This document shows, in pieces, positions 1-64,000 of a stretch of DNA of 64,000 bases. The position numbers were made by a program, and so were the translations under genes. Source of the DNA: Clostridia bacterium. GTDB taxonomy: Bacteria; Bacillota; Clostridia; Monoglobales; Monoglobaceae. Every line of letters begins with the position of its first letter. Position 1 is the first letter of the stretch. The notes beneath the pieces were generated by a model. The model searched no databases. It was not told the origin of the DNA and saw only the letters and a list, made by a program, of their open reading frames with translations. The DNA lies in the NCBI GenBank assembly GCA_017546165.1, contig JAFYXL010000011.1:1-64000 (forward strand), given 5' to 3'.

Positions 1-287
1 AAACTCTGCCTTTTAGTTTTCTATTTGTATTCCCTTGCACCAGACCAAGTTTTTCAACATCCTGAGCAGAGGGCGAAAAACGCCGGTATATTTTGTGAAA
101 TTGTTTTCGTCGGCGTACTTGTGTACGGTAGAGAACAATTTCGCAGAAAGCAAGCAAAGGCAAGGAAAACTCGATGTTTCCCTTGCCTTTTAAATTTTAC
201 TTTCCTGGTTTGCCGAAAACCACCATACTTTGCCTTTTAGTTTTCTATTTGTATTCCCTTGCGTTAGACCAAGTTTTTCGTCCTTCT
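1..287. repeat. Direct repeat with hairpins, no gene
   Basis: No convincing gene lies here. A 32-bp exact direct repeat occupies 7-38 and 231-262, and after a 3-bp mismatch it continues for another 14 bp (42-55 and 266-279), giving a period of 224 bp. Between the copies are three hairpins: GGCG/CGCC at 72-84, GAAATTGTT/AACAATTTC at about 98-143, and AAAGGCAAGGAAA/TTTCCCTTGCCTTT at about 155-192. The window starts inside the region, so more repeat units may lie to the left. Confidence 0.7.
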
Positions 288-1061
288 CTAATATTTTGCA
301 ACCATTCCGTCCTTTAATACTACCAAAAGTTCTGTTAACGTGTCTTTTATGCACTCCCTCACCGTTTCAAAAGCAATGGGTGGGTAATTATTCTCCTCGC
401 TGAGATGTCCAAGTATTATCCTTTCCGTTCCGCTTTCTGCCAAAAGCTTTGCAAGCTTGGCTGTGTCATTGTTGCAAAGATGTCCGCATTCACCCTTAAT
501 CCTGCATTTGAGGTCATAAGGGTATGACCCTATTTCAAGCATATTCTGGTCATAGTTTGCCTCAATCAAAGCGGTATGACTGCCGCATATTGCCTCTAAA
601 ACACTTTTTGTTATAACACCCATATCTGTAGCAACCGCAACCTTTTCATCCATAAAAGAAAAGGTGTATCCCACCGATTCTGCCGCATCGTGAGAGGTTT
701 TAAATGTTTCTATCTTTATGTCCTTTATGTAAAACTCACTGCCTGTTTCAAAAATGCAGATATTTTCATCTTCAATCCTCCCCAACTGGCCTTTCATAGC
801 CTGCCAGGTTGGCCCGTTGGCATATATGGGTATATTATATTTTCTTGAAATTATTCCAACACCCTTTATGTGGTCACTGTGCTCGTGAGTTATGACGATT
901 GCGTCAATCGTGCTTCCGCTGATTCCTGCGGTTTTGAGGCATTCTTCCAGAGCCTTGCCGCTTATACCGCAATCCACCAAAATCCGGGTATCTCTATTAA
1001 AAATAATGGTCGTGTTCCCTTTGCTGCTGCTCCGCAAGGGACAAAGTTTTAGTTCTGCCAC
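288..1061 (-). CDS. MBL-fold metallo-hydrolase, WalJ/YycJ-like
   Basis: The 257-residue protein is a single metallo-beta-lactamase-fold domain. It has the metal-binding signature THEHSDH at about residues 58-64, an acidic DMGV segment and a late GHLSEENN segment expected to supply another metal ligand. Size and motifs fit the WalJ/YycJ group, small phosphoesterase or nuclease-like hydrolases of Firmicutes that often sit beside walRK. Here walRK is not adjacent; the upstream neighbour on the same strand is murA, with a terminator between them. The start is a GTG with only a weak upstream AGGCAGG. The fold is secure; the substrate is not. Confidence 0.82.
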   Translation of the reverse strand: MAELKLCPLRSSSKGNTTIIFNRDTRILVDCGISGKALEECLKTAGISGSTIDAIVITHEHSDHIKGVGIISRKYNIPIYANGPTWQAMKGQLGRIEDENICIFETGSEFYIKDIKIETFKTSHDAAESVGYTFSFMDEKVAVATDMGVITKSVLEAICGSHTALIEANYDQNMLEIGSYPYDLKCRIKGECGHLCNNDTAKLAKLLAESGTERIILGHLSEENNYPPIAFETVRECIKDTLTELLVVLKDGMVAKY

Positions 1062-1081
1062 GGATTTACCTGCCTTTTTTG

Positions 1082-1112
1082 AAAAATTAAGGTTGTAGCC
1101 TTTGCTACAACC
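1082..1112 (-). terminator. Rho-independent terminator of murA
   Basis: A GGTTGTAGC/GCTACAACC stem (1091-1099 with 1104-1112) is followed on the minus strand by TTAATTTTT. It lies just past the murA stop codon and separates murA from the hydrolase gene. Confidence 0.75.
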
Positions 1113-1118
1113 CCTTCT

Positions 1119-2405
1119 TTACGCAATACCTGCGTCTTTACTCTTTTCTCCGTCCTTGCGCCTTGTAATCTGAGCACCCAGGGAACGAAGCTTTTGTTCA
1201 AAACTCTCATAGCCACGGTCAATATATTTGAGGTTGTAAACCTCTGTCACGCCATCTGCCATAAGCCCTGCAATAACAAGTGCCGCACCTGCACGAAGGT
1301 CGGTTGATGACACCGGTGAGCCAGTAAGCTTTCCTCCGCCCTCAACAACTGCACATCTGCCGTCAACTGTGATGTTTGCACCCATACGTCTTAGTTCTTC
1401 CACATATTTAAAGCGGTTGTCCCACACATTTTCAGTAACAATACTTGTCCCCTCTGTGGAAAGTAAAAGGGTGAGCATCTGTGGCTGAAGGTCTGTGGGA
1501 AATCCCGGATAAGGCATTGTTGTAAAGTTTGCCTTTTTCAGGGGCCCGTCGCATTTAACTCGCACACTGTCGTCATATTCAGTAATCTCAACACCCATTT
1601 CCAAAAGCTTTGCTGAAATGGAATCAAGGTGCTTCGGGATTACATTTTTAATCAAAACATCACCACGGGTAGCAGCCGCCGCAACCATAAAGGTCCCCGC
1701 CTCAATCTGGTCAGGGATAACAGGATATGTTCCGCCGTGAAGGGCCTCAACGCCCTTGATTTTTATAATATCGGTACCTGCACCCTTGATGTTTGCGCCC
1801 ATACTGTTGAGGAAGTTTGCCACATCAACAATATGTGGTTCTTTTGCTGCGTTCTCAATAACAGTCTGACCTTCTGCCATAACAGCCGCCATCATAACAT
1901 TTATGGTAGCTCCAACAGAAACCTTGTCCATATAAATGCCTGCCCCTGTGAGCTTCTCGGCACGAATATCCACCAGACCATACTCAACACTGTATTGTGC
2001 CCCCAGGGCCATAAAGCCTTTTAAGTGAAGATCAATGGGTCTTACGCCAAAGTCACAACCACCCGGCATAGCAACTCTCGCATGACCAAACCTTCCCAAT
2101 AATGCACCCATAAGGTAAGATGAAGCTCTGATTTTGCTTACCATCTCATAAGGCGCCTCAAATTTATCTACAAGTCTTGCGTCAATACGCAAAACTCCTT
2201 TGTCAATAAACTCAGCACTTCCGCCGAGTTGATTGATTATATCCATCAAAACATAGGTGTCGCTGACAGCCGGCACGTTTTCAATAACGCACACGTCTTT
2301 GACCAAAAGTGCTGCCACAATCAGTGCAACCGCCGAATTTTTTGCGCCGCTGATTTCAACTTCGCCACTAAGCTTTGCACCGCCAAGTATAACATACTTA
2401 CTCAT
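1119..2405 (-). CDS. murA: UDP-GlcNAc 1-carboxyvinyltransferase (MurA)
   Basis: MurA transfers enolpyruvate from PEP to UDP-N-acetylglucosamine, the first committed step of cytoplasmic peptidoglycan precursor synthesis. The 428-residue product has the family start (GGAKLSGEVEISGAKNS) and the active-site loop MPGGCDFGVRPIDLH. The catalytic cysteine, about residue 117, is present, so the enzyme is predicted to be fosfomycin-sensitive. The start is placed at the ATG at 2405, behind a GGTGGG-type site; an ATG five codons upstream is possible but lies inside that site. Many Clostridia have two MurA paralogues and the window does not show which one this is. Confidence 0.95.
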   Translation of the reverse strand: MSKYVILGGAKLSGEVEISGAKNSAVALIVAALLVKDVCVIENVPAVSDTYVLMDIINQLGGSAEFIDKGVLRIDARLVDKFEAPYEMVSKIRASSYLMGALLGRFGHARVAMPGGCDFGVRPIDLHLKGFMALGAQYSVEYGLVDIRAEKLTGAGIYMDKVSVGATINVMMAAVMAEGQTVIENAAKEPHIVDVANFLNSMGANIKGAGTDIIKIKGVEALHGGTYPVIPDQIEAGTFMVAAAATRGDVLIKNVIPKHLDSISAKLLEMGVEITEYDDSVRVKCDGPLKKANFTTMPYPGFPTDLQPQMLTLLLSTEGTSIVTENVWDNRFKYVEELRRMGANITVDGRCAVVEGGGKLTGSPVSSTDLRAGAALVIAGLMADGVTEVYNLKYIDRGYESFEQKLRSLGAQITRRKDGEKSKDAGIA

Positions 2406-2489
2406 TTTTTCACCCACCATTTTTATCTTTGGTATTATAACTATATGTCAAGCATCTTAAACGCAATTTACACTTTCATCCAGTTTTAT

Positions 2490-2518
2490 ATTGTACCACA
2501 AAAGAAAGTCAAAATCAA
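2490..2518 (-). promoter_or_regulatory. Promoter of murA
   Basis: On the minus strand TTGATT (2513-2518) and TACAAT (2490-2495) are 17 bp apart, a good sigma-A match upstream of the murA start. Confidence 0.6.
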
Positions 2519-2537
2519 GTCCCAATTGCACAAGAAC

Positions 2538-3161
2538 CTACATTTGGTTATACCCCGTTTCGCCCTCTTTAATACTTATTTTGCCGTTTGTTTTGTCGGT
2601 CAAATCCTTGACAAATTTTTCGGTTTTTGACACAGGAACCAAAACGCTGACGCACACATTGTCGGCATAGGTTGTATCGCTCACCTTAAAGCCTTGTCCT
2701 AAAACCTCGTTTTGAACCTTGCCAAGAAGTGAATAATCGCACTCTATCAAAACTTCCCGGCATAAAGTCATGGTAACAGGCCTTGCCGCCTCCACTCCCA
2801 TCTTGGCAGATTTGGAGTAGGCGTGAACCAATCCCCCGGTCCCTAAAAGTATTCCGCCAAAATATCGGGTTACTACCACAATCAGGTTGCTGAGTCCCTC
2901 TTTTTTTATCATATCAAGAACAGGAACTCCTGCCGTACCTGCAGGCTCGCCGTCATCGCTGTATCTTTGAATGTTGTTGTCCTCCAATATGTAGGCATAC
3001 ACATTGTGTCGGGCATCCCAATACTTTTTCTTTAAATTCTCTAAAAACTCAATCGCCTCTGCCTCAGTGCGGACAGGCTTTACCGTCGCAATAAATCTTG
3101 ACCGTTTTTCCACCAGCTCATCTGAGCCTTCGCAAAGAACAGTTCTGAATTCTTCTTTCAA
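2538..3161 (-). CDS. IMPACT/YigZ family protein
   Basis: The protein, 207 residues from the chosen start, belongs to the YigZ/IMPACT (UPF0029) family. Its core motif WDARHNVYAY is followed by QRYSDDGEPAGTAGVP and VTRYFGGILLGTGGLVHAYS, all typical. The eukaryotic member IMPACT acts on translation control through GCN1; bacterial members have no settled biochemical role. I prefer a TTG start at 3161 because a strong AAAGGGGGGG site lies just upstream, while the ATG ten codons earlier has no site and would swallow it. Upstream is a hairpin-rich gap. Confidence 0.85.
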   Translation of the reverse strand: MKEEFRTVLCEGSDELVEKRSRFIATVKPVRTEAEAIEFLENLKKKYWDARHNVYAYILEDNNIQRYSDDGEPAGTAGVPVLDMIKKEGLSNLIVVVTRYFGGILLGTGGLVHAYSKSAKMGVEAARPVTMTLCREVLIECDYSLLGKVQNEVLGQGFKVSDTTYADNVCVSVLVPVSKTEKFVKDLTDKTNGKISIKEGETGYNQM

Positions 3162-3218
3162 TGCCTGCCCCCCCTTTATTAATCTTTCCAAGAATACATC
3201 TATTATAATAAATATCGG

Positions 3219-3402
3219 CGAAACATTGATATAATCAATGTTTCATAGCTGCTTAATCGCAGCTATAAAAAGTATTTTTTAAAAATACTTTTTGAGAACC
3301 TAGTTCAAATGAAGTATCGAGAAATTGTTTCACAATTTCTCTGTCAAACCTTGTTTTGACAGGGAAAAACACCAATTGTGTTTTTCCTAAGATACATTCA
3401 TT
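3219..3402. repeat. Tandem hairpin array, multi-branched element
   Basis: Six perfect or near-perfect hairpins follow one another: 3220-3244 (11-bp stem), 3245-3266 (8 bp), 3267-3293 (13 bp), 3319-3341 (10 bp), 3341-3362 (8 bp) and 3363-3387 (10 bp). The last three are enclosed by an outer pairing of AATGAAGTATC (3308-3318) with GATACATTCATT (3391-3402), which would make a four-way junction. There is no gene in 3162-3478. It could be a structured RNA or a mobile palindromic repeat. Confidence 0.75.
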
Positions 3403-3478
3403 ATACCATATGTTGTATAAGTATGCAAGAAAAATCCGCACATTTAGTCAGATAGCCTCATCAAAATTTAACAAAACT

Positions 3479-4000
3479 CTACAAAAGCAAAAGTCTTGCC
3501 ACAAAAACCGCAATAAGCATTCCGCACAGGTCCGCAACCAGGGCAGACTTCAGGGTATATCTCAGATTTTTTATCCCTACCGCCCCAAAATACACCGCCA
3601 CTGTATAAAAAGTGGTTTCGGTTGAACCCATCATAACGGAAGCAATCCTGCCCGCCTGGGAATCGGGTCCCATATTTTTGAAAATATCATTTACGATGGC
3701 AATGGACCCACTGCCTGACACGGGACGCAAAAGAGCAAGGGGCAAAACCTCTTTGGGCATACCGATTGCGTTGGTTAAAGGCTTTAAAACCTGCCCCAAA
3801 ACATCCATAAATCCTGATTCCCTGAGCATAGTTATCCCCACCATAAGCCCCACCAAGGGAGGGATAATCTGAACCATATTTTCAATACCCGATTTTGCAC
3901 CCTCCACAAAGCTGTCGTAAACATTTATGCGTTTTGCCATTCCGTAAACCACAATCCCCACAATCATAAGGGGTATAGCTAAAATTGAGATGATATTCAT
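3479..4000 (-). CDS. spmB: Spore maturation protein SpmB
   Basis: SpmB is a membrane protein needed with SpmA for normal dehydration of the spore core in Bacillus. The 173-residue product is hydrophobic with several membrane segments, and carries family motifs IIPPLVGLMVGITMLRESG, LRPVSGSGSIAI and GSTETTFYTVAVYFGAVG. The start is set at the ATG at 4000, which overlaps the spmA stop codon as ATGA and has AGAGG upstream. The longer reading frame would add a cysteine-rich tail that is really spmA sequence in another frame. The pair is evidence that this organism forms spores or descends from spore-formers. Confidence 0.93.
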   Translation of the reverse strand: MNIISILAIPLMIVGIVVYGMAKRINVYDSFVEGAKSGIENMVQIIPPLVGLMVGITMLRESGFMDVLGQVLKPLTNAIGMPKEVLPLALLRPVSGSGSIAIVNDIFKNMGPDSQAGRIASVMMGSTETTFYTVAVYFGAVGIKNLRYTLKSALVADLCGMLIAVFVARLLLL

Positions 4001-4581
4001 AAAAGTCTTGACCTCTTTTGAAATAATTTTGCAGCAACCACACCGATTGTCACCGCACAAACACTGCAAATCCACACGGGCACCACAATTTCAGCAGGGC
4101 TTTGAGAGCCATACATTTGCCGAAGGGAAATCACGGTTGCAGGAATAAGCTGGATAGATGCCGTATTTATAACCACAAACATACACATCTCATCTGATGC
4201 GGTGTTTTTGCCCCGATTCAGCTTGTCAAGTTCCCTCATTGCGGCTATTCCCAAAGGCGTGGCGGCGTTGCCCATACCAAGCAGATTTGCCACCATATTC
4301 ATAACAATTGTGCGAAGAGCGGGTGAATCCTTTTTAAGTTTTGGAAATATTATTTTGGTCACCGGCCTTAAAATTTTTGCAAAAACCTCAACAAGGCCTG
4401 ACTTTTCGGCAACCTTGGCAAGTCCGGTCCACAGACACATTGTTCCAAGAAGTCCAATGCAGGTCTCAACTGCAGAAACCGCCCCCTCCATTGCGCCATT
4501 TGTCACATTCTCTATCCTGCCGTTAAATATGGCAGTCACAAAGGACAAAACAATCATTCCACACCATATGTAATTGAGCAT
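3997..4581 (-). CDS. spmA: Spore maturation protein SpmA
   Basis: This 194-residue membrane protein of the nucleoside-recognition (Gate) superfamily is SpmA. It starts MLNYIWCGMI and has the conserved segment MVANLLGMGNAATPLGI and the MFVVINTASIQLIP stretch typical of the family. It is the upstream member of the spmA-spmB operon, with a 4-bp stop/start overlap implying coupled translation. Its role in spore core dehydration is known from Bacillus; nothing here departs from the family. Confidence 0.93.
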   Translation of the reverse strand: MLNYIWCGMIVLSFVTAIFNGRIENVTNGAMEGAVSAVETCIGLLGTMCLWTGLAKVAEKSGLVEVFAKILRPVTKIIFPKLKKDSPALRTIVMNMVANLLGMGNAATPLGIAAMRELDKLNRGKNTASDEMCMFVVINTASIQLIPATVISLRQMYGSQSPAEIVVPVWICSVCAVTIGVVAAKLFQKRSRLL

Positions 4582-4750
4582 TTAATCCTCACATCCTTTT
4601 GCCCCGAAAAATAATTTATCTCAAAACTTCTTATATAAACCTTTCCGGTTTTTGACCATCTTCTCACCAAATGCTTATTCAAATATATTCACCGTCTTTA
4701 AAATATATTTATAACCACAAAAAATAATTAAAAAAATATTAAAAAAAGTG

Positions 4751-4779
4751 TTGACAAGCTCCTTAATTTATGTTATCAT
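4751..4779 (+). promoter_or_regulatory. Promoter of tRNA-Thr/tRNA-Tyr
   Basis: A consensus -35 TTGACA (4751-4756) and TATCAT (4774-4779) are 17 bp apart, about 40 bp before the first tRNA. Confidence 0.8.
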
Positions 4780-4818
4780 AGTTTTTGCTGGTCACGAAAG
4801 TGGCTATGCAATCCTTAA

Positions 4819-4894
4819 GCTGGTGTAGCTCAATTGGCAGAGCAGCTGATTTGTAATCAGCAGGTTGCGGGTTCGAGTCCCATCACCAGCTCCA
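4819..4894 (+). tRNA. tRNA-Thr (TGT)
   Basis: A complete cloverleaf: acceptor GCTGGTG pairs with CACCAGC, the anticodon loop TTTGTAA gives anticodon TGT, and the T-loop is TTCGAGT. The CCA end is encoded. Six bases separate it from tRNA-Tyr, so the two are probably co-transcribed. Confidence 0.97.
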
Positions 4895-4900
4895 TTTTTT

Positions 4901-4985
4901 GGGGGGGTTCCCGAGTGGCCAAAGGGGGCAGACTGTAAATCTGTTGCGTCTCGCTTCGATGGTTCGAATCCATCTCCCCCCACCA
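4901..4985 (+). tRNA. tRNA-Tyr (GTA)
   Basis: The acceptor GGGGGGG pairs with TCCCCCC (one G-T pair), the anticodon loop CTGTAAA gives GTA, and a long variable arm of the class II type is present, as in bacterial tRNA-Tyr. CCA is encoded and an intrinsic terminator follows directly. Confidence 0.96.
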
Positions 4986-4989
4986 AAAA

Positions 4990-5017
4990 CTCCAAGCCAA
5001 ATGGCTTGGAGTTTTTT
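4990..5017 (+). terminator. Terminator of the tRNA-Thr/Tyr unit
   Basis: CTCCAAGCC/GGCTTGGAG stem with a 4-nt loop followed by six T residues. Confidence 0.9.
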
Positions 5018-5174
5018 ATTTGTCCCCGAAGGATGCAATATTATCACGAGCATAGTGAGTACATCATTTGTCTGTTTACGATAAACAACCCTTCACATTG
5101 TTTTTTATAACAAATTCTGCTTTCTCCCTTTTAGCCCTGCAATTTTTTGATATAGTAATTGCTAAGTCCTGCGC

Positions 5175-5429
5175 CTAAAGATTTTCGTCAAAAAATTGTT
5201 TTAATTTTTCCAAGGCAAGCTCCTCGTCCTCCCCGGAAATTGAAATTTTTACTTCATCTCCACACTTTACGCCAAGGGTCATAACCGAAAAAATCTTTTT
5301 TGCATCGGCCTCTTTTTCACCTTTTGTAAGGCGGATATCGGATTTGAACTCGGTTGCAAATTTTACAAGCAACCCTGCGGGCCGTGCGTGAATTCCCACT
5401 TCGTCTTTTATTTTATAAACAAATTCTTT
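5175..5429 (-). CDS. HPr-family phosphocarrier protein
   Basis: HPr carries phosphate from enzyme I to the sugar-specific EIIA domains of the PTS. The 84-residue protein has the active-site segment GIHARPAG with His at residue 15, as in canonical HPr. The stretch aligned with the Ser46 region of Bacillus HPr reads AKKIFSVM, with Lys at position 46, so the regulatory serine phosphorylated by HPr kinase is missing. The start at 5429 has AAAGGAG upstream; a longer frame would add 15 unlikely residues. No enzyme I or PTS permease is nearby. It could be a secondary HPr rather than the main one. Confidence 0.92.
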   Translation of the reverse strand, partial: KEFVYKIKDEVGIHARPAGLLVKFATEFKSDIRLTKGEKEADAKKIFSVMTLGVKCGDEVKISISGEDEELALEKLKQFFDENL

Positions 5430-5501
5430 CATCTTCTGCACACTCCTTTTTCCCTTAGTTTTACCCGTTTTCAAGGTTTTTAATTATTTTTTAATAAACT
5501 C

Positions 5502-5530
5502 TTGATTTTTTTTTAAAATTGTATTATACT
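5502..5530 (+). promoter_or_regulatory. Promoter of tRNA-Ser
   Basis: TTGATT (5502-5507) and TATACT (5525-5530) are 17 bp apart, just upstream of the tRNA. Confidence 0.75.
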
Positions 5531-5543
5531 TATGTTTGGTCTC

Positions 5544-5635
5544 GGAGAGGTGGTCGAGATGGTTTAAGGCGCAGCATTGGAAATGCTGTGTACGTTTATA
5601 GCGTACCGTGGGTTCGAATCCCATCCTCTCCTCCA
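5544..5635 (+). tRNA. tRNA-Ser (GGA)
   Basis: Acceptor GGAGAGG pairs with CCTCTCC, the anticodon loop TTGGAAA gives GGA, and there is a long variable arm as expected for serine. CCA is encoded. The discriminator base reads T rather than the G I would expect for a serine tRNA. The accessory block starts within about ten bases of its 3' end. Confidence 0.95.
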
Positions 5636-5640
5636 AAACA

Positions 5641-5677
5641 AAAAATCCTGTCATAATGAGTGTACTGTTAAGGACAG
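5641..5677 (+). repeat. Left end motif of accessory block
   Basis: This stretch reads ATCCTGTCATA, then GTGT, then AAGGACAG. It is matched in inverted orientation at 7330-7369 and more loosely at 30205-30234. It sits directly after tRNA-Ser. Confidence 0.5.
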
Positions 5678-5680
5678 AAA

Positions 5681-5715
5681 TTTAAAAGGCTGAACGAAAT
5701 CAATCGTTCAGCCTT
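5681..5715 (+). terminator. Intrinsic terminator-like hairpin
   Basis: An AAAAGGCTGAACGA/TCGTTCAGCCTTTT stem with a short loop. It could terminate tRNA-Ser on the plus strand and the stalk protein gene on the minus strand. Confidence 0.75.
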
Positions 5716-5720
5716 TTATC

Positions 5721-5747
5721 GTAGGGGACGATGCCCACATCGTCCCG
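5721..5747 (+). repeat. REP-like palindrome, copy 1
   Basis: GGGACGATG (5725-5733) and CATCGTCCC (5738-5746) form a perfect 9-bp stem preceded by GTAG. The same motif recurs inside the nearby RAYT gene and between dnaK and dnaJ. Confidence 0.8.
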
Positions 5748-5825
5748 TTCATAAGGTATTAGGATTATCCTAAATATTTTGGAAGATGCGATACGTCTTC
5801 CCTGCTTGTTACAGTACCGGACATA

Positions 5826-6533
5826 TTATTGATAAAATCCTGCATCTCCAATACATACGTCTTTTAGCATATCATCATCATTTATAAAAGTAATTTTAAA
5901 ATCATTACAACCTGTTATATCAACATCAAACTCAATTGGCGCACTTGTTTTATTAATGATTGGAGATGTATATATGGTTTTGTTGTCTGCTTTTATAGTT
6001 AAAGCTGTTTCCCCATTGCATGTTGAACCCTGCTTCACATATATAACGCCTTTAAAACGAGAATACTTCATTCCGCATATTTTTTGATAACAAGGCTCAA
6101 TTCCCCATGGAATACCACTTTGATATATAGCATTGGTATAGATATTGTCATAATTATCACGCAAATTATTGGAGGTACACCAATAGTCATAACCAATATT
6201 ATCATCGCAATTTAATTCCTCTGTTGGATACTCTAGATCACCGTTCATATCACCAAGATAAACAGTATAATTAGGTCCATCCCAATATACAGCTTTACCA
6301 AGTGCGTTTGCAACTGCTCTCACGGGCAAGTATGTAGTACCCTTATAAATAATTGGCTCAACTTTATTACCATTTACATCGGTTGGATTTAGTTTCTGTC
6401 CGTCTACAATAATTTTAACCCCATTAGCAATTACATTATAAAGTGTGGTTGTGTTTGTTGCAATTACAGTTCCGCCAGTCAAAGCTGCACCAATCAGCAC
6501 ACCTGCAATCAATCCTTGCAATCTTTTTTTCAT
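5826..6533 (-). CDS. Secreted stalk-domain / NPCBM-like protein
   Basis: The 235-residue protein begins with an export signal (MKKRLQGLIAGVLIGAALTG). Residues about 35-95 resemble the 'stalk' domain related to the copper amine oxidase N-terminal domain, with GTTYLPVRAVANALGKAVYWD. The rest resembles an NPCBM carbohydrate-binding module, with YSRFKGVIYV and a distal VCIGDAGFY. It is probably a surface or secreted sugar-binding protein. It faces an RHH gene across 96 bp, and its promoter overlaps a perfect palindrome, so the RHH protein may repress it. I see no catalytic domain. Confidence 0.75.
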   Translation of the reverse strand: MKKRLQGLIAGVLIGAALTGGTVIATNTTTLYNVIANGVKIIVDGQKLNPTDVNGNKVEPIIYKGTTYLPVRAVANALGKAVYWDGPNYTVYLGDMNGDLEYPTEELNCDDNIGYDYWCTSNNLRDNYDNIYTNAIYQSGIPWGIEPCYQKICGMKYSRFKGVIYVKQGSTCNGETALTIKADNKTIYTSPIINKTSAPIEFDVDITGCNDFKITFINDDDMLKDVCIGDAGFYQ

Positions 6534-6562
6534 TTTATTTTACCTCCATATATGTTACTTGT

Positions 6563-6602
6563 TATGTTATATATTATAACATATATCTATAACTTTTGTC
6601 AA
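6563..6602 (-). promoter_or_regulatory. Promoter and palindromic operator
   Basis: On the minus strand TTGACA (6597-6602) and TATAAT (6573-6578) are 18 bp apart and drive the stalk protein gene. A perfect 9-bp inverted repeat, TATGTTATA/TATAACATA (6563-6583), covers the -10. The divergent RHH gene starts at 6630, so this is a plausible operator for that protein. Confidence 0.65.
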
Positions 6603-6629
6603 CATATAATATATGTGAGGTGAAATGTT

Positions 6630-6818
6630 ATGGAAGATAAACTTATTATAAATAAAAAGAATTTAAAAGGTGAAGACGGATATAAGACATTTTCTGTAAG
6701 GATAAAGGAAGAAACAGTTGCAAAATTAAACAAATTATCCGAAGAAACAAATCGTTCGAGGAATGAGCTAATTAACATTTTATTAGATTATGCCATTGAT
6801 AACAGCAAGGTGAAATAA
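6630..6818 (+). CDS. Ribbon-helix-helix (CopG/Arc-like) protein
   Basis: This 62-residue protein has a short charged N-terminus, a beta strand (KTFSVRIKEETV) and two helices (AKLNKLSEETNRSRNELINILLDYAI), the pattern of an RHH DNA-binding domain. Such proteins dimerise and bind short palindromes. A GAGGTGA site precedes the ATG. Its stop codon overlaps the start of the transposase gene (TAATG), so the two are translated together. Likely roles are autorepression, repression of the divergent stalk gene, or assisting the transposase; the sequence does not decide among these. Confidence 0.8.
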   Translation: MEDKLIINKKNLKGEDGYKTFSVRIKEETVAKLNKLSEETNRSRNELINILLDYAIDNSKVK

Positions 6819-7300
6819 TGAAATTACCAAAACGAAAACCAACAAGATTGAAAGGATATGATTATTCAACACCCGGAGCATATTTTATTACAATATGCGT
6901 AAAAGACAGAAAGCAATTATTATCTAAAATTGTAGAGGACGATGCCTTCATCGTCTCGCAAAATAATTTGTCTGAAATCGGTTTGATATGTGACAGATAT
7001 ATCAACAATATAAACATAAAATATGAAAATGTAACGGTCGACAAATATGTTATTATGCCAAATCACATTCATTTGATTATATTTCTTCACGGGACGATGA
7101 GGGCATCGTCCCCTACAAAGAACATAGAAACCATAATTCGTTCATTTAAAACAATGGTTACAAAAGAAATTGGTAATTCTATATGGCAAAGGTCATATCA
7201 TGACCACATAATACGAGGCGAAAAAGATTATCAGAAAATATGGGAATACATAGACACCAACCCAATAAACTGGGAATTAGATTGTTTTCACAATGATTAA
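6818..7300 (+). CDS. REP-associated tyrosine transposase (RAYT, Y1 family)
   Basis: The 160-residue protein belongs to the IS200-like Y1 transposase superfamily, RAYT branch. It has the metal-binding HxH motif in PNHIHLII (His83 and His85) and the candidate nucleophile Tyr127 in WQRSYHDHIIR, followed by KIWEYIDTNP. RAYTs process single-stranded REP palindromes and are usually single-copy housekeeping-like genes. Two REP-like palindromes lie inside this gene, at 6932-6958 (encoding about residues 39-47) and 7089-7116 (about residues 91-100). Start and stop overlap the RHH gene upstream. All catalytic motifs look intact. Confidence 0.9.
   Translation: MKLPKRKPTRLKGYDYSTPGAYFITICVKDRKQLLSKIVEDDAFIVSQNNLSEIGLICDRYINNINIKYENVTVDKYVIMPNHIHLIIFLHGTMRASSPTKNIETIIRSFKTMVTKEIGNSIWQRSYHDHIIRGEKDYQKIWEYIDTNPINWELDCFHND
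6932..6958 (+). repeat. REP-like palindrome within the RAYT gene, copy 2
   Basis: GTAG then AGGACGATG, four bases, CATCGTCTC. It is close to the copy at 5721-5747 and in the same orientation. It stays in frame and encodes an acidic insert. Confidence 0.75.
7089..7116 (-). repeat. REP-like palindrome within the RAYT gene, copy 3
   Basis: GGGACGATG (7091-7099) pairs with CATCGTCCC (7104-7112), followed by CTAC, so it is inverted relative to copies 1 and 2. It encodes the MRASSPT stretch between the HxH motif and the tyrosine. Confidence 0.8.
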
Positions 7301-7301
7301 A

Positions 7302-7330
7302 GGCTCTCGCAAATTCGCGAGAGCCTTTTA
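7302..7330. terminator. Bidirectional terminator after the RAYT gene
   Basis: GGCTCTCGC/GCGAGAGCC stem (7302-7310 with 7317-7325), with A residues before and T residues after. It serves the RAYT gene (+) and possibly the peptidase operon (-). Confidence 0.85.
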
Positions 7331-7369
7331 CTATCCTTTAGAGCACACCCCATATGACAGGATTTTTTT
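7330..7369 (-). repeat. Right end motif of accessory block
   Basis: Read on the minus strand this is AAAAAATCCTGTCATA, then GGGGTGTG, then AAAGGATAGT. It matches the motif at 5641-5677 in inverted orientation. It ends at the stop codon of the S26 peptidase gene. Confidence 0.5.
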
Positions 7370-7793
7370 ATTTTTTTCTCAAACGTTCTTTTAATTTAAA
7401 GATTATTCTTTTTAAAACTCTTAACGGGTATGTGCGGCAGGCACGTTTTGCATAACGCATATACTCAGCATCCCCATATTCCACATACTTGCCGTTGTGA
7501 TAAAAAGCAGCAAGAACACCTACTATTTCCTTTTCTGTTATATCCCTCTCAAGACGGACCCTGTTGTCACCGCAAATAACATAACCCTTTTTGGTAACCT
7601 TTACAATCCGATGCATTGTATAATGATCGTCACGGTGATAAACCGGTATGTCATATTTTTTCAGCGGAAACTCAGCCTTTTTTATAAAAACCGTATCTCT
7701 GCCCTGCACAAGCATAGGATTCATACTGTCGCCAGTTGTTTTGCTTGCATATATGCCTTTTTCGGCAATAGCCTTTTCAATTCTATCCGGCAT
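7368..7793 (-). CDS. S24/S26-family signal peptidase-like protein
   Basis: This 141-residue protein has the S26 serine motif TTGDSMNPML (Ser23), then YTMHRIVKV with His61 where the Ser/Lys type would have lysine, then ICGDNR (Asp76). The Ser-His arrangement is that of the SipW/ER-type branch. No clear transmembrane segment is visible; the C-terminus is very basic, so membrane contact may be peripheral. It is the last gene of an operon with an SLH protein, an HprK-like protein and a PqqD-like protein, and probably cleaves a partner of that system. It has AAAGGTGA upstream of its ATG. Confidence 0.8.
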   Translation of the reverse strand: MPDRIEKAIAEKGIYASKTTGDSMNPMLVQGRDTVFIKKAEFPLKKYDIPVYHRDDHYTMHRIVKVTKKGYVICGDNRVRLERDITEKEIVGVLAAFYHNGKYVEYGDAEYMRYAKRACRTYPLRVLKRIIFKLKERLRKK

Positions 7794-7816
7794 TTATCTC
7801 ACCTTTCCAAAAGCTG

Positions 7817-8083
7817 TTATTCAACCAAAAGTTTGGCCTCTCTCATTTTTTTAAGAAAGGAATCAACCCCCACTGCGGCAACCTGAGGCTCTACATCATA
7901 TTCTGACAAAAGTTTTGAAACAAGCTCGTCACGGCTGACATCCTCCGTCATTGCCGACCACAAAAAGGCTCCACTTCCGTTAAGACTTATCATTCCGTTA
8001 AAACTCAAAGCGGCATCGCCAACAGGAACAACTATGTTTTGTCCTGCAACAGATCTTAACATATATCCCTCTTTAATCTTCAT
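7817..8083 (-). CDS. PqqD-family protein (RiPP recognition-like)
   Basis: The 88-residue protein has the PqqD pattern: a short N-terminal strand region (MKIKEGYMLRSVAGQNIVVPVG), then LNGSGAFLWSAM, and a helical C-terminal half with LVSKLLSEYDV. PqqD domains bind leader peptides for modifying enzymes in RiPP pathways, but stand-alone members are also common in Clostridia without a known peptide. It lies between an HprK-like gene and an S26 peptidase gene on the same strand. No short precursor peptide gene was seen nearby. Confidence 0.82.
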   Translation of the reverse strand: MKIKEGYMLRSVAGQNIVVPVGDAALSFNGMISLNGSGAFLWSAMTEDVSRDELVSKLLSEYDVEPQVAAVGVDSFLKKMREAKLLVE

Positions 8084-8120
8084 CTTTCTTCATCCTTTCG
8101 TGGTGAGATTGCATTTTTTA

Positions 8121-8873
8121 TCAGCTTTCGCCAAATTTCTGATTGCTCATACCTTCAAAGGCAACCCTAACAGCATCTTTTGATATATCACAGCCCATTT
8201 TGTAAACCCCGGCTTTGCTTAAAACCCTGTCAAGCACACCAAGAAGTTTCCCCATACTCTTTGTATCCGCAGGCCTGATGGTTTGATTCAAAATCCTGTA
8301 TGCCGCATCCTTTGTCTCAATTTTCTGTATCCAATTTTTCTTATCCCGTTCAATAAAGCATATCCCTTGAAGGGGAACACCTTTGTTGCGGTTTTGATTG
8401 GTTTTGCCACTCCAGGGCGTTCCAAAAACCATAACATCATCATCTATCATTCGGATAACAGGTTTGTCGTCATTTATGATATAGGCATCACCTTCAAAAA
8501 CCTTGCACCAAAGTTGAGTATGAGTTGACTTGCCTGTGCCACTGGGAGCTGAAAACAAATACGCCTTGTCCCCATATACAACCGCAGATGCGTGAAGCAT
8601 AAACCCGTCATAATTCAGAAGTTCCCGGCAAAACTGCTCCCCTGTCCACATATACTCACAATCAAAGCGGCTAAGGTGGGTATAGTTTGCCTTTTTGTTG
8701 TCAATAAACTCATCACTCACCCCTGTGATTATATCGGGAGTCCCCTCAAAGTCACACAGATAATCCCTTGCCTGAACCTCAATTATGCCACCTTTGCGTG
8801 CGATAATACCTGTCTTTATGCCTGCTATGATATACTTGTTTTTTAAAAACTCAGTTGCATTGCTGTTTTCCAT
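8121..8873 (-). CDS. HprK/PEPCK-like P-loop protein
   Basis: The 250-residue protein has a Walker A motif FSAPSGTGKSTHTQLW (Lys115) preceded by LHASAVVYGDKAYLF, and then NDDKPVIR, the layout of HPr kinase and PEP-carboxykinase-like domains. It is shorter than true HprK and lacks its N-terminal domain, so HPr is unlikely to be its substrate. Related kinase-like proteins accompany PqqD proteins in lasso-peptide and other RiPP-type loci. Its ATG overlaps the SLH gene stop codon (TAATG), so the two are translationally coupled. It probably phosphorylates a peptide, protein or small molecule; the target is unknown. Confidence 0.78.
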   Translation of the reverse strand: MENSNATEFLKNKYIIAGIKTGIIARKGGIIEVQARDYLCDFEGTPDIITGVSDEFIDNKKANYTHLSRFDCEYMWTGEQFCRELLNYDGFMLHASAVVYGDKAYLFSAPSGTGKSTHTQLWCKVFEGDAYIINDDKPVIRMIDDDVMVFGTPWSGKTNQNRNKGVPLQGICFIERDKKNWIQKIETKDAAYRILNQTIRPADTKSMGKLLGVLDRVLSKAGVYKMGCDISKDAVRVAFEGMSNQKFGES

Positions 8874-9799
8874 TATTCAAAAAATCCACCCATGAAATTT
8901 GATGATACGTCAAACACACTGTCAGGGCAAATGTAAACACGCTTGATGTTGTTTGTTCCTCCACTTACTGTAACACCCGGCAAAAGAACAACAATAGCAT
9001 CATATGTGCCCCCTGCAGAAATCTTCTTTCCGCCTCTTACAACAAGCATATCAGATAATTCTGCATTTTCGATGGTAATTGATTCATCGCTTACAGCATC
9101 ACCTATAACAACCATCTTGTCTGTTTTAAGATTGCTAAGGTTTACACCGTTTGCTCTTATCATAATATTTCCGTCTGTAGGGAAGCTTTCCTGCGGCTCA
9201 TCAATATAATATTTGATAAGTCTGTCCATAACAACCGCAAACTCAGCTCGTGAAATATTGTTAAGAGGATTTATATATCCGTCGTTGCCTGCAACATAAC
9301 CTTTTGCAACAATTGAAGCAACACCTTCTTTTGCCCAGTCTGCAATTTTGTCCTTGTCTTTGAAAGCATCAAGAACGCTTTCATCAACTGTCGCCCCTGC
9401 TGAAAGACCAAAAACTCTTGAAAGCACCAAAAATGCCTCCTGGCGAGTGATTGGGTTTGAAGGATTCAACTTATTGTCAGAACCTGTGAACGCACCCATT
9501 GCAACTGCTCTTGCCATTGATGTGTAGAACCAGTCGTCTGCCTTAACATCAGTGTAGCCTGAAATATCAATTTCACGTGTTGCACCGCAGGCACGCACCA
9601 TAATGGTTGCCATCTCTGCTCTTGTCATATTGTCCGAAGCCTTGATGTAGCCGCCGCTACCTGTAAGGAGACCATTTGCAACTGCCGCCTCAAGTGCTGA
9701 AGTTGACCAGTCGTTTGGCATATCCTTAAAATCCGCTGCAAAAACAGCCGCCTGGAATGTAAATAAACAAACTAAAACTAAAGCTAAAATCTTTTTCAT
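8873..9799 (-). CDS. S-layer homology (SLH) domain protein
   Basis: This exported 308-residue protein has a signal peptide (MKKILALVLVCLFTFQAAVFA) and three SLH repeats at about residues 22-70, 80-135 and 140-200, with motifs such as MTRAEMATIMVRACG, ITRQEAFLVLSRVFG and ISRAEFAVVMDRLI. SLH domains bind pyruvylated secondary cell-wall polymers. The remaining 100 residues look beta-rich with no recognised catalytic motif. It heads an operon with the HprK-like, PqqD-like and S26 genes, so it could be the substrate or anchor of that system. A ribosome site AAAGGG precedes the ATG. Confidence 0.9.
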   Translation of the reverse strand: MKKILALVLVCLFTFQAAVFAADFKDMPNDWSTSALEAAVANGLLTGSGGYIKASDNMTRAEMATIMVRACGATREIDISGYTDVKADDWFYTSMARAVAMGAFTGSDNKLNPSNPITRQEAFLVLSRVFGLSAGATVDESVLDAFKDKDKIADWAKEGVASIVAKGYVAGNDGYINPLNNISRAEFAVVMDRLIKYYIDEPQESFPTDGNIMIRANGVNLSNLKTDKMVVIGDAVSDESITIENAELSDMLVVRGGKKISAGGTYDAIVVLLPGVTVSGGTNNIKRVYICPDSVFDVSSNFMGGFFE

Positions 9800-9838
9800 T
9801 TTATAAAATCCCTTTCGTTGATTAGTTATACATATATA

Positions 9839-9867
9839 ATTATATATTAATTTAATTCTTTTTTCAA
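9839..9867 (-). promoter_or_regulatory. Promoter of the SLH-HprK-PqqD-S26 operon
   Basis: Minus-strand TTGAAA (9862-9867) and TATAAT (9839-9844) with 17-bp spacing, 40 bp upstream of the SLH start. Confidence 0.7.
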
Positions 9868-9954
9868 TCTTCTTTTTATATCTTGCTTTTTTTCGTTAAA
9901 TTAAACAAAAAAAGACCCTTTTAATCGGCGAGTTTACCACCGAAATCCGAAAAC

Positions 9955-9989
9955 TAAAAACGACACTTTTTTGACAGTGCCGTTTTTTA
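9955..9989 (-). terminator. Terminator-like hairpin after asnA
   Basis: On the minus strand AAAACGGCAC and GTGTCGTTTT flank a short A-rich loop, followed by T residues, just past the asnA stop. Confidence 0.6.
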
Positions 9990-10003
9990 GGGATATATTT
10001 GTT

Positions 10004-11011
10004 TTAAAGTAAATTTATACCGCTTTTCTCACATTCCTGAACCATTTCACGGGGCCAGGCTGAGGCCTGAACCTCTCCGATGTGCGCTTTGTGAAGAATA
10101 AACATACAAATTCTTGACTGACCGATTCCTCCGCCGATGGTGTAGGGGAGTTTGCCCTCAAGCAAATCCTTATGGAAAGGCAGATTTGCCCTCTCCTCGC
10201 AATTTGCCGCTTTGAGCTGCCTTTTCATAGACTCTTCTGACACTCTGATACCCATGCTTGATACTTCAAAGGGTATGTCTAAAATATCGTCATAGAAGAT
10301 AATATCGCCGTTAAGCTCCCAGTCATCGTAATCAGGGGCTCTGCCGTCGTGCTTTTCTCCTGATTTAAGAACTCCGCCTATCTGCATAATAAACACAGCG
10401 CCAAACTTTTTGACAATCTGATGTTCCCTCTCTTTTCCCGAAAGGTCAGGATACATATCCTCAAGCTCCTGAGTTGTTATAAAAGTAATATCTTCAGGCA
10501 GTCTTGGCTTAATCTGAGGATATTTTGAATTTACAAATTGCTCAGTTGTTTTGAAAACCGAATAAATCTTTTTTACGATATCCTTCAGCGTTTCAACTGT
10601 GCGCTCTTCCTTTTCAATCACCTTTTCCCAATCCCACTGGTCAACATATATGGAGTGTATGTTGTCAGTGTCCTCATCACGGCGGATTGCGTTCATATCT
10701 GTGTAGAGGCCCTCGCCCCTTTTGAAGCCGTATTCTTTAAGTGCGTATCTCTTCCACTTTGCAAGAGAATGAACAATCTGAAGAACCCTCCCCGTCTCTT
10801 TTACATCAAATGCAACCGCACGCTCGCTGCCGCTTAAGTCATCGTTAAGACCTGACTCTGAATCCACAAAAAGTGGTGCAGAAACACGGGTAAGTTTAAG
10901 TTCACGGGCAAGATTGTTTTGGAAACAGTCCTTTGTCGCCTTTATAGCAATCTGAGTTTCCCTTAAATCAAGTAGTGAATGATAGCCGTTTGGCTTTATT
11001 ATTTCAGCCAT
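10004..11011 (-). CDS. asnA: Aspartate-ammonia ligase (AsnA)
   Basis: AsnA makes asparagine from aspartate, ammonia and ATP and is related to class II aminoacyl-tRNA synthetases. The 335-residue length is normal. Family motifs include [25 protein letters not shown] near the start, [24 protein letters not shown] and the C-terminal [28 protein letters not shown]. It appears to be a single-gene unit with its own promoter and terminator. No T-box or other leader is visible in the 80 bp upstream. Confidence 0.97.
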
Positions 11012-11053
11012 AATCTAAAATCATTGCCTTTCTTTAAAATAAAATTAATTTAT

Positions 11054-11082
11054 ATTGTAACATTTTTGTTTTTAAAAAGCAA
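11054..11082 (-). promoter_or_regulatory. Promoter of asnA
   Basis: Minus-strand TTGCTT (11077-11082) and TACAAT (11054-11059), 17 bp apart. Confidence 0.5.
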
Positions 11083-11092
11083 GTCGTTTTTA

Positions 11093-12367
11093 TTAACCGT
11101 TAACTTGGTCTAAAGCCTGGCGAATATCGTCAATAATGTCTTCCACATTTTCAATACCTACAGAGAATCTTATTAAATCAGGTGTAACACCTGCAGCTTC
11201 CAGCTCTGCATCGCTTAGCTGTCTGTGGGTGTGGCTGGCAGGGTGTAAAACAGATGTTCTTGCATCCGCTACATGGGTCACAATTGCAGCAAGTTTTAAG
11301 CTGTCCATAAACTTAACCGCTGCCTCTCTTCCGCCCTTGACACCAAATGAAATAACTCCGCAGGAACCGTTGGGAAGATATTTTTTTGCAAGAGCGTTGT
11401 ACTTGTCATTTTCAAGACCGCAGTATTTAACCCAGGATATACGCTCATCCTTTTCCAAAAATTCAGCAACCGCCTGTGCATTACTGCAATGACGTTCCAT
11501 TCTGAGTGGGAGGGTTTCAAGACCCAGATTCAAAAGGAATGCGTTATGAGGTGAAGGGATTGACCCTAAGTCTCTCATTACCTGAGCTGTCATTTTTGTT
11601 ATATAAGCCGCTTTTCCAAACTTCTCGGTATATGTAATACCATGGTAAGACTCGTCCGGGGTGGTAAGGCCCGGGAATTTTCCGCTTTTTTCCCAATCAA
11701 ATTTACCGCTGTCAACAACCACGCCTCCAACACTTGTTGCGTGACCGTCCATATATTTTGTTGTTGAATGCACAACAATATCCGCACCCCATTCAAAGGG
11801 ACGACAGTTAATGGGTGTAGCAAAAGTATTGTCTATAATAAGAGGAACACCATGTGCGTGTGCAACCTTTGCCCACTTTTCAATATCCAAAACCACCAAT
11901 GCAGGGTTTGCAATTGTTTCACCAAACACAGCCTTGGTATTTTCACGAAACGCAGCGTTTAAAGTTTCCTCGTCTGCATCAGGGTCAACAAAGGTAACTT
12001 CAATACCAAGCTTTTTCATAGTTACACCAAACAGGTTAAATGTTCCGCCATAAACTGAAGCAGAACATACAAAATGGTCGCCAGCCTGACAAATATTAAA
12101 AATTGAATAAAAACAAGCAGCCTGTCCCGATGATGTAAGAATTCCTGCCACACCACCCTCAAGGTCGGCTATTTTTGCAGCTACCGCATCGTTGGTGGGA
12201 TTTGCAAGACGTGTATAAAAATATCCGCTTTCCTCCAAATCAAAAAGCTTGCCCATTTGTTCGGTAGAACCGTACTTCCAAGTGGTGCTTTGATAAATAG
12301 GCAGAACTCTTGCCTCTCCGTTTTCAGGAGTGTAGCCTGATTGGATACATTTTGTTTCTATTCTCAT
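11093..12367 (-). CDS. metY: O-acetylhomoserine sulfhydrylase-type PLP enzyme
   Basis: This 424-residue protein belongs to the Cys/Met metabolism PLP family. It starts RIETKCIQSGYTPENGEARVLPIYQSTTW, has the YTRLANPTND segment, and carries the PLP lysine at about 204 in HSTTKYMDGH. The length and C-terminus (VLHPASHTHRQLSDAELEAAGVTPDLIRFSVGIE) fit O-acetylhomoserine aminocarboxypropyltransferase, which makes homocysteine from O-acetylhomoserine and sulfide; methionine gamma-lyase is the main alternative. It is a single-gene unit behind a promoter framed by a 13-bp inverted repeat. No S-box was found upstream. Confidence 0.9.
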   Translation of the reverse strand: MRIETKCIQSGYTPENGEARVLPIYQSTTWKYGSTEQMGKLFDLEESGYFYTRLANPTNDAVAAKIADLEGGVAGILTSSGQAACFYSIFNICQAGDHFVCSASVYGGTFNLFGVTMKKLGIEVTFVDPDADEETLNAAFRENTKAVFGETIANPALVVLDIEKWAKVAHAHGVPLIIDNTFATPINCRPFEWGADIVVHSTTKYMDGHATSVGGVVVDSGKFDWEKSGKFPGLTTPDESYHGITYTEKFGKAAYITKMTAQVMRDLGSIPSPHNAFLLNLGLETLPLRMERHCSNAQAVAEFLEKDERISWVKYCGLENDKYNALAKKYLPNGSCGVISFGVKGGREAAVKFMDSLKLAAIVTHVADARTSVLHPASHTHRQLSDAELEAAGVTPDLIRFSVGIENVEDIIDDIRQALDQVNG

Positions 12368-12408
12368 TTGTAAAACCTCCCTAATGGTTTTCTTTTCATT
12401 AAAAATAT

Positions 12409-12467
12409 ATAGTTATTTTACTCTCCGTAAATAAAAAAGTCAAGAAAAACTATGGTAAAATAACTAT
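12409..12467 (-). promoter_or_regulatory. Promoter with 13-bp inverted repeat
   Basis: Minus-strand TTGACT (12438-12443) and TAAAAT (12415-12420) are 17 bp apart. A perfect 13-bp inverted repeat, ATAGTTATTTTAC (12409-12421) and GTAAAATAACTAT (12455-12467), brackets the promoter, one arm covering the -10. It looks like a repressor or activator site. Confidence 0.6.
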
Positions 12468-12497
12468 TTTTGTGTTATAATACTTCATTATTATTAA

Positions 12498-12941
12498 TTA
12501 ATTGTTTTTAATTTTAGATACTTCATTTATTCCGTGTAAAAATCCATTCATATCTGTAGATGAAATATCCCCTGCAATAATGCGTTTTTCATAAACCAAT
12601 ATTCCAAGATAAACATCAGATTTGTCAGACTCCACGTGGTTTTGAACCTGATATGTGTAACGTGTGACTTTTTTACCCTTAAATTCAGTTAAATCAAAGC
12701 CTGACTTTTTTTGAACTGCATTGTAGGTTTCATAAACCATATCAAACTCATCAGGTATTGTAAGATGTGAAATTTCAGCAGGTGACGGATTTATAACCCA
12801 CCCTAAATTTCCTACATAATCCACTATCATACGGTTTGTTGAATTATCTATACTGAAAACACCAAGTATTATTATAAAAAGAACAAGTGCAAAAGTTAAA
12901 GTTGCCAGAATATAACGATTTTTGTAAATTGCAGCTGTCAT
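12498..12941 (-). CDS. Membrane-anchored DUF4830-like protein
   Basis: The 147-residue protein has one N-terminal membrane helix (YILATLTFALVLFIIILGVF) and an outside domain. The segments IPDEFDMVYETYNAVQKKSGFDLTEFKGKKVTRYTYQVQNH and LVYEKRIIAGDIS resemble DUF4830, a family of unknown function in Clostridia. It lies alone on the minus strand, facing away from the pseudouridine synthase gene. I know of no biochemical function. Confidence 0.7.
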   Translation of the reverse strand: MTAAIYKNRYILATLTFALVLFIIILGVFSIDNSTNRMIVDYVGNLGWVINPSPAEISHLTIPDEFDMVYETYNAVQKKSGFDLTEFKGKKVTRYTYQVQNHVESDKSDVYLGILVYEKRIIAGDISSTDMNGFLHGINEVSKIKNN

Positions 12942-13029
12942 TTGAATATCATTCCTTTTTTATTTTAATACTTCTAATATATGTAAAAAATTCTTTTAAA
13001 ATACCCAAACAGAGGAAAGGTTCTTTATT

Positions 13030-13734
13030 ATGCGTCTTGATAAATTTTTAGCTGAATGCGGTTTTGGAACACGAACAGAAGTTAAAAAGTTAATAAAATC
13101 AGGCTGTGTAGAAGTTAAAGGTGATGAAAAAGTACGCCCTGAAACCCATATCGACGAAAATTCTTCTGAAATTTTTGTAAATGGTAAAAAGGCAGATTAC
13201 CGCAAGTTTGTTTACCTTATATTAAATAAGCCTTCAGGCTTTATTTCAGCAACCTGGGACAAAAAACTCCCCACCGTAATTGACCTTGTACCGGAAGAAT
13301 ATATCCATTTTGATGTATCACCAGTGGGAAGACTTGATATTGACACTGAGGGACTTTTACTCCTCACCAATGACGGAGACTTAAATCACAGACTCCTCTC
13401 ACCAAAAAACCATGTTCCCAAAACATATATTGCAAAACTTTTAAATCCTGTTAAAAATGAGGACATTGAAACCTTTAAAAAAGGTATGGATTTAGGTGAT
13501 TTTGAGACTCTTCCCTCTACCCTTGAAATTATTTCTCAAAATGAGCCTTATACTGCAAAGGTTACAATTTGTGAAGGCAAATTTCATCAGGTAAAAAGAA
13601 TGTTTGAAAAGGTAAATAACAAAGTTCTTTACTTAAAACGCATAAAAATGAAGAATTTAATTCTTGACGAAAATCTTGATTTGGGAAAGGTAAGAGAATT
13701 AACTAATGAAGAATTGGAGGACCTTTTAAAATGA
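13030..13734 (+). CDS. 16S rRNA pseudouridine synthase, RsuA/RluB family
   Basis: The 234-residue enzyme has an N-terminal S4 RNA-binding domain (MRLDKFLAECGFGTRTEVKKLI) and a pseudouridine synthase domain with the signature GRLDIDTEGLLLLTNDG, whose Asp103 is the predicted catalytic residue. A VSPVG segment and KFHQVKRMF near the end fit the RsuA branch, which in other bacteria makes pseudouridine 516 of 16S rRNA. Its last codons overlap the pyridoxamine kinase start (ATGA), so they form a two-gene unit. Exact target site is inferred. Confidence 0.92.
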   Translation: MRLDKFLAECGFGTRTEVKKLIKSGCVEVKGDEKVRPETHIDENSSEIFVNGKKADYRKFVYLILNKPSGFISATWDKKLPTVIDLVPEEYIHFDVSPVGRLDIDTEGLLLLTNDGDLNHRLLSPKNHVPKTYIAKLLNPVKNEDIETFKKGMDLGDFETLPSTLEIISQNEPYTAKVTICEGKFHQVKRMFEKVNNKVLYLKRIKMKNLILDENLDLGKVRELTNEELEDLLK

Positions 13735-14588
13735 TAAAATCATTTATACCCAGAGCTGCTGTCATAAATGACCTTTCAGGATTTGGCAGGGTATCTCTTA
13801 CAGAGGCGTGCCCTATACTTTCAGCTATGGAAGTTGAAGCCTGCCCTCTTCCTACTGCCATTCTTTCAACACATACATACAAATTTAATGATTATACTTT
13901 TTTAGACCTTACAGATGAAATGCAAAAAATTCTTAATCACTGGAAGAAAATAGATATAAAATTTGACGGAATTTTAAGCGGCTATATGGCAAGTTCAAAA
14001 CAGATTGATGTTGTTTCTGAATTTATGAAAGAAAAAAAGCAAGAAGGAAGCCTTATAGTTATTGACCCGGTACTTGGTGATAATGACTTATCTGATGTTG
14101 AAACAGTTTATTACGACAGAATGAAAGACCTTCTTTTAAGTATGAAAAAATTTGTAGGTCTGGCAGATGTAATAACACCAAATTTAACAGAGGCCTGTCT
14201 TTTGACCGATAGACAATATCCAAAGCATTATTTAAATGAAAATGAAATAAAAGAACTTTTATTGAATCTTTCAGAGTTAGGTCCTGAAAAAATTGCTATA
14301 ACAAGCCTTATGACGGACTCAAGTCATATGAAAGTTGCAGTTTTTGATAAAAAAGAAGATTTGTTTGAAATGATTGACTGCGGATACATAAAGAGACCAT
14401 TCCACGGAACAGGTGATATTTTTGCAGCAGTTTTATTAGGTTCCCTCCTTAACAAAAATTCAATGTTTGAAGCATCTTTAAAAGCTGTTGATTTTATAAA
14501 AAACTGTATAAGTGAAACTCTTAAATATGAAGATATGAAGATTGAATATGGCGTAATTTTTGAAAAAGTACTCAGAAAACTTTTTTAA
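13731..14588 (+). CDS. Pyridoxamine kinase (PdxK/PdxY-like)
   Basis: A 285-residue ribokinase-fold kinase. It begins PRAAVINDLSGFGRVSLTEACPILSAM, with DPVLGDND in the middle, NLTEACLLT, and the C-terminal anion-hole/base motif HGTGDIFAAVLLG. These match the Firmicute pyridoxamine kinase group, which phosphorylates B6 vitamers for the PLP salvage pathway; a hydroxymethylpyrimidine kinase is the nearest alternative. It is translated with the upstream pseudouridine synthase gene through a 4-bp overlap and has GGAGG before its ATG. Confidence 0.88.
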   Translation: MIKSFIPRAAVINDLSGFGRVSLTEACPILSAMEVEACPLPTAILSTHTYKFNDYTFLDLTDEMQKILNHWKKIDIKFDGILSGYMASSKQIDVVSEFMKEKKQEGSLIVIDPVLGDNDLSDVETVYYDRMKDLLLSMKKFVGLADVITPNLTEACLLTDRQYPKHYLNENEIKELLLNLSELGPEKIAITSLMTDSSHMKVAVFDKKEDLFEMIDCGYIKRPFHGTGDIFAAVLLGSLLNKNSMFEASLKAVDFIKNCISETLKYEDMKIEYGVIFEKVLRKLF

Positions 14589-14599
14589 AATAATACCAA

Positions 14600-14627
14600 A
14601 AAGGGACAGTTTTAAACTGTCCCTTTA
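14600..14627. terminator. Bidirectional terminator between pyridoxamine kinase and rsmG
   Basis: A palindromic AAAGGGACAGTTT/AAACTGTCCCTTT stem between converging genes. Confidence 0.85.
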
Positions 14628-14636
14628 AATTTATTA

Positions 14637-15341
14637 CTACTTCTTTATTTTGTTTGCTTTTCTCGGAAATTGTTTGGGAGTTTCCTTTATTTTTTGAATT
14701 AAAACTATTTTTCTTACCAATTCTGAATTTGGAATTTCAACTTCAATTATCTCCTTTACTCTTCCTCCAAGATTTCCTATCATACTTTTTGCTTCATCTA
14801 ACTCTTCATCAATATCAAATGACTTAAATGCTGCAAAAATACCTCCAACTTTTAAAAGTGGAATGGAATATTCACTTAAAATTTTTAAAGGTGCAACCGC
14901 CCGTGAAACCACATAATCAAACTTTTCACGGTACAGTTTGTTTTGACCCACCTCTTCTGCTCTTCCGTGTATAAATTCAACATTTTTAAAATCAAGTTCA
15001 TTTGAAACTTCTTTCAAAAAGTTTATTCTTTTATTTAAGGAATCAAGATAAGTAAAATTTAAATCATCTCTTATTATCTTAATAGGAATACCGGGAAAAC
15101 CTGCCCCTGTTCCTACATCAATAATCTTTGAATCTTTATCTATATTTATTTTAAAAACAGGAACTATACTATCCAAAAAATGTTTTACAGAAATTCCCTC
15201 AGGGTCTGTAACTGCAGTTAAGTTCATTTTTTCATTCCACTCAACCAAAAGATTGGAAAACTTTTCAAGCTTTTCAATTTCTTCAGATTTTATATCATAA
15301 CCTATTTTTTTTAATCCTGAAATTAAAATTTCTTTATCCAT
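14637..15341 (-). CDS. rsmG: 16S rRNA (guanine-527 N7) methyltransferase RsmG
   Basis: RsmG (GidB) methylates G527 in the 530 loop of 16S rRNA using SAM; loss of it gives low-level streptomycin resistance in other bacteria. The 234-residue protein has the SAM motif KIIDVGTGAGFPGIPIKII and the family segments NLTAVTDPEGISVKHFLDS and VSRAVAPLKILSEY. rsmG commonly lies near the replication origin in Firmicutes, in keeping with dnaN 0.8 kb away. It is followed in the opposite orientation by pyridoxamine kinase. Confidence 0.95.
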   Translation of the reverse strand: MDKEILISGLKKIGYDIKSEEIEKLEKFSNLLVEWNEKMNLTAVTDPEGISVKHFLDSIVPVFKINIDKDSKIIDVGTGAGFPGIPIKIIRDDLNFTYLDSLNKRINFLKEVSNELDFKNVEFIHGRAEEVGQNKLYREKFDYVVSRAVAPLKILSEYSIPLLKVGGIFAAFKSFDIDEELDEAKSMIGNLGGRVKEIIEVEIPNSELVRKIVLIQKIKETPKQFPRKANKIKK

Positions 15342-15424
15342 ATTTTATCCATAATCTTTCTTTTAAAAATTTAAAAGAGAGTACAAAAGCACTCTCTTTT
15401 TAAAATTAAAATCTTAATGATTTA

Positions 15425-15592
15425 TTATTCCTGAGGAGCATCTACAGGACATACATTTGCGCAGTTACCGCATTCGATGCAAGCATCTTCATCGATTATG
15501 TACTTGCCATCGCCTTCTGTTATACATTCAACAGGGCACTCTGATGCGCAAGCACCGCACATAATACATTCATCATTAATTTTGTAAGCCAT
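15425..15592 (-). CDS. 2[4Fe-4S] ferredoxin
   Basis: This short 55-residue protein is a clostridial-type ferredoxin carrying two low-potential 4Fe-4S clusters. The first motif is C9-IM-C12-GA-C15-ASE-C19-P and the second C38-IE-C41-GN-C44-ANV-C48-P. It transfers electrons between enzymes such as 2-oxoacid:ferredoxin oxidoreductases and hydrogenases in anaerobes. The gene has a GAGGTG site and its own promoter at 15655-15683. It would be a suitable electron donor for the reductive carboxylation suggested for the acyl-CoA-ligase island, but the link is inferred. Confidence 0.97.
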   Translation of the reverse strand: MAYKINDECIMCGACASECPVECITEGDGKYIIDEDACIECGNCANVCPVDAPQE

Positions 15593-15654
15593 TTTTTTCA
15601 CCTCTATTTTAAAAAGAATGATAAAGATACTTCAATTAAAAATATCTTTTAATT

Positions 15655-15683
15655 ATAATAGAACATTTTATCATATTTGTCAA
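15655..15683 (-). promoter_or_regulatory. Promoter of the ferredoxin gene
   Basis: Minus-strand TTGACA (15678-15683) and TATTAT (15655-15660) with 17-bp spacing. Confidence 0.7.
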
Positions 15684-16001
15684 TCTTAAATTTAACAAAA
15701 TTTTAACTTAAAAATGTTACTTATCCACAATTTTAAAGTTAATTAACAGTTAATTTTGTGTTGAAGAAATTTTTCTTAACAACCCCCTGTTAAAATTGTT
15801 TATAAAAAAAATTACTTTTTAACAGTTTTTAAACAACCTCAAAAACCTTTTAATAAAACAAAATTTCAACTTCTTAACATCTTCAACACCCCCTACAGCA
15901 ACAGCTACTAAAATAATTATAATTATATATATTTATATAATATAAAAAATTTTTAGAAGAAAGGTTTAAAAGTACGATTTTCTAAAATAAGAAAAAAATC
16001 C

Positions 16002-16030
16002 TTGAAAAATTCTAATGTTTATGTTAAAAT
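16002..16030 (+). promoter_or_regulatory. Promoter of dnaN
   Basis: TTGAAA (16002-16007) and TAAAAT (16025-16030), 17 bp apart, about 90 bp before dnaN. Confidence 0.6.
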
Positions 16031-16122
16031 AATAAGGGTATATATAAATCTTTAGAAAGAGCCCTGAAAAGCCGTTTTTTTGGCTAAAATAAAAAAAACA
16101 CTATTTTGAAAGGAAAATTGAA

Positions 16123-17229
16123 ATGAAAATACTTTGTAATAAAAATATATTAAATGAAGCTGTAATTTCAGTTTCAAAAGCAGTATCAAATCATTCAAAT
16201 CTTCCTATACTTGAAGGTATATATTTATATGCAAGCGATGATGGTACTCTTACCCTTATTTCAAACGATATGGAAATGGGGATTGAAGCAAAAATTGAGG
16301 CACAGGTATATTCTTCAGGCAGAACTGTTTTAAATGCAAAAATTCTTGGAAGTATTGTTAAAAATCTTCCTTTAGATGATGTTTATATAGAACTTAACGA
16401 CAAAAATATCTGTACTATAAAAAGCGGAAATTCAAAATTTGAAATATCAGGTATGAATCCTCTTGACTTTCCTGAGCTTCCTTCGGTAAATCCTGATTAT
16501 TCCGTAAATATTCCTAAAAAATCACTTCGTGAAATGATTTCAAAAACAATTTTCTGCGCATCTGTAAGTGACAACAGACCTGTTCTTAAAGGATGTCTTT
16601 TTGATATAATAGGAAAAACTATAAAAATGGTTGCAACCGATGGCTTCAGACTTGCTGTCCGTACTTATAATCTTGAAAAAGAATATGAGGACAGACGCTT
16701 TATTGTTCCTTCAAAAGCTTTGTCTGAAATAAATAAAATTTTAAAAGATGATGATGAGTTAGTTGAAATTAACTGCACATCAAAAAATGCTGTATTTATA
16801 TTTGAAAATTACAAAGTGGTTACCCGTTTGATTGAAGGTGAATACATAAATTATAACAGTGCAATTTATGAAACCGGTGAAATTGAAATTGAATGTCCTC
16901 TTTACGAACTTTTTGATTCAGTTTACCGTGCTTCACTTATTATAACAGAAAATTCAAATGATGCACCTGTTAAATTTAAGATTGAAGATGACAACATCAA
17001 TGTTTCCTGTGAGACAATTGTAGGCAAGGTTGATGATAATATTTCTGTTTCAACAGGCGATTCAAGTTTGGAAATAGGCTTCTTTAACGGATTTTTGCTT
17101 GGAGTTTTGCGTGCCTGTGATGACGAAGTTGTTAAAATTAAATTTAAAAAGAATATAAATCCAATGATTATAACTCCAATAACAGGTGATGATTATGTTT
17201 ATCTTCTCCTGCCAAGACGTCTTAAATAA
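16123..17229 (+). CDS. dnaN: DNA polymerase III sliding clamp (beta subunit)
   Basis: DnaN forms the ring-shaped processivity clamp for DNA polymerase III. The 368-residue length is normal; family features include the N-terminal LCNKNILNEAVISVSKAVSNHSNLPILEGI, the central VATDGFRLAVRTY and the C-terminal YVYLLLPRRL. It begins the run dnaN-recF-remB-gyrB, the standard origin cluster of Firmicutes, but dnaA is not in front of it. Its stop codon overlaps the recF start (TAATG). The start has AAAGGA upstream. Confidence 0.97.
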   Translation: MKILCNKNILNEAVISVSKAVSNHSNLPILEGIYLYASDDGTLTLISNDMEMGIEAKIEAQVYSSGRTVLNAKILGSIVKNLPLDDVYIELNDKNICTIKSGNSKFEISGMNPLDFPELPSVNPDYSVNIPKKSLREMISKTIFCASVSDNRPVLKGCLFDIIGKTIKMVATDGFRLAVRTYNLEKEYEDRRFIVPSKALSEINKILKDDDELVEINCTSKNAVFIFENYKVVTRLIEGEYINYNSAIYETGEIEIECPLYELFDSVYRASLIITENSNDAPVKFKIEDDNINVSCETIVGKVDDNISVSTGDSSLEIGFFNGFLLGVLRACDDEVVKIKFKKNINPMIITPITGDDYVYLLLPRRLK

Positions 17230-18335
17230 TGATTGTTAAAAATATAAGTCTTAATAATTTCAGAAATTACAGTTCTGAAAAGATTGAATTTGATGAAAAA
17301 TTAAATATAATTTACGGAAACAATGCTCAAGGTAAAACTAATATTTTGGAGGCTATATATCTTTTTTCTCTGGGTAAGTCAAACAGAGCTTTAAAAGACG
17401 GTGATTTAATCCGTTTTGGTGAAGATTATGCCAAAGTTGATATTGATTTTATATCAAAAAAAAGAGAATGTAAGGGCAGTCTTATAATTGAAAATTCAAA
17501 AAGAAAGAAAATTTTCATAAACGATATTGCTGTAAGACGGAATTCTGAGCTTGTGGGAAAGTTAAATGTGGTGTTTTTTGGTCCTGAATATTTAAGCTTA
17601 ATAAGAGAAGGTCCAAAAATGCGCAGAAAGAATCTTGATGTTCTTATATGTCAGTTAAATCCAACATATCTTTCTTCTGTTTCGGAATACAAACGATTGA
17701 ATGAGCAAAAAAGCAAATTACTTAAAAATGACAGAATTGATTGGATTTTATTTGATGTACTAAACGAAAAAATTCTTGAACTTTCAATTTATATTTCAAA
17801 GGTAAGATTTGAATATATAAAAAAAATAGAGAGAATTGCCCAAAAAATTCAGCTTGAGGTTTCAGAGAACAGAGAAAAACTTTCAATGAACTATATTTCC
17901 TGCGGTCTTAAGATAAGTGAAAAAGAAATTGAAAACTTGTCCGATTTGTACAGCAAAAGAATGTTAGAATTAAAAGAAAGAGAATTAAAATACCGTGAAT
18001 GTGTTTTTGGACCTCATAGAGATGATATTGAATTTTTTATAAACGGTGCTGATTTAAAATATTTTGGTTCTCAGGGTCAACAAAAAACCGCTGTTTTGGT
18101 ACAAAAAATTGCAGAGGTTGAACTCTTTTTGGAGGAAATAGGTGAATATCCAATTCTTCTTTTGGATGATATAATGAGCGAGCTTGATACCATTCGCCAG
18201 GATTTTGTTTTGAATAAAATAAATAAAGGTCAGATTTTTATTACTTGCACCGACAGTGAAAAATTTAAGAATATTAAATCCGGTAAATTTTTGAGAATTG
18301 ATAAAGGGGAAATGACAGAATGTATCTCCATTTAG
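17229..18335 (+). CDS. recF: DNA replication/repair protein RecF
   Basis: RecF is an SMC-like ATPase that loads RecA at single-strand gaps with RecO and RecR. The 368-residue protein has Walker A GNNAQGKTN (residues 30-38), the FGPHRDD motif, and the C-terminal Walker B region PILLLDDIMSELD. It overlaps dnaN by one base and remB by 16 bases, so translation of the three genes is probably coupled. Confidence 0.97.
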   Translation: MIVKNISLNNFRNYSSEKIEFDEKLNIIYGNNAQGKTNILEAIYLFSLGKSNRALKDGDLIRFGEDYAKVDIDFISKKRECKGSLIIENSKRKKIFINDIAVRRNSELVGKLNVVFFGPEYLSLIREGPKMRRKNLDVLICQLNPTYLSSVSEYKRLNEQKSKLLKNDRIDWILFDVLNEKILELSIYISKVRFEYIKKIERIAQKIQLEVSENREKLSMNYISCGLKISEKEIENLSDLYSKRMLELKERELKYRECVFGPHRDDIEFFINGADLKYFGSQGQQKTAVLVQKIAEVELFLEEIGEYPILLLDDIMSELDTIRQDFVLNKINKGQIFITCTDSEKFKNIKSGKFLRIDKGEMTECISI

Positions 18336-18580
18336 GAAGCGAAACCGTTGTAAACACAAAAAATATAATATCAGTTTTGGATCTTGAAAGTACTTCTGTT
18401 TCAAAATATTCAAAGGAATTTTTAAGGATTGCTCAGGAAGAAGGTTTTGTAAGAAACGTTTCGGATGAGCTCCCTAAATCAATTGTAATATGCGAGGAAA
18501 TGGGACAATCTGTAGTTTATATTACAAATATTTCCACAAAAGCTCTGGCAGGGCGAATTAAAAAACGTGAAAATGTGTAA
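18320..18580 (+). CDS. remB: RemB/DUF370 family regulator
   Basis: The 86-residue protein is of the DUF370 type encoded between recF and gyrB in many Firmicutes (YaaB/RemB in Bacillus). It reads MYLHLGSETVVNTKNIISVLDLES and ends ITNISTKALAGRIKKR. The related RemA protein is a DNA-binding regulator of biofilm matrix genes; RemB is less well understood. Position between recF and gyrB supports the call strongly. Confidence 0.9.
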   Translation: MYLHLGSETVVNTKNIISVLDLESTSVSKYSKEFLRIAQEEGFVRNVSDELPKSIVICEEMGQSVVYITNISTKALAGRIKKRENV

Positions 18581-18654
18581 AGATGAATTAATTTATCTTT
18601 TTAAAATGTATTTTAGAGTATATTGGCTCTTTAATTCAGAAAGGTAAGGTATAA

Positions 18655-20589
<1,935 letters not shown>

Positions 20590-20603
20590 ATCCCTTGAAT
20601 TGA

Positions 20604-20733
20604 TTAAAATTGACATTCTTGCTTGTTATTTTTGCATCATACGGTGTTGTCGTCAATCGCAATACACAAAGTATTGCTCATTCTTCCGCCTTGTATGATA
20701 AAAAAATTTCTACGCAATAATTATCAATTTTAA
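20604..20733. repeat. Long imperfect palindrome, copy A
   Basis: Outer arms TTAAAATTGA (20604-20613) and TCAATTTTAA (20724-20733), middle arms ATCATAC (20636-20642) and GTATGAT (20693-20699), and a central hairpin CAATAC-ACAAA-GTATTG (20660-20676). The same nested design, with related central hairpins, is seen at 58171-58277 and 60264-60385. It fills the gyrB-thyA gap. Confidence 0.75.
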
Positions 20734-20786
20734 AACAATGCAAGTTTGTGGGAAATTGTTAAAAAATAAGCTTATGAGGGTATAAA

Positions 20787-21617
20787 ATGAGTAAAGCAGA
20801 TAAAATTTTTGTTGATATGTGCCGTGACATAATTGAAAACGGCTGGTCGGATGAAAATCAGCCTGTCCGCCCAAAATGGGAAGACGGAACACCTGCCCAT
20901 ACAATAAAAAAGTTTGGTGTGGTGAACCGTTATAACCTGGCGGAGGAATTTCCTATTCTCACCTTGAGGCCAACCTATCTCAAAAGTGCAATTGATGAAA
21001 TTCTCTGGATCTGGCAAAAGAAGTCCAATAATATCAAGGATTTGAAAAGCCATATATGGGACAGCTGGGCAGATGAGGACGGGTCAATAGGTAAGGCTTA
21101 CGGCTATCAGATGCAGGTAAAACACAAATATCCTGAGGGTGAGTTTGACCAGGTTGACAGGGTTCTTTATGACCTTAAAAACAATCCTTACAGCAGACGT
21201 ATTATGACAAATATTTACGTACATCAGGATTTGTCTGAGATGAATCTTTACCCTTGTGCATACGGCGTTACATTTAATGTGTCGGGAAATAAGCTCAATG
21301 CAGTTTTAAATCAGCGTTCACAGGATGTACTTGCAGCAAACAACTGGAATGTTGTCCAGTATTCCGCACTTCTTTTGATGTTTGCTCAGGTAAGCGGTTT
21401 AGATGCAGGCGAGCTTGTCCACGTAATTGCAGACGCACATATATATGACAGACACGTGCCCTTGATAAAAGAATTGATTGAAAGACCGCAGTTTGATGCA
21501 CCAAAACTTATTGTAAATAAAGAGATAAAGGATTTTTATGACTTCACCACCGATGATTTTATTTTGCAAAATTACAAATCAGGTGAGCAAGTTAAAAATA
21601 TCCCTGTTGCTATCTAA
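20787..21617 (+). CDS. thyA: Thymidylate synthase (ThyA-like, divergent)
   Basis: ThyA makes dTMP from dUMP using methylenetetrahydrofolate. The 276-residue protein keeps the catalytic cysteine (Cys157 in NLYPCAYG), the RSxD motif (NQRSQDVL), an asparagine in NNWNVVQYSALL, DAHIYDRH and the C-terminal PVAI. The usual PCH after the catalytic loop is PCA here, and the common LGLPFN stretch is AANNWN, so it belongs to a divergent branch. folA follows 23 bp downstream, which suits the cofactor cycle. Confidence 0.9.
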   Translation: MSKADKIFVDMCRDIIENGWSDENQPVRPKWEDGTPAHTIKKFGVVNRYNLAEEFPILTLRPTYLKSAIDEILWIWQKKSNNIKDLKSHIWDSWADEDGSIGKAYGYQMQVKHKYPEGEFDQVDRVLYDLKNNPYSRRIMTNIYVHQDLSEMNLYPCAYGVTFNVSGNKLNAVLNQRSQDVLAANNWNVVQYSALLLMFAQVSGLDAGELVHVIADAHIYDRHVPLIKELIERPQFDAPKLIVNKEIKDFYDFTTDDFILQNYKSGEQVKNIPVAI

Positions 21618-21640
21618 ATTTTAAAGAGGAAGATTGACTT

Positions 21641-22132
21641 ATGAATATTATTGCGGCAGTTGACAAGAATTGGGGAATAGGCAAAGATAACGGACTTCTT
21701 GACCATATTCCTGAAGATATGAAGTTTTTCAGAGAAACAACAAAAGGTAAGGTTGTTATTATGGGGAAGAATACATTTTTGTCCTTTCCAAACCAAAAAC
21801 CTTTGCCAAACAGACTCAATATTGTCCTGACCCACGACAAAACCTTTGGTTTTGAAGGGATAACTGTGTGCGATGACCTCAAAAAGGCAATAGAAATTGC
21901 AAAAATTCAGTATAAAGATGAGGATATATTCATTATTGGAGGCGAGTCAATTTATAGGCAAGCTGAACCTTTTTGCAGTAAAGCATATATTACAAAAATA
22001 GATAATGAATATGACGCCGACAAATTTATGGTTAACCTTGATAAACTCCCTGATTGGAAAGTTAAGTCAGAGGAAAGTTTAAAGACTGAAAAAGGTCTTT
22101 ATATCACTTTTACAGAATATGTGAAAATTTAA
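21641..22132 (+). CDS. folA: Dihydrofolate reductase
   Basis: Dihydrofolate reductase regenerates tetrahydrofolate used by ThyA. The 163-residue protein has the expected start MNIIAAVDKNWGIGKDNGLL, the VVIMGKNTFLSF segment, PLPNRLNIVLT and the FIIGGESIYRQA stretch. It is 23 bp after thyA with its own AGAGGAAG site, so the two are almost certainly co-transcribed. Confidence 0.96.
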   Translation: MNIIAAVDKNWGIGKDNGLLDHIPEDMKFFRETTKGKVVIMGKNTFLSFPNQKPLPNRLNIVLTHDKTFGFEGITVCDDLKKAIEIAKIQYKDEDIFIIGGESIYRQAEPFCSKAYITKIDNEYDADKFMVNLDKLPDWKVKSEESLKTEKGLYITFTEYVKI

Positions 22133-22142
22133 TAAAGGAGCT

Positions 22143-22269
22143 GCCTGTTTTAAAGTAGTATTGAACAAAAACTTATAGGTAATGGCGGTTTCCGGCATTA
22201 CTGATACAAAATTGCCGAAAAAACCAACCTTGCTGAATATATTTTGAGCGATAAAACTTTAAAACAGGC
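22143..22269. repeat. Nested inverted repeat element
   Basis: A perfect 14-bp inverted repeat, GCCTGTTTTAAAGT (22143-22156) and ACTTTAAAACAGGC (22256-22269), encloses a second stem formed by GGTTT-CCGGCA and TTGCCG-AAAACC. It occupies most of the gap between folA and the ABC ATPase gene. It may be a terminator, a structured leader or a small mobile palindrome. Confidence 0.65.
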
Positions 22270-22293
22270 AATTCTTTTTATGAGGTACAAAAT

Positions 22294-23532
22294 ATGATTG
22301 AAGTAAAAAACCTTACGAAAATTTACAAAATGTATAAAAATCCTGCAGAAAGGATTAAGGAATCTCTCTTTCCCAAAAGTTACGGAAAGAAGATACGTGA
22401 TTTTTATGCTCTGAACGACGTGAGCTTTTCAATTGAGAAAGGTGAAACCGTGGGAATTATCGGGAAAAACGGCTCAGGCAAATCCACTCTTTTGAAAATC
22501 CTTACCGGAGTAATAAATGCAACCTCCGGCAAAAAGGTGATGGATGGCACCATCTCCGCCCTTTTGGAGCTTGGAACCGGCTTTAATCCGGAATATTCAG
22601 GTATTGAAAACATATATTTAAACGGCACTATTATGGGCCTTACCCGTGAACAGATGAAAGGAAAAATCGACGAAATCTGTGCATTTGCCGAAATCGGAGA
22701 TTTCATCAATCAGCCTGTAAAAAATTATTCCAGTGGTATGTTTGTTCGCCTTGCCTTTGCAGTAGCGATAAATACCGACCCTGAAATTTTGATTGTTGAC
22801 GAAGCTCTGGCGGTTGGTGACTATCGGTTTCAGGCGAAATGTTATAATAAGTTTGAAGAAATGAAGGAACGGGGAAAAACAATCCTTTTTGTAAGCCACG
22901 ATATTGATGCTGTACGCAGATTTTGTTCCCGTGCTATATGGCTTGACGGCGGAAGGGTTGTTATGGACGGTGACGTAAACAGTGTTTCATCAAAATATAT
23001 GGAGTTTATAACAAGCAACGAGACGGATGCGCTGGCTGTAATAAATAAGCAGAAAAAAGAACGGGAGATAGTGGTTGAAAAAGAGTTTGACCCAATAAAC
23101 CGTTTTGGAGACTATATAGGTACAATTAAAAATGTCCGCGTATTTAAAGGAATTGAAGAGACGGAAGTCTTTAATTCGGGAGATGAAATCACCGTTGAGG
23201 TGGATGTGGAAATCCCCGAAGGAGCCGACCTTGAAAACACAGGCCTTGCTATTTCAATAAAGAGTAAAAACGGCACCGACCTGGTTGTGTCGGCACTTCA
23301 CGATTATGATATGAGATTTAAGAAAACAGGTCATAACCGGGTAACTTTTAAACTTAATGCATACCTGAACGTGGGGGAATATACCCTCACAACAGGTCTT
23401 GAACACAGGGACTCGCTCCCTATAAGCTACTTTGACTATATTGAGGGTTCGGCGTACATAAAAATTTTAACCGACCGTGAATATTTTGGGGTTTTAAAAG
23501 TTCCCGCAGAGGTAAAAATAGAGGATATCTGA
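22294..23532 (+). CDS. Wzt-type polysaccharide ABC exporter ATPase
   Basis: The 412-residue protein is the ATPase of an O-antigen or teichoic acid type exporter. The nucleotide-binding domain (to about residue 240) has Walker A IIGKNGSGKSTLLK, signature NYSSGMFVRLAFA and Walker B ILIVDEALAVGD. The C-terminal 150 residues resemble the Wzt_C carbohydrate-binding domain that selects modified chain ends. The partner permease (Wzm) is not adjacent or elsewhere in the window. Two glycosyltransferases follow at 1 bp and then with overlap, so this is a glycan assembly and export unit. Confidence 0.9.
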   Translation: MIEVKNLTKIYKMYKNPAERIKESLFPKSYGKKIRDFYALNDVSFSIEKGETVGIIGKNGSGKSTLLKILTGVINATSGKKVMDGTISALLELGTGFNPEYSGIENIYLNGTIMGLTREQMKGKIDEICAFAEIGDFINQPVKNYSSGMFVRLAFAVAINTDPEILIVDEALAVGDYRFQAKCYNKFEEMKERGKTILFVSHDIDAVRRFCSRAIWLDGGRVVMDGDVNSVSSKYMEFITSNETDALAVINKQKKEREIVVEKEFDPINRFGDYIGTIKNVRVFKGIEETEVFNSGDEITVEVDVEIPEGADLENTGLAISIKSKNGTDLVVSALHDYDMRFKKTGHNRVTFKLNAYLNVGEYTLTTGLEHRDSLPISYFDYIEGSAYIKILTDREYFGVLKVPAEVKIEDI

Positions 23533-23533
23533 T

Positions 23534-26110
23534 ATGATTGATAAGGAAAAAGATTTAAAGTTAGACAAAGCTAACCAAACGGCTGAAGAAAAGCTTTTAA
23601 CAGCAGAAGAAAAGATAAAAAGCCTTGAGGAACGCATAGAGGCTGACCGCAATGCCATTATGCAAATTCAATTTGAGGCAAAACAGCACAAGCAAGAGGA
23701 GTTGGATTTGCACGATACATATGTGTGGCGGACGGGTCTCAAAATAGAAAAGTTGTTGCAAAAGACGGGTATTGCCTTTATCCGTTCGCTTCTTGAAATT
23801 TCAGATTACAAGCGAATGGGTCTTTTGGTGACTTTGCGCAAAGGTATAAATGAAGGTTTGCACAGAGAAAACGTGGAAAAAAAGAAAAAAAGAAGACTTG
23901 AGCTTTGCCGTCAGAAGTTTGTAAGATACAAAAAGGAAAGGGAAAATATTGTCCCTTGCCAAATAACAAAATTTGATGTGCCAAAGACAGAGGGCCTTGT
24001 ATCAATTGTTCTTCCTGTTTTTAACGGTGAAAGAGTTTTAAAAAATTCTATTGAAAGTGTGCTTTCACAGGAATATAAGAATATTGAGCTTATATTGGTA
24101 AATGACGGCTCCACCGATGCAACCCTTCAGATTATGGAGGAGTTTAAAAATAGGGATTCACGAATTAAAATAATCAATCAGGAAAACAAAAAGCTCCCCA
24201 CAGCTTTGTCTGTGGGATTTCGTGAAGCAAATGGCGAGTTTTTTACCTGGACCTCTGCTGACAACATTATGCTGCCCCACTGCATAAAAACAATGGTTGA
24301 GGACTTAAAGAGAAAACCTGATGTTGCAATGGTTTACGGCAATATGCGTCTTATTGATGCAAGGGGATATATAAAGCGGGGAAAATTCTGGTTTGAAAAA
24401 CCCTTCTTTTCAGGCAATGTATGCTTCCCCAATGATGCCAAGTGCCTTAACACTTATGCCAACAACACAATAGGCGCAGCGTTTTTGTACAGGGCTGAGG
24501 CGGCATATATTTTGGGGGATTACTCAAAATATAAGACAAATCTTGAGGATTATGATTATTGGATGAGGATGAATTCTCTCCTTAAAATTGAACACACTGA
24601 TGACAAAAGACCTCTTTATCTCTATCGCATCCATGACGAGTCTCTTACTGCCCACGACCGTGAGCTGGGTATAACAAAAAACCGTTACAAGCTTATGGTA
24701 TTGGACGATTTCCGCCGTGACTTTTATATGTCCAATTTGGTGTGGATTGCAGAAACAGATTCGCAGGGAAATCCGTACTATTGCGAGTTCTTAAAGGAAG
24801 TTGAAAAATCAGGTCATATGATCCTTTCAAGGGAAGAAGCGTTATCCTGTAGCCCTGCTGAGGAATATTCCTGTTTTTGTTACATATATTTTGGCAAAAA
24901 CCCAAATCATGAGAGACTTTTGGAGATGAGGAGATTTTCAGGGACAGTTTTGGTTGCAGACAGCACAGATATACAAATGGCTGAGGAGTTTGACCTTTGC
25001 ATAACAACAAACAAAGACAGCAATCTTAAGAAGCTTTCTGCATACAAAGGTTGGTTTTTGGCTGAGGACAGCAAAAGTATATTTGATATTTCTGAAACCA
25101 AAATTAAAAATCAGATATTATACTCTCTTGAACGGATAATTGATGACCCCCCTGAATATGAAAAGAAGATTTCAATTATAATCTGCACATACTTAAGAGG
25201 CGAAAAGTTAGCTGACGCTATCTGGTCGGTAATCCGCCAGTCTATGAGCAAGAAAGAATATGAAATTATAGTTGTGGACAATGCCCCCTTTACATCAGGA
25301 ATACGGGCAGATGTAGATGCCTTTAAGGAAAAGTACAGTGAATATGAAGGCTTTATCCGATATATCGGTGTTCCGCAAAAGGGACTTTCCTATGCCCGCA
25401 ACGGGGGAATGTGGAACGCAAAAGGCGAATATCTTCTGTTTTTGGATGACGATGTCCTTGCGGATTATTATTTGCTTGAAGAAATTTACAGCGGTTTTAA
25501 GTATCATCCCAGTGTGGGGATTGTGGGGGGTCAGGTTATTCTTGACAAGCCATTCCCCACACCAAAGGTTGTTCGCAAAGGCTGGGAAAGTCTTTGGAGT
25601 CAGTTCAAAATATCTGGAAGTGCATTCAGAGAGGTTACGCAGCAGTTTGAGTTTCCTTACGGTGCGGATTACAGCGTAAGACGAAGTGCTATATGGCGGG
25701 TTGGCGGTTTTAGAATGTGCTATGGCAGAGTTGGCAATGACTTTGCAGGCGGCGAGGAAACTGCTCTTGCTTTCAAAATGCTGGAAATCGGTTACGGCAT
25801 TGGGCTTCAGCCCCGGGCAAAGGTTTTGCACAGGGTGGATCACTCACGCTTTACCACAGAGCACGTGAAGAAGACAATTATGGCGGGTACTATTACCACA
25901 TACAGGTTCTTTATAGACCTGCACACACATTTTGGCTGGACAAAGAGATATGTAAAAAATCAGATAAAAATAACCAACAAGGAAATTGAAATCCTGACAA
26001 ACAAGAAGGCGGACTCCCTTGATATATACTTCAAAAAGTGTTATCTTGGGGCCTGGGAAAGACTTATTCAATATATGACGCAAATTGAGGAGGACGGACG
26101 AGATGCTTAG
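23534..26110 (+). CDS. Two-domain GT2 glycosyltransferase
   Basis: The 858-residue protein has a charged, probably coiled-coil N-terminus (residues 1-60), a first GT-A family 2 domain (about 155-400: SIVLPVFNGERVL, VNDGSTDATL, TWTSADN as the DxD-like site, YGNMRLIDARG) and a second GT2 domain (about 540-800: SIIICTYLRGEKL, VVDNAPF, LLFLDDDVLADYY, GGEETALAFKM). It probably adds two sugars in turn to a surface polysaccharide. The following gene is a paralogue. Donor sugars cannot be told from the sequence. Confidence 0.9.
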   Translation: MIDKEKDLKLDKANQTAEEKLLTAEEKIKSLEERIEADRNAIMQIQFEAKQHKQEELDLHDTYVWRTGLKIEKLLQKTGIAFIRSLLEISDYKRMGLLVTLRKGINEGLHRENVEKKKKRRLELCRQKFVRYKKERENIVPCQITKFDVPKTEGLVSIVLPVFNGERVLKNSIESVLSQEYKNIELILVNDGSTDATLQIMEEFKNRDSRIKIINQENKKLPTALSVGFREANGEFFTWTSADNIMLPHCIKTMVEDLKRKPDVAMVYGNMRLIDARGYIKRGKFWFEKPFFSGNVCFPNDAKCLNTYANNTIGAAFLYRAEAAYILGDYSKYKTNLEDYDYWMRMNSLLKIEHTDDKRPLYLYRIHDESLTAHDRELGITKNRYKLMVLDDFRRDFYMSNLVWIAETDSQGNPYYCEFLKEVEKSGHMILSREEALSCSPAEEYSCFCYIYFGKNPNHERLLEMRRFSGTVLVADSTDIQMAEEFDLCITTNKDSNLKKLSAYKGWFLAEDSKSIFDISETKIKNQILYSLERIIDDPPEYEKKISIIICTYLRGEKLADAIWSVIRQSMSKKEYEIIVVDNAPFTSGIRADVDAFKEKYSEYEGFIRYIGVPQKGLSYARNGGMWNAKGEYLLFLDDDVLADYYLLEEIYSGFKYHPSVGIVGGQVILDKPFPTPKVVRKGWESLWSQFKISGSAFREVTQQFEFPYGADYSVRRSAIWRVGGFRMCYGRVGNDFAGGEETALAFKMLEIGYGIGLQPRAKVLHRVDHSRFTTEHVKKTIMAGTITTYRFFIDLHTHFGWTKRYVKNQIKITNKEIEILTNKKADSLDIYFKKCYLGAWERLIQYMTQIEEDGRDA

Positions 26111-28340
26111 TTATCTGAAAAAACTTATCTGGGGCCAAAAGCTCCCTGACAAAAAACCTCTTAATCTTTATCAATACAAATTTATAAGATATAAGGAGGA
26201 ACGCGAAAAGGCATATCCTCTGCCTCTTTCAAAGGTTCACGTGCCGCAGATAGACGACCTTGTGTCGGTTATCCTGCCTGTCTATAACGGCGGAGATATA
26301 TTGGCTGACTCGATTGAGTCGGTGCTTGAACAGACCTATGAGAATTTTGAGCTTATAATAATCAACGACGGCTCAAAGGATAAAACCCTGGAAATCGCAC
26401 AGGAATATGCAAAAAGGGATAAGAGAATAAAGGTTCTCACCCAGGAAAATAAAAAAATACCCCGCACTCTTTCGCGTGGGTTTAACGAAGCAAGGGGCGA
26501 GTTTTTGACCTGGACCTCTGCTGACAATGTAATGGACAGGGATTTTCTTGAAAAATTGGTTGAAGACCTTCGCTCAAAACCTGATGTCGGTATGATTTAC
26601 GGCAATATGCGTCTTATTGACGCCCGGGGAAAACGCTTGCGTAAGCACGGATGGTATGAATTTCCTTTTGGCAGCGGCAATGTAATTTTTCCCAACAATA
26701 CCTGCGAACTTAATACCTATGCCAACAATACCATAGGTGCAGCCTTTATGTACCGGAAATCTGCAAAGGAAATTTTGGGCTGCTATTCAAGCTACAAGCA
26801 CACGCTTGAGGATTATGATTACTGGATGCGCATGAATTGTCTTTGCGGAATAGAGCATACTGATTTTTTGGAACCGGTATATTCATACCGTTGGCACGAC
26901 GGCTCACTGACTGCAAAAGATAAGGAACTTGGTATCACCAAAAGCCGATACAAATTGATGGTTTTGGATGATTTTCGCCGTGACTTTTACCTTATGCCTC
27001 TTTTGTGGTATGTAAAAGCAACCCCTGAGTATGAGGAATTGGCAGAGTCATTCAAGGCGGAACTCCGCCGTGCAGGACATGTGATTTTGGTAAAGGAAGA
27101 CTTTCCTCAATTGTTTTTTGGAGAGGCCGCATCAAATCTTTGTTATATATCATTTGGCGGCGAGCGTGCAGATGTAACTTTGCCTGCGGATACAATAAAA
27201 ATTGGGTTAGGCGCGCCTAACCACAACGAGAATGGTTTTGACATTCTTTGCTCAATAGGTGAAAAAGCCATAATGGGGTGGGAAAAACCCGAATATGTGT
27301 TTGAAGATGTTGCCACCATGTTTTCATTTATTGATGCAAAAGCAAAGAACGATATGCTCTATAACCTGGAGGGCATAATTGAAAGAACAGAGGAATTTGA
27401 AAAGAAGCTTTCGGTTATACTCTGCACACACAAAATGACCGATACTTTAAAAGATTGCCTTGATGCAATTTGCAATCAAACAGCAAACAAGAAGGATTAC
27501 GAATTGGTTTTTGTGAACAACAGTTTCAGGGATGATAATCTTAAGGAGCTTGTTCAGGACTTTAAAAAAGAATATCCTGAGCTTGATATAAATTATATAA
27601 CAGCCCCCCTGAAAGGTCTTTCTTTTGCCCGCAATATGGGTCTTTGGGCGGCACGGGGCGAATATGTCCTCTATGTTGATGATGATGCAATAATGGATAG
27701 CCAAGTAGTTTTGGAAACAATCCGTAGTTTTGATGGGGATTTGGAACTTGGCGTTGTTGGAGGCAAGGTTGAACTAACCATACCCGACGATGCAAAAAAT
27801 CTTGTCACCAAAAACACCATTGGACTTTGGAGTGACCTGTCCATTGACGGAGATGATATAAAGTACGCAAAGGATTACGGCGACTTTCCCTATGGGGCAA
27901 ATTTTGGAGTAAGGACATCAGAACTCCGCCGGATTGGTGGCTTTAGAACAGGCTATGGCAGAGTTGGCAACAATTTTGCAGGTGGCGAAGAAACGCTGGT
28001 TTGCTTTATGATGGATACAATCCACAAAAAGGTGGCACTCAACCCCCGTTCACGTGTGGAGCATCGTATTGCAGAGGACAGGTTCAATACGGAACACATT
28101 GAAAAAACCGTGTATTCGGGGGTTATGACCCAATATCGTTTGCGTCTTGACCTTTATGCGCCTCAGGATTGGAATGATATGAATGTTCGCGAAAGGATGC
28201 TTCGGGGTGAACGTCTGGCAAAGATCGAAAAAGAGGGCAGTGCGGATTATATTTTCCACAAGTCAACTGCCAAAGCCTTTGAAGATGTTTTGAATTTGAG
28301 ACAAAAAGATTATGAATATATGGTTAAGAACAAGGTTTAA
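26103..28340 (+). CDS. Two-domain GT2 glycosyltransferase, paralogue
   Basis: The 745-residue protein parallels its neighbour over most of its length: first GT2 domain with SVILPVYNGGDIL, INDGSKDKTL, TWTSADNVMD and YGNMRLIDARG, and second with SVILCTHKMTDTL, VLYVDDDAIMD and GGEETLVCFMM. It lacks the neighbour's coiled-coil N-terminus. The start is set at 26103 because GAGGAGG lies just upstream; it overlaps the previous gene by 8 bases. The two look like a tandem duplication that has diverged. Confidence 0.9.
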   Translation: MLSYLKKLIWGQKLPDKKPLNLYQYKFIRYKEEREKAYPLPLSKVHVPQIDDLVSVILPVYNGGDILADSIESVLEQTYENFELIIINDGSKDKTLEIAQEYAKRDKRIKVLTQENKKIPRTLSRGFNEARGEFLTWTSADNVMDRDFLEKLVEDLRSKPDVGMIYGNMRLIDARGKRLRKHGWYEFPFGSGNVIFPNNTCELNTYANNTIGAAFMYRKSAKEILGCYSSYKHTLEDYDYWMRMNCLCGIEHTDFLEPVYSYRWHDGSLTAKDKELGITKSRYKLMVLDDFRRDFYLMPLLWYVKATPEYEELAESFKAELRRAGHVILVKEDFPQLFFGEAASNLCYISFGGERADVTLPADTIKIGLGAPNHNENGFDILCSIGEKAIMGWEKPEYVFEDVATMFSFIDAKAKNDMLYNLEGIIERTEEFEKKLSVILCTHKMTDTLKDCLDAICNQTANKKDYELVFVNNSFRDDNLKELVQDFKKEYPELDINYITAPLKGLSFARNMGLWAARGEYVLYVDDDAIMDSQVVLETIRSFDGDLELGVVGGKVELTIPDDAKNLVTKNTIGLWSDLSIDGDDIKYAKDYGDFPYGANFGVRTSELRRIGGFRTGYGRVGNNFAGGEETLVCFMMDTIHKKVALNPRSRVEHRIAEDRFNTEHIEKTVYSGVMTQYRLRLDLYAPQDWNDMNVRERMLRGERLAKIEKEGSADYIFHKSTAKAFEDVLNLRQKDYEYMVKNKV

Positions 28341-28393
28341 ATTTGCCGTACGGATTGTATCTGTTTGGCGGCAGAAAGGCTGCGTAAGATAAT

Positions 28394-30181
28394 ATGTTTA
28401 AAAAAATGCAGTGGAAAATAGTCTGTATATTTGTGGCATTGGTACTTGCCATAATGCTGGTTGTTGGGTTTTATATGTTCAGCAGTGTGGTAAAGCTTTA
28501 CAGTGATAGCTTCCAAAGCCAGATGGATAAGGTTATGTCAGGAGATTTTGTTGAGGTAATGAGCGAGGCCCTCTATACCGACGCATCAACCGAAGCAAAA
28601 GAAAACCGCATTAATGCGGTCATATCTGCCTATTCAAGCCAGCTTGGACTTTCTGATCAACGCCAGTGTGCCGTTCTTGATGCAAAGGACGCAAGCAGGA
28701 TTGTTACCACAGGCGCAGGGGTGGGCCGAATTGAAAAAACCCCTAACATAATCCTGGCAATGGCAGGAGATACAGGCAGAGGTATCCGTTCGAATGCTAC
28801 ATATATGGATTATGCCTACTTTGTTGCGGGAAAAAACACAGGCGACAACGGATATATAATTTATATCCGTGACAGCAAACAAAGTGTGAATACTGTAACA
28901 AATAATATACTTTATATAATAATTCAAGCTATGCTGTTTGGGGTTCTTGCCTCGTTGTTTCTTGGCTACTTTTTGTCCAAGACCATCACAAGCCCCATAT
29001 CCGTCCTTACTGAAAAGGCGGAGGATTTTGCCGAGGGGAATTTTGACTCAAATCTTGAAGTCCAATCCAGGGACGAAATAGGAACTCTGGTTGAAACCTT
29101 CAACTATATGGGCGGTGTTATGAAAAATGCCATCTCGGAGGTTGCAGGGGAGAAACACAAGCTTGAAATAATTCTTGAACATATCAACAATGGTATTATC
29201 GCCTTTAATACAAAACAGGAGGTAATCTCCATCAATCAGACAGCAAAGGATATGCTTAATATAGATGATACAAAAAACATCTATTTTGATAAGTTTTTCG
29301 CAGACCTTAACTCTGACGTTTGTATGGCGGCATTTATGTACCTGGCAAGATATCGCACGGAGATGCGCGATATTGAAATTAACAACAAGCACCTAAAGGC
29401 TTACTTCTTGCCCTTTAAATTTGAAAATGACCGTATTGCAGGTGTGGTTTGTGTGTTTAGCGATGTTACAGAACAGTTTAACCTTGAATTGTCACGAAAA
29501 AAGTTTGTGGCAGAGGTATCTCACGAGTTAAAGACGCCCCTTACCACCATAGGCACATACACCGAAACCCTGCTTGACAATTATCCTGTAGGAGATGAAA
29601 TGACCATTTCCTTCCTTAAAACAATTCACAACGAGACCGACAAAATGACCAGTCTTGTGAAGAATTTGCTCACCTTATCAAAGTTTGATGCACAAAGCAT
29701 CGAGATGAACAAGGAATTTTTTGACCCGGATATGCTTGTTTCGGATATAGTTGAAACCTTTAAGGTTCAGGCAGAAAACAAGGGCCAAAAGCTTGTGTAT
29801 AAAAAGGTGAATGATGTGCCCAATATTTTGGGGGACATTTATCAGATAGAACGGGCTATAAAAAATATAATCTCAAACTCAATGAAATATACCCCTGAAA
29901 AGGGTAGCATCCACGTATATGTAGGGGCTATTTACGGTGAAGTTTATATCAAAATCGAAGATACCGGCAAAGGCATTCCGGAGCAAGACCTGCCACATAT
30001 ATTTGAAAGGTTTTACCGTGTGGATAAGGCAAGGTCAAGAGAACAGGGCGGCACAGGTCTGGGACTTGCAATCGCAAAGGAGATAATTGAAAACCACGGC
30101 GGAAGCATTACCATGGACAGTAAGCTGGGTGAATATACAAAAGTAACAATAAAACTTCCCCCCGGCGGAGGGAATGCTTAA
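28394..30181 (+). CDS. Sensor histidine kinase, WalK/PhoR-like
   Basis: The 595-residue membrane kinase has two transmembrane helices (about 10-30 and 175-197) around an extracellular sensor, a HAMP domain (about 197-250), a PAS-like domain (about 265-370), the HisKA box with phospho-accepting His377 in EVSHELKTPL, and a HATPase_c domain with DTGKGIPEQDLPHIFERFYRVDKARSREQGGTGLGLAI. The domain order is that of WalK. No response regulator is adjacent, which is unusual. It follows the glycosyltransferase genes by 53 bp and could sense cell envelope state. Confidence 0.9.
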   Translation: MFKKMQWKIVCIFVALVLAIMLVVGFYMFSSVVKLYSDSFQSQMDKVMSGDFVEVMSEALYTDASTEAKENRINAVISAYSSQLGLSDQRQCAVLDAKDASRIVTTGAGVGRIEKTPNIILAMAGDTGRGIRSNATYMDYAYFVAGKNTGDNGYIIYIRDSKQSVNTVTNNILYIIIQAMLFGVLASLFLGYFLSKTITSPISVLTEKAEDFAEGNFDSNLEVQSRDEIGTLVETFNYMGGVMKNAISEVAGEKHKLEIILEHINNGIIAFNTKQEVISINQTAKDMLNIDDTKNIYFDKFFADLNSDVCMAAFMYLARYRTEMRDIEINNKHLKAYFLPFKFENDRIAGVVCVFSDVTEQFNLELSRKKFVAEVSHELKTPLTTIGTYTETLLDNYPVGDEMTISFLKTIHNETDKMTSLVKNLLTLSKFDAQSIEMNKEFFDPDMLVSDIVETFKVQAENKGQKLVYKKVNDVPNILGDIYQIERAIKNIISNSMKYTPEKGSIHVYVGAIYGEVYIKIEDTGKGIPEQDLPHIFERFYRVDKARSREQGGTGLGLAIAKEIIENHGGSITMDSKLGEYTKVTIKLPPGGGNA

Positions 30182-30204
30182 AAATTTTGTTTACAAATAA
30201 AAAA

Positions 30205-30234
30205 AGGACAGCGGAACACACCCCAAAATATCCT
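30205..30234. repeat. Small hairpin motif, third copy
   Basis: AGGACAG, then ACACACCCC, then ATATCCT. It is the reverse complement pattern of the block-end motifs at 5641-5677 and 7330-7369, with lower identity. Confidence 0.35.
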
Positions 30235-30262
30235 AAGGGGATAAAATCATTAAAGATAATAA

Positions 30263-30297
30263 AATAAGCTATCTCATCAGAGATAGCTTATTTTTGT
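30263..30297. terminator. Bidirectional terminator
   Basis: AATAAGCTATCTC (30263-30275) and GAGATAGCTTATT (30280-30292) form a 13-bp stem followed by T residues, between the kinase gene (+) and the ACT gene (-). Confidence 0.85.
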
Positions 30298-30362
30298 AAA
30301 TCAGATAAATTTTCCAAACAAAATATATACTATTGTGGTTATTCTTTATCAAATGAAGTGTT

Positions 30363-30794
30363 TTAAAGTTTACAAATGTCAGCTTCTGTTATAAGTTTAA
30401 AGCCTGCATTTGTGAGTGCTGATTCTGCAGCTTGGTTGTTTTCAACTCTCAGCACTACATAAGCGTGCTTTTCTGTACGAGCCATAAAAGCATAGAGATA
30501 TTCTACATTGATATCTGCCTTATCAAGAATGTCAAGAGCTGCGGTGAGTTTGCCCGGTTCATCACCGATTTTAACCCCCACAACATCAACTACCTTAATA
30601 AGATAGCCCTGTTCTTTGAGCACTTTTTCTGCTGTGTTCTCGTCATTTACGATAAGACGGAGAATACCGAAATCTTCTGTTTCCGCAATGGAAAGTGCTC
30701 TCAGGTTAATGTTATTTTTAGCAAGTATATCTGTTACTGCAACGATTGCACCTTTTCTGTTTGGAACAAAAACTGTTAACTGTTTAATAGCCAT
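30363..30794 (-). CDS. Tandem ACT-domain protein
   Basis: The 143-residue protein consists of two ACT domains, starting AIKQLTVFVPNRKGAIVAVTDILAKNNINLRAL and with the second half beginning VVDVVGVKIGDEPGKLTAALDIL. ACT domains usually bind amino acids. Its gene lies 16 bp after the phenylacetate-CoA ligase gene and would share the Phe T-box leader, an arrangement also common elsewhere in anaerobes. It may sense an aromatic amino acid and adjust the ligase. The ATG at 30794 was chosen; a TTG two codons earlier also exists. Confidence 0.88.
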   Translation of the reverse strand: MAIKQLTVFVPNRKGAIVAVTDILAKNNINLRALSIAETEDFGILRLIVNDENTAEKVLKEQGYLIKVVDVVGVKIGDEPGKLTAALDILDKADINVEYLYAFMARTEKHAYVVLRVENNQAAESALTNAGFKLITEADICKL

Positions 30795-30810
30795 TTTCAA
30801 ATCCCCTTTC

Positions 30811-32118
30811 TTAAATTAATTTACGCTTATCAATTACACGAACTGCCTTGCCTTCACTTCTTGCAATGCTCTTGGGAGCAACAAGGTGAACTGTCGGATT
30901 GATGCCGAGCATTGTTTTCATTGCATTTGCAAGAGCTTTTTCCATTGCAAGAACATCGCTTACTTTATCTGTGAACTGTTCGGGAGACATTTCTACATTT
31001 ACCTCAAAGGTATCTGTATTGTTTGCTCTGTCAACAACAATCTGATAGTTCGGCTGGTAACCCTCGTTAAGAAGAACAGTTTCAATCTGGCTCGGGAATA
31101 CATTGACACCTCTGATGATGAGCATATCGTCTGTTCTGCCCATAGGTTTGGCCATTTTTATGAGGGTTCTTCCGCAAGAGCATTTCTTTCTTGAAAGAAC
31201 ACAAATATCTCTTGTTCTGTATCGAAGAAGTGGGAATGCTTCTTTGTCTAACGATGTGAATACAAGCTCGCCTTTTTCGCCTTCAGGAAGAACTTCACCG
31301 GTATCAGGATTGATAATCTCTGCAAGGAAGTGGTCTTCGTTGATGTGCATACCTGATTGTTCACTGCACTCAAATGAAACTCCGGGGCCTGATGTTTCAG
31401 TGAGTCCGTATATGTCATAAGCGCGAATACCAAGTGTTTCTTCAATACCTCTGCGCATTTCTTCTGTCCAGGGTTCAGCTCCAAAGATACCTGCTTTAAG
31501 AGGAATATCCTCAGGTTTATATCCCTGTTCTTTTAATGTTTCGCCAATATATGCCGCATATGAAGGAGTACAGCATAGGATTGTGGCGCCGAGGTCCGTC
31601 ATAAACTGAATCTGACGGTCGGTGTTACCGGATGACATAGGCAGCGTAAGACAGCCAACTTTGTGAGAGCCACCGTTGAGTCCCGCACCGCCTGTGAAAA
31701 GTCCGTATCCGTAAGCAACCTGGCAAACGTCTTTATTGCTGCCGCCTGCCGCAACAATTGCACGGGCGCAGCAATCTTCCCAAAGGTCAATGTCCTTTTG
31801 TGTGTAGAAAGCAACCACACGGCGGCCGGTTGTTCCTGATGTGGACTGAATACGAACACAATCTTCAAGAGGTTTTGCAAGCAAACCGTAGGGATAAGCG
31901 TCTCTTAAATCCGCTTTTGTAAGAAACGGGAGTTTGTGCAAATCTTCAATTCCTTTGATGTCTTCAGGTTTAACCCCTTTTTCGTCCATTAAGTTGCGGT
32001 AGTACTCCACATTTTCGTAAACATGCTTAACCTGTTTTACCAGTTTCTCGGATTGAAGCTTTTTGATTTCTTCAACCGGCATGGTTTCAATTTCTTTTTG
32101 ATAGTAGTTCTGAGCCAT
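30811..32118 (-). CDS. paaK: Phenylacetate-CoA ligase (PaaK family)
   Basis: This 435-residue AMP-forming enzyme makes phenylacetyl-CoA or a related aryl-acetyl-CoA from acid, ATP and CoA. Motifs are IQSTSGTTGRRVVAFYT, FGAEPWTEEMRRGIE, DIYGLTETSGPGVS and the C-terminal GRTDDMLIIRGVNVFPSQIE. In anaerobes it works with indolepyruvate:ferredoxin oxidoreductase, either in degrading or, in reverse, in making aromatic amino acids. A T-box leader with an apparent Phe codon precedes it, which favours the biosynthetic use. The start is uncertain: 32118 is best spaced from GGGAAGG, while 32130 is the first ATG. Confidence 0.9.
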   Translation of the reverse strand: MAQNYYQKEIETMPVEEIKKLQSEKLVKQVKHVYENVEYYRNLMDEKGVKPEDIKGIEDLHKLPFLTKADLRDAYPYGLLAKPLEDCVRIQSTSGTTGRRVVAFYTQKDIDLWEDCCARAIVAAGGSNKDVCQVAYGYGLFTGGAGLNGGSHKVGCLTLPMSSGNTDRQIQFMTDLGATILCCTPSYAAYIGETLKEQGYKPEDIPLKAGIFGAEPWTEEMRRGIEETLGIRAYDIYGLTETSGPGVSFECSEQSGMHINEDHFLAEIINPDTGEVLPEGEKGELVFTSLDKEAFPLLRYRTRDICVLSRKKCSCGRTLIKMAKPMGRTDDMLIIRGVNVFPSQIETVLLNEGYQPNYQIVVDRANNTDTFEVNVEMSPEQFTDKVSDVLAMEKALANAMKTMLGINPTVHLVAPKSIARSEGKAVRVIDKRKLI

Positions 32119-32184
32119 TTCTTTGTTCATCCTTCCCAATACACTTAAATTTTGTTTAAACAGGCCTTTGATGCAAGGAAAATA

Positions 32185-32470
32185 AAAAAGCCCCCTGCAA
32201 TCCTGTTTCAGGATACAGAGGACGAAAATAACATTTCCGTGGTACCACCTCAGTTCGCCGCTATCTCACGGTAGCGACCTTATCAGGTACTAATATACCT
32301 TAGTTCTGTGACGGGAACGCCCGTTGCCTCCTACTTAAGATTACTCTTGTTCAGTGCACTGCTAACAGAAGGAATTCGTCAAGGTCATCACCATTGCCTC
32401 GCACCCACCGGCAACTCTCTTAAGGGCTCTTTCCAGGATTACTTAGTTCTGCTCAAACGCATTTAACTTT
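32185..32470 (-). promoter_or_regulatory. T-box leader 1, apparent Phe (TTC) specifier
   Basis: Minus strand. The T-box sequence AGGTGGTACCACGG lies at 32237-32250, followed by a terminator stem at about 32190-32223. Stem I has AGTA on its 5' side and GAA then TTC on its 3' side (specifier 32372-32374), plus the distal GGTGCGAGG loop. The promoter is TTGACT (32499-32504), 17 bp, TATAAT (32476-32481). It should raise paaK and ACT gene expression when uncharged tRNA-Phe accumulates. Confidence 0.9.
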
Positions 32471-32544
32471 TTTGTATTATATCACTTTACCTAAGGAAAG
32501 TCAATATTTTTTAATAATCTTTTCATGATTAAAGGGTATTGTCG

Positions 32545-32573
32545 TTGATTTTGTTATAATTATATGCTATAAT
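32545..32573 (+). promoter_or_regulatory. Promoter of the MaoC-like gene
   Basis: TTGATT (32545-32550) and TATAAT (32568-32573), 17 bp apart. It is divergent from the T-box 1 promoter. Confidence 0.7.
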
Positions 32574-32608
32574 TATGTAGAAGTTCCACTATATCCGAGG
32601 TATTAAAT

Positions 32609-33043
32609 ATGTATTTTGAAGAATTTGTTTTAGGTTCAAAAACACAAATTGAGCCTGCCACCATACATAAAAATGATATGATTGATTTTGCAAAGAGGTA
32701 TGACAACATTCCTCTTCATACAGATGAGGAATATGCAAAATCCACGTTTTTCGGCAAGCTCATTGCTCCGGGAGTTATGTCATTTATGGCGGTCTGGGCA
32801 AAATATCTTGAGATTGATTTAGCGGGGGATGAACTCATTGCAGGAAAATCCACCAAAATTGAATGGGTGAAGCCTGTTTTTGCGGAAGATGTTTTGACAA
32901 GCACCTGTACCGTTTCAAAGCTTATCAAACGCAACGAGAAAAATGGCATTGTGGAGCTTACCTTTGAAGTTTTCAATCAAACGGGCGAATTAGTGCTGAC
33001 GGATGTTACTGAAATGATTGTAAAGTGTAAGTGTGGAAATTAG
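32609..33043 (+). CDS. MaoC-like hot-dog dehydratase
   Basis: The 144-residue protein has the MaoC/R-hydratase pattern: DMIDFAKRYDNIPLHTDEEYAKSTFFGKLIAPG, in which the Asp and His near DNIPLH are the expected catalytic pair. The family hydrates enoyl-CoA or dehydrates 3-hydroxyacyl-CoA thioesters, though many small members have no assigned substrate. It is divergent from paaK and sits among genes for acyl-CoA ligases, so a short or branched acyl-CoA is a reasonable substrate. It ends at a shared terminator. Confidence 0.85.
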   Translation: MYFEEFVLGSKTQIEPATIHKNDMIDFAKRYDNIPLHTDEEYAKSTFFGKLIAPGVMSFMAVWAKYLEIDLAGDELIAGKSTKIEWVKPVFAEDVLTSTCTVSKLIKRNEKNGIVELTFEVFNQTGELVLTDVTEMIVKCKCGN

Positions 33044-33068
33044 AAAATCAAAACTCCCTATAAGCCAA

Positions 33069-33102
33069 AGAGGCAGAACAATTTTTGTTCTGCCTCTTTA
33101 AA
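33069..33102. terminator. Bidirectional terminator
   Basis: AGAGGCAGAACA/TGTTCTGCCTCT stem with T residues after, between converging MaoC and transporter genes. Confidence 0.88.
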
Positions 33103-33115
33103 TTCTTACGTAAAA

Positions 33116-34666
33116 TTAGTCTTCGTTGTAGCAAGAGAAGATTTCTTCAATCCTCTCAGTATCCTTATTTTTGGTAAAGGCACTTACCAAAGGAACAACA
33201 ACCATAGAAACAGCCATTGCAGAAACACCCATTTCAGGAGACATTTTAGCAGCTGTTGCAAAATCCGCATTAAGTGTAATTATAAGCGTTGCAATTCCTA
33301 CTACCAAAAGTCCTGAAAGAACCCCTGCATAAGCGCCCGGCTTTGTAATCTTCTTTGAGAAAAGTCCCCAGATATAAGGTCCGATAAAGCAACCGGAAAC
33401 AATTCCCCAGGAGAATGACATAAGGCTTACTATAATGGGGATGTTCTGTGTTGCAAAAATAAACGAACAAGCAATAAATACAAGGCAAAGAAGTCTTGTA
33501 AGGAGCATCTGCGACTCAGGTTTTGTTTCCTTTTTTCTTACAGATGGAATAAGGTCAACTGCAACAGCAGATGCAGAAGTTAAAACAACCGCCTCAAGGG
33601 TTGACATTGATGCTGAAAGAAGAAGAATTATAATAACTGCAAGGAGAATGATTCCAAGTGTATCGCCGCCTAAAACTTCCATCAGAAGAGCAGGGATGAC
33701 CGAGTCAATTCCACCTTCAGGAAGAACTCCGCCCAAAATAAGTCTTGATGTGCTTCCGATAAGGTATGCGCCACAGCCGATAACGGTGCAGAAAATGGTG
33801 GAAATAATTGTGCCTCTTTTAATTGCTTCTGTGTCTTTGATTGCATAAAATTTGCCAATCATTTGAGGAAGTCCCCAGGCACCAAAGCTTGTAAGCATAA
33901 TGTTGAAGCAAAGGAACTTAAATGACGAACCTCCAAAAATATTTGTTAGCTGTGCTCCGTTTGTTGGATTAGGGTCGCCGGGAAGGGACTGGAAATTCTT
34001 AAGATTTTCAATAAGTCCTGAAAATCCGCCAACTGCATCGTGTCTGAGTACTGCAATGATCAGGCATACAACACCGGCAATCATAACAATTCCCTGAACA
34101 AGGTTGGTGTAAGCTGTTGCGATATATCCGCCCGCAACAAGGTAAATTGCTGTTAAGCATGCGATAATAAGCATCCATACCCAAGTTTCAACCCCTGGGA
34201 AAACTGCGCTAAAAAGTGAGCCGAGACCTTTGTAAACTGCAGCAGAATATGGAACAAGGAAAATAAAGATGATAACTGCTGCTAAAATCTTCATCCCTTT
34301 TGAAGCATATCTCTTTTCAAAGTAATCCGGCATTGTTCTGGCGCCAAGCCTCTTTGTCATCTTTCTTGTTCTGTTTGCAAACAAGAGCCAGGAAAGCAAG
34401 CAACCTAAAACAGTGTTGCCGATACCAATCCAAATACTTCCAATGCCGATGTTCCAGCCGTGCTGTCCTGCATAACCTACAAATACCACTGCTGAAAAAT
34501 ATGTAGTTCCGTAAGCAAAGGCGGTAGCCCATGCGCCGATGTTTCTGCCGCCGATTAAAAACCCATCAAGTGTTTTTGATTTACCGTAACTGATACAGCC
34601 GATAAGTGCCATTGCCAATGCATACATACAAAGCGCAATGATAGTGTAGAGTTGTGCGTCTTGCAT
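33116..34666 (-). CDS. Sodium:solute symporter (SSS family)
   Basis: The 516-residue permease has about 13 membrane segments and SSS motifs such as GRNIGAWATAFAYGTTYFSAVVFVGYAG, RTRKMTKRLGARTMPDYFEKRY and LLSASMSTLEAVVLTSASAVAVD. Relatives carry acetate, other monocarboxylates, pantothenate, proline or sugars with sodium. The start at 34666 (MQDAQLY) has GGAGG upstream; the longer frame runs into the region before the divergent LysR gene. Lying between acyl-CoA ligase genes, it could import phenylacetate or branched short-chain acids. That substrate is inferred from context. Confidence 0.88.
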   Translation of the reverse strand: MQDAQLYTIIALCMYALAMALIGCISYGKSKTLDGFLIGGRNIGAWATAFAYGTTYFSAVVFVGYAGQHGWNIGIGSIWIGIGNTVLGCLLSWLLFANRTRKMTKRLGARTMPDYFEKRYASKGMKILAAVIIFIFLVPYSAAVYKGLGSLFSAVFPGVETWVWMLIIACLTAIYLVAGGYIATAYTNLVQGIVMIAGVVCLIIAVLRHDAVGGFSGLIENLKNFQSLPGDPNPTNGAQLTNIFGGSSFKFLCFNIMLTSFGAWGLPQMIGKFYAIKDTEAIKRGTIISTIFCTVIGCGAYLIGSTSRLILGGVLPEGGIDSVIPALLMEVLGGDTLGIILLAVIIILLLSASMSTLEAVVLTSASAVAVDLIPSVRKKETKPESQMLLTRLLCLVFIACSFIFATQNIPIIVSLMSFSWGIVSGCFIGPYIWGLFSKKITKPGAYAGVLSGLLVVGIATLIITLNADFATAAKMSPEMGVSAMAVSMVVVPLVSAFTKNKDTERIEEIFSCYNED

Positions 34667-34783
34667 TTTAAATTCCTCCAAGCCTTGCTTTTTTCTACAA
34701 AATAGTATATAATAATTTCCAAGATTAGTCAAATGAATGGTTTTGATATTTGCTATCGAATTCTTCGATGCTGGAGGAATATT

Positions 34784-35674
34784 ATGGAATTGCGCAATTT
34801 AATCACTTTTATCAATGTAGCAGAGCTTGGCAGCTTTACAAAAGCTGCAGAGCAACTTGGTTACTCACAATCAACAATATCCTTCCAGATAAAACAGCTG
34901 GAAGACGAGCTTGGCTGTCTTTTGTTTGAAAGAATAAATCACACCGTAACACTTACCCAGAGAGGACGCGAGCTTATTTCTTATGCTCATCAGGTTCGTG
35001 CCCTTACGGATGAATTTAAGGAAAGCCTTGAAGAAGAAAAAGACTGCAGTGGTCACATTCATATAGTAACCCCTGACTCTGTTTGTGATGATATGATTAA
35101 GAGAAGCTACATAGATTTTCATAAAAAATATCCTGATATTTCTATTAAGTTCACAACTGCAGATACATCAGTTATGTTTGATATGCTTGATCACAATGAG
35201 GCAGATGTGATTATTACCCTTGACAGTCATTCATATCACAAAGACTACATTATCGCAAAGGAAGAGCCGCTTTCAATGCACTTTGTTGCCAATGCAAATT
35301 CCAAATTTGCCGGAGCCCCCAATTTATCAATAAATGATTTTGCAAACGAACCTTTTATTTTAACCGAATATGGTCAAGGATACAGAAAAGTATTTGATAA
35401 CGAACTTGCAAAAAAATCATTGGAAATAACTCCAATCCTTGAGATTGGAAGAACTGATATGATAACATCGCTGATTTCCCAGACAAATATGATTTCTTTT
35501 CTTCCTGATTTTGTTACAAAGGATATGATAGAATCGGGGCATTTGTGTTATCTTGATGTTTGCGATATGAGTATAGATATTTGGAAACAGCTTATCTACC
35601 ACAAAAATAAGTGGCTGTCCAAAGCGCTTAAAACATTTATTGAATATATTAAAGAAAATGAATTTTCAAGCTAA
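34784..35674 (+). CDS. LysR-family transcriptional regulator
   Basis: The 296-residue regulator has the N-terminal winged helix ELRNLITFINVAELGSFTKAAEQLGYSQSTISFQIKQLEDELG and a periplasmic-binding-like effector domain. It is divergent from the SSS transporter gene, with 117 bp between starts, the classic layout for a LysR regulator of its neighbour. The start at 34784 follows GGAGGA; a frame extending upstream would overlap the transporter promoter. Effector may be the transported acid, but nothing in the sequence proves it. Confidence 0.92.
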   Translation: MELRNLITFINVAELGSFTKAAEQLGYSQSTISFQIKQLEDELGCLLFERINHTVTLTQRGRELISYAHQVRALTDEFKESLEEEKDCSGHIHIVTPDSVCDDMIKRSYIDFHKKYPDISIKFTTADTSVMFDMLDHNEADVIITLDSHSYHKDYIIAKEEPLSMHFVANANSKFAGAPNLSINDFANEPFILTEYGQGYRKVFDNELAKKSLEITPILEIGRTDMITSLISQTNMISFLPDFVTKDMIESGHLCYLDVCDMSIDIWKQLIYHKNKWLSKALKTFIEYIKENEFSS

Positions 35675-35685
35675 ACACTAAAAAT

Positions 35686-35730
35686 GGACTTATGAACGAG
35701 CGTCTTAAAATGCTCATTCATAAGCCCTTT
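35686..35730. terminator. Bidirectional terminator
   Basis: GGACTTATGAACGAGC pairs with GCTCATTCATAAGCCC around a 10-nt loop, then T residues. It separates the converging LysR and XRE-cupin-ligase genes. Confidence 0.85.
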
Positions 35731-35736
35731 TTTAAA

Positions 35737-38037
35737 TTACTTGTTCATTTTCTCCAAGTCGTTTTTGCGGATTTCTACACGTCTTACCTTGCCGCTGATG
35801 GTTTTTGGAAGCTCATCTACAAATTCAACGATTCTCGGGTATTTGTAAGGAGCAGTATGTGTTTTTACATATTCCTGAATTTCTTTTTTAAGTCCGTCTG
35901 TACCTTCGTTGCCTTTTACAAGTACGATGGTGGCCTTTACAATCTGACCGCGAACTTCATCGGGAACAGGAGTGATTGCACATTCCAAAACATAAGGAAG
36001 CTCCATGATAACACTTTCGATTTCGAAAGGTCCGATGCGGTAGCCGGATGATTTGATAACATCATCAATACGGCCAACATACCAAAGGTATCCGTCTTCG
36101 TCCATTGTGGCCTGGTCTCCGGTATGATAGAATCCGTCGTGCCATACTTCCTTTGTCTTTTCGTCATCCAGGTAATATCCGGTAAAGAGCCCGCAAGGAA
36201 CATTATCCTTTGTGCGGATACAGATTTCACCTGCGTCACCGGTTTTACATTCATTGCCGTCAGGATCCAAAATGACAACATCGTAGAGTGGACTGGGTCT
36301 GCCCATAGAACCGATTTTTGGTGTTGAGCCCACAAAGTTTGCGATAGAAAGTGTGGTTTCAGTCTGCCCGAAGCCTTCCATAATGGTAAGCCCGGTTGCT
36401 TTTTTGAATTGATTGAATACCTCAGGGTTAAGTGCCTCACCGGCTGTTGTTGCATACTCGATAGAAGAAAGGTCATACTTTGACAAATCTTCCTTGATGA
36501 AGAATCGGTACATTGTAGGAGGAGCACAGAAGGTTGTGATGTTGTATTTTGCAAACATAGGCAGAATATCTTCTGAATGGAATCTGTCAAAGTCATAGGT
36601 AAATACTCCTGCTTCGCAGAGCCACTGACCGTAAAGCTTGCCCCAAAGCGCTTTGCCCCAACCGGTATCGGAAATTGTAAAGTGAAGTCCGTTAGGATTT
36701 ACATTGTGCCAATGCTTTGCTGTGGGATAGTGACCGAGAGCGTATTTATATGAATGAGTTGCAATACGGGGATATCCTGTGGTGCCTGATGTAAAGAGCA
36801 TAAGCATTGGGTCGTTTCCGCAGGGAGTGTTTTCGGTACGGTTATAGTGAGTGCTGAAACGCTCCATTTCAACGTTGAAATCGTTCCAGCCTTCTTTACT
36901 ACCCCCAACCAAAACCTTAATCATTCCGGGGAATTCTTTAGCAGCCTTTTCTGCCTCCAGTGAAACATCTCCGTCTGCGGTACATACAATTGCTTTTACC
37001 TTAGCCGCTTTGTATCTGTACTCAAAATCATGCTGGACAAGCTGATTGGTTGCAGGAATTGCGATAGCGCCGATTTTGTGAAGGGCAAGCATTGAGAACC
37101 AGAACTGATAATGTCTCTTTAAAACAAGCATTACGGTGTCACCCTTTTTGATGCCGAGAGATTCAAAATAATTCGCAGTTTTTGCTGAATACTTTTTCAA
37201 ATCACTGAAAGTAAATTTGCGGTCCGACTTATCATTTGCTACCCACATCATTGCTAGTTTATCAGGGTTCTTCTTTGCAATAGCATCAACGCAATCAAAT
37301 GCAAAGTTAAACTTATCATCATTTTTGAAAGTGATGCCGTTAAACACGCCGTTTTCATCATAAGATGATTCAATGAATTTATCTGCAACAGTCTCTGATT
37401 TTGCTTTTTGTGCAGCAACTTTAGCTGCAATTATTGGAGCCTCAGGGTATTCTTCGCTTACCTTGCCGTCCTGGGGATTGAGTACAACCGCATGGAATTC
37501 ACACCCGCCCTCTGATGCTGCGACCATACCGTGAGGGATTATGCTGTTGTAGAAGATAGAGTCGCCTTCGTGGAGAATATCTACGTGATTGCCAACCTGA
37601 ACTTTGAGTGAACCCTTAACGATAACATCAAATTCCTGACCATTGTGTGAATTTAACTTGATTGGTTGGTTTTGTTCTTCTTCAAGATAAGGGAATTTAA
37701 CCAGAAATGGCTCTGCAAGCTTTTCTTTGAACTTTGGAGCAAGGTTGTTGTAAACCACGCCATGCTTTTTAACAATTTTCAAACCTTCGCCTTTTCTTGT
37801 GATAGCAAAAGATGTAAGGGTTGTACTTGTACCTTCAAGCAAATCAACAACCTCAACGTTGCAGGCCTTTGCGCATTTGTAGATAAAGGTAAAGCTGAAG
37901 TCTGTTTCACCCATCTCCAAAACTTTGTAATCCTCAACTGACACACCTGTGAGCTTTGCAAGTTCCTCCTGTGTGTATCCTTTTGCCTCGCGCAGGTCTT
38001 TGATTCTTCCTGCCACTTCTTTTAAACTGTAATCCAT
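35737..38037 (-). CDS. XRE-cupin-acyl-CoA synthetase fusion
   Basis: The 766-residue protein joins three parts: an XRE helix-turn-helix (about 5-60: VAGRIKDLREAKGYTQEELAKLTGVS), a cupin domain (about 95-180: HNGQEFDVIVKGSLKVQVG, HEGDSIFYNSIIPHG) and an AMP-forming acyl-CoA synthetase (about 210-766: MLFTSGTTGYPR, MEGFGQTETT, YHTGDQATMDEDGYLWYVGRIDDVIKSSGYRIGP, final KTISGKVRR lysine). XRE-cupin proteins are usually separate regulators, so this enzyme may also bind DNA or the HTH may be structural. The start at 38037 has AAAGGAG; the longer frame would read into the T-box. A fatty or branched acid substrate is likely. Confidence 0.88.
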   Translation of the reverse strand: MDYSLKEVAGRIKDLREAKGYTQEELAKLTGVSVEDYKVLEMGETDFSFTFIYKCAKACNVEVVDLLEGTSTTLTSFAITRKGEGLKIVKKHGVVYNNLAPKFKEKLAEPFLVKFPYLEEEQNQPIKLNSHNGQEFDVIVKGSLKVQVGNHVDILHEGDSIFYNSIIPHGMVAASEGGCEFHAVVLNPQDGKVSEEYPEAPIIAAKVAAQKAKSETVADKFIESSYDENGVFNGITFKNDDKFNFAFDCVDAIAKKNPDKLAMMWVANDKSDRKFTFSDLKKYSAKTANYFESLGIKKGDTVMLVLKRHYQFWFSMLALHKIGAIAIPATNQLVQHDFEYRYKAAKVKAIVCTADGDVSLEAEKAAKEFPGMIKVLVGGSKEGWNDFNVEMERFSTHYNRTENTPCGNDPMLMLFTSGTTGYPRIATHSYKYALGHYPTAKHWHNVNPNGLHFTISDTGWGKALWGKLYGQWLCEAGVFTYDFDRFHSEDILPMFAKYNITTFCAPPTMYRFFIKEDLSKYDLSSIEYATTAGEALNPEVFNQFKKATGLTIMEGFGQTETTLSIANFVGSTPKIGSMGRPSPLYDVVILDPDGNECKTGDAGEICIRTKDNVPCGLFTGYYLDDEKTKEVWHDGFYHTGDQATMDEDGYLWYVGRIDDVIKSSGYRIGPFEIESVIMELPYVLECAITPVPDEVRGQIVKATIVLVKGNEGTDGLKKEIQEYVKTHTAPYKYPRIVEFVDELPKTISGKVRRVEIRKNDLEKMNK

Positions 38038-38097
38038 TGTTTTGTCTCCTTTCATTTTCGTAATCTTAAATTTGGTTACGAATTCGAATAAAACAAA

Positions 38098-38393
38098 AAA
38101 CCCGTCCCAAAAAAATCTTTTGAGACGAGTTTTGATAACCCGCGGTACCACTCAAATTACGGAAAGAAAATATTCCGTCACTTACCGGACTCTAACAAGC
38201 CCTTTGCCTTTACGCAGCATTACGGAAGGAATCTACTAAGCTCTGCCTTTCGGTCCTCCGACTCAGAGGTGATAAGTCATTGGAAAGCTTCACCATTGCC
38301 TCGCACCACCCGGCAACTCTCTCAAGGTTTCACAATCCGACCGTCCTCGTCACAGTCGTTTTTTTGTGATATTCAAATTTAAAATGTATTATA
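38098..38393 (-). promoter_or_regulatory. T-box leader 2, probable Ile (ATC) specifier
   Basis: Minus strand. The T-box core AGTGGTACCGCGG lies at 38140-38152, and the terminator GTCTCAAAAG/TTTTGGGAC at about 38100-38131. Promoter TTGACA (38411-38416), 17 bp, TATAAT (38388-38393). The distal loop GGTGGTGCGAGG is present. The specifier side reads GACTTATCACCTC without the usual GAA; by distance to the lower stem the codon is ATC (38271-38273), but TTA (Leu) cannot be excluded. Confidence 0.85.
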
Positions 38394-38440
38394 CTCCCCC
38401 AAATTTGCTTTGTCAAGAGTTTTTTGAAAAAAAGTTCAAA

Positions 38441-40900
38441 TTATTTTTTAAGACCCAGCTTTTCGGCTGATATATCACGCATTTTGTACTTCAGGATTTT
38501 TCCCGCTGCGTTCATTGGGAACTCATCTACAAACATAAAATATCTAGGCACTTTATGTCTTGCGATTGAAGCATTACCAAACTCCCGCATCTCGTTTTCG
38601 TCAGAGGTTTCGCCCTTGTGAAGAATAATCCATGCACAGCATTCCTCGCCGTATCTTTCGTCAGGAACACCAACTATCTGAACGTCACGAACCTTCGGAT
38701 TTGTTAAGTAAAACTCCTCGATTTCTCTGGGATATAAGTTTTCACCGCCACGGATAATCATATCCTTAAGACGACCGGTAACTTTGTAATAACCGTCAGG
38801 CGTTCTCATACAAATATCACCTGAGTGAAGCCATCCATCGCTGTCTATAGCTTGCGCAGTTGCCTCAGGCATTTTGTAATAGCCTTTCATAATGTTAAAG
38901 CCTCTTGCTACAAACTCTCCGCTTTCGCCGTCAGGGAGTTCATCGCCTGTTTCGGGATCAATAATCTTACACTCAACTCCGGGGAAAGCGCTTCCGACTG
39001 TTTCAACTCTGTGGTCAAGGTCCTCATTTACTTCACCCATTGTGCATCCGGGAGATGCTTCGGTCTGTCCGTAAACGGAAATAATTTCCCGCATATTCAT
39101 TTCAACTGAAGCGCGACGCATTAAATCTGCAGGGCAGTTGGCACCTGCCATAATGCCTGTTCGCATATATGAAAAATCGGTTTTTGCAAAATCGGGGTGA
39201 TTGAACATAGCGATAAACATTGTAGGTACGCCATTAAAACAAGTAATATGTTCATCATTTACACAGGCAAGGGATGACTTTGGTGAAAAATACGGTATCG
39301 GGCAAAGCGTTCCGCCGTGTGTCATCATGGATGTCATTGAAAGCACCATGCCAAAACAATGGAACATAGGAACCTGAATCATCATACGGTCTGCCGTTGA
39401 CAAATCCATTCTGTCGCCGATTGTTTTACCGTTGTTAACAATATTGCGGTGAGTAAGCATAACGCCTTTTGGGAAACCCGTTGTTCCTGATGTGTACTGC
39501 ATATTACAAACATCGTCTGGTTTAACAAGGGATGCACGCCTTCTGACTTCTTCACGGGGAACAAGGGAAGAACGGGAAAGCATTTGTTCCCATGTAAGAC
39601 AGCCCGGCATAGAAAATCCTGCTGTGATAACATTTCTGAGGAAGGGAAGATTTTTTGAGTAAAGGGGCTTGCCAGGTTCAAGAGTTTCAAGTTCCGGACA
39701 AAGTTCCTGTATAATCTCCTTATAGTTTATATCCTTACAATCTTCAATCATAACGAGAGTATGTGTGTCAGACTGTTTTAACAGATATTCGATTTCGTGA
39801 ATTTTGTATGCAGTATTGACGGTAACTAAAACTGCACCGATTTTTGTTGTTGCCCAAAATGTGATAAACCACTGGGGCACATTTGTTGCCCAGACTGCAA
39901 CGTGATCGCCGCTTTTTACACCTAAAGATATAAGCGCTGCGGCACATTCATCAACATCCCGTTTGAATTGCTCGTAGGTCCTTGTGTAATCAAGTGTGGG
40001 ATACTTAAAGGCATACTGATCAGGATATTTTTCTACCATTGTATCAAGTACATCAGAGAAGGTGGCATCAATAACGTCATACTTTTTCCATACAAACGTA
40101 CCTGTCTTATCCCTGTTGTAATAAGCTTTATCAAAGGATTTTTTTTCACGGTTAAGGGTAGAAATATAGTTGGCAAAATGGGTAAGAACAATATCTGCAT
40201 CATTGATTTCTTCGTTCCAGGCCGCACATATATAACCTTCGTAGTTAAGGGATGAAAGTGCGCCTATAAGCTTTGCTACATCAAGCTCGCCTTCGCCAAT
40301 CAAAACGGTTTTTCCGTCCTTCATATCGCCAAGACGGACGTATTTTATATATGCACCCAAGGTTTTGATTGTTGTTTCAGCTGTCTCACCTGCATCAAAA
40401 TATGTGCCTCTTACGTTCCATGAAGCACCCACCACAGCAGAAGAAAAATGATTGATTATGTCAATTACATTTTCTGTATTTGCAAGGTATCCAACTGTTT
40501 CAAACAGAATATTAATATCTGAAGTTTCAGCTTTGCTTATAGCAGCAGACATTTTTTCGTCCAGACAGTCAAAAGAAACATTCTCGTCAATCCGTACAAT
40601 GACATTTGAAATTCCCGATGCTGCGGCCATATCCATATATTTAACAATTAAATCTGCAGTTGTTGTTGCACAGTCAACAGACTCCGGCAAACGAAGTGCC
40701 GAGACAGCAAGGTTTCTGTTCACAAGCTTTCTCTTTGCATCAGCTATGCGGTCACGTCTTAATATGCTGTCGTGATGTGAACTTCTTTCCTTTATTGCAT
40801 CGTATATTTCAAAGCCTTCAAATCCGTAATCAAAGGCAAAACGACAGGTGTCAAGAAAGGAAGCGCGACACACATTTTTGGTTGAAAATACTATTTTCAT
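38441..40900 (-). CDS. TIM barrel-acyl-CoA synthetase fusion
   Basis: The 819-residue protein fuses an N-terminal xylose-isomerase-like/AP-endonuclease-2-like TIM barrel (about 1-265: KIVFSTKNVCRASFLDTCRFAFDYGFEGFEIYDAI) to an AMP-forming acyl-CoA synthetase (about 275-819: MQYTSGTTGFPKGVMLTHRN, SVYGQTEASPG, GWLHSGDICMRTPDGYYKVTGRLKDMIIRGGENLYPREIEE, final AAGKILKYKMR). In the barrel the usual metal ligands look incomplete (NVRGTYFDAGE for the DxxH region). The start at 40900 has GAGGAGG seven bases ahead and lies one base after the LeuA-like stop codon. It shares the Leu T-box, so isovalerate is an attractive substrate. Confidence 0.88.
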   Translation of the reverse strand: MKIVFSTKNVCRASFLDTCRFAFDYGFEGFEIYDAIKERSSHHDSILRRDRIADAKRKLVNRNLAVSALRLPESVDCATTTADLIVKYMDMAAASGISNVIVRIDENVSFDCLDEKMSAAISKAETSDINILFETVGYLANTENVIDIINHFSSAVVGASWNVRGTYFDAGETAETTIKTLGAYIKYVRLGDMKDGKTVLIGEGELDVAKLIGALSSLNYEGYICAAWNEEINDADIVLTHFANYISTLNREKKSFDKAYYNRDKTGTFVWKKYDVIDATFSDVLDTMVEKYPDQYAFKYPTLDYTRTYEQFKRDVDECAAALISLGVKSGDHVAVWATNVPQWFITFWATTKIGAVLVTVNTAYKIHEIEYLLKQSDTHTLVMIEDCKDINYKEIIQELCPELETLEPGKPLYSKNLPFLRNVITAGFSMPGCLTWEQMLSRSSLVPREEVRRRASLVKPDDVCNMQYTSGTTGFPKGVMLTHRNIVNNGKTIGDRMDLSTADRMMIQVPMFHCFGMVLSMTSMMTHGGTLCPIPYFSPKSSLACVNDEHITCFNGVPTMFIAMFNHPDFAKTDFSYMRTGIMAGANCPADLMRRASVEMNMREIISVYGQTEASPGCTMGEVNEDLDHRVETVGSAFPGVECKIIDPETGDELPDGESGEFVARGFNIMKGYYKMPEATAQAIDSDGWLHSGDICMRTPDGYYKVTGRLKDMIIRGGENLYPREIEEFYLTNPKVRDVQIVGVPDERYGEECCAWIILHKGETSDENEMREFGNASIARHKVPRYFMFVDEFPMNAAGKILKYKMRDISAEKLGLKK

Positions 40901-40901
40901 A

Positions 40902-42290
40902 TTAAGCCTCCTCAAAAACAATCTTGTTAAGTGCATTTATATATGCTCTGATGCTTGCTGCGATAATATCGGTTGAAGTTCCGTTGCCTGAATAAAGTTT
41001 TCCGTTGTTGCGAAGTCTGACCAAAGCAGAACCTAACGCTTCTTTTCCTTCTGTTACAGACTGAACCTGAAAATCATCAAGCTCATAATGATGCCCTATG
41101 CACTGTTCTATGGCGCGGAATGCCGAGTCAACAGGACCGTCTCCGTTGCTTACGCCGCATATAACCTCATCATTACATTTGAGTGTAACCTGTGACATTG
41201 AATTTGCCGCATTGCTGCTTGTAGTGGTATAGGTTTCAAAATGATATGTTGAAGGAGCTTGCATAGCAGAACTTGCGATTAAAGCTTCAAACTCTTTTAC
41301 GCCAACAGCGCCCTTCTTTTCGCATACCTGCATAAGTGCTTTAAACACACTTCCGATATCTGAATCAGAAAGATCGTATCCAAGAACTTTAGCGGCCTGA
41401 ACAACCTGTGCCATAGAAGAATCTGAGTCAAGTAAAATCTTTTTCTTGTCGCTTACGGGTTTCTCTGTTTCATAAGCTTCGTGATTTATACTTGAGAGCA
41501 TATCGTCAATGCTTGAATGAATTTTTGTGTTATTGAGTTCAATTTTTGCGTCTATCTGTGAGCCACAAACACTTATGGCATCAGAAAATTCTCCGGCAAG
41601 AAGAATATCTTTGCCTGTCATAGCGCATTTGATACCGTCAGCGCCTTTTGAAATTGAAGCAAAGGCTGCTGCTACACCCATATTTATGCGGTCAGAAACC
41701 TGAACATATACAGGAACGTTTACGGCTTCTTTAACTGTTGCAATTAACTTTGCGATTTCTTCAGGAGTTGATGCACCTGCATTATCGCAAATGGTGATAA
41801 TCCCTGCCCCGCTCTGTTCAGCTACCTTTGCGGCTTCAATAAGAAAATCTGCATCTGCTCTTGTTGCGTCAAGGGCAGAAAACTCAACATCATCGCAGTG
41901 TGTTTTTGCCTCTTTTGTAAGCTCTGCAATTTTTTCAAGCATAGCTGCCTGTTTAACGTGATATGTGTATTCCATCTGAAGTGTTGATACGGGAAGTTCA
42001 ACCTGAAGACGGGGTTTCTTTGCATCCTTAATACATTCCCACGAAGTGGCAACATCTTCCTTGTTAAAGCCGACAGAAATGGCAAGAGCTGCGTTTTGAA
42101 CATTCTGCGCAATTGTTTTATAAATAATTGTATCCTCACGAAGATTTTTCACGGCCGGCAGTTCAACAGCATTTACGCCAAGTAAATCTGCACAATTTGC
42201 TATTGCCGATTTCTCACGGAAAAGTAGTGAAATTTCACGTTCCTCTGAAAGTTTTTTAAGAGTAATGTCTGTAATGTTGATTTTTCTCAT
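40902..42290 (-). CDS. LeuA-like protein lacking catalytic motifs
   Basis: The 462-residue protein has the HMGL-like TIM barrel (SALDATRADADFLIEAAKVAEQSGAGIITICDNAG) and an intact-looking LeuA C-terminal regulatory domain (about 345-460: GVSNGDGPVDSAFRAIEQ, GNGTSTDIIAASIRAYINALN). It resembles 2-isopropylmalate synthase, but the essential RDGEQ near the start is KKLSE (residues 12-16), and the metal-binding HxHND is QVSD (197-200). Claisen condensation activity is therefore unlikely. It may sense leucine or serve as a partner of the ligase in the same operon. It follows a T-box with an apparent Leu codon; AAAGGAG precedes the ATG. Confidence 0.85.
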   Translation of the reverse strand: MRKINITDITLKKLSEEREISLLFREKSAIANCADLLGVNAVELPAVKNLREDTIIYKTIAQNVQNAALAISVGFNKEDVATSWECIKDAKKPRLQVELPVSTLQMEYTYHVKQAAMLEKIAELTKEAKTHCDDVEFSALDATRADADFLIEAAKVAEQSGAGIITICDNAGASTPEEIAKLIATVKEAVNVPVYVQVSDRINMGVAAAFASISKGADGIKCAMTGKDILLAGEFSDAISVCGSQIDAKIELNNTKIHSSIDDMLSSINHEAYETEKPVSDKKKILLDSDSSMAQVVQAAKVLGYDLSDSDIGSVFKALMQVCEKKGAVGVKEFEALIASSAMQAPSTYHFETYTTTSSNAANSMSQVTLKCNDEVICGVSNGDGPVDSAFRAIEQCIGHHYELDDFQVQSVTEGKEALGSALVRLRNNGKLYSGNGTSTDIIAASIRAYINALNKIVFEEA

Positions 42291-42341
42291 TTTTGAAAAC
42301 TCCTTTCAAAATACAAAATATAACAATAAGGTTTTTACCAA

Positions 42342-42631
42342 CAAAAAAACGCTTCCATCTCTTTGCTGATTCAAAGAGACGAAAACGTTAAAATCTCAGC
42401 GTTTCCGCGGTACCACTCTTCTTCATCCGAATTGGATGCCCTTTAGATGCAATCACATCCCAACTCTGTTACGGGAGTTCCCGTCTGCCCTTACTGAAAA
42501 GTTCACGGCAGCCACTCCGCGGTGAGTTCAGCAAAACTCTCCCAATGCCTCGCACCATCCGGCATCTCTCTCAAGGCGAAAGCCTTTGCATACTATTCCG
42601 CATCTCAGCGTTTGAATTAAGAGGTATTTTA
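42342..42631 (-). promoter_or_regulatory. T-box leader 3, apparent Leu (CTC) specifier
   Basis: Minus strand. The T-box core AGTGGTACCGCGG is at 42405-42417 and the terminator stem at about 42342-42388. Stem I has AGTA on the 5' side and GAA-CTC-A on the 3' side, with the specifier at 42524-42526 next to the CCGC/GCGG lower stem. Promoter TTGACA (42649-42654), 17 bp, TAAAAT (42626-42631). Expected to induce the LeuA-like and ligase genes on leucine shortage. Confidence 0.92.
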
Positions 42632-42773
42632 ACACAATAAACTTTATTTGTCAAGTGTTTTTGGGAAAATTTAATTTAAAAACATACAAAGTAAATTTCT
42701 AATCGAAAAATGTGAAGATTATTAAGTTTGTCCTCAATATCCTTGGCATCACATATTTTCCTGCGTTATTGGT

Positions 42774-43123
42774 TGGTGGAGGCGAGGGGAATTGAACCCC
42801 TGTCCGAAAACCTATCCATATCCGACCCTACGAGCGTAGTCTTTGTTTAAGGTTCCCCACACCGATTGCCCAAAGACAGGCGAGCGGTGCCGGTAGCTTC
42901 ATAAAATCGTGACCTCATCAAAGCTTTTGAGGTTCATGTTCACCGCGTCTGATGATACCCTGATTCACCCTTGCGGTGAGGGTGAGAGGGCAGCGCCTAT
43001 AACTTAGGCAGCGTAAGCTAAATTATTGTTAGCGTTTAATTTTAAGTTTTAGGTTTTTTGCGCAGCACCCACTGCGGCTCGCTCCGAATACTTCAAAATC
43101 CCCGTCGAAACCATTGCGCCCCC
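42774..43123 (-). ncRNA. ssrA: tmRNA
   Basis: The 5' end GGGGGCGCAATGGTTTCGACGGGG and the 3' end GGTTCAATTCCCCTCGCC with a terminal CCA form the tRNA-like domain; the acceptor GGGGGCG pairs with CGCCTCC. In the middle, a reading frame ends TTAGCTTACGCTGCCTAA, giving a tag that ends LAYAA; the likely tag is ANNNLAYAA with a GCT resume codon. tmRNA rescues stalled ribosomes with SmpB, whose gene lies 86 bp further on (43209). Confidence 0.95.
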
Positions 43124-43208
43124 CTGTATTTTAGGTAAAAAGTAATAGGGAATAGTGAATAAGTGAAGTTTATTCTTTTTTAAATTTTGCTTTTTTCTTA
43201 TGCCTTTA

Positions 43209-43679
43209 TTATCTAACCTGTTCCTTCATAGCTCTGTCGATTCTGCGCTTTGAGTCCCTCTCGGCAATAGAATCACGTTTGTCATAATTCTTTTTGCCTC
43301 GGCAAAGTCCAAGGAGCACCTTTGCATAAGATCCTTTGAAGTACATCTTAAGGGGTATCAGGGTATATCCCTGTTGCTGAGTCAAACCGATGAGCTTGTT
43401 TATCTCCCGCTTGTGGAGAAGAAGTTTGCGTTCCCTGAGGGGGTCTTTGTTAAAAATGTTACCTTTTTCGTAAGGTGAGATGTGCGTACCTATCAAAAAC
43501 GCTTCGCCGGTTTTGACCGATACGTAACTATCCTTTAAATTGACTCTGCCCTCCCGCAAAGACTTTACCTCAGTTCCGAAAAGGGAAATGCCTGCTTCAA
43601 AGGTCTCATCCACAAAATAGTCGTGGTACGCCTTTTTGTTCTGGGCGATGGTGGTGTCTTGATTTTTGTCCTTTGCCAT
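43209..43679 (-). CDS. smpB: SsrA-binding protein SmpB
   Basis: SmpB binds the tRNA-like part of tmRNA and brings it to stalled ribosomes. The 156-residue protein has the family segments [49 protein letters not shown] and the basic C-terminal tail [21 protein letters not shown]. It is immediately upstream of ssrA on the same strand. AAAGGGG precedes its ATG. The assignment is secure. Confidence 0.97.
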
Positions 43680-43785
43680 TTTTGTTCCCCTTTCCTTGAG
43701 ATTTGCATAAGTTAGTATAACACATCAGATATATTTCGTCAACGGAAATAATTTGACATTTTTGCATTTAAAAAGTCAAAAAATA

Positions 43786-44268
43786 TCAGAAAAAGTTGTT
43801 GTATCTGTCAAGAACTGTGCGCAAAATATAACCTAAAACTCCGCAAGACAAAATCTCGCCACAGCAGATGGTTGCCATAAAGAAGAAGATTGATCCTTCA
43901 AAATTGTAGGCAAACTTTAAAACAAAGGGCAAAATCAGGGTGTTTGAGAGTATAGGCGGAATGAGAGAAAGGACCTTGAAACGTCTTAAAGTCCGTGTAA
44001 ATACAGCGCCGACAAGAGTGGCAAGACTGCCGAAAATTATATCAATAAAAATGCTTCCCGTCATTGTGTTGGCAAGAATGCAACCGACAAAAAGGCCGGG
44101 GATTGCGGCGGGAGTAAAGGCGGGCAAGACGCAAAGCGCTTCAGAAAGCCTTAGCTGAACTATGCCGCTTGAAAGACCCATAAGGCTTGAAAAAAAGGTT
44201 AGTGTTACATAGATTGCTGCAATTGATGCGCTTTGTACCAAAAAGCGACTGTTTTTTAAATTTTTCAT
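43786..44268 (-). CDS. queT: QueT-family ECF transporter S component
   Basis: The 160-residue membrane protein reads like QueT: an N-terminal SASIAAIYVTLTF, then GIVQLRLSEALCVLPAFTPAAIPGLFVGCILAN and about five membrane segments. QueT is the substrate-binding subunit of an energy-coupling-factor importer for a queuosine precursor. The shared EcfA and EcfT subunits are not in the window. The leader (44269-44366) has a hairpin and an AAAACTAAGGAG stretch reminiscent of preQ1 riboswitches, but I could not complete the fold. Confidence 0.85.
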   Translation of the reverse strand: MKNLKNSRFLVQSASIAAIYVTLTFFSSLMGLSSGIVQLRLSEALCVLPAFTPAAIPGLFVGCILANTMTGSIFIDIIFGSLATLVGAVFTRTLRRFKVLSLIPPILSNTLILPFVLKFAYNFEGSIFFFMATICCGEILSCGVLGYILRTVLDRYNNFF

Positions 44269-44269
44269 T

Positions 44270-44360
44270 TTTAAAAGCTCCTTAGTTTTGATTTAAAACA
44301 CAATGCTTAGTATGACACATTGTGATTAAGTGAGGATGGTTTCGAACTCACTGATTTTTG
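44270..44360 (-). promoter_or_regulatory. Structured leader of queT, possible preQ1 riboswitch
   Basis: On the minus strand AGTGAG/TCACT and CACAATG/CATTGTG hairpins precede AAAACTAAGGAG at the ribosome site. preQ1 riboswitches often precede queT and place their A-rich tail at the ribosome site. The expected pseudoknot partner was not identified. Confidence 0.3.
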
Positions 44361-44366
44361 AGGCAA

Positions 44367-45116
44367 TCAACCTTTTGATTTTTGAATATTATATGATATT
44401 TTTAAAAGCAGCTTTGTGGGTATAAATCTTTGAAAGAATACCCCAAGGCGAATGGTGAGACCCGGTATGATAATGAGCTTTCGCCTGAACATTTTGCGGA
44501 TGCCATACTCGGCTACCTTTTTTGAAGGCAAGGACTTTAAGTTAAAGCTCACCCCTGCAGTTTTGTTGAATTCGGTGTCAACAGGCCCCGGACAAAGAGC
44601 ACCTATATAGACATTGCTTTTTTTGCGGCGGAGCTCCTCTGAAATTGCCAAAGTCAGGCGCTGGACGTATGCTTTGGTTGCATAATATCCCGAAAGCAGC
44701 GGCCCGGGCAAAAATGCAGCCGAAGATGCCACGTTGAGAATGTAGCCTGAATTTTTCTGCTCAAAGTCTGCAAGGAATTTTTTGGTCAAAATGTGCAGGG
44801 CGCGGATGTTTAAATCAATCATCTCAAGCTCACGCCTCAAGGGCGTTTGAGAGAATTCGCCAAAGACTCCAAAGCCTGCATTGTTTATAAGAATGTCAAT
44901 GTTTTGGTCTTTTAACTCTTCGCAAAGCTCAAAACAGTTTTTTTCGTCGGACAAGTCCAAAGAGATTATCCGGGGTTTGCCCCCAAGCTCATCTTTAAGC
45001 TCAAGCAGCATATCCCGGCGTCTTGCCACCAGGATCAGGTCGTGACCCATTTGGTGTAAAGTCCGGGCCATATCACGGCCAATGCCTGAGCTTGCGCCTG
45101 TTATAAGAACATTCAT
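44367..45116 (-). CDS. Short-chain dehydrogenase/reductase
   Basis: The 249-residue SDR has the nucleotide-binding LITGASSGIGRDMAR, the NNAG motif in ILINNAGFGVFGEF, the catalytic Ser (NVASSAAFLPGPLLS) and YxxxK (YYATKAY), followed by LCPGPVDTEF. A hydrophobic, basic C-terminus suggests membrane contact. It resembles the DltE/YqjQ-type SDRs of unknown substrate. The ATG at 45116 was chosen over a GTG three codons upstream. The next upstream gene, for PPi-PFK, is divergent. Confidence 0.87.
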   Translation of the reverse strand: MNVLITGASSGIGRDMARTLHQMGHDLILVARRRDMLLELKDELGGKPRIISLDLSDEKNCFELCEELKDQNIDILINNAGFGVFGEFSQTPLRRELEMIDLNIRALHILTKKFLADFEQKNSGYILNVASSAAFLPGPLLSGYYATKAYVQRLTLAISEELRRKKSNVYIGALCPGPVDTEFNKTAGVSFNLKSLPSKKVAEYGIRKMFRRKLIIIPGLTIRLGVFFQRFIPTKLLLKISYNIQKSKG

Positions 45117-45221
45117 AAATGGCACTTCCCTATTCTTTGATTTGATTTGAGTATATCATAAATAAAGAGGGGTGTCAATGCGGTTGCTTGCCATAATATG
45201 CTTAAATTTTCTTTACAAAAG

Positions 45222-45250
45222 ATTTAAAATATGATAGAATAACATAAATA
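45222..45250 (+). promoter_or_regulatory. Promoter of the phosphofructokinase gene
   Basis: TTTACA (45222-45227) and TAGAAT (45245-45250), 17 bp apart. Confidence 0.6.
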
Positions 45251-45284
45251 AAACAATGAAATTTTTCAAGGAGAATTACATACG

Positions 45285-46514
45285 ATGGAAAATTTATTAG
45301 TTATTCAATCAGGCGGACCTACTGCGGTCATCAATTCATCCCTTGCGGGGGTTATAAAGGGTGGTTTTTCACACCCTGACAAAATCGAAAAAGTCTATGG
45401 AGGGCTCAACGGCATTGAAGGTGTTTTGGAAGAGCGACTTGTATCGCTGGAACTGTTTAAAAACCCTGAGGCGCTCAGACTCCTTAAGCAGACTCCCTCT
45501 TCATATCTTGGCTCCTGCCGCAAAAAGCTTCCTGCAATAGGTGAGGATGACGCCTTGTATGAAAAGATTTTTGATATATTTGAAAAGTACAACATTGGTT
45601 ATGTTGCCTGCATTGGAGGTAACGACTCAATGGATACAACCGACAAGCTGAGCAAGTTTGCAAAAGAGTTTGGGAAAAGCGTCAGGGTTGTTGGTATCCC
45701 TAAAACTGTAGATAATGACCTTGTTTTGACCGACCACACTCCCGGTTATGGCTCTGCTGCAAAATTTGTTGCAAACTGTATGCGCCAGATTGCTCTTGAT
45801 ACAGACGTGTATCAAATGCCATCAGTGGTTGTTCTTGAGGCTATGGGCAGAAACGCAGGTTGGCTTACTGCAGCGGCGGCACTTGCAAATGACGAAAGCT
45901 GCACCGGTACTGATATAGTTTGCCTGCCCGAACGAAGCATAGATAAGGCGGACTTTCTTGCCAAGGTGGAAGAAGTCAGCAAGACCAAAAAGACAATTAT
46001 GATTGCGGTTTCCGAAGGTATCCGTGACAAGGATGGAAATTACATAAAAGAAAACGCAAAAAGAGGCGGCGATGCCCACGACAGATTTGGCCACGCAGCA
46101 CTTGGCGGTGCAGGCAAAACTGTGGAAGCTTGGATTTCAGCAGAGCTTGGCTTTAAATCAAGAAGCATTGAGCTTAGCACACTTCAAAGATGCTATTCAG
46201 CAGGCGCTTCACTTTGCGATGTGGAAGAAGCTTTTTCGGCAGGTTTTGAAGGGGTAGGCTTTGCGGCGGAAGGCAACACCGGTATTATGGCGGGATTTGT
46301 AAGGGCCTCGGATGCGCCTTACAAAATGGAAGTTAAACCTTTGCCTGTTTGTGAAATTGCCAACAAGGAAAAGGCTGTGCCGGATGATATGATAACAGCA
46401 GACGGATTTGGTATGACGCAGAAGTTTTTGGACTACGCTCTGCCCCTTATCGGCGGAGAGCCTGAACTTATATACAAAAACGGCCTTTTGCAATTTGCAC
46501 CCACTATAAAATAA
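45285..46514 (+). CDS. PPi-dependent 6-phosphofructokinase
   Basis: The 409-residue enzyme converts fructose-6-phosphate and fructose-1,6-bisphosphate, using pyrophosphate. It has GGNDSMDT (residues 111-118), where ATP-dependent enzymes have GGDGS, and PKTVDNDL with Lys140, both marks of the PPi type. The reaction is reversible and saves ATP in fermentative anaerobes. The gene stands alone behind its own promoter with AAGGAG before the ATG and ends at a strong bidirectional terminator. Confidence 0.92.
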   Translation: MENLLVIQSGGPTAVINSSLAGVIKGGFSHPDKIEKVYGGLNGIEGVLEERLVSLELFKNPEALRLLKQTPSSYLGSCRKKLPAIGEDDALYEKIFDIFEKYNIGYVACIGGNDSMDTTDKLSKFAKEFGKSVRVVGIPKTVDNDLVLTDHTPGYGSAAKFVANCMRQIALDTDVYQMPSVVVLEAMGRNAGWLTAAAALANDESCTGTDIVCLPERSIDKADFLAKVEEVSKTKKTIMIAVSEGIRDKDGNYIKENAKRGGDAHDRFGHAALGGAGKTVEAWISAELGFKSRSIELSTLQRCYSAGASLCDVEEAFSAGFEGVGFAAEGNTGIMAGFVRASDAPYKMEVKPLPVCEIANKEKAVPDDMITADGFGMTQKFLDYALPLIGGEPELIYKNGLLQFAPTIK

Positions 46515-46530
46515 ATTTTTGTTTTAATTA

Positions 46531-46567
46531 AAAAACACCTGTCATATTTTTATGACAGGTGTTTTTT
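46531..46567. terminator. Bidirectional terminator
   Basis: AACACCTGTCATA/TATGACAGGTGTT stem flanked by A and T runs, between converging genes. Confidence 0.92.
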
Positions 46568-47208
46568 TATACATTGTCAGGCAGGTTTGTTTCAAAGCCT
46601 TTTAAGTGCTCAGTTATATCCCTTTGTGAAAAGCTGAACTTTCCGTCCTGGTAATCAATGATATTGATTGAAGCATTGGGGGACCAGGGAACATCTTTGA
46701 GATGAATGGGGTCAAGACCCGTTGCAAAGCAGGAAATTACCCGAATGGGTGTTGCGTGGGTTGCGATACAAACTGTTTTGCCCTGGTTTTCTTGAACAAT
46801 TTGCAGGACGGTGCTATGTACTCTTTTGACAAATTCCTTAACACTTTCGCCGTTGGGGCATTGGCAGTTAAAAAGGTCGGTCATCCACAGGTTATATTCT
46901 GTGGGGAAGAGATCCCCAAGGTCGTCAAAGGGTTTTTCCTCCCAATCGCCGCTGTCAATCTCGCAAAGGCCGTGAAGTTTGGTTATTTCAAGACCTCTGG
47001 CTTCGGCTATGGGCCGGGCGGTGTCAAAGGCTCTGTCAAGTGTGCTTGAATATACAGCATCTATATGGACGTCCTTGAGGTATTCTGCAGCACGTTGAGC
47101 CTGAAAATGCCCAAGCTCTGTCAAAGCTACATTTGCCTGCCCTGTAAAAAGACCGCCTTTGTTTGATTCGCTGAATCCGTGGCGGACAAAAATTAATCTT
47201 GTTTTCAT
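46567..47208 (-). CDS. Histidine phosphatase family protein
   Basis: The 213-residue protein has the RHG motif FVRHGFSESN (His10 is the phospho-accepting residue), the YSSTLDRAFDTA segment, the downstream Glu in EIDSGDWEEKPFDD and the second His in CIATHATPIRV. It resembles broad-specificity phosphoglycerate mutase-like phosphatases such as GpmB or CobC relatives. Neighbouring PPi-PFK suggests sugar phosphate metabolism, but the two genes converge and are not co-transcribed. Confidence 0.85.
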   Translation of the reverse strand: MKTRLIFVRHGFSESNKGGLFTGQANVALTELGHFQAQRAAEYLKDVHIDAVYSSTLDRAFDTARPIAEARGLEITKLHGLCEIDSGDWEEKPFDDLGDLFPTEYNLWMTDLFNCQCPNGESVKEFVKRVHSTVLQIVQENQGKTVCIATHATPIRVISCFATGLDPIHLKDVPWSPNASINIIDYQDGKFSFSQRDITEHLKGFETNLPDNV

Positions 47209-47318
47209 ATATTACATCTCCCGTGGGTTAAAAAAGCTACAGTGCCTAGTATAGCACTGTGTTTCAAAAAAGTCAAATTATTCTAAAAACGAATTAAACA
47301 TTAAAATCAAAAAACAGG

Positions 47319-47347
47319 TTGAAATTTTTGTTTAAATGTGTTAAAAT
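47319..47347 (+). promoter_or_regulatory. Promoter of rsmE
   Basis: TTGAAA (47319-47324) and TAAAAT (47342-47347), 17 bp apart. Confidence 0.6.
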
Positions 47348-47397
47348 AAATTAAGTATATGAATTACCGACAATTCACACAGGAAGGACAAGGCTGT

Positions 47398-48144
47398 ATG
47401 CGTAGATTTTTTACTGAGCCTCAGAATATCAACGGTGATAATATTGAAATTTTTGAGGACGCCAAGCATATTGAAAAGGTCCTTCGGATGAGCTGCGGCG
47501 ACCGGATATTGGTGTTTGACGGCACCGGAGTTGAGTATGTTGCAGAGCTTACGGCTATTGAAAAAAATCGTTGCCACGCCACTGTGGTTGAGAGGTCGGT
47601 TTCACTTTCAGAACCTAAAACCGAGATTACTTTGTTTCAAGGTCTTCCCAAGTCCGGCAAGATGGAGATTATCGTTCAAAAGGCTGTGGAACTTGGCGCT
47701 ATAAAAATTGTTCCTGTTATTATGGACAGATGCGTTGTGAAAATCAACAGTAAGGCAGTAGGGAAAGAAAAGGCTGCAAGGTGGAACAAGGTGTCGGTTG
47801 AGGCTGCAAAACAATGCGGCAGGGGAAAGGTGCCTCTTGTTACCGAACCTGTATCTTTTGAGGATGCGGTGAAGCAATTGACAAGTCTGGAGCTTTCCAT
47901 TATGCCATACGAGGAGCTTGGTCACGCCGGCCAGCTTGGCCTTAAGGCCTTGCTCGAGGCGAACAAAGGTGCTTCAAAAATCGGAATTATAGTAGGACCT
48001 GAAGGCGGATTTTCAGAAGAAGAAGCGAGCTTTGCTGCGTCAAAGGGCGTGAATACTGTGGGCCTTGGCAAAAGAATTCTCAGGACGGAAACAGTTTCCG
48101 GTGCTATTTTGCCGGTTATAATGTTTGACCGTGATGAGTTTTGA
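47398..48144 (+). CDS. rsmE: 16S rRNA (uracil-1498 N3) methyltransferase RsmE
   Basis: RsmE is a SPOUT-class methyltransferase acting on U1498 of 16S rRNA. The 248-residue protein begins MRRFFTEPQNI and has the family motifs GLPKSGKMEIIVQKAVELGA, EAAKQCGRGKVP, IGIIVGPEGGFSEEE and VGLGKRILRTETV at the trefoil knot. The start at 47398 follows GGAAGG; an upstream in-frame ATG would add 13 residues foreign to the family. A membrane protein gene follows. Confidence 0.95.
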   Translation: MRRFFTEPQNINGDNIEIFEDAKHIEKVLRMSCGDRILVFDGTGVEYVAELTAIEKNRCHATVVERSVSLSEPKTEITLFQGLPKSGKMEIIVQKAVELGAIKIVPVIMDRCVVKINSKAVGKEKAARWNKVSVEAAKQCGRGKVPLVTEPVSFEDAVKQLTSLELSIMPYEELGHAGQLGLKALLEANKGASKIGIIVGPEGGFSEEEASFAASKGVNTVGLGKRILRTETVSGAILPVIMFDRDEF

Positions 48145-48188
48145 CAATTTGCAGTTGGTTTTGAATAAAAATATGGAAGGATAGTGAC

Positions 48189-48695
48189 TTGAATATGGTG
48201 GCAAAAATGAATCAGGAGATTAAGAGAGAGAAAAAGCGTGCTAAAAGGGAACGCATTGATAAAACTACAAATCAATATATGATAAATCTTGCTTGGGGAA
48301 TTCTTGTAATAATTCTTCTCAGGTTTGTGGAAGCAGGATACACATCAAGCAATACGATTCTTCAGATGCCGGGCATAATGAAAACTTTTGCTTGTGTTTT
48401 TGCGGTTGTATCTGTGGGGCTTTTTGTGTGCGGCGGCAAAAACCTGTTTGATAAAAAAGCAACATTTTTAGGATATGCAGCATTTGCTCTTACTTTGACT
48501 TTGGGAGCTGTCTGGATAGGTTTTTATCCTGAGATAAGAAACCTTCTTGGTGGAATTTCACCGGCAGCACTGAATGTAGATTCAAGATGGTGGATTTCAA
48601 GAGGGCCTATTGTTGTGGTTGTGACTTACCTTGTGTTGACCCTTGTTTGGACTGCTGTTAAGATTTCTATGATTGAACGGGGAAAAAAGATTTAA
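48189..48695 (+). CDS. Conserved-looking membrane protein, unknown
   Basis: The 168-residue protein has a basic N-terminus (KREKKRAKRERIDKT) and four likely membrane segments (around residues 30-45, 60-80, 88-110 and 138-160). I recognise no family. It follows rsmE by 44 bp on the same strand and may share its transcript. The frame opens with a TTG at 48189 after AAGGA; ATG codons at 48195 and 48207 are alternatives. Confidence 0.6.
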   Translation: MNMVAKMNQEIKREKKRAKRERIDKTTNQYMINLAWGILVIILLRFVEAGYTSSNTILQMPGIMKTFACVFAVVSVGLFVCGGKNLFDKKATFLGYAAFALTLTLGAVWIGFYPEIRNLLGGISPAALNVDSRWWISRGPIVVVVTYLVLTLVWTAVKISMIERGKKI

Positions 48696-48747
48696 GACCT
48701 TTTAATGGTTGACTGAACTGAGATTTGCACAAAACTATATTTGTTCT

Positions 48748-48776
48748 ATATGGGGCGGATTTTATATCCGCCCGTA
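48748..48776 (+). repeat. Palindrome, REP-like variant
   Basis: GGGCGGAT (48753-48760) and ATCCGCCC (48766-48773) form a perfect 8-bp stem. It has a GC-rich stem like the REP-like palindromes but a different sequence, and no T-run follows, so it is a poor terminator. Confidence 0.4.
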
Positions 48777-48900
48777 TTTTCGGGGGTGTAATGAAAATGC
48801 TTGTATAGAATAAATTGTTTTGCAAAGCAAAAATTCTTGGTGCAGACAGCCTTTTTTGTTTTTTGGGAAAGATTTAAAAAACCGAAAGGAAGTAAATAAA

Positions 48901-51057
48901 ATGACAATTGCACAGCAGCTTGCGCAGGAACTTAATTTAAAACAATGGCAGGTTGACAACACCATTGCCCTGATTGATGAGGGGAACACCATTCCCTTTA
49001 TCTCCCGTTACAGAAAGGAAGCTACCGGGGAACTGAATGACGAAATACTTCGTGCCTTTGATGACCGCCTTACTTATCTTCGCAATATGGAAGAGCGAAA
49101 AGCGGATATTAAGCGCATTATTGAAGAACAGGGAAAGCTTACCGATGAGCTGGTTGCGGAAATAGACAAAGCACAAAAGCTTTCGGAACTTGAGGATATA
49201 TACAGACCATACAGACCAAAGCGCCGTACCCGTGCCACTGTGGCAAAAGAGAAGGGTCTTGAACCTTTGGCTACAATGCTTTATATGAATACCATAAAGG
49301 ATGAAACTGCTGAAAGTGCTGCAAAAGCCTTTGTGGATGCTGAAAAAGGTGTTGAAACCGTAGAGGATGCTCTTCTTGGTGCTATGGATATTATTGCTGA
49401 GATGGTTTCTGACAATGCGGAACACAGAAAAAAGATAAGAGAATTGACTGCAGAAAAGGGTTTGCTTGTGTCAAAGGCTCAAAATCCGGAAGAAGATTCG
49501 GTTTATAGAAATTATTATGACTTTTCTGAGGCGGTTTCAAAGGCTGTGCCCCATAGGGTGCTTGCTATTAATCGCGGAGAAAGTGAAAAAGTACTTTCAG
49601 TAAAGATTGAGATTGACGAAGAAAGTATTATTGCATACCTGAAAAAGAAAGAACTTCCCAAAGAAGATTTTATTGGCAGAAAATATGTGGAAAGTGCTAT
49701 TGAAGATGCCTATAGCCGTCTTATCCAACCGGCTATTGAAAGGGAGGTCAGAAACGAACTTACCGATATTGCCCACGAACAGGCTATGCAGATATTCAGA
49801 GAGAACCTCAAAAACCTTCTGATGCAGGCGCCTATCCGGGGACAGGTGGTGCTTGGCCTTGACCCGGGTTACCGTACAGGTTGCAAAGTTGGAGTTGTAG
49901 ATGAGACGGGCAGGGTTTTGGACACAGGGGTTATTTATATTACCCATTCTGATGCCCAAAGGGAGTCTGCAAAGACTTTTGTAAAGAGCTTGATTGAAAA
50001 GTATAACATCACCCTGATTTCAATCGGCAACGGCACAGCGTCTAAGGAAACTGAGATTTTTGTGTCAAAGCTTATAAAGGAAACTACGGGGCACAATGTT
50101 AAATATATAATGACAAACGAGGCGGGGGCATCTGTCTATTCTGCGTCAAAACTTGCTGCTGAGGAATTTCCTGACTTTGACGTAACCCAGCGTAGCGCTA
50201 TTTCGATTGCCAGACGTGTTCAGGACCCTCTTGCTGAGCTTGTTAAAATTGACCCTAAGGCAATCGGGGTGGGGCAGTATCAGCACGATATGAATCAAAA
50301 GCGTCTTGGCGAGGTTTTGGGTGGAGTTGTTGAAGATTGCGTAAACAGCGTTGGTGTTGACCTCAACACGGCTTCTGCGCCGCTTCTTCAATATGTTTCG
50401 GGCATAAGCACTGCTATTGCTCAAAATATTGTAAAGTACCGTGAAGAGGAAGGCTGTTTTACAAACCGAAGTCAGCTTAAAAAGGTTGCAAAACTCGGCC
50501 CGAAAGCCTTTCAGCAGTGCGCCGGCTTTTTGAGAATTGCCGGGGGTAAGAATGTCTTTGACAATACTGCTGTGCATCCTGAAAGCTACGAGGCGGCAGA
50601 AAAGCTGATAGCTAATCTTGGCTACACGGTTGATGATGTGAAAAATAATGCTCTTTGTGATATAGATGACAGAATGAAGTCAAAGGATTTGACGGCTTTG
50701 GCGGAAGGTCTGGGGGTAGGCGTACCTACACTTCGTGATATAGTTGAAGAAATCAAAAAACCGGGCCGTGACCCACGTGATTCGGTTGAACAACCCCTTC
50801 TTCGTGAGGATGTTATGTCAATGGAGGATTTAAAACCGGATATGCTTCTTACAGGAACAGTCCGCAATGTAATTGATTTTGGCGCCTTTGTTGATATAGG
50901 CGTTCATCAGGATGGCTTGGTGCATATTTCGCAGCTCAGCGACAAGTTTGTCAAACACCCTATGGATGTGGTTTCCATTGGGGACATAGTAAAGGTGAAG
51001 GTTTTGGAAGTGGATGTGGCAAAGAAACGTATTTCTCTTACTATGAAAGGCGTCTAA
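48901..51057 (+). CDS. tex: RNA-binding transcription accessory protein Tex
   Basis: The 718-residue protein starts TIAQQLAQELNLKQWQVDNTIALIDEGNTIPFISRYRKEATG, has the YqgF-like RNase H fold stretch VLGLDPGYRTGCKVGVVD, a helix-hairpin-helix region (GISTAIAQNIVKYREEEGCFTNRSQLKKV) and a C-terminal S1 domain (TGTVRNVIDFGAFVDIGVHQDGLVHISQL). Tex binds RNA and influences transcription, toxin expression and stress survival in several bacteria. The start at 48901 is preceded by GAAAGGAAG; the longer frame is spurious. Confidence 0.95.
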   Translation: MTIAQQLAQELNLKQWQVDNTIALIDEGNTIPFISRYRKEATGELNDEILRAFDDRLTYLRNMEERKADIKRIIEEQGKLTDELVAEIDKAQKLSELEDIYRPYRPKRRTRATVAKEKGLEPLATMLYMNTIKDETAESAAKAFVDAEKGVETVEDALLGAMDIIAEMVSDNAEHRKKIRELTAEKGLLVSKAQNPEEDSVYRNYYDFSEAVSKAVPHRVLAINRGESEKVLSVKIEIDEESIIAYLKKKELPKEDFIGRKYVESAIEDAYSRLIQPAIEREVRNELTDIAHEQAMQIFRENLKNLLMQAPIRGQVVLGLDPGYRTGCKVGVVDETGRVLDTGVIYITHSDAQRESAKTFVKSLIEKYNITLISIGNGTASKETEIFVSKLIKETTGHNVKYIMTNEAGASVYSASKLAAEEFPDFDVTQRSAISIARRVQDPLAELVKIDPKAIGVGQYQHDMNQKRLGEVLGGVVEDCVNSVGVDLNTASAPLLQYVSGISTAIAQNIVKYREEEGCFTNRSQLKKVAKLGPKAFQQCAGFLRIAGGKNVFDNTAVHPESYEAAEKLIANLGYTVDDVKNNALCDIDDRMKSKDLTALAEGLGVGVPTLRDIVEEIKKPGRDPRDSVEQPLLREDVMSMEDLKPDMLLTGTVRNVIDFGAFVDIGVHQDGLVHISQLSDKFVKHPMDVVSIGDIVKVKVLEVDVAKKRISLTMKGV

Positions 51058-51112
51058 TGTAAGAAAATGGAATATTATGGAATATTATGTAAATGTTTAA
51101 GGAGAAAATGGA

Positions 51113-52450
51113 TTGAAGGCTATATATAAAAGTTTTTTCTGGCTTATGATTCCAATGGCTTTAAAGGAGCTTGTGGCAGCATTCATCAATCTTTTGGACA
51201 GCGTTATGCTTGGGGGATTTGGTGAGGAAGTTATTGCGGCGGTTGGTATTGCAAACCAGTGGTTCTTTTTGTTTGCGGTTATGGTTTTTGGTGTGTGCGG
51301 CGGCGCAGGGGTTTTTGCCTCTCAGTATTGGGGCGCACGGAATATAGGCAGGATGCGCAAGGTTTTGGGCCTTAATATTATTTTGGTAGCTTGTGTCACT
51401 GTGATTTTTGTTTTGCCTGCCCTTGTCTGCCCTGAGGTGATTATCAGGGTTTTCAGAAAGGATCCCCTTGTTGTGGAGTATGGGATCAGGTATGTCAGAA
51501 TTGCCTGCATATCCTATATATTCTCAGGGCTTACATCTGCCTATGATATAAGTCTATGTTGTAGCGAAAAGGCAAACATTCCCTTTATATCCCGCGGAAT
51601 AGGTTTGGTTGTGAATTTGCTGGCCAATCAGATTCTTATTTTTGGCCTGGGCCCTATCCCTGCTATGGGGGTTGAGGGGGCAGCTATTGCTACCATAATT
51701 GCAAGGGCGGTTGAACTTGGTATAATTTTGTGCTGTGTCTATGGCAAAAAAATGATTCAAGCGGCAGGATTGAAAGAACTTTTTTCTGTGCCGGGGGATA
51801 TGATTGGAGGATACTTTAAGGCGGCTGTGCCTGTTATGATAAACGAGGGTGCTTGGGCTCTTGGTACGACGTTTTATTCCTGGGTTTATTCCCAAATAAG
51901 CACAGAGGCTACTGTTATAATGGTTATTGTCCAAAATATTGAAAGGCTTTTGCTGGTGTTTTTTCACGGTGGCGGCAATGCTACCGGAATTATGGTTGGC
52001 AAAATGATAGGTGCCTGTGAATACGACAAAGCTTATACTGTTTCCAAAAAGCTTTGTCTTGCCAATGCGGCATTTTCGCTGTTGGTTTCGGGGATTTTTA
52101 TATTTGTTAGACCTATTGTACTTATACCCTATAATGTTGCGCCGGCGCTTCAGAATAAGGCTTTGGATGTTCTTTTTCTTATGGCAATCTTAATGAATGT
52201 CAAGGCACTGACGTTTTTATTTATTGTGGGTATATTCCGCAATGGAGGTGACACCAAAGCGGCGGCGTGTATTGATATTGGTTCGGTGTGGCTTATAGGC
52301 GTACCTTGCGTGAGTATTGCCGGGCTTGTTCTAAAATTGCCAATTGAACAAATTTACGTTGCAATGATGATTGAAGAAGTTGTAAAGGTTATACTTTCTG
52401 TATGGTACTTTAAGAGCAAAAAATGGATTAAAAATCTGGTTGCTGAATGA
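51113..52450 (+). CDS. MATE-family multidrug exporter
   Basis: The 445-residue protein has twelve likely membrane segments and the MATE pattern, with LLDSVMLGGFGEEVIAAVGIANQWFFLFAVMVFGVCGGAGVFASQYWGARN and a second repeat starting near residue 240 (AVPVMINEGAWALGTTFYSWVY). Such transporters export drugs or metabolites using sodium or protons. A TTG start at 51113 is favoured, since AAGGAG sits eight bases ahead and the nearby ATG is out of frame. It is followed by the parS-parA region. Confidence 0.9.
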   Translation: MKAIYKSFFWLMIPMALKELVAAFINLLDSVMLGGFGEEVIAAVGIANQWFFLFAVMVFGVCGGAGVFASQYWGARNIGRMRKVLGLNIILVACVTVIFVLPALVCPEVIIRVFRKDPLVVEYGIRYVRIACISYIFSGLTSAYDISLCCSEKANIPFISRGIGLVVNLLANQILIFGLGPIPAMGVEGAAIATIIARAVELGIILCCVYGKKMIQAAGLKELFSVPGDMIGGYFKAAVPVMINEGAWALGTTFYSWVYSQISTEATVIMVIVQNIERLLLVFFHGGGNATGIMVGKMIGACEYDKAYTVSKKLCLANAAFSLLVSGIFIFVRPIVLIPYNVAPALQNKALDVLFLMAILMNVKALTFLFIVGIFRNGGDTKAAACIDIGSVWLIGVPCVSIAGLVLKLPIEQIYVAMMIEEVVKVILSVWYFKSKKWIKNLVAE

Positions 52451-52466
52451 TGTTTCACGTGAAACA
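52451..52466. promoter_or_regulatory. parS site 1
   Basis: A perfect 16-bp parS palindrome TGTTTCACGTGAAACA, the ParB/Spo0J nucleation site, at the end of the MATE gene and 200 bp before parA. Confidence 0.97.
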
Positions 52467-52499
52467 TTGATGGTGACGGAAAATCGTTAATGTTTCGAA

Positions 52500-52527
52500 A
52501 GCCTGCCGCGAGGGTGGGCTTTTTTAA
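52500..52527 (+). terminator. Terminator of the MATE gene
   Basis: GCCTGCC pairs with GGGTGGGC around GCGA, followed by six T residues. Confidence 0.7.
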
Positions 52528-52554
52528 TGTCTTAAAAAGATTTGTTTGCAGCTT

Positions 52555-52570
52555 TGTTTCACGTGAAACA
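52555..52570. promoter_or_regulatory. parS site 2
   Basis: A second perfect parS palindrome, 104 bp from the first, between the terminator and the parA promoter. Confidence 0.97.
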
Positions 52571-52595
52571 TTTTTGTCAAATATATATTTTAGTA

Positions 52596-52624
52596 TTGAA
52601 ATTTATTGAAATAAGTGATATTAT
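52596..52624 (+). promoter_or_regulatory. Promoter of parA
   Basis: TTGAAA (52596-52601) and TATTAT (52619-52624), 17 bp apart. The nearby parS site could let ParB repress the operon. Confidence 0.65.
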
Positions 52625-52666
52625 ATTAAATAAGATAAAAATGGCAAAGGATTGGAGAGGGCGACG

Positions 52667-53431
52667 ATGGGTAAGGTAATTGCGATTGCAAACCAAAAGG
52701 GCGGTGTGGGCAAAACTACCACTGCTGTGAACCTCAGCGCTTGTCTTGGGAAGCAAGGCAAAAAGACACTTCTTATAGATATTGACCCACAGGGCAATAC
52801 TACAAGCGGCCTTGGGGTTGACCCGAGAGGGGTTGAGCGATCAATATATGACTGCATAATTAATGACGTACCAATGGAAGATGTTATTATCAAAACGGAA
52901 TTTGACAACCTTTGGATTTGTCCCTCAAATATAAATCTTGCAGGCGCGGAACTTGAGCTTGTGGCAAAACCCAACCGTGAATACGTTTTGAAGGAATCCA
53001 TTTCCAAAATAAAGGACAGATTTGACTTTATTTTTATAGATTGTCCTCCGTCGCTGGGCCTTATAACTCTTAATTCGTTTGCGGCTACCGATTCGGTGCT
53101 TGTACCAATCCAATGTGAATATTATGCTCTTGAGGGGCTTAGTCAGCTTACCAATACAATAAAGATGGTAAAAAAGGCGTTAAATCCTGAAATAACTTTA
53201 GAAGGAGTCCTCCTGACAATGTTTGATGCCAGGACAAATCTGTCAATTCAAGTGGTTGATGAGGTTAAAAAGTTTTTCCGGGACAAGGTTTTTGGCACAA
53301 TAATACCTCGAAATGTGCGTCTTTCCGAAGCTCCTAGCTTTGGACAACCTATTATAGAATACGACAGGCACTCTCGTGGCGCAGAGTGTTATACTGAACT
53401 TGCAGAGGAAGTAATTGAACGGAATCTGTAA
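52667..53431 (+). CDS. parA: Chromosome partition ATPase ParA (Soj)
   Basis: ParA/Soj is a deviant Walker ATPase that works with ParB in chromosome segregation and, in Bacillus, controls DnaA. The 254-residue protein has KGGVGKTTTAVNL at the start, DIDPQGNTTSGLG, and DFIFIDCPPSLGLITLNS. The start at 52667 is preceded by GGAGAGG; the frame's earlier TTG lies inside that site. parB follows 53 bp downstream and two parS sites lie upstream. Confidence 0.97.
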   Translation: MGKVIAIANQKGGVGKTTTAVNLSACLGKQGKKTLLIDIDPQGNTTSGLGVDPRGVERSIYDCIINDVPMEDVIIKTEFDNLWICPSNINLAGAELELVAKPNREYVLKESISKIKDRFDFIFIDCPPSLGLITLNSFAATDSVLVPIQCEYYALEGLSQLTNTIKMVKKALNPEITLEGVLLTMFDARTNLSIQVVDEVKKFFRDKVFGTIIPRNVRLSEAPSFGQPIIEYDRHSRGAECYTELAEEVIERNL

Positions 53432-53484
53432 GGCAAATATAAAATCCCCCCTGGGAATTTTGAAGATATGGGAAGGAGAAGATT

Positions 53485-54405
53485 ATGGCGGAAGCAAAGG
53501 CAAAAGTTAAAACAAAAAAGGGCCTTGGCAGGGGCCTGGGAGCGTTTTTTGACGATGTTGAAGCGGTTCCTGTGGTTCAGCCTGTAAAGGTGGCTGAGAC
53601 GAGCGAAGATGCCGCCGACCAAGGCGTTGTGAGACTTAAAATACGTGATATTGAGCCAAACCCCAATCAGCCAAGAAAGGTTTTTAATAAAGAAAAACTT
53701 CAGGCGCTGGCTGATTCCATAAGGGAACACGGCCTTATTCAGCCGGTGCTGGTGAAAAAAGAGTCCAATGGTATGCACTTAATTATCGCCGGTGAACGCC
53801 GCTGGAGAGCTGCAAAGCTTGCTGGACTCAAGGAAGTTCCTTGTATTTTGGGCGAATATTCTGAAAAAGAGGTTATGGAGATTGCCCTTATCGAAAACCT
53901 TCAACGCGAGGATCTTAACCCGATTGAAGAAGCAGAGGGCTATCAAAAGCTGATGGAAACCTTTTCTCTTACTCAGGAAGAGGTTGCAGAAAGAGTGGGC
54001 AAAAGCCGCAGCGCTGTGGCAAATTCTATGCGTCTTACAAATTTGTCGGACAAACTGAAGAAGATGGTTTCAAATGGCGATTTGACCCAAGGTCATGCAA
54101 GAGCGCTATTGCCATTGGAAAATGAATCGGACAGGCTCGCTCTTGCTGAAAAAATAATCAAAGAAGGCCTTAATGTTCGCCAGACCGAGAATGCAGTTTC
54201 TGCTATTCTAAAAGCGAAAGGCGAAAAGCCTGTTAAAAAATCTGTAGATAAAAATATTGAGAATTACTTCAAAAATCTTGCCGACGATTTATCATCCCGT
54301 CTAGGAACAAAGGTTTCAATCAAGTATGGCAAGAAACGAGGCAAAATTGAGATTGAATATTATAACAACTCAGATTTGGAAAATATTCTCAAAAAAATCA
54401 AATAG
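53485..54405 (+). CDS. parB: ParB/Spo0J partition protein
   Basis: ParB binds parS, clamps DNA using CTP and spreads to form the partition complex. The 306-residue protein has the N-terminal KKGLGRGLGAFF, the ParB/Srx domain (VVRLKIRDIEPNPNQPRKVF, HLIIAGERRWRAAKLAGLKEVPCI, ENLQREDLNPIEEAEGYQKL) and the helix-turn-helix FSLTQEEVAERVGKSRSAVANSMRL. GERRWRA is the nucleotide-binding motif. It has AAGGAG before the ATG. Confidence 0.97.
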   Translation: MAEAKAKVKTKKGLGRGLGAFFDDVEAVPVVQPVKVAETSEDAADQGVVRLKIRDIEPNPNQPRKVFNKEKLQALADSIREHGLIQPVLVKKESNGMHLIIAGERRWRAAKLAGLKEVPCILGEYSEKEVMEIALIENLQREDLNPIEEAEGYQKLMETFSLTQEEVAERVGKSRSAVANSMRLTNLSDKLKKMVSNGDLTQGHARALLPLENESDRLALAEKIIKEGLNVRQTENAVSAILKAKGEKPVKKSVDKNIENYFKNLADDLSSRLGTKVSIKYGKKRGKIEIEYYNNSDLENILKKIK

Positions 54406-54443
54406 TGTAAAATATTGTCAAAAAATCGACCTTCAAAACATAG

Positions 54444-54509
54444 CCTTAAAGCCAAGAAAACAAGTCGAGCAATGATAGACATCGAAAACGGGACAAAGCA
54501 GCTTTAAGG
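54444..54509. repeat. Short inverted repeat between parB and next gene
   Basis: CCTTAAAGC (54444-54452) and GCTTTAAGG (54501-54509) are perfect inverted arms 48 bp apart. No T-run follows, so its role is unclear. Confidence 0.4.
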
Positions 54510-54546
54510 GGCAAAAAATTGGCAAATAGACTAGAGGTGAAATTTT

Positions 54547-54957
54547 GTGAAGAAAAATTACAAAAAATTATATAGCTATGCAATAATTATGGTTGTTTGC
54601 GTTCTTGCCATAGTTTTGATAGCTTGTCTTTCGGAAAATCGGATTGAGGGATATCAAACCGAGTATGAGCACGCGTTAACTGTTAATCAAGAGCAGATTC
54701 AGTTGCTTGAAGAAGAAATTGCAAATTTGACAAAGGAAAATTATGAACTTAAAGAAAAACTTGAAGACAATATGAGTCTTGGTTCAGATTTAATAACAGG
54801 CCAGCAGGCTATGTCTGATATGAAGGATATATATGAACTTTATAAGTCGGGCAAAGTGGCGGAAGCCAAAAAACAATTTGGTAAAATTGAGCCAATCGGA
54901 TTTGATGATGCAGCGCTTATGTATTATGAAATTCTTTCAGATTTGCTCAAAAAATAA
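54547..54957 (+). CDS. Small membrane-anchored coiled-coil protein
   Basis: The 136-residue protein has a single N-terminal membrane helix (YAIIMVVCVLAIVLIACL), a coiled-coil of about 40 residues (QEQIQLLEEEIANLTKENYELKEKL) and a helical C-terminal part. It starts with GTG after GAGGTGA. It lies between parB and serS on the same strand. The heptad pattern suggests a division or envelope scaffold role, but I cannot name a family. Confidence 0.7.
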   Translation: MKKNYKKLYSYAIIMVVCVLAIVLIACLSENRIEGYQTEYEHALTVNQEQIQLLEEEIANLTKENYELKEKLEDNMSLGSDLITGQQAMSDMKDIYELYKSGKVAEAKKQFGKIEPIGFDDAALMYYEILSDLLKK

Positions 54958-55005
54958 ATTACAGCACACAAAAGCCAATATCTTGGCAGTTAGGAGATAA
55001 AGACA

Positions 55006-56286
55006 ATGATTGATATTAAGATTTTAAGAAACGAGCCTGAAAAATTGATTGAGGCACTTAAAAGAAGAAAGGAAGACAGAATTGACGTTGAGGGTCTTAT
55101 TGCCCTTGATACAAAGCGTCGCGAAGCTCTTTTTGAAGTTGAGCAGATGAAGAGCAAGCAGAACGAAGTATCAAAGCAAATCCCTGCCCTTAAAAAGGAA
55201 GGCAAGGATACAACCGAGATTTTTGCTGAAATGAAGGTTCTTTCAGAAAACATAAAGAAGTTTGATGAGGAAATCCGTTCAATTGACGAGAAGATTGATG
55301 CAATTATGTACACAATCCCCAATATTGCAAACCCAACTGTTCCCGAAGGTGATACAGACGAGGATAATATCGAGGTCAGACGTTATCTTGAACCTACAAA
55401 ATTTGATTTTGAGCCTAAAGCACACTGGGATTTGGGTGAGGATTTGGGTATTCTGGACGCTGCAACTGCGGCAAAAATCACAGGTACAAGATTTACTGTT
55501 TACAAGGGTGTTGGTGCTCAGCTTGAGAGAGCGGTTATCAACTTTTATCTTGACACACACACCGGTAAGAACGGATATACCGAAATATTTCCACCATTTA
55601 TGGTACACAGAAACAGTATGGTTGGCACAGGTCAGCTCCCTAAGTTTGAGGAAGACGCCTTCAAGGTTGCAAATACAGACTACTTCCTTGTTCCTACAGC
55701 TGAAGTGCCTGTTACAAATATGCATCGTGACGAGATTTTAGACGGATCAAAACTCCCTCTTAAATACTGCGCATATACAGCTTGTTTCCGTGCTGAGGCA
55801 GGCAGTGCCGGCAGAGATACAAGGGGCCTTATCCGTCAGCATCAGTTCAACAAGGTTGAGCTTGTTAAGTTTACAAAGCCTGAGGAATCATATGCTGAGC
55901 TTGAAAAGTTGGTTGCAGACGCTGAATCTGTACTCAAACTGCTTAATCTTCCGTACAGGGTGGTTAAAATCTGCATAGGTGATTTGGGCTTTACTGCAGC
56001 TATGAAGTATGATATTGAGGTATGGATGCCAAGCTACAACCGTTTTGTTGAGATTTCTTCCTGCTCAAACTTTGAGGACTTCCAGGCAAGACGTGCAAAT
56101 ATCAAATACAAAAATTCTGTTAAGGAAAAAGCACAGCTTGTCCATACTCTTAATGGTTCAGGCGTTGCAATCGGCAGAACTGTTGCTGCCATTCTGGAAA
56201 ATTACCAGAATGCAGACGGCTCTGTTACAGTGCCTGAGATTTTGAGACCTTATATGGGCGGAAAAGAAGTAATTTTGCCGGAATAA
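55006..56286 (+). CDS. serS: Serine-tRNA ligase
   Basis: SerS charges tRNA-Ser and tRNA-Sec. The 426-residue class II synthetase has the N-terminal tRNA-binding coiled coil (to about residue 105), motif 2 ([36 protein letters not shown]) and motif 3 ([21 protein letters not shown]). Length is normal. No T-box is visible in the short upstream gap. An intrinsic terminator follows. Confidence 0.98.
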
Positions 56287-56303
56287 GAAAAATGAATAGC
56301 ACA

Positions 56304-56335
56304 AAAACCCCGCTAGATTAGTGGGGTTTTTGTTT
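56304..56335 (+). terminator. Terminator of serS
   Basis: AAAACCCC and GGGGTTTTT pair around CGCTAGATTAGT-type loop sequence, followed by T residues. Confidence 0.85.
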
Positions 56336-56422
56336 TTTGGGCTGCACGGAAGCGTTTGGAAGCAAAACGAACTCAAAAACCGGACAAAATACCCATTTGA
56401 AAAATAATTTACCTTAAAACTA

Positions 56423-56451
56423 TTGACAATTCAGGATAGAAGTGTTATATT
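56423..56451 (+). promoter_or_regulatory. Promoter of the hrcA operon
   Basis: TTGACA (56423-56428) and TATATT (56446-56451), 17 bp apart, ending 11 bp before the CIRCE element. Confidence 0.8.
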
Positions 56452-56462
56452 ATCAATAGTGA

Positions 56463-56489
56463 TTAGCACTCTCCTTTGCTGAGTGCTAA
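56463..56489. promoter_or_regulatory. CIRCE operator
   Basis: A perfect CIRCE element, TTAGCACTC (56463-56471), nine bases, GAGTGCTAA (56481-56489). It is bound by HrcA, the product of the first gene, and represses the heat-shock operon at low temperature. Confidence 0.98.
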
Positions 56490-56534
56490 CAAACCTAAAA
56501 TGTCGGTCACCAAAAACTGAGGAGGTGAACGCAA

Positions 56535-57602
56535 ATGGCATTAGATGACAGAAAAAAATTGATTATGCAGGCCATTGTTGAGGATTATATCAACACGGCA
56601 GAGCCTGTAGGGTCAAGAAGTATTTCAAAAAAGCCTGAGCTCAATCTCAGTGCGGCTACCATTCGCAATGAGATGGGGGATTTGGAGGAAATGGGACTGC
56701 TTGTTCAGCCGCATACTTCTGCGGGGCGTGTTCCTTCAACAAGCGGGTACAGACTTTATGTTGACTCTTTGATGGAAAAATATGAGATGACGGCGGCGGA
56801 GATTGCTGAAATCAAGCAGGCGGCCTGCAAAAAGACTCAGGAACTTGAAAAGATTGTTCGCGATGTTGCGGCTGCGTTCTCGTCACTTTCGGGGCTTCCG
56901 GTTATTGGTATGCTCCCCGGGACTGAGACAGGTGTTGTAAAAAACATCAAAGTGGTAAAAATTGATAACGACAAGGCTATGCTTATTGTTTCTGACAAGT
57001 CGGGGATTATAAAAAACAAGCTGTTAAATCTGCATCAGGATATTTCGGATGAATTTGCCGACCAGCTTTCCGAAATTCTCAACCAAAACCTTGCGGGGCT
57101 TACTATTTCAAAGATAAATCTTGCAAACATAATGGAAGTTCAGTCGGTTATCGGGAAGAATTTTGAGATTTTGGCATCGGTAATGGAGCTTGTTCACGAA
57201 GCCGTTATGGAAATTGACACCAAACAGATTTTTGTTGAAGGTCTTTCAAACATACTGCGCTTCCCTGAATACGGAAATGTTGAAAAAGTCAAGGAACTTT
57301 TTGATGCGGTTGAAAATCGTGAAAATTTGTCAAAGATAATTATGGAGGCTGTGCCGTCAGGGCAGGCCAAAGTTCTTATCGGCGAAGAGATACCTGTTCC
57401 TGAACTCAAACACAACAGTGTGGTGCTTGCACCATATAGGGTATCCGACCAGATAATGGGCGTGCTTGGGGTTCTTGGCCCTGCACGAATGGACTACTCC
57501 AAGGTTATTTCCGCACTTGAATTCTTTACAAAACAATTAAGCGATGTTTTGCGCAAAGACTTTGGCGAAAGACAGAAGCTTATAGGCAGAGGAGATGAAT
57601 AA
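56535..57602 (+). CDS. hrcA: Heat-inducible transcription repressor HrcA
   Basis: HrcA represses chaperone operons by binding CIRCE and is kept active by GroEL. The 355-residue protein has the winged-helix start (DDRKKLIMQAIVEDYINTAEPVGSRSISKKPELNLSAATIRNEMGDLEEMGLLVQPHTSAGRVPS) and the effector part with VLAPYRVSDQIMGVLGVLGPARMDYSKVISALEF. It begins the operon hrcA-grpE-dnaK-dnaJ-prmA and is autoregulated through the CIRCE just upstream. Confidence 0.97.
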   Translation: MALDDRKKLIMQAIVEDYINTAEPVGSRSISKKPELNLSAATIRNEMGDLEEMGLLVQPHTSAGRVPSTSGYRLYVDSLMEKYEMTAAEIAEIKQAACKKTQELEKIVRDVAAAFSSLSGLPVIGMLPGTETGVVKNIKVVKIDNDKAMLIVSDKSGIIKNKLLNLHQDISDEFADQLSEILNQNLAGLTISKINLANIMEVQSVIGKNFEILASVMELVHEAVMEIDTKQIFVEGLSNILRFPEYGNVEKVKELFDAVENRENLSKIIMEAVPSGQAKVLIGEEIPVPELKHNSVVLAPYRVSDQIMGVLGVLGPARMDYSKVISALEFFTKQLSDVLRKDFGERQKLIGRGDE

Positions 57603-57604
57603 AA

Positions 57605-58141
57605 ATGGAAACTGAAGAAAAGATAAACCAGACAGCAGAAGTTGAAGAAGAGGTGATTGAAAACGCAGAGGAAAGCGCAGCCGAAGAAGTGGCTGAACCT
57701 TCTGAAACCGAAAAGCTGCAGGCTGAAATTGATACATTAAAGGACAAAATGATGCGTCACGCGGCAGAGTTTGACAACTTCAAAAAACGTACCGCAAAAG
57801 AACGTGAAGAGCTTTACGTTCTGGCAGTTTGCGACACTGTTGAAAAGGTGTTGCCCGTAAAGGACAATCTTGAACGTGCCGTTGGGGCAGCAGAGGGTTC
57901 TGAAAACGGTATGCTTGAGGGCGTAACAATGATTTTAAAACAGCTTGATGATATTTTCGCAGCTCTCGGCGTTGAAAAAATCAAAACTGTTGGCGAGGAG
58001 TTTAATCCTGAACTTCACAATGCAGTTATGCACGAAGAATCTTCGGAATACGGTGAAAACACAGTGTCTGAGGAGCTTATGAGCGGGTTTACCTGTCGTG
58101 GCAAGGTGGTAAGACACGCAATGGTTAAGGTTGCAAATTAA
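57605..58141 (+). CDS. grpE: Nucleotide exchange factor GrpE
   Basis: GrpE releases ADP from DnaK and acts as a thermosensor. The 178-residue protein has an acidic N-terminus, a long helix (KLQAEIDTLKDKMMRHAAEFDNFKKRTAKEREELY) and the C-terminal beta domain (EEFNPELHNAVMHEESSEYGENTVSEELMSGFTCRGKVVRHAMVKV). It starts three bases after hrcA, using AGAGGAGATG, so the two are coupled. Confidence 0.97.
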   Translation: METEEKINQTAEVEEEVIENAEESAAEEVAEPSETEKLQAEIDTLKDKMMRHAAEFDNFKKRTAKEREELYVLAVCDTVEKVLPVKDNLERAVGAAEGSENGMLEGVTMILKQLDDIFAALGVEKIKTVGEEFNPELHNAVMHEESSEYGENTVSEELMSGFTCRGKVVRHAMVKVAN

Positions 58142-58170
58142 AGGGATGAAAGCTCGTTAAATCTTATGTG

Positions 58171-58277
58171 GTTTTAAACGGTAAATTTCCCGTCATACTG
58201 TGTTAAAATGCTCGCGAATACACAAAGTATTCACTCCGCTTTTGCCTTGACTGACAAAAAATTTACACATTTAAAAC
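58171..58277. repeat. Long palindrome, copy B
   Basis: Outer arms GTTTTAAA (58171-58178) and TTTAAAAC (58270-58277), next GTAAATTT and AAATTTAC, then GTCA and TGAC, and a central hairpin GAATAC-ACAAA-GTATTC (58216-58232). Its design and ACAAA loop match copy A at 20604-20733. It lies between grpE and dnaK. The rest of the grpE-dnaK gap (58278-58417) shows no clear gene. Confidence 0.78.
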
Positions 58278-58411
58278 TCTTTGCCCCCATAGACGGGGCA
58301 CATAATCTTTAACTCACTTACATCCAACAAAGAATATAACAACATATTCAGAGTAGGAGCGGAGGTTCAAATCCGCTTGCAAATATATTTAAACAGAAAA
58401 AAGAAAGGTGA

Positions 58412-60263
<1,852 letters not shown>

Positions 60264-60265
<2 letters not shown>

Positions 60266-60385
60266 AAGAGTGTAATAAATTGCGCAGACCGTACTTCGTG
60301 CTGCGTCCAAACTACACCACTCGCTGTACATCAAGTACAGCTTCCGGTTAGGTTTGGTCACTCTGCATCAATTTCTTAACACTTT
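60264..60385. repeat. Long palindrome, copy C
   Basis: Outer arms AAAAGAGTGT and AACACTTTT, next AAATTGCGCAGA and TCTGCATCAATTT, then CCAAACTACACC and GGTTAGGTTTGG, and a central hairpin CTGTAC-ATCAA-GTACAG (60324-60340). The primary sequence differs from copies A and B, but the nested design is alike. It lies just after dnaK. Confidence 0.65.
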
Positions 60386-60420
60386 TGATGTGGGGGAAAG
60401 TGTGTACAAATAAAACTTTT

Positions 60421-60495
60421 ACGGGGCGATGTGGGTATCGCCCCCTACAATATTTATTGGTTATTTCAGTAGGGGACGATGACCGCATCGTCCTG
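60421..60495. repeat. Pair of inverted REP-like palindromes, copies 4 and 5
   Basis: The first (60421-60448) has GGGGCGAT/ATCGCCCC and ends CCCCTAC; the second (60469-60495) begins GTAGGGG with GGACGATG/CATCGTCC. They face each other across 20 bp, a REPIN-like pair, and end six bases before the first in-frame ATG of dnaJ. Confidence 0.8.
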
Positions 60496-60515
60496 AACAA
60501 ATGAAGGTGACAGTT

Positions 60516-61661
60516 TTGGCAGAAAAAAGAGATTATTATGAAGTGCTGGGCGTTGACAAAAGCGCATCAGCAGATGAAATAAAAAAAGCATACAGACGCT
60601 TAGCTAAAAAATACCATCCTGACCTTAACCCCGGTGACAAAGCAAAGGTCGCCGAGGAAAAGTTCAAGGAAGCCTCTGAAGCTTATGAAGTCCTGAGCGA
60701 TGCTGAAAAAAAGCAGCGCTATGACCAGTTTGGTCATGCAGGGGTTGACCCACAGGCAGGCGGCGGATATGGTGATTTTGGCGGCGGATTTGGCGGGTTT
60801 GAGGATATCTTCAGCAGCTTTTTCGGCGGTGGTTTTGGCGGCGGTCAATCAAGACGCAACCCAAATGCCCCTCAGCGTGGCCGTGACCTTAAATATGCAA
60901 TTGAATTGACCTTTGAGCAGGCCTGCTTTGGCTGTGAGATTGAACTCAATGTAAACCGTACAGAACGTTGTGATTCCTGCAACGGCAGTGGTGCTGAAAA
61001 AGGAACTTCTGCCACAACTTGTAGCGTGTGCCACGGTACAGGCCAGGTTACAACTGTGCAGAGAACAGCTTTTGGCAACTTCCAGAGCACAAGGCCCTGT
61101 AGTTCTTGTGGTGGCACAGGAAAGGTTATACAAAGCCCTTGCAAAAGTTGTCGGGGCGAGGGAACTGTTCGCAAAAGCCGCAAGGTAAAGGTTAAAGTTC
61201 CTGCAGGTATTGACAATGACCAGATTATCTCGGTAAGCGGTCAGGCTGATGCAGGCAAAAACGGCGGTCCGGCAGGGGATCTTTTGGTTGTTACCCGTGT
61301 TAAACGGCATAAGCTTTTCACACGTCAGGGCTACGATATTATGTGTGATTTCCCTATTACTTTCGTGGAGGCAACATTGGGGGCAGAAATCAAGGTTCCC
61401 ACAATTGACGGCGAAGTAACCTACAACATTCCTGAGGGCACACAAACAGGAACAGTGTTCCGCTTAAAAGGCAAGGGAGTGCCCAAGCTTCACGGAAATG
61501 GCACAAGGGGCGATCAGTATGTAAAAATCAAGGTTGAAATACCCAAAAACCTTTCCGAAAAGCAAAAGGACATACTCCGTCAGTTTGCAGACAATGTTGA
61601 GCCTGCAAAATATAAGGAACGAAAGAATTTTTTTGACAAAGTAAAAGAGTTCTTGAAATAG
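60516..61661 (+). CDS. dnaJ: Co-chaperone DnaJ (Hsp40)
   Basis: DnaJ stimulates DnaK ATPase and delivers substrates. The 381-residue protein has the J domain with HPD ([11 protein letters not shown]), a Gly/Phe-rich region, four zinc-binding CxxCxGxG repeats ([32 protein letters not shown]) and a C-terminal substrate domain. I chose the TTG start at 60516, giving the standard beginning [12 protein letters not shown], because AAGGTGA lies just ahead. The ATG at 60501 would put the start next to the REP-like pair and use that site as coding sequence. Confidence 0.96.
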
Positions 61662-61726
61662 AATAAGGGCGATAGCTATCGCCCTTATTTGAACTTTGGG
61701 AAAGATTTATCTATAGGAGAAATGAT

Positions 61727-62686
61727 ATGAATTGGATAGAAGTTAAAATCACAACCGCAACTGAAAACCTTGACAATGTCAGTGACGCACTTTATGCCAT
61801 TGATGTGACGGAATTTGTAATCAGCGACAAGGAAGATTTTAAGGAATTTCTTGAAAACAACCGAAAGTATTGGGATTATGTTGACGAAACTCTTGAAGAG
61901 CTGAAGACTGCAGACAGTTGCATTACGGTTTATTTGTCAGATGACCCCGAGGGAAAGGCTAACCTTGAAAAAATAAAGGCAGCAATAGAAGAACTCAAAA
62001 ACAAAGGCATTCAAAACCTTGCATTACATACAGCTGATGTGAAAGACGAAGATTGGTCCGAAAACTGGAAGCAGTACTATAAGCCAATTGAGGTGGGCAA
62101 AAAGGTTGTTATTGTCCCCGAATGGGAAAGCGTTCCTGATACCGACAGGGTCAAATTTATTATAAATCCCGGATGTAGTTTTGGCACAGGCTCCCACGAA
62201 AGTACACGGATGTGCATCGAGGAAATGGAAAAGTATTTGAGTCGGGGCGACGAAATACTGGATCTTGGTTGCGGCTCAGGTATTCTTTCTGTGATAGGAC
62301 TTCTTATCGGTGCCAAAGAAGCCACTGCGGTTGATATTGACCCTATGGCGGTTGAAACAGCCTACTCAAATCTCAAACTCAACGACCTGCCTCAAAGTAT
62401 TTACCACGGCTATGCCGGAGACGTTACATCCGATAATGAGCTCAGGGCAAAACTCGCAGCAAAGAAGTGTGACATTGTTCTTGCCAATATTGTTGCAGAT
62501 GTAATAATCAGTCTGTCAGGGTATGTAAAGGAATTTATGAAAGACACCGGTGTATTTATATGCTCCGGCATCATAATTGAGCGCAAAGATGAGGTAAGGC
62601 TAGCTCTTGAAAATGCGGGACTTGAGATAATTGAAGAACGCACTATGGGTGAATGGGCAGCATATACCGCAAAATTAAAAGGATAA
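61727..62686 (+). CDS. prmA: Ribosomal protein L11 methyltransferase
   Basis: PrmA trimethylates ribosomal protein L11 using SAM. The 319-residue protein starts MNWIEVKITTATENLDNVSDALYAI and has WSENWKQYYKPIEVG, NPGCSFGTGSHESTRMCIEEME, the SAM motif ILDLGCGSGILSVIG and DIVLANIVADVIISL. prmA often follows dnaJ in Firmicutes. AGGAG precedes the ATG, and a short hairpin (61665-61690, GGGCGATA-GC-TATCGCCC) lies between dnaJ and prmA. Confidence 0.96.
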   Translation: MNWIEVKITTATENLDNVSDALYAIDVTEFVISDKEDFKEFLENNRKYWDYVDETLEELKTADSCITVYLSDDPEGKANLEKIKAAIEELKNKGIQNLALHTADVKDEDWSENWKQYYKPIEVGKKVVIVPEWESVPDTDRVKFIINPGCSFGTGSHESTRMCIEEMEKYLSRGDEILDLGCGSGILSVIGLLIGAKEATAVDIDPMAVETAYSNLKLNDLPQSIYHGYAGDVTSDNELRAKLAAKKCDIVLANIVADVIISLSGYVKEFMKDTGVFICSGIIIERKDEVRLALENAGLEIIEERTMGEWAAYTAKLKG

Positions 62687-62703
62687 TAAAAAGTTAAATA
62701 CAA

Positions 62704-62977
62704 AAAAGGCAGAACAAAAGGCGTCTTCACACAGGGATAAACCAACTTGAAACTTTGTATTTTGGTACCGTACTGCGGAAAAAGCCTCGCCAATCCATAC
62801 AGGATTGGCTGCGGTTTTTACTTGTCCGCCACCCAAAATACTGCGTTTCAAGCGACAAAACGGTTTGGATAAATAAAGAAAGACCTTGCAATACAATGTG
62901 TTGCAAGGTCTTTTGATTATATTGTGAAATCCAAATTGATTTCTCCCTATGTGAAGACGCCTTTTGTTTTGCCTTTT
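62704..62977. repeat. Large inverted-repeat element with two inner hairpins
   Basis: Arms of 33 bp (62704-62736 and 62945-62977) match at 31 positions. Inside are a long nested hairpin (62746-62852) with a central GCCAATCC/GGATTGGC stem, and a second hairpin AAAGACCTTGCAA/TTGCAAGGTCTTT (62879-62913). Together they fold into a three-way junction. No gene is inside. It lies between converging prmA and yebC. Confidence 0.8.
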
Positions 62978-62982
62978 AATTA

Positions 62983-63732
62983 CTATTCTTCTTCCTCATC
63001 GCCCTCAGGCATATCCCAGGTGTGGTAAACGTTCTGGACATCGTCGTTATCTTCAAGCATTTCAATGAGCTTGTTTAAGTTCTTAACAGCGTCGGGGTCT
63101 GTTACCTCGGTGAGGGTTTGCGGAATGTAGCTGATTTCTGCCTGCTCAAACTCATAGCCCTTTGCCTCCAATGCCTCACGGACACGGCTGAAGTCTTCAG
63201 GAGAAGATGTTACTTCAAAACATTCATCTTCTGCGGCAAAGTCCTCAGCGCCTGCATCAAGAGCATCCATCATAAGGGTGTCCTCGTCTATGCCGTTTGC
63301 CTTTGCAATTACAAGCTGACCCTTGCGGTCAAACATAAAACCAACGCTTCCGGTCTGACCAAGGTTGCCGCCGTATTTGTCAAAGTAATGTCTAAGGTCC
63401 CCTGCGGTACGGTTTTTGTTATCACTTAAGGTTTCAACCATAAATGCAACACCGCTTGGACCGTAGCCTTCATATACAAGCTCAAAGTATTCCTTTGCGC
63501 TGTCCTCGCCTGCTGCCTTTTTGATACTTCTTTGGATGGTATCGTTTGGCATATTGTTTGCCTTTGCCTTGGCAATAGCATCACGGAGTTTTGAGTTGCT
63601 GTCCGGGTCCGGACCGCCCTCCTTAACTGCAACTACCAGTTCTCTGCCTATTTTGGTAAAAAGCTTGCCTCTCTTGGCATCAAGTGCACCTTTTTTTCTC
63701 TTTATGGTTGCCCATTTGGAATGTCCTGACAT
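62983..63732 (-). CDS. YebC/PmpR-family protein
   Basis: The 249-residue protein has the family hallmark start [72 protein letters not shown], then [18 protein letters not shown] and the acidic C-terminus. Members have been described as transcription regulators and, more recently, as ribosome-associated factors easing stalls at prolines. GGAGGAG lies before the ATG. It comes 50 bp after an SPFH-domain gene on the same strand. Confidence 0.95.
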
Positions 63733-63782
63733 AATTTCTCCTCCACATTGTCTTTTGTCTAAAAATTCTCTTAATCAGGCGG

Positions 63783-64000
63783 TTATTTGCCTTCTCCTAT
63801 AATTTCCTTAAGGCCTGCAGCAAGACCCGCAACACCCTGAATTTCTGACGGAATAATAATTTTTGTGGCCTTGCCGTCAGCAGCCTTTTCAAAAGCTTCA
63901 AGACTTTTGATAGTAAGAACCGCACTGCTTGGTGCAGATTCATTAAGCATTTTTATACCGTTTGCTGTTGCTTCCTGGAGGCTGAGTATTGCCTGTGCTT
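63783..64000 (-). CDS. SPFH/band-7 protein, C-terminal part
   Basis: Only the last 72 or so residues are in the window; the gene continues past 64000. The readable end (AILSLQEATANGIKMLNESAPSSAVLTIKSLEAFEKAADGKATKIIIPSEIQGVAGL) matches the C-terminus of stomatin/prohibitin-like (QmcA/slipin) membrane proteins. Such proteins organise membrane microdomains and often work with FtsH or NfeD proteases. The stop codon TAA is at 63783-63785. Confidence 0.85.
   Translation of the reverse strand, partial: AQAILSLQEATANGIKMLNESAPSSAVLTIKSLEAFEKAADGKATKIIIPSEIQGVAGLAAGLKEIIGEGK

Follow-up and report, generated by a model that had tools for sequence, protein, structure and literature searches.

The window, the 64,000-nucleotide stretch of DNA analysed here, carries a gene that would at first sight be called leuA, and the question it raises is what such a gene does once the active site of its product has gone. 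The preliminary description of this DNA, drawn from the sequence itself, reported a LeuA paralogue with the HMGL-like barrel (including DATRAD) and the LeuA C-terminal domain, and noted that RDGEQ had become KKLSE and HxHND had become QVSD, with loss of the catalytic Arg/Asp and of the metal histidines. It also placed the gene behind a Leu T-box and one base from a ligase gene. The roles it offered were a leucine sensor, an inhibitor or scaffold of the ligase, or a new enzyme. The features of the locus are collected in Table 1.

Table 1. Positions of the LeuA-like gene, its protein segments and the neighbouring T-box and ligase genes in the window.
Feature	Position	Strand	Evidence
LeuA-like pseudoenzyme (P0001), 462 aa	40902-42290	-	ORF, Pfam, NCBIfam, alignments
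Degenerate HMGL-like TIM barrel, residues 1-226	41613-42290	-	PF00682, AF2 model, 3ewb match
KKLSE where LeuA has RDGEQ, residues 12-16	42243-42257	-	Alignment
VQVSD where LeuA has [SV]HCHN/D, residues 196-200	41691-41705	-	Alignment
LeuA regulatory (leucine-binding, dimerisation) domain, residues 331-462	40905-41300	-	PF08502, family conservation
T-box leader, specifier CUC (Leu), ahead of the LeuA-like gene	42372-42615	-	RF00230, 124.6 bits
Acyl-CoA ligase with N-terminal xylose-isomerase-like TIM barrel, 819 aa	38441-40900	-	AMP-binding 9.5e-95, AMP-binding_C, AP_endonuc_2 (Pfam)
T-box leader, specifier AUC (Ile)	38118-38362	-	Rfam, alignment
HTH-cupin-acyl-CoA ligase (MbcS-like) behind the Ile T-box	35737-38151	-	HTH_3, Cupin_2, AMP-binding
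T-box leader, specifier UUC (Phe)	32215-32466	-	Rfam, alignment
Phenylacetate-CoA ligase, PaaK-like	30811-32139	-	TIGR02155 525.7 bits, under cut-off
ACT-domain pair protein directly after the PaaK-like gene	30363-30800	-	PF19571 1.9e-24

Loss of the LeuA active site and reversed conservation

Pfam matched residues 4–226 of the LeuA-like protein to the HMGL-like family (2.4e-29) and residues 332–457 to LeuA_dimer (PF08502, 8.4e-32), and DATRAD is retained, in agreement with the first reading of both domains. NCBIfam LeuA models score the protein far under their cut-offs (TIGR00973, 222.8 bits against a cut-off of 598.7). Alignments bear out the reported substitutions: the catalytic Arg and Asp of RDGEQ are gone, and both metal His are replaced, by Q197 and S199. 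The protein thus resembles LeuA (TIGR00973; PDB 3ewb, 3rmj, 3fig) in fold, domain order, leucine regulatory domain and descent, but differs from it in lacking the RDGEQ Asp, the HxH pair and the NGxGERAGN loop, which is the source of the metal Asn in LeuA and is deleted here. Its linker is also about 40 residues shorter, the GIHQ...YE segment being missing. On these grounds it is predicted to be incapable of the metal-dependent condensation performed by LeuA.

The regulatory domain carries the motifs GDGPVD and VTEGKEALG, which in LeuA belong to the loop-and-pocket region responsible for feedback by leucine (PMC11057210). Within this domain, G383, G385, P386, G415 and G420 are invariant across 52 LeuA-like sequences. 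Judged by sequence, the leucine-sensing site appears to have been retained, while the residues needed for catalysis are lost. Sequences in the PDB matched the isolated regulatory domain weakly (3f6g, E 0.033).

The AF2 model of the protein has a mean pLDDT of 87 and a pTM of 0.59, so that the arrangement of the domains is uncertain, and its best Foldseek matches are to M. tuberculosis LeuA (MtLeuA). The modelled barrel superposes on 3ewb with a TM of 0.92 of the target and an rmsd of 1.7 Å, and its fold is predicted to be intact. The preliminary description had proposed modelling the metal site to look for alternative ligands; the former metal positions, which are those compared here, are occupied by neither His nor Asp.

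LeuA-like relatives are present in the window's own GTDB family. Of 391 genomes from the class Clostridia, 45, distributed over 19 families, have one, and a genome collection yielded 80 contigs with a relative, most of them from ruminant-gut Clostridia MAGs. A few of these contigs are labelled Spirochaetales, one Salinivirgaceae, and others carry further labels; misbinning of MAGs can explain some of the odd ones. Among 90 aligned relatives, none keeps the RDGEQ Asp or either metal His, GER is absent from all, and the GIHQ and YE segments of the linker are deleted throughout. The RDGEQ Arg is kept in 35 of the 90, the motif positions varying among R/K/C/A/S and E/K/Q/V. In the regulatory domain, five of the seven LeuA-invariant residues are kept in at least 80% of the same 90 relatives; in the barrel, D8, R144, D169 and the MEY motif are nearly invariant across the family. 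Identity within the family is 0.42 for the barrel, 0.30 for the linker and 0.64 for the regulatory domain, versus 0.58, 0.54 and 0.42, respectively, in 17 true LeuAs. Conservation is reversed relative to LeuA: the regulatory domain is the most conserved part and the barrel much less so.

In a maximum-likelihood tree, a branch with SH-aLRT 100 separates the 36 sampled members from the rest, within bacterial LeuA. The LeuA-like proteins form one clade nested in bacterial LeuA and belong to the LeuA superfamily by descent; given this single clade, several independent losses of the active site need not be assumed. Pairwise dN/dS against close relatives, a rough measure here with several dS values saturated, is about 0.1 for the barrel and about 0.03 for the regulatory domain. 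The family is under purifying selection, and the open frames in relatives together with the low dN/dS argue against chance decay of the gene. Though dead as an isopropylmalate synthase (IPMS), the barrel is constrained, and its role may go beyond holding the sensor. In genomes G088 and G251 (loci L117, L118, L121 and L122), the most basal lineage of LeuA-like proteins occurs together with true LeuA and LeuB, possibly an intermediate stage of pathway replacement.

The partner ligase and the T-box regulon

The TAA of the LeuA-like gene (40902–40904) lies one base from the ATG of the acyl-CoA ligase gene, as had been described, and an alternative start of the ligase frame, at 40936, is a further ATG in frame that lies upstream, inside the LeuA-like gene. 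The preliminary description had suggested searching other genomes for the pair. The ligase follows on the same strand in 45 of 45 class genomes, mostly 1–11 bases past the LeuA-like stop, and directly follows the LeuA-like gene in 79 of 80 loci, the remaining locus being at a contig end. The ligase motifs are intact in the window's protein. The metal residues of the N-terminal TIM barrel are lost in ligases of the window's clade and intact in ligases lacking a LeuA-like partner, as well as in some that have one (this motif comparison leaves out the L098 row, which holds the wrong ligase). The ligase fusion also occurs without the LeuA-like protein in 73 further class genomes; such ligases stand behind Leu T-boxes in L109, L111 and L115 and inside a VOR operon in L110.

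T-boxes turn genes on upon shortage of their cognate amino acid. The specifier of the leader ahead of the LeuA-like gene aligns as GAA-CUC-ACC, confirming the leucine assignment made at first sight. Specifiers were read from covariance alignments; a regex count overlooked many leaders and returned four odd codons, whereas at least L058 reads CUC in the covariance alignments. The leader is conserved in relatives, six divergent ones reading CUC, and every clearly read specifier is CUC apart from one CUG, all of them Leu codons.

Further leaders in the window precede other ligases. The best NCBIfam match of the HTH-cupin ligase behind the Ile T-box is MbcS (451.8 bits, under its cut-off), and the gene itself probably starts downstream of 38118. 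At many related loci two HTH-cupin-ligase fusions occur in tandem, perhaps serving Ile and Val. The ACT-domain pair protein that follows the PaaK-like gene may, by analogy, be an aromatic amino acid sensor of that ligase. On contig C39 of the same genome, a Tyr (UAC) T-box heads an acyl-CoA ligase-IorA-IorB operon (L105 2981–7377), which suggests tyrosine synthesis from 4-hydroxyphenylacetate. Taken together, the Leu, Ile, Phe and Tyr specifiers and the ligase types pair each amino acid with the acid that its ligase should activate. Induction by the Leu T-box on leucine shortage speaks for synthesis rather than breakdown.

Proposed synthesis of leucine from isovalerate

Contig C39 also carries an ATPase-VorD-VorB-VorA-VorC-BCAT operon (ferredoxin, three oxidoreductase subunits and branched-chain aminotransferase). 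The T-box ahead of it has a specifier that aligns as CUC, in an alignment with a short insertion. VOR and aminotransferase were named by recognising their sequences, the gamma subunits alone having a supporting Pfam POR match. The VOR operon consistently opens with the gene of a ParA/MinD-like ATPase (L105 17027–17686 and relatives). The two units are fused in several lineages: L116 and L119 have the LeuA-like gene, the ligase, BCAT and VorDBAC in one operon, and at 20 of 80 loci VorA lies at most 10 kb from the LeuA-like and ligase genes. The window's genome has all three components, ligase, 2-oxoacid:ferredoxin oxidoreductase and aminotransferase, co-regulated by Leu T-boxes.

The classical route is poorly represented beside them. 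In the window's genome (88% complete), no LeuC was found, no LeuA or LeuB was detected at the thresholds used, and no convincing IlvC (KARI) was seen, the best match reaching 21 bits at most; the only two HMGL-like proteins are the LeuA-like protein and one resembling oxaloacetate decarboxylase. Across the genomes compared, in which MAG incompleteness has to be reckoned with, LeuB is present in 6 of 45 genomes with the pair versus 57 of 73 ligase-only genomes (p = 3e-12) and 223 of 346 other class genomes (p = 4e-11), both p values being uncorrected for kinship. True LeuA occurs in two of the six pair genomes that have LeuB. Within the window's own family, pair genomes are without LeuC, while most pair-less genomes have it. 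We also considered a dominant inhibitor of true LeuA, and rejected it because no true LeuA is seen in the window's genome and most pair genomes lack LeuB.

Synthesis of leucine from isovalerate is established in the rumen (Allison, 1962, 1966, as cited in PMC7356843) and is described in methanogens (PMC10658910). Genomics strongly supports the view that the present bacteria would make leucine in this way, by CoA activation, reductive carboxylation and transamination, and regulation and context suggest that the partner ligase is an isovalerate-CoA ligase. The metabolic route would be the one of the rumen studies; whereas that work, as cited there, consists of labelling and physiology, the present loci add candidate genes, a T-box regulon and a putative feedback sensor. 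The methylbutyryl-CoA synthetase MbcS of Staphylococcus aureus (PMC10026030) likewise acts on exogenous branched acids, and the ligase under the Ile T-box resembles it. MbcS accepts 2-methylbutyrate and isobutyrate but acts poorly on isovalerate (PMC10026030), which fits a separate, Leu-controlled ligase here.

Proposed role of the LeuA-like protein and alternatives

Active-site loss, reversed conservation, ligase linkage and the Leu T-box regulon together favour a leucine-sensing partner of the ligase. Among the roles first offered, it is thus the regulatory one that gains, now set in a pathway from isovalerate that the preliminary description did not contain. We consider it probable that the protein is a regulatory pseudoenzyme, a dead LeuA that provides leucine-sensing control of the ligase in a replacement leucine pathway. 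One bacterial LeuA ancestor would have lost all metal-dependent condensation chemistry once and kept its leucine-binding domain; its host would have had both routes, and LeuA would have survived as a sensor when LeuABCD was lost. Low charged tRNA-Leu would open the T-box, so that the LeuA-like protein, ligase, VOR and aminotransferase are made. The co-translated ligase would then convert isovalerate to isovaleryl-CoA in the committed step, VOR (2-oxoacid:ferredoxin oxidoreductase) would yield 4-methyl-2-oxopentanoate by reductive carboxylation, and the branched-chain aminotransferase would turn this into leucine. Plentiful leucine would bind the dead LeuA dimer and restrain the ligase, sparing ATP and isovalerate; the control would thus be inhibitory (or a release), and the Leu T-box would set the transcription level of the same pathway.

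A more far-reaching version, which we advance tentatively and hold to be somewhat improbable, has the dead LeuA and the degenerate TIM barrel of the ligase bound obligately to each other as a leucine-gated isovalerate-CoA ligase, with both dead barrels purely regulatory. The classical feedback sensor would then have been transplanted once onto the replacement pathway and would since have spread among gut Clostridia, apparently reaching some spirochaetes as well.

HisZ, an inactive paralogue of histidyl-tRNA synthetase, mediates histidine inhibition of HisG (PMC10795190). The arrangement proposed here would be analogous to HisZ-HisG(S), the short-form ATP phosphoribosyltransferase, in combining a dead paralogue, the end-product amino acid and the first enzyme of a pathway. 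The proteins are unrelated, however, and the complex here is a putative one, the link observed being co-translation. The dead enzyme, moreover, would stem from the lost leucine pathway and control the first enzyme of its replacement.

The open-access literature on isovalerate, LeuA and T-boxes yielded no earlier account of a LeuA-like/ligase/T-box system. The loci supply candidate genes and control for the conversion of isovalerate to leucine in rumen bacteria, whose physiology, as cited in PMC7356843, has been known since the 1960s, and alongside the leucine route stand ligases matched to Ile, Phe and Tyr, each behind a T-box of its own. If the proposed role is true, an enzyme has lost its chemistry, kept its product sensor and come to control an unrelated enzyme of the replacement pathway. 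Annotating the LeuA-like gene as leuA would wrongly assign classical leucine synthesis to these bacteria.

It is unlikely that the protein, instead of being a regulatory pseudoenzyme, senses no leucine and serves the ligase or a ligase-VOR complex as an assembly scaffold or as an activator. Such a role would suit the near-invariable co-translation with the ligase and the fact that the LeuA_dimer domain also dimerises, but dimerisation alone leaves the strong constraint on GDGPVD and VTEGKEALG unexplained, and ligase-only genomes manage without a scaffold.

We find it quite unlikely that the barrel has become a new enzyme performing a metal-free step of the same pathway, for example on an acyl-CoA or a 2-oxoacid. 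The purifying selection on the barrel, the near-invariance of D8, R144, D169 and MEY and the predicted intact fold all speak for such an activity. Ligase, VOR and aminotransferase already complete a route from the acid to leucine, however; the old active-site positions vary freely, unlike a new conserved site, conservation peaks in the regulatory domain rather than in the barrel, and the ligase family also exists without the LeuA-like protein.

Still more doubtful is a ligase for branched-chain lipid synthesis or leucine breakdown, with the LeuA-like protein sensing leucine as a signal for those processes. In its favour, VOR reactions are reversible, and in Staphylococcus branched fatty acids draw on CoA ligases such as MbcS (PMC10026030). 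Against this stand the induction of Leu T-boxes on leucine shortage, a logic that disfavours breakdown in particular, the operons joining the pair to VOR and branched-chain aminotransferase, the absence of the LeuABCD route from most of these genomes, and the matching ligases driven by Ile, Phe and Tyr T-boxes. An ordinary relic, a LeuA pseudogene decaying inside a T-box operon, would account for the lost active-site motifs, but full-length open frames in 19 families, a single clade and dN/dS well under 1 make its probability negligible, and selection and breadth rule out pseudogene decay.

Several other features were seen nearby. A tmRNA gene lies at 42774–43123 (- strand), with a small ORF resembling smpB directly upstream at 43209–43679 (- strand). 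Two adjacent large proteins of similar sequence, encoded at 23534–28340, look like tandem glycosyltransferases. Beyond the window, its own contig (C36) carries a 6S RNA and a THF riboswitch (L108 4014–5975).
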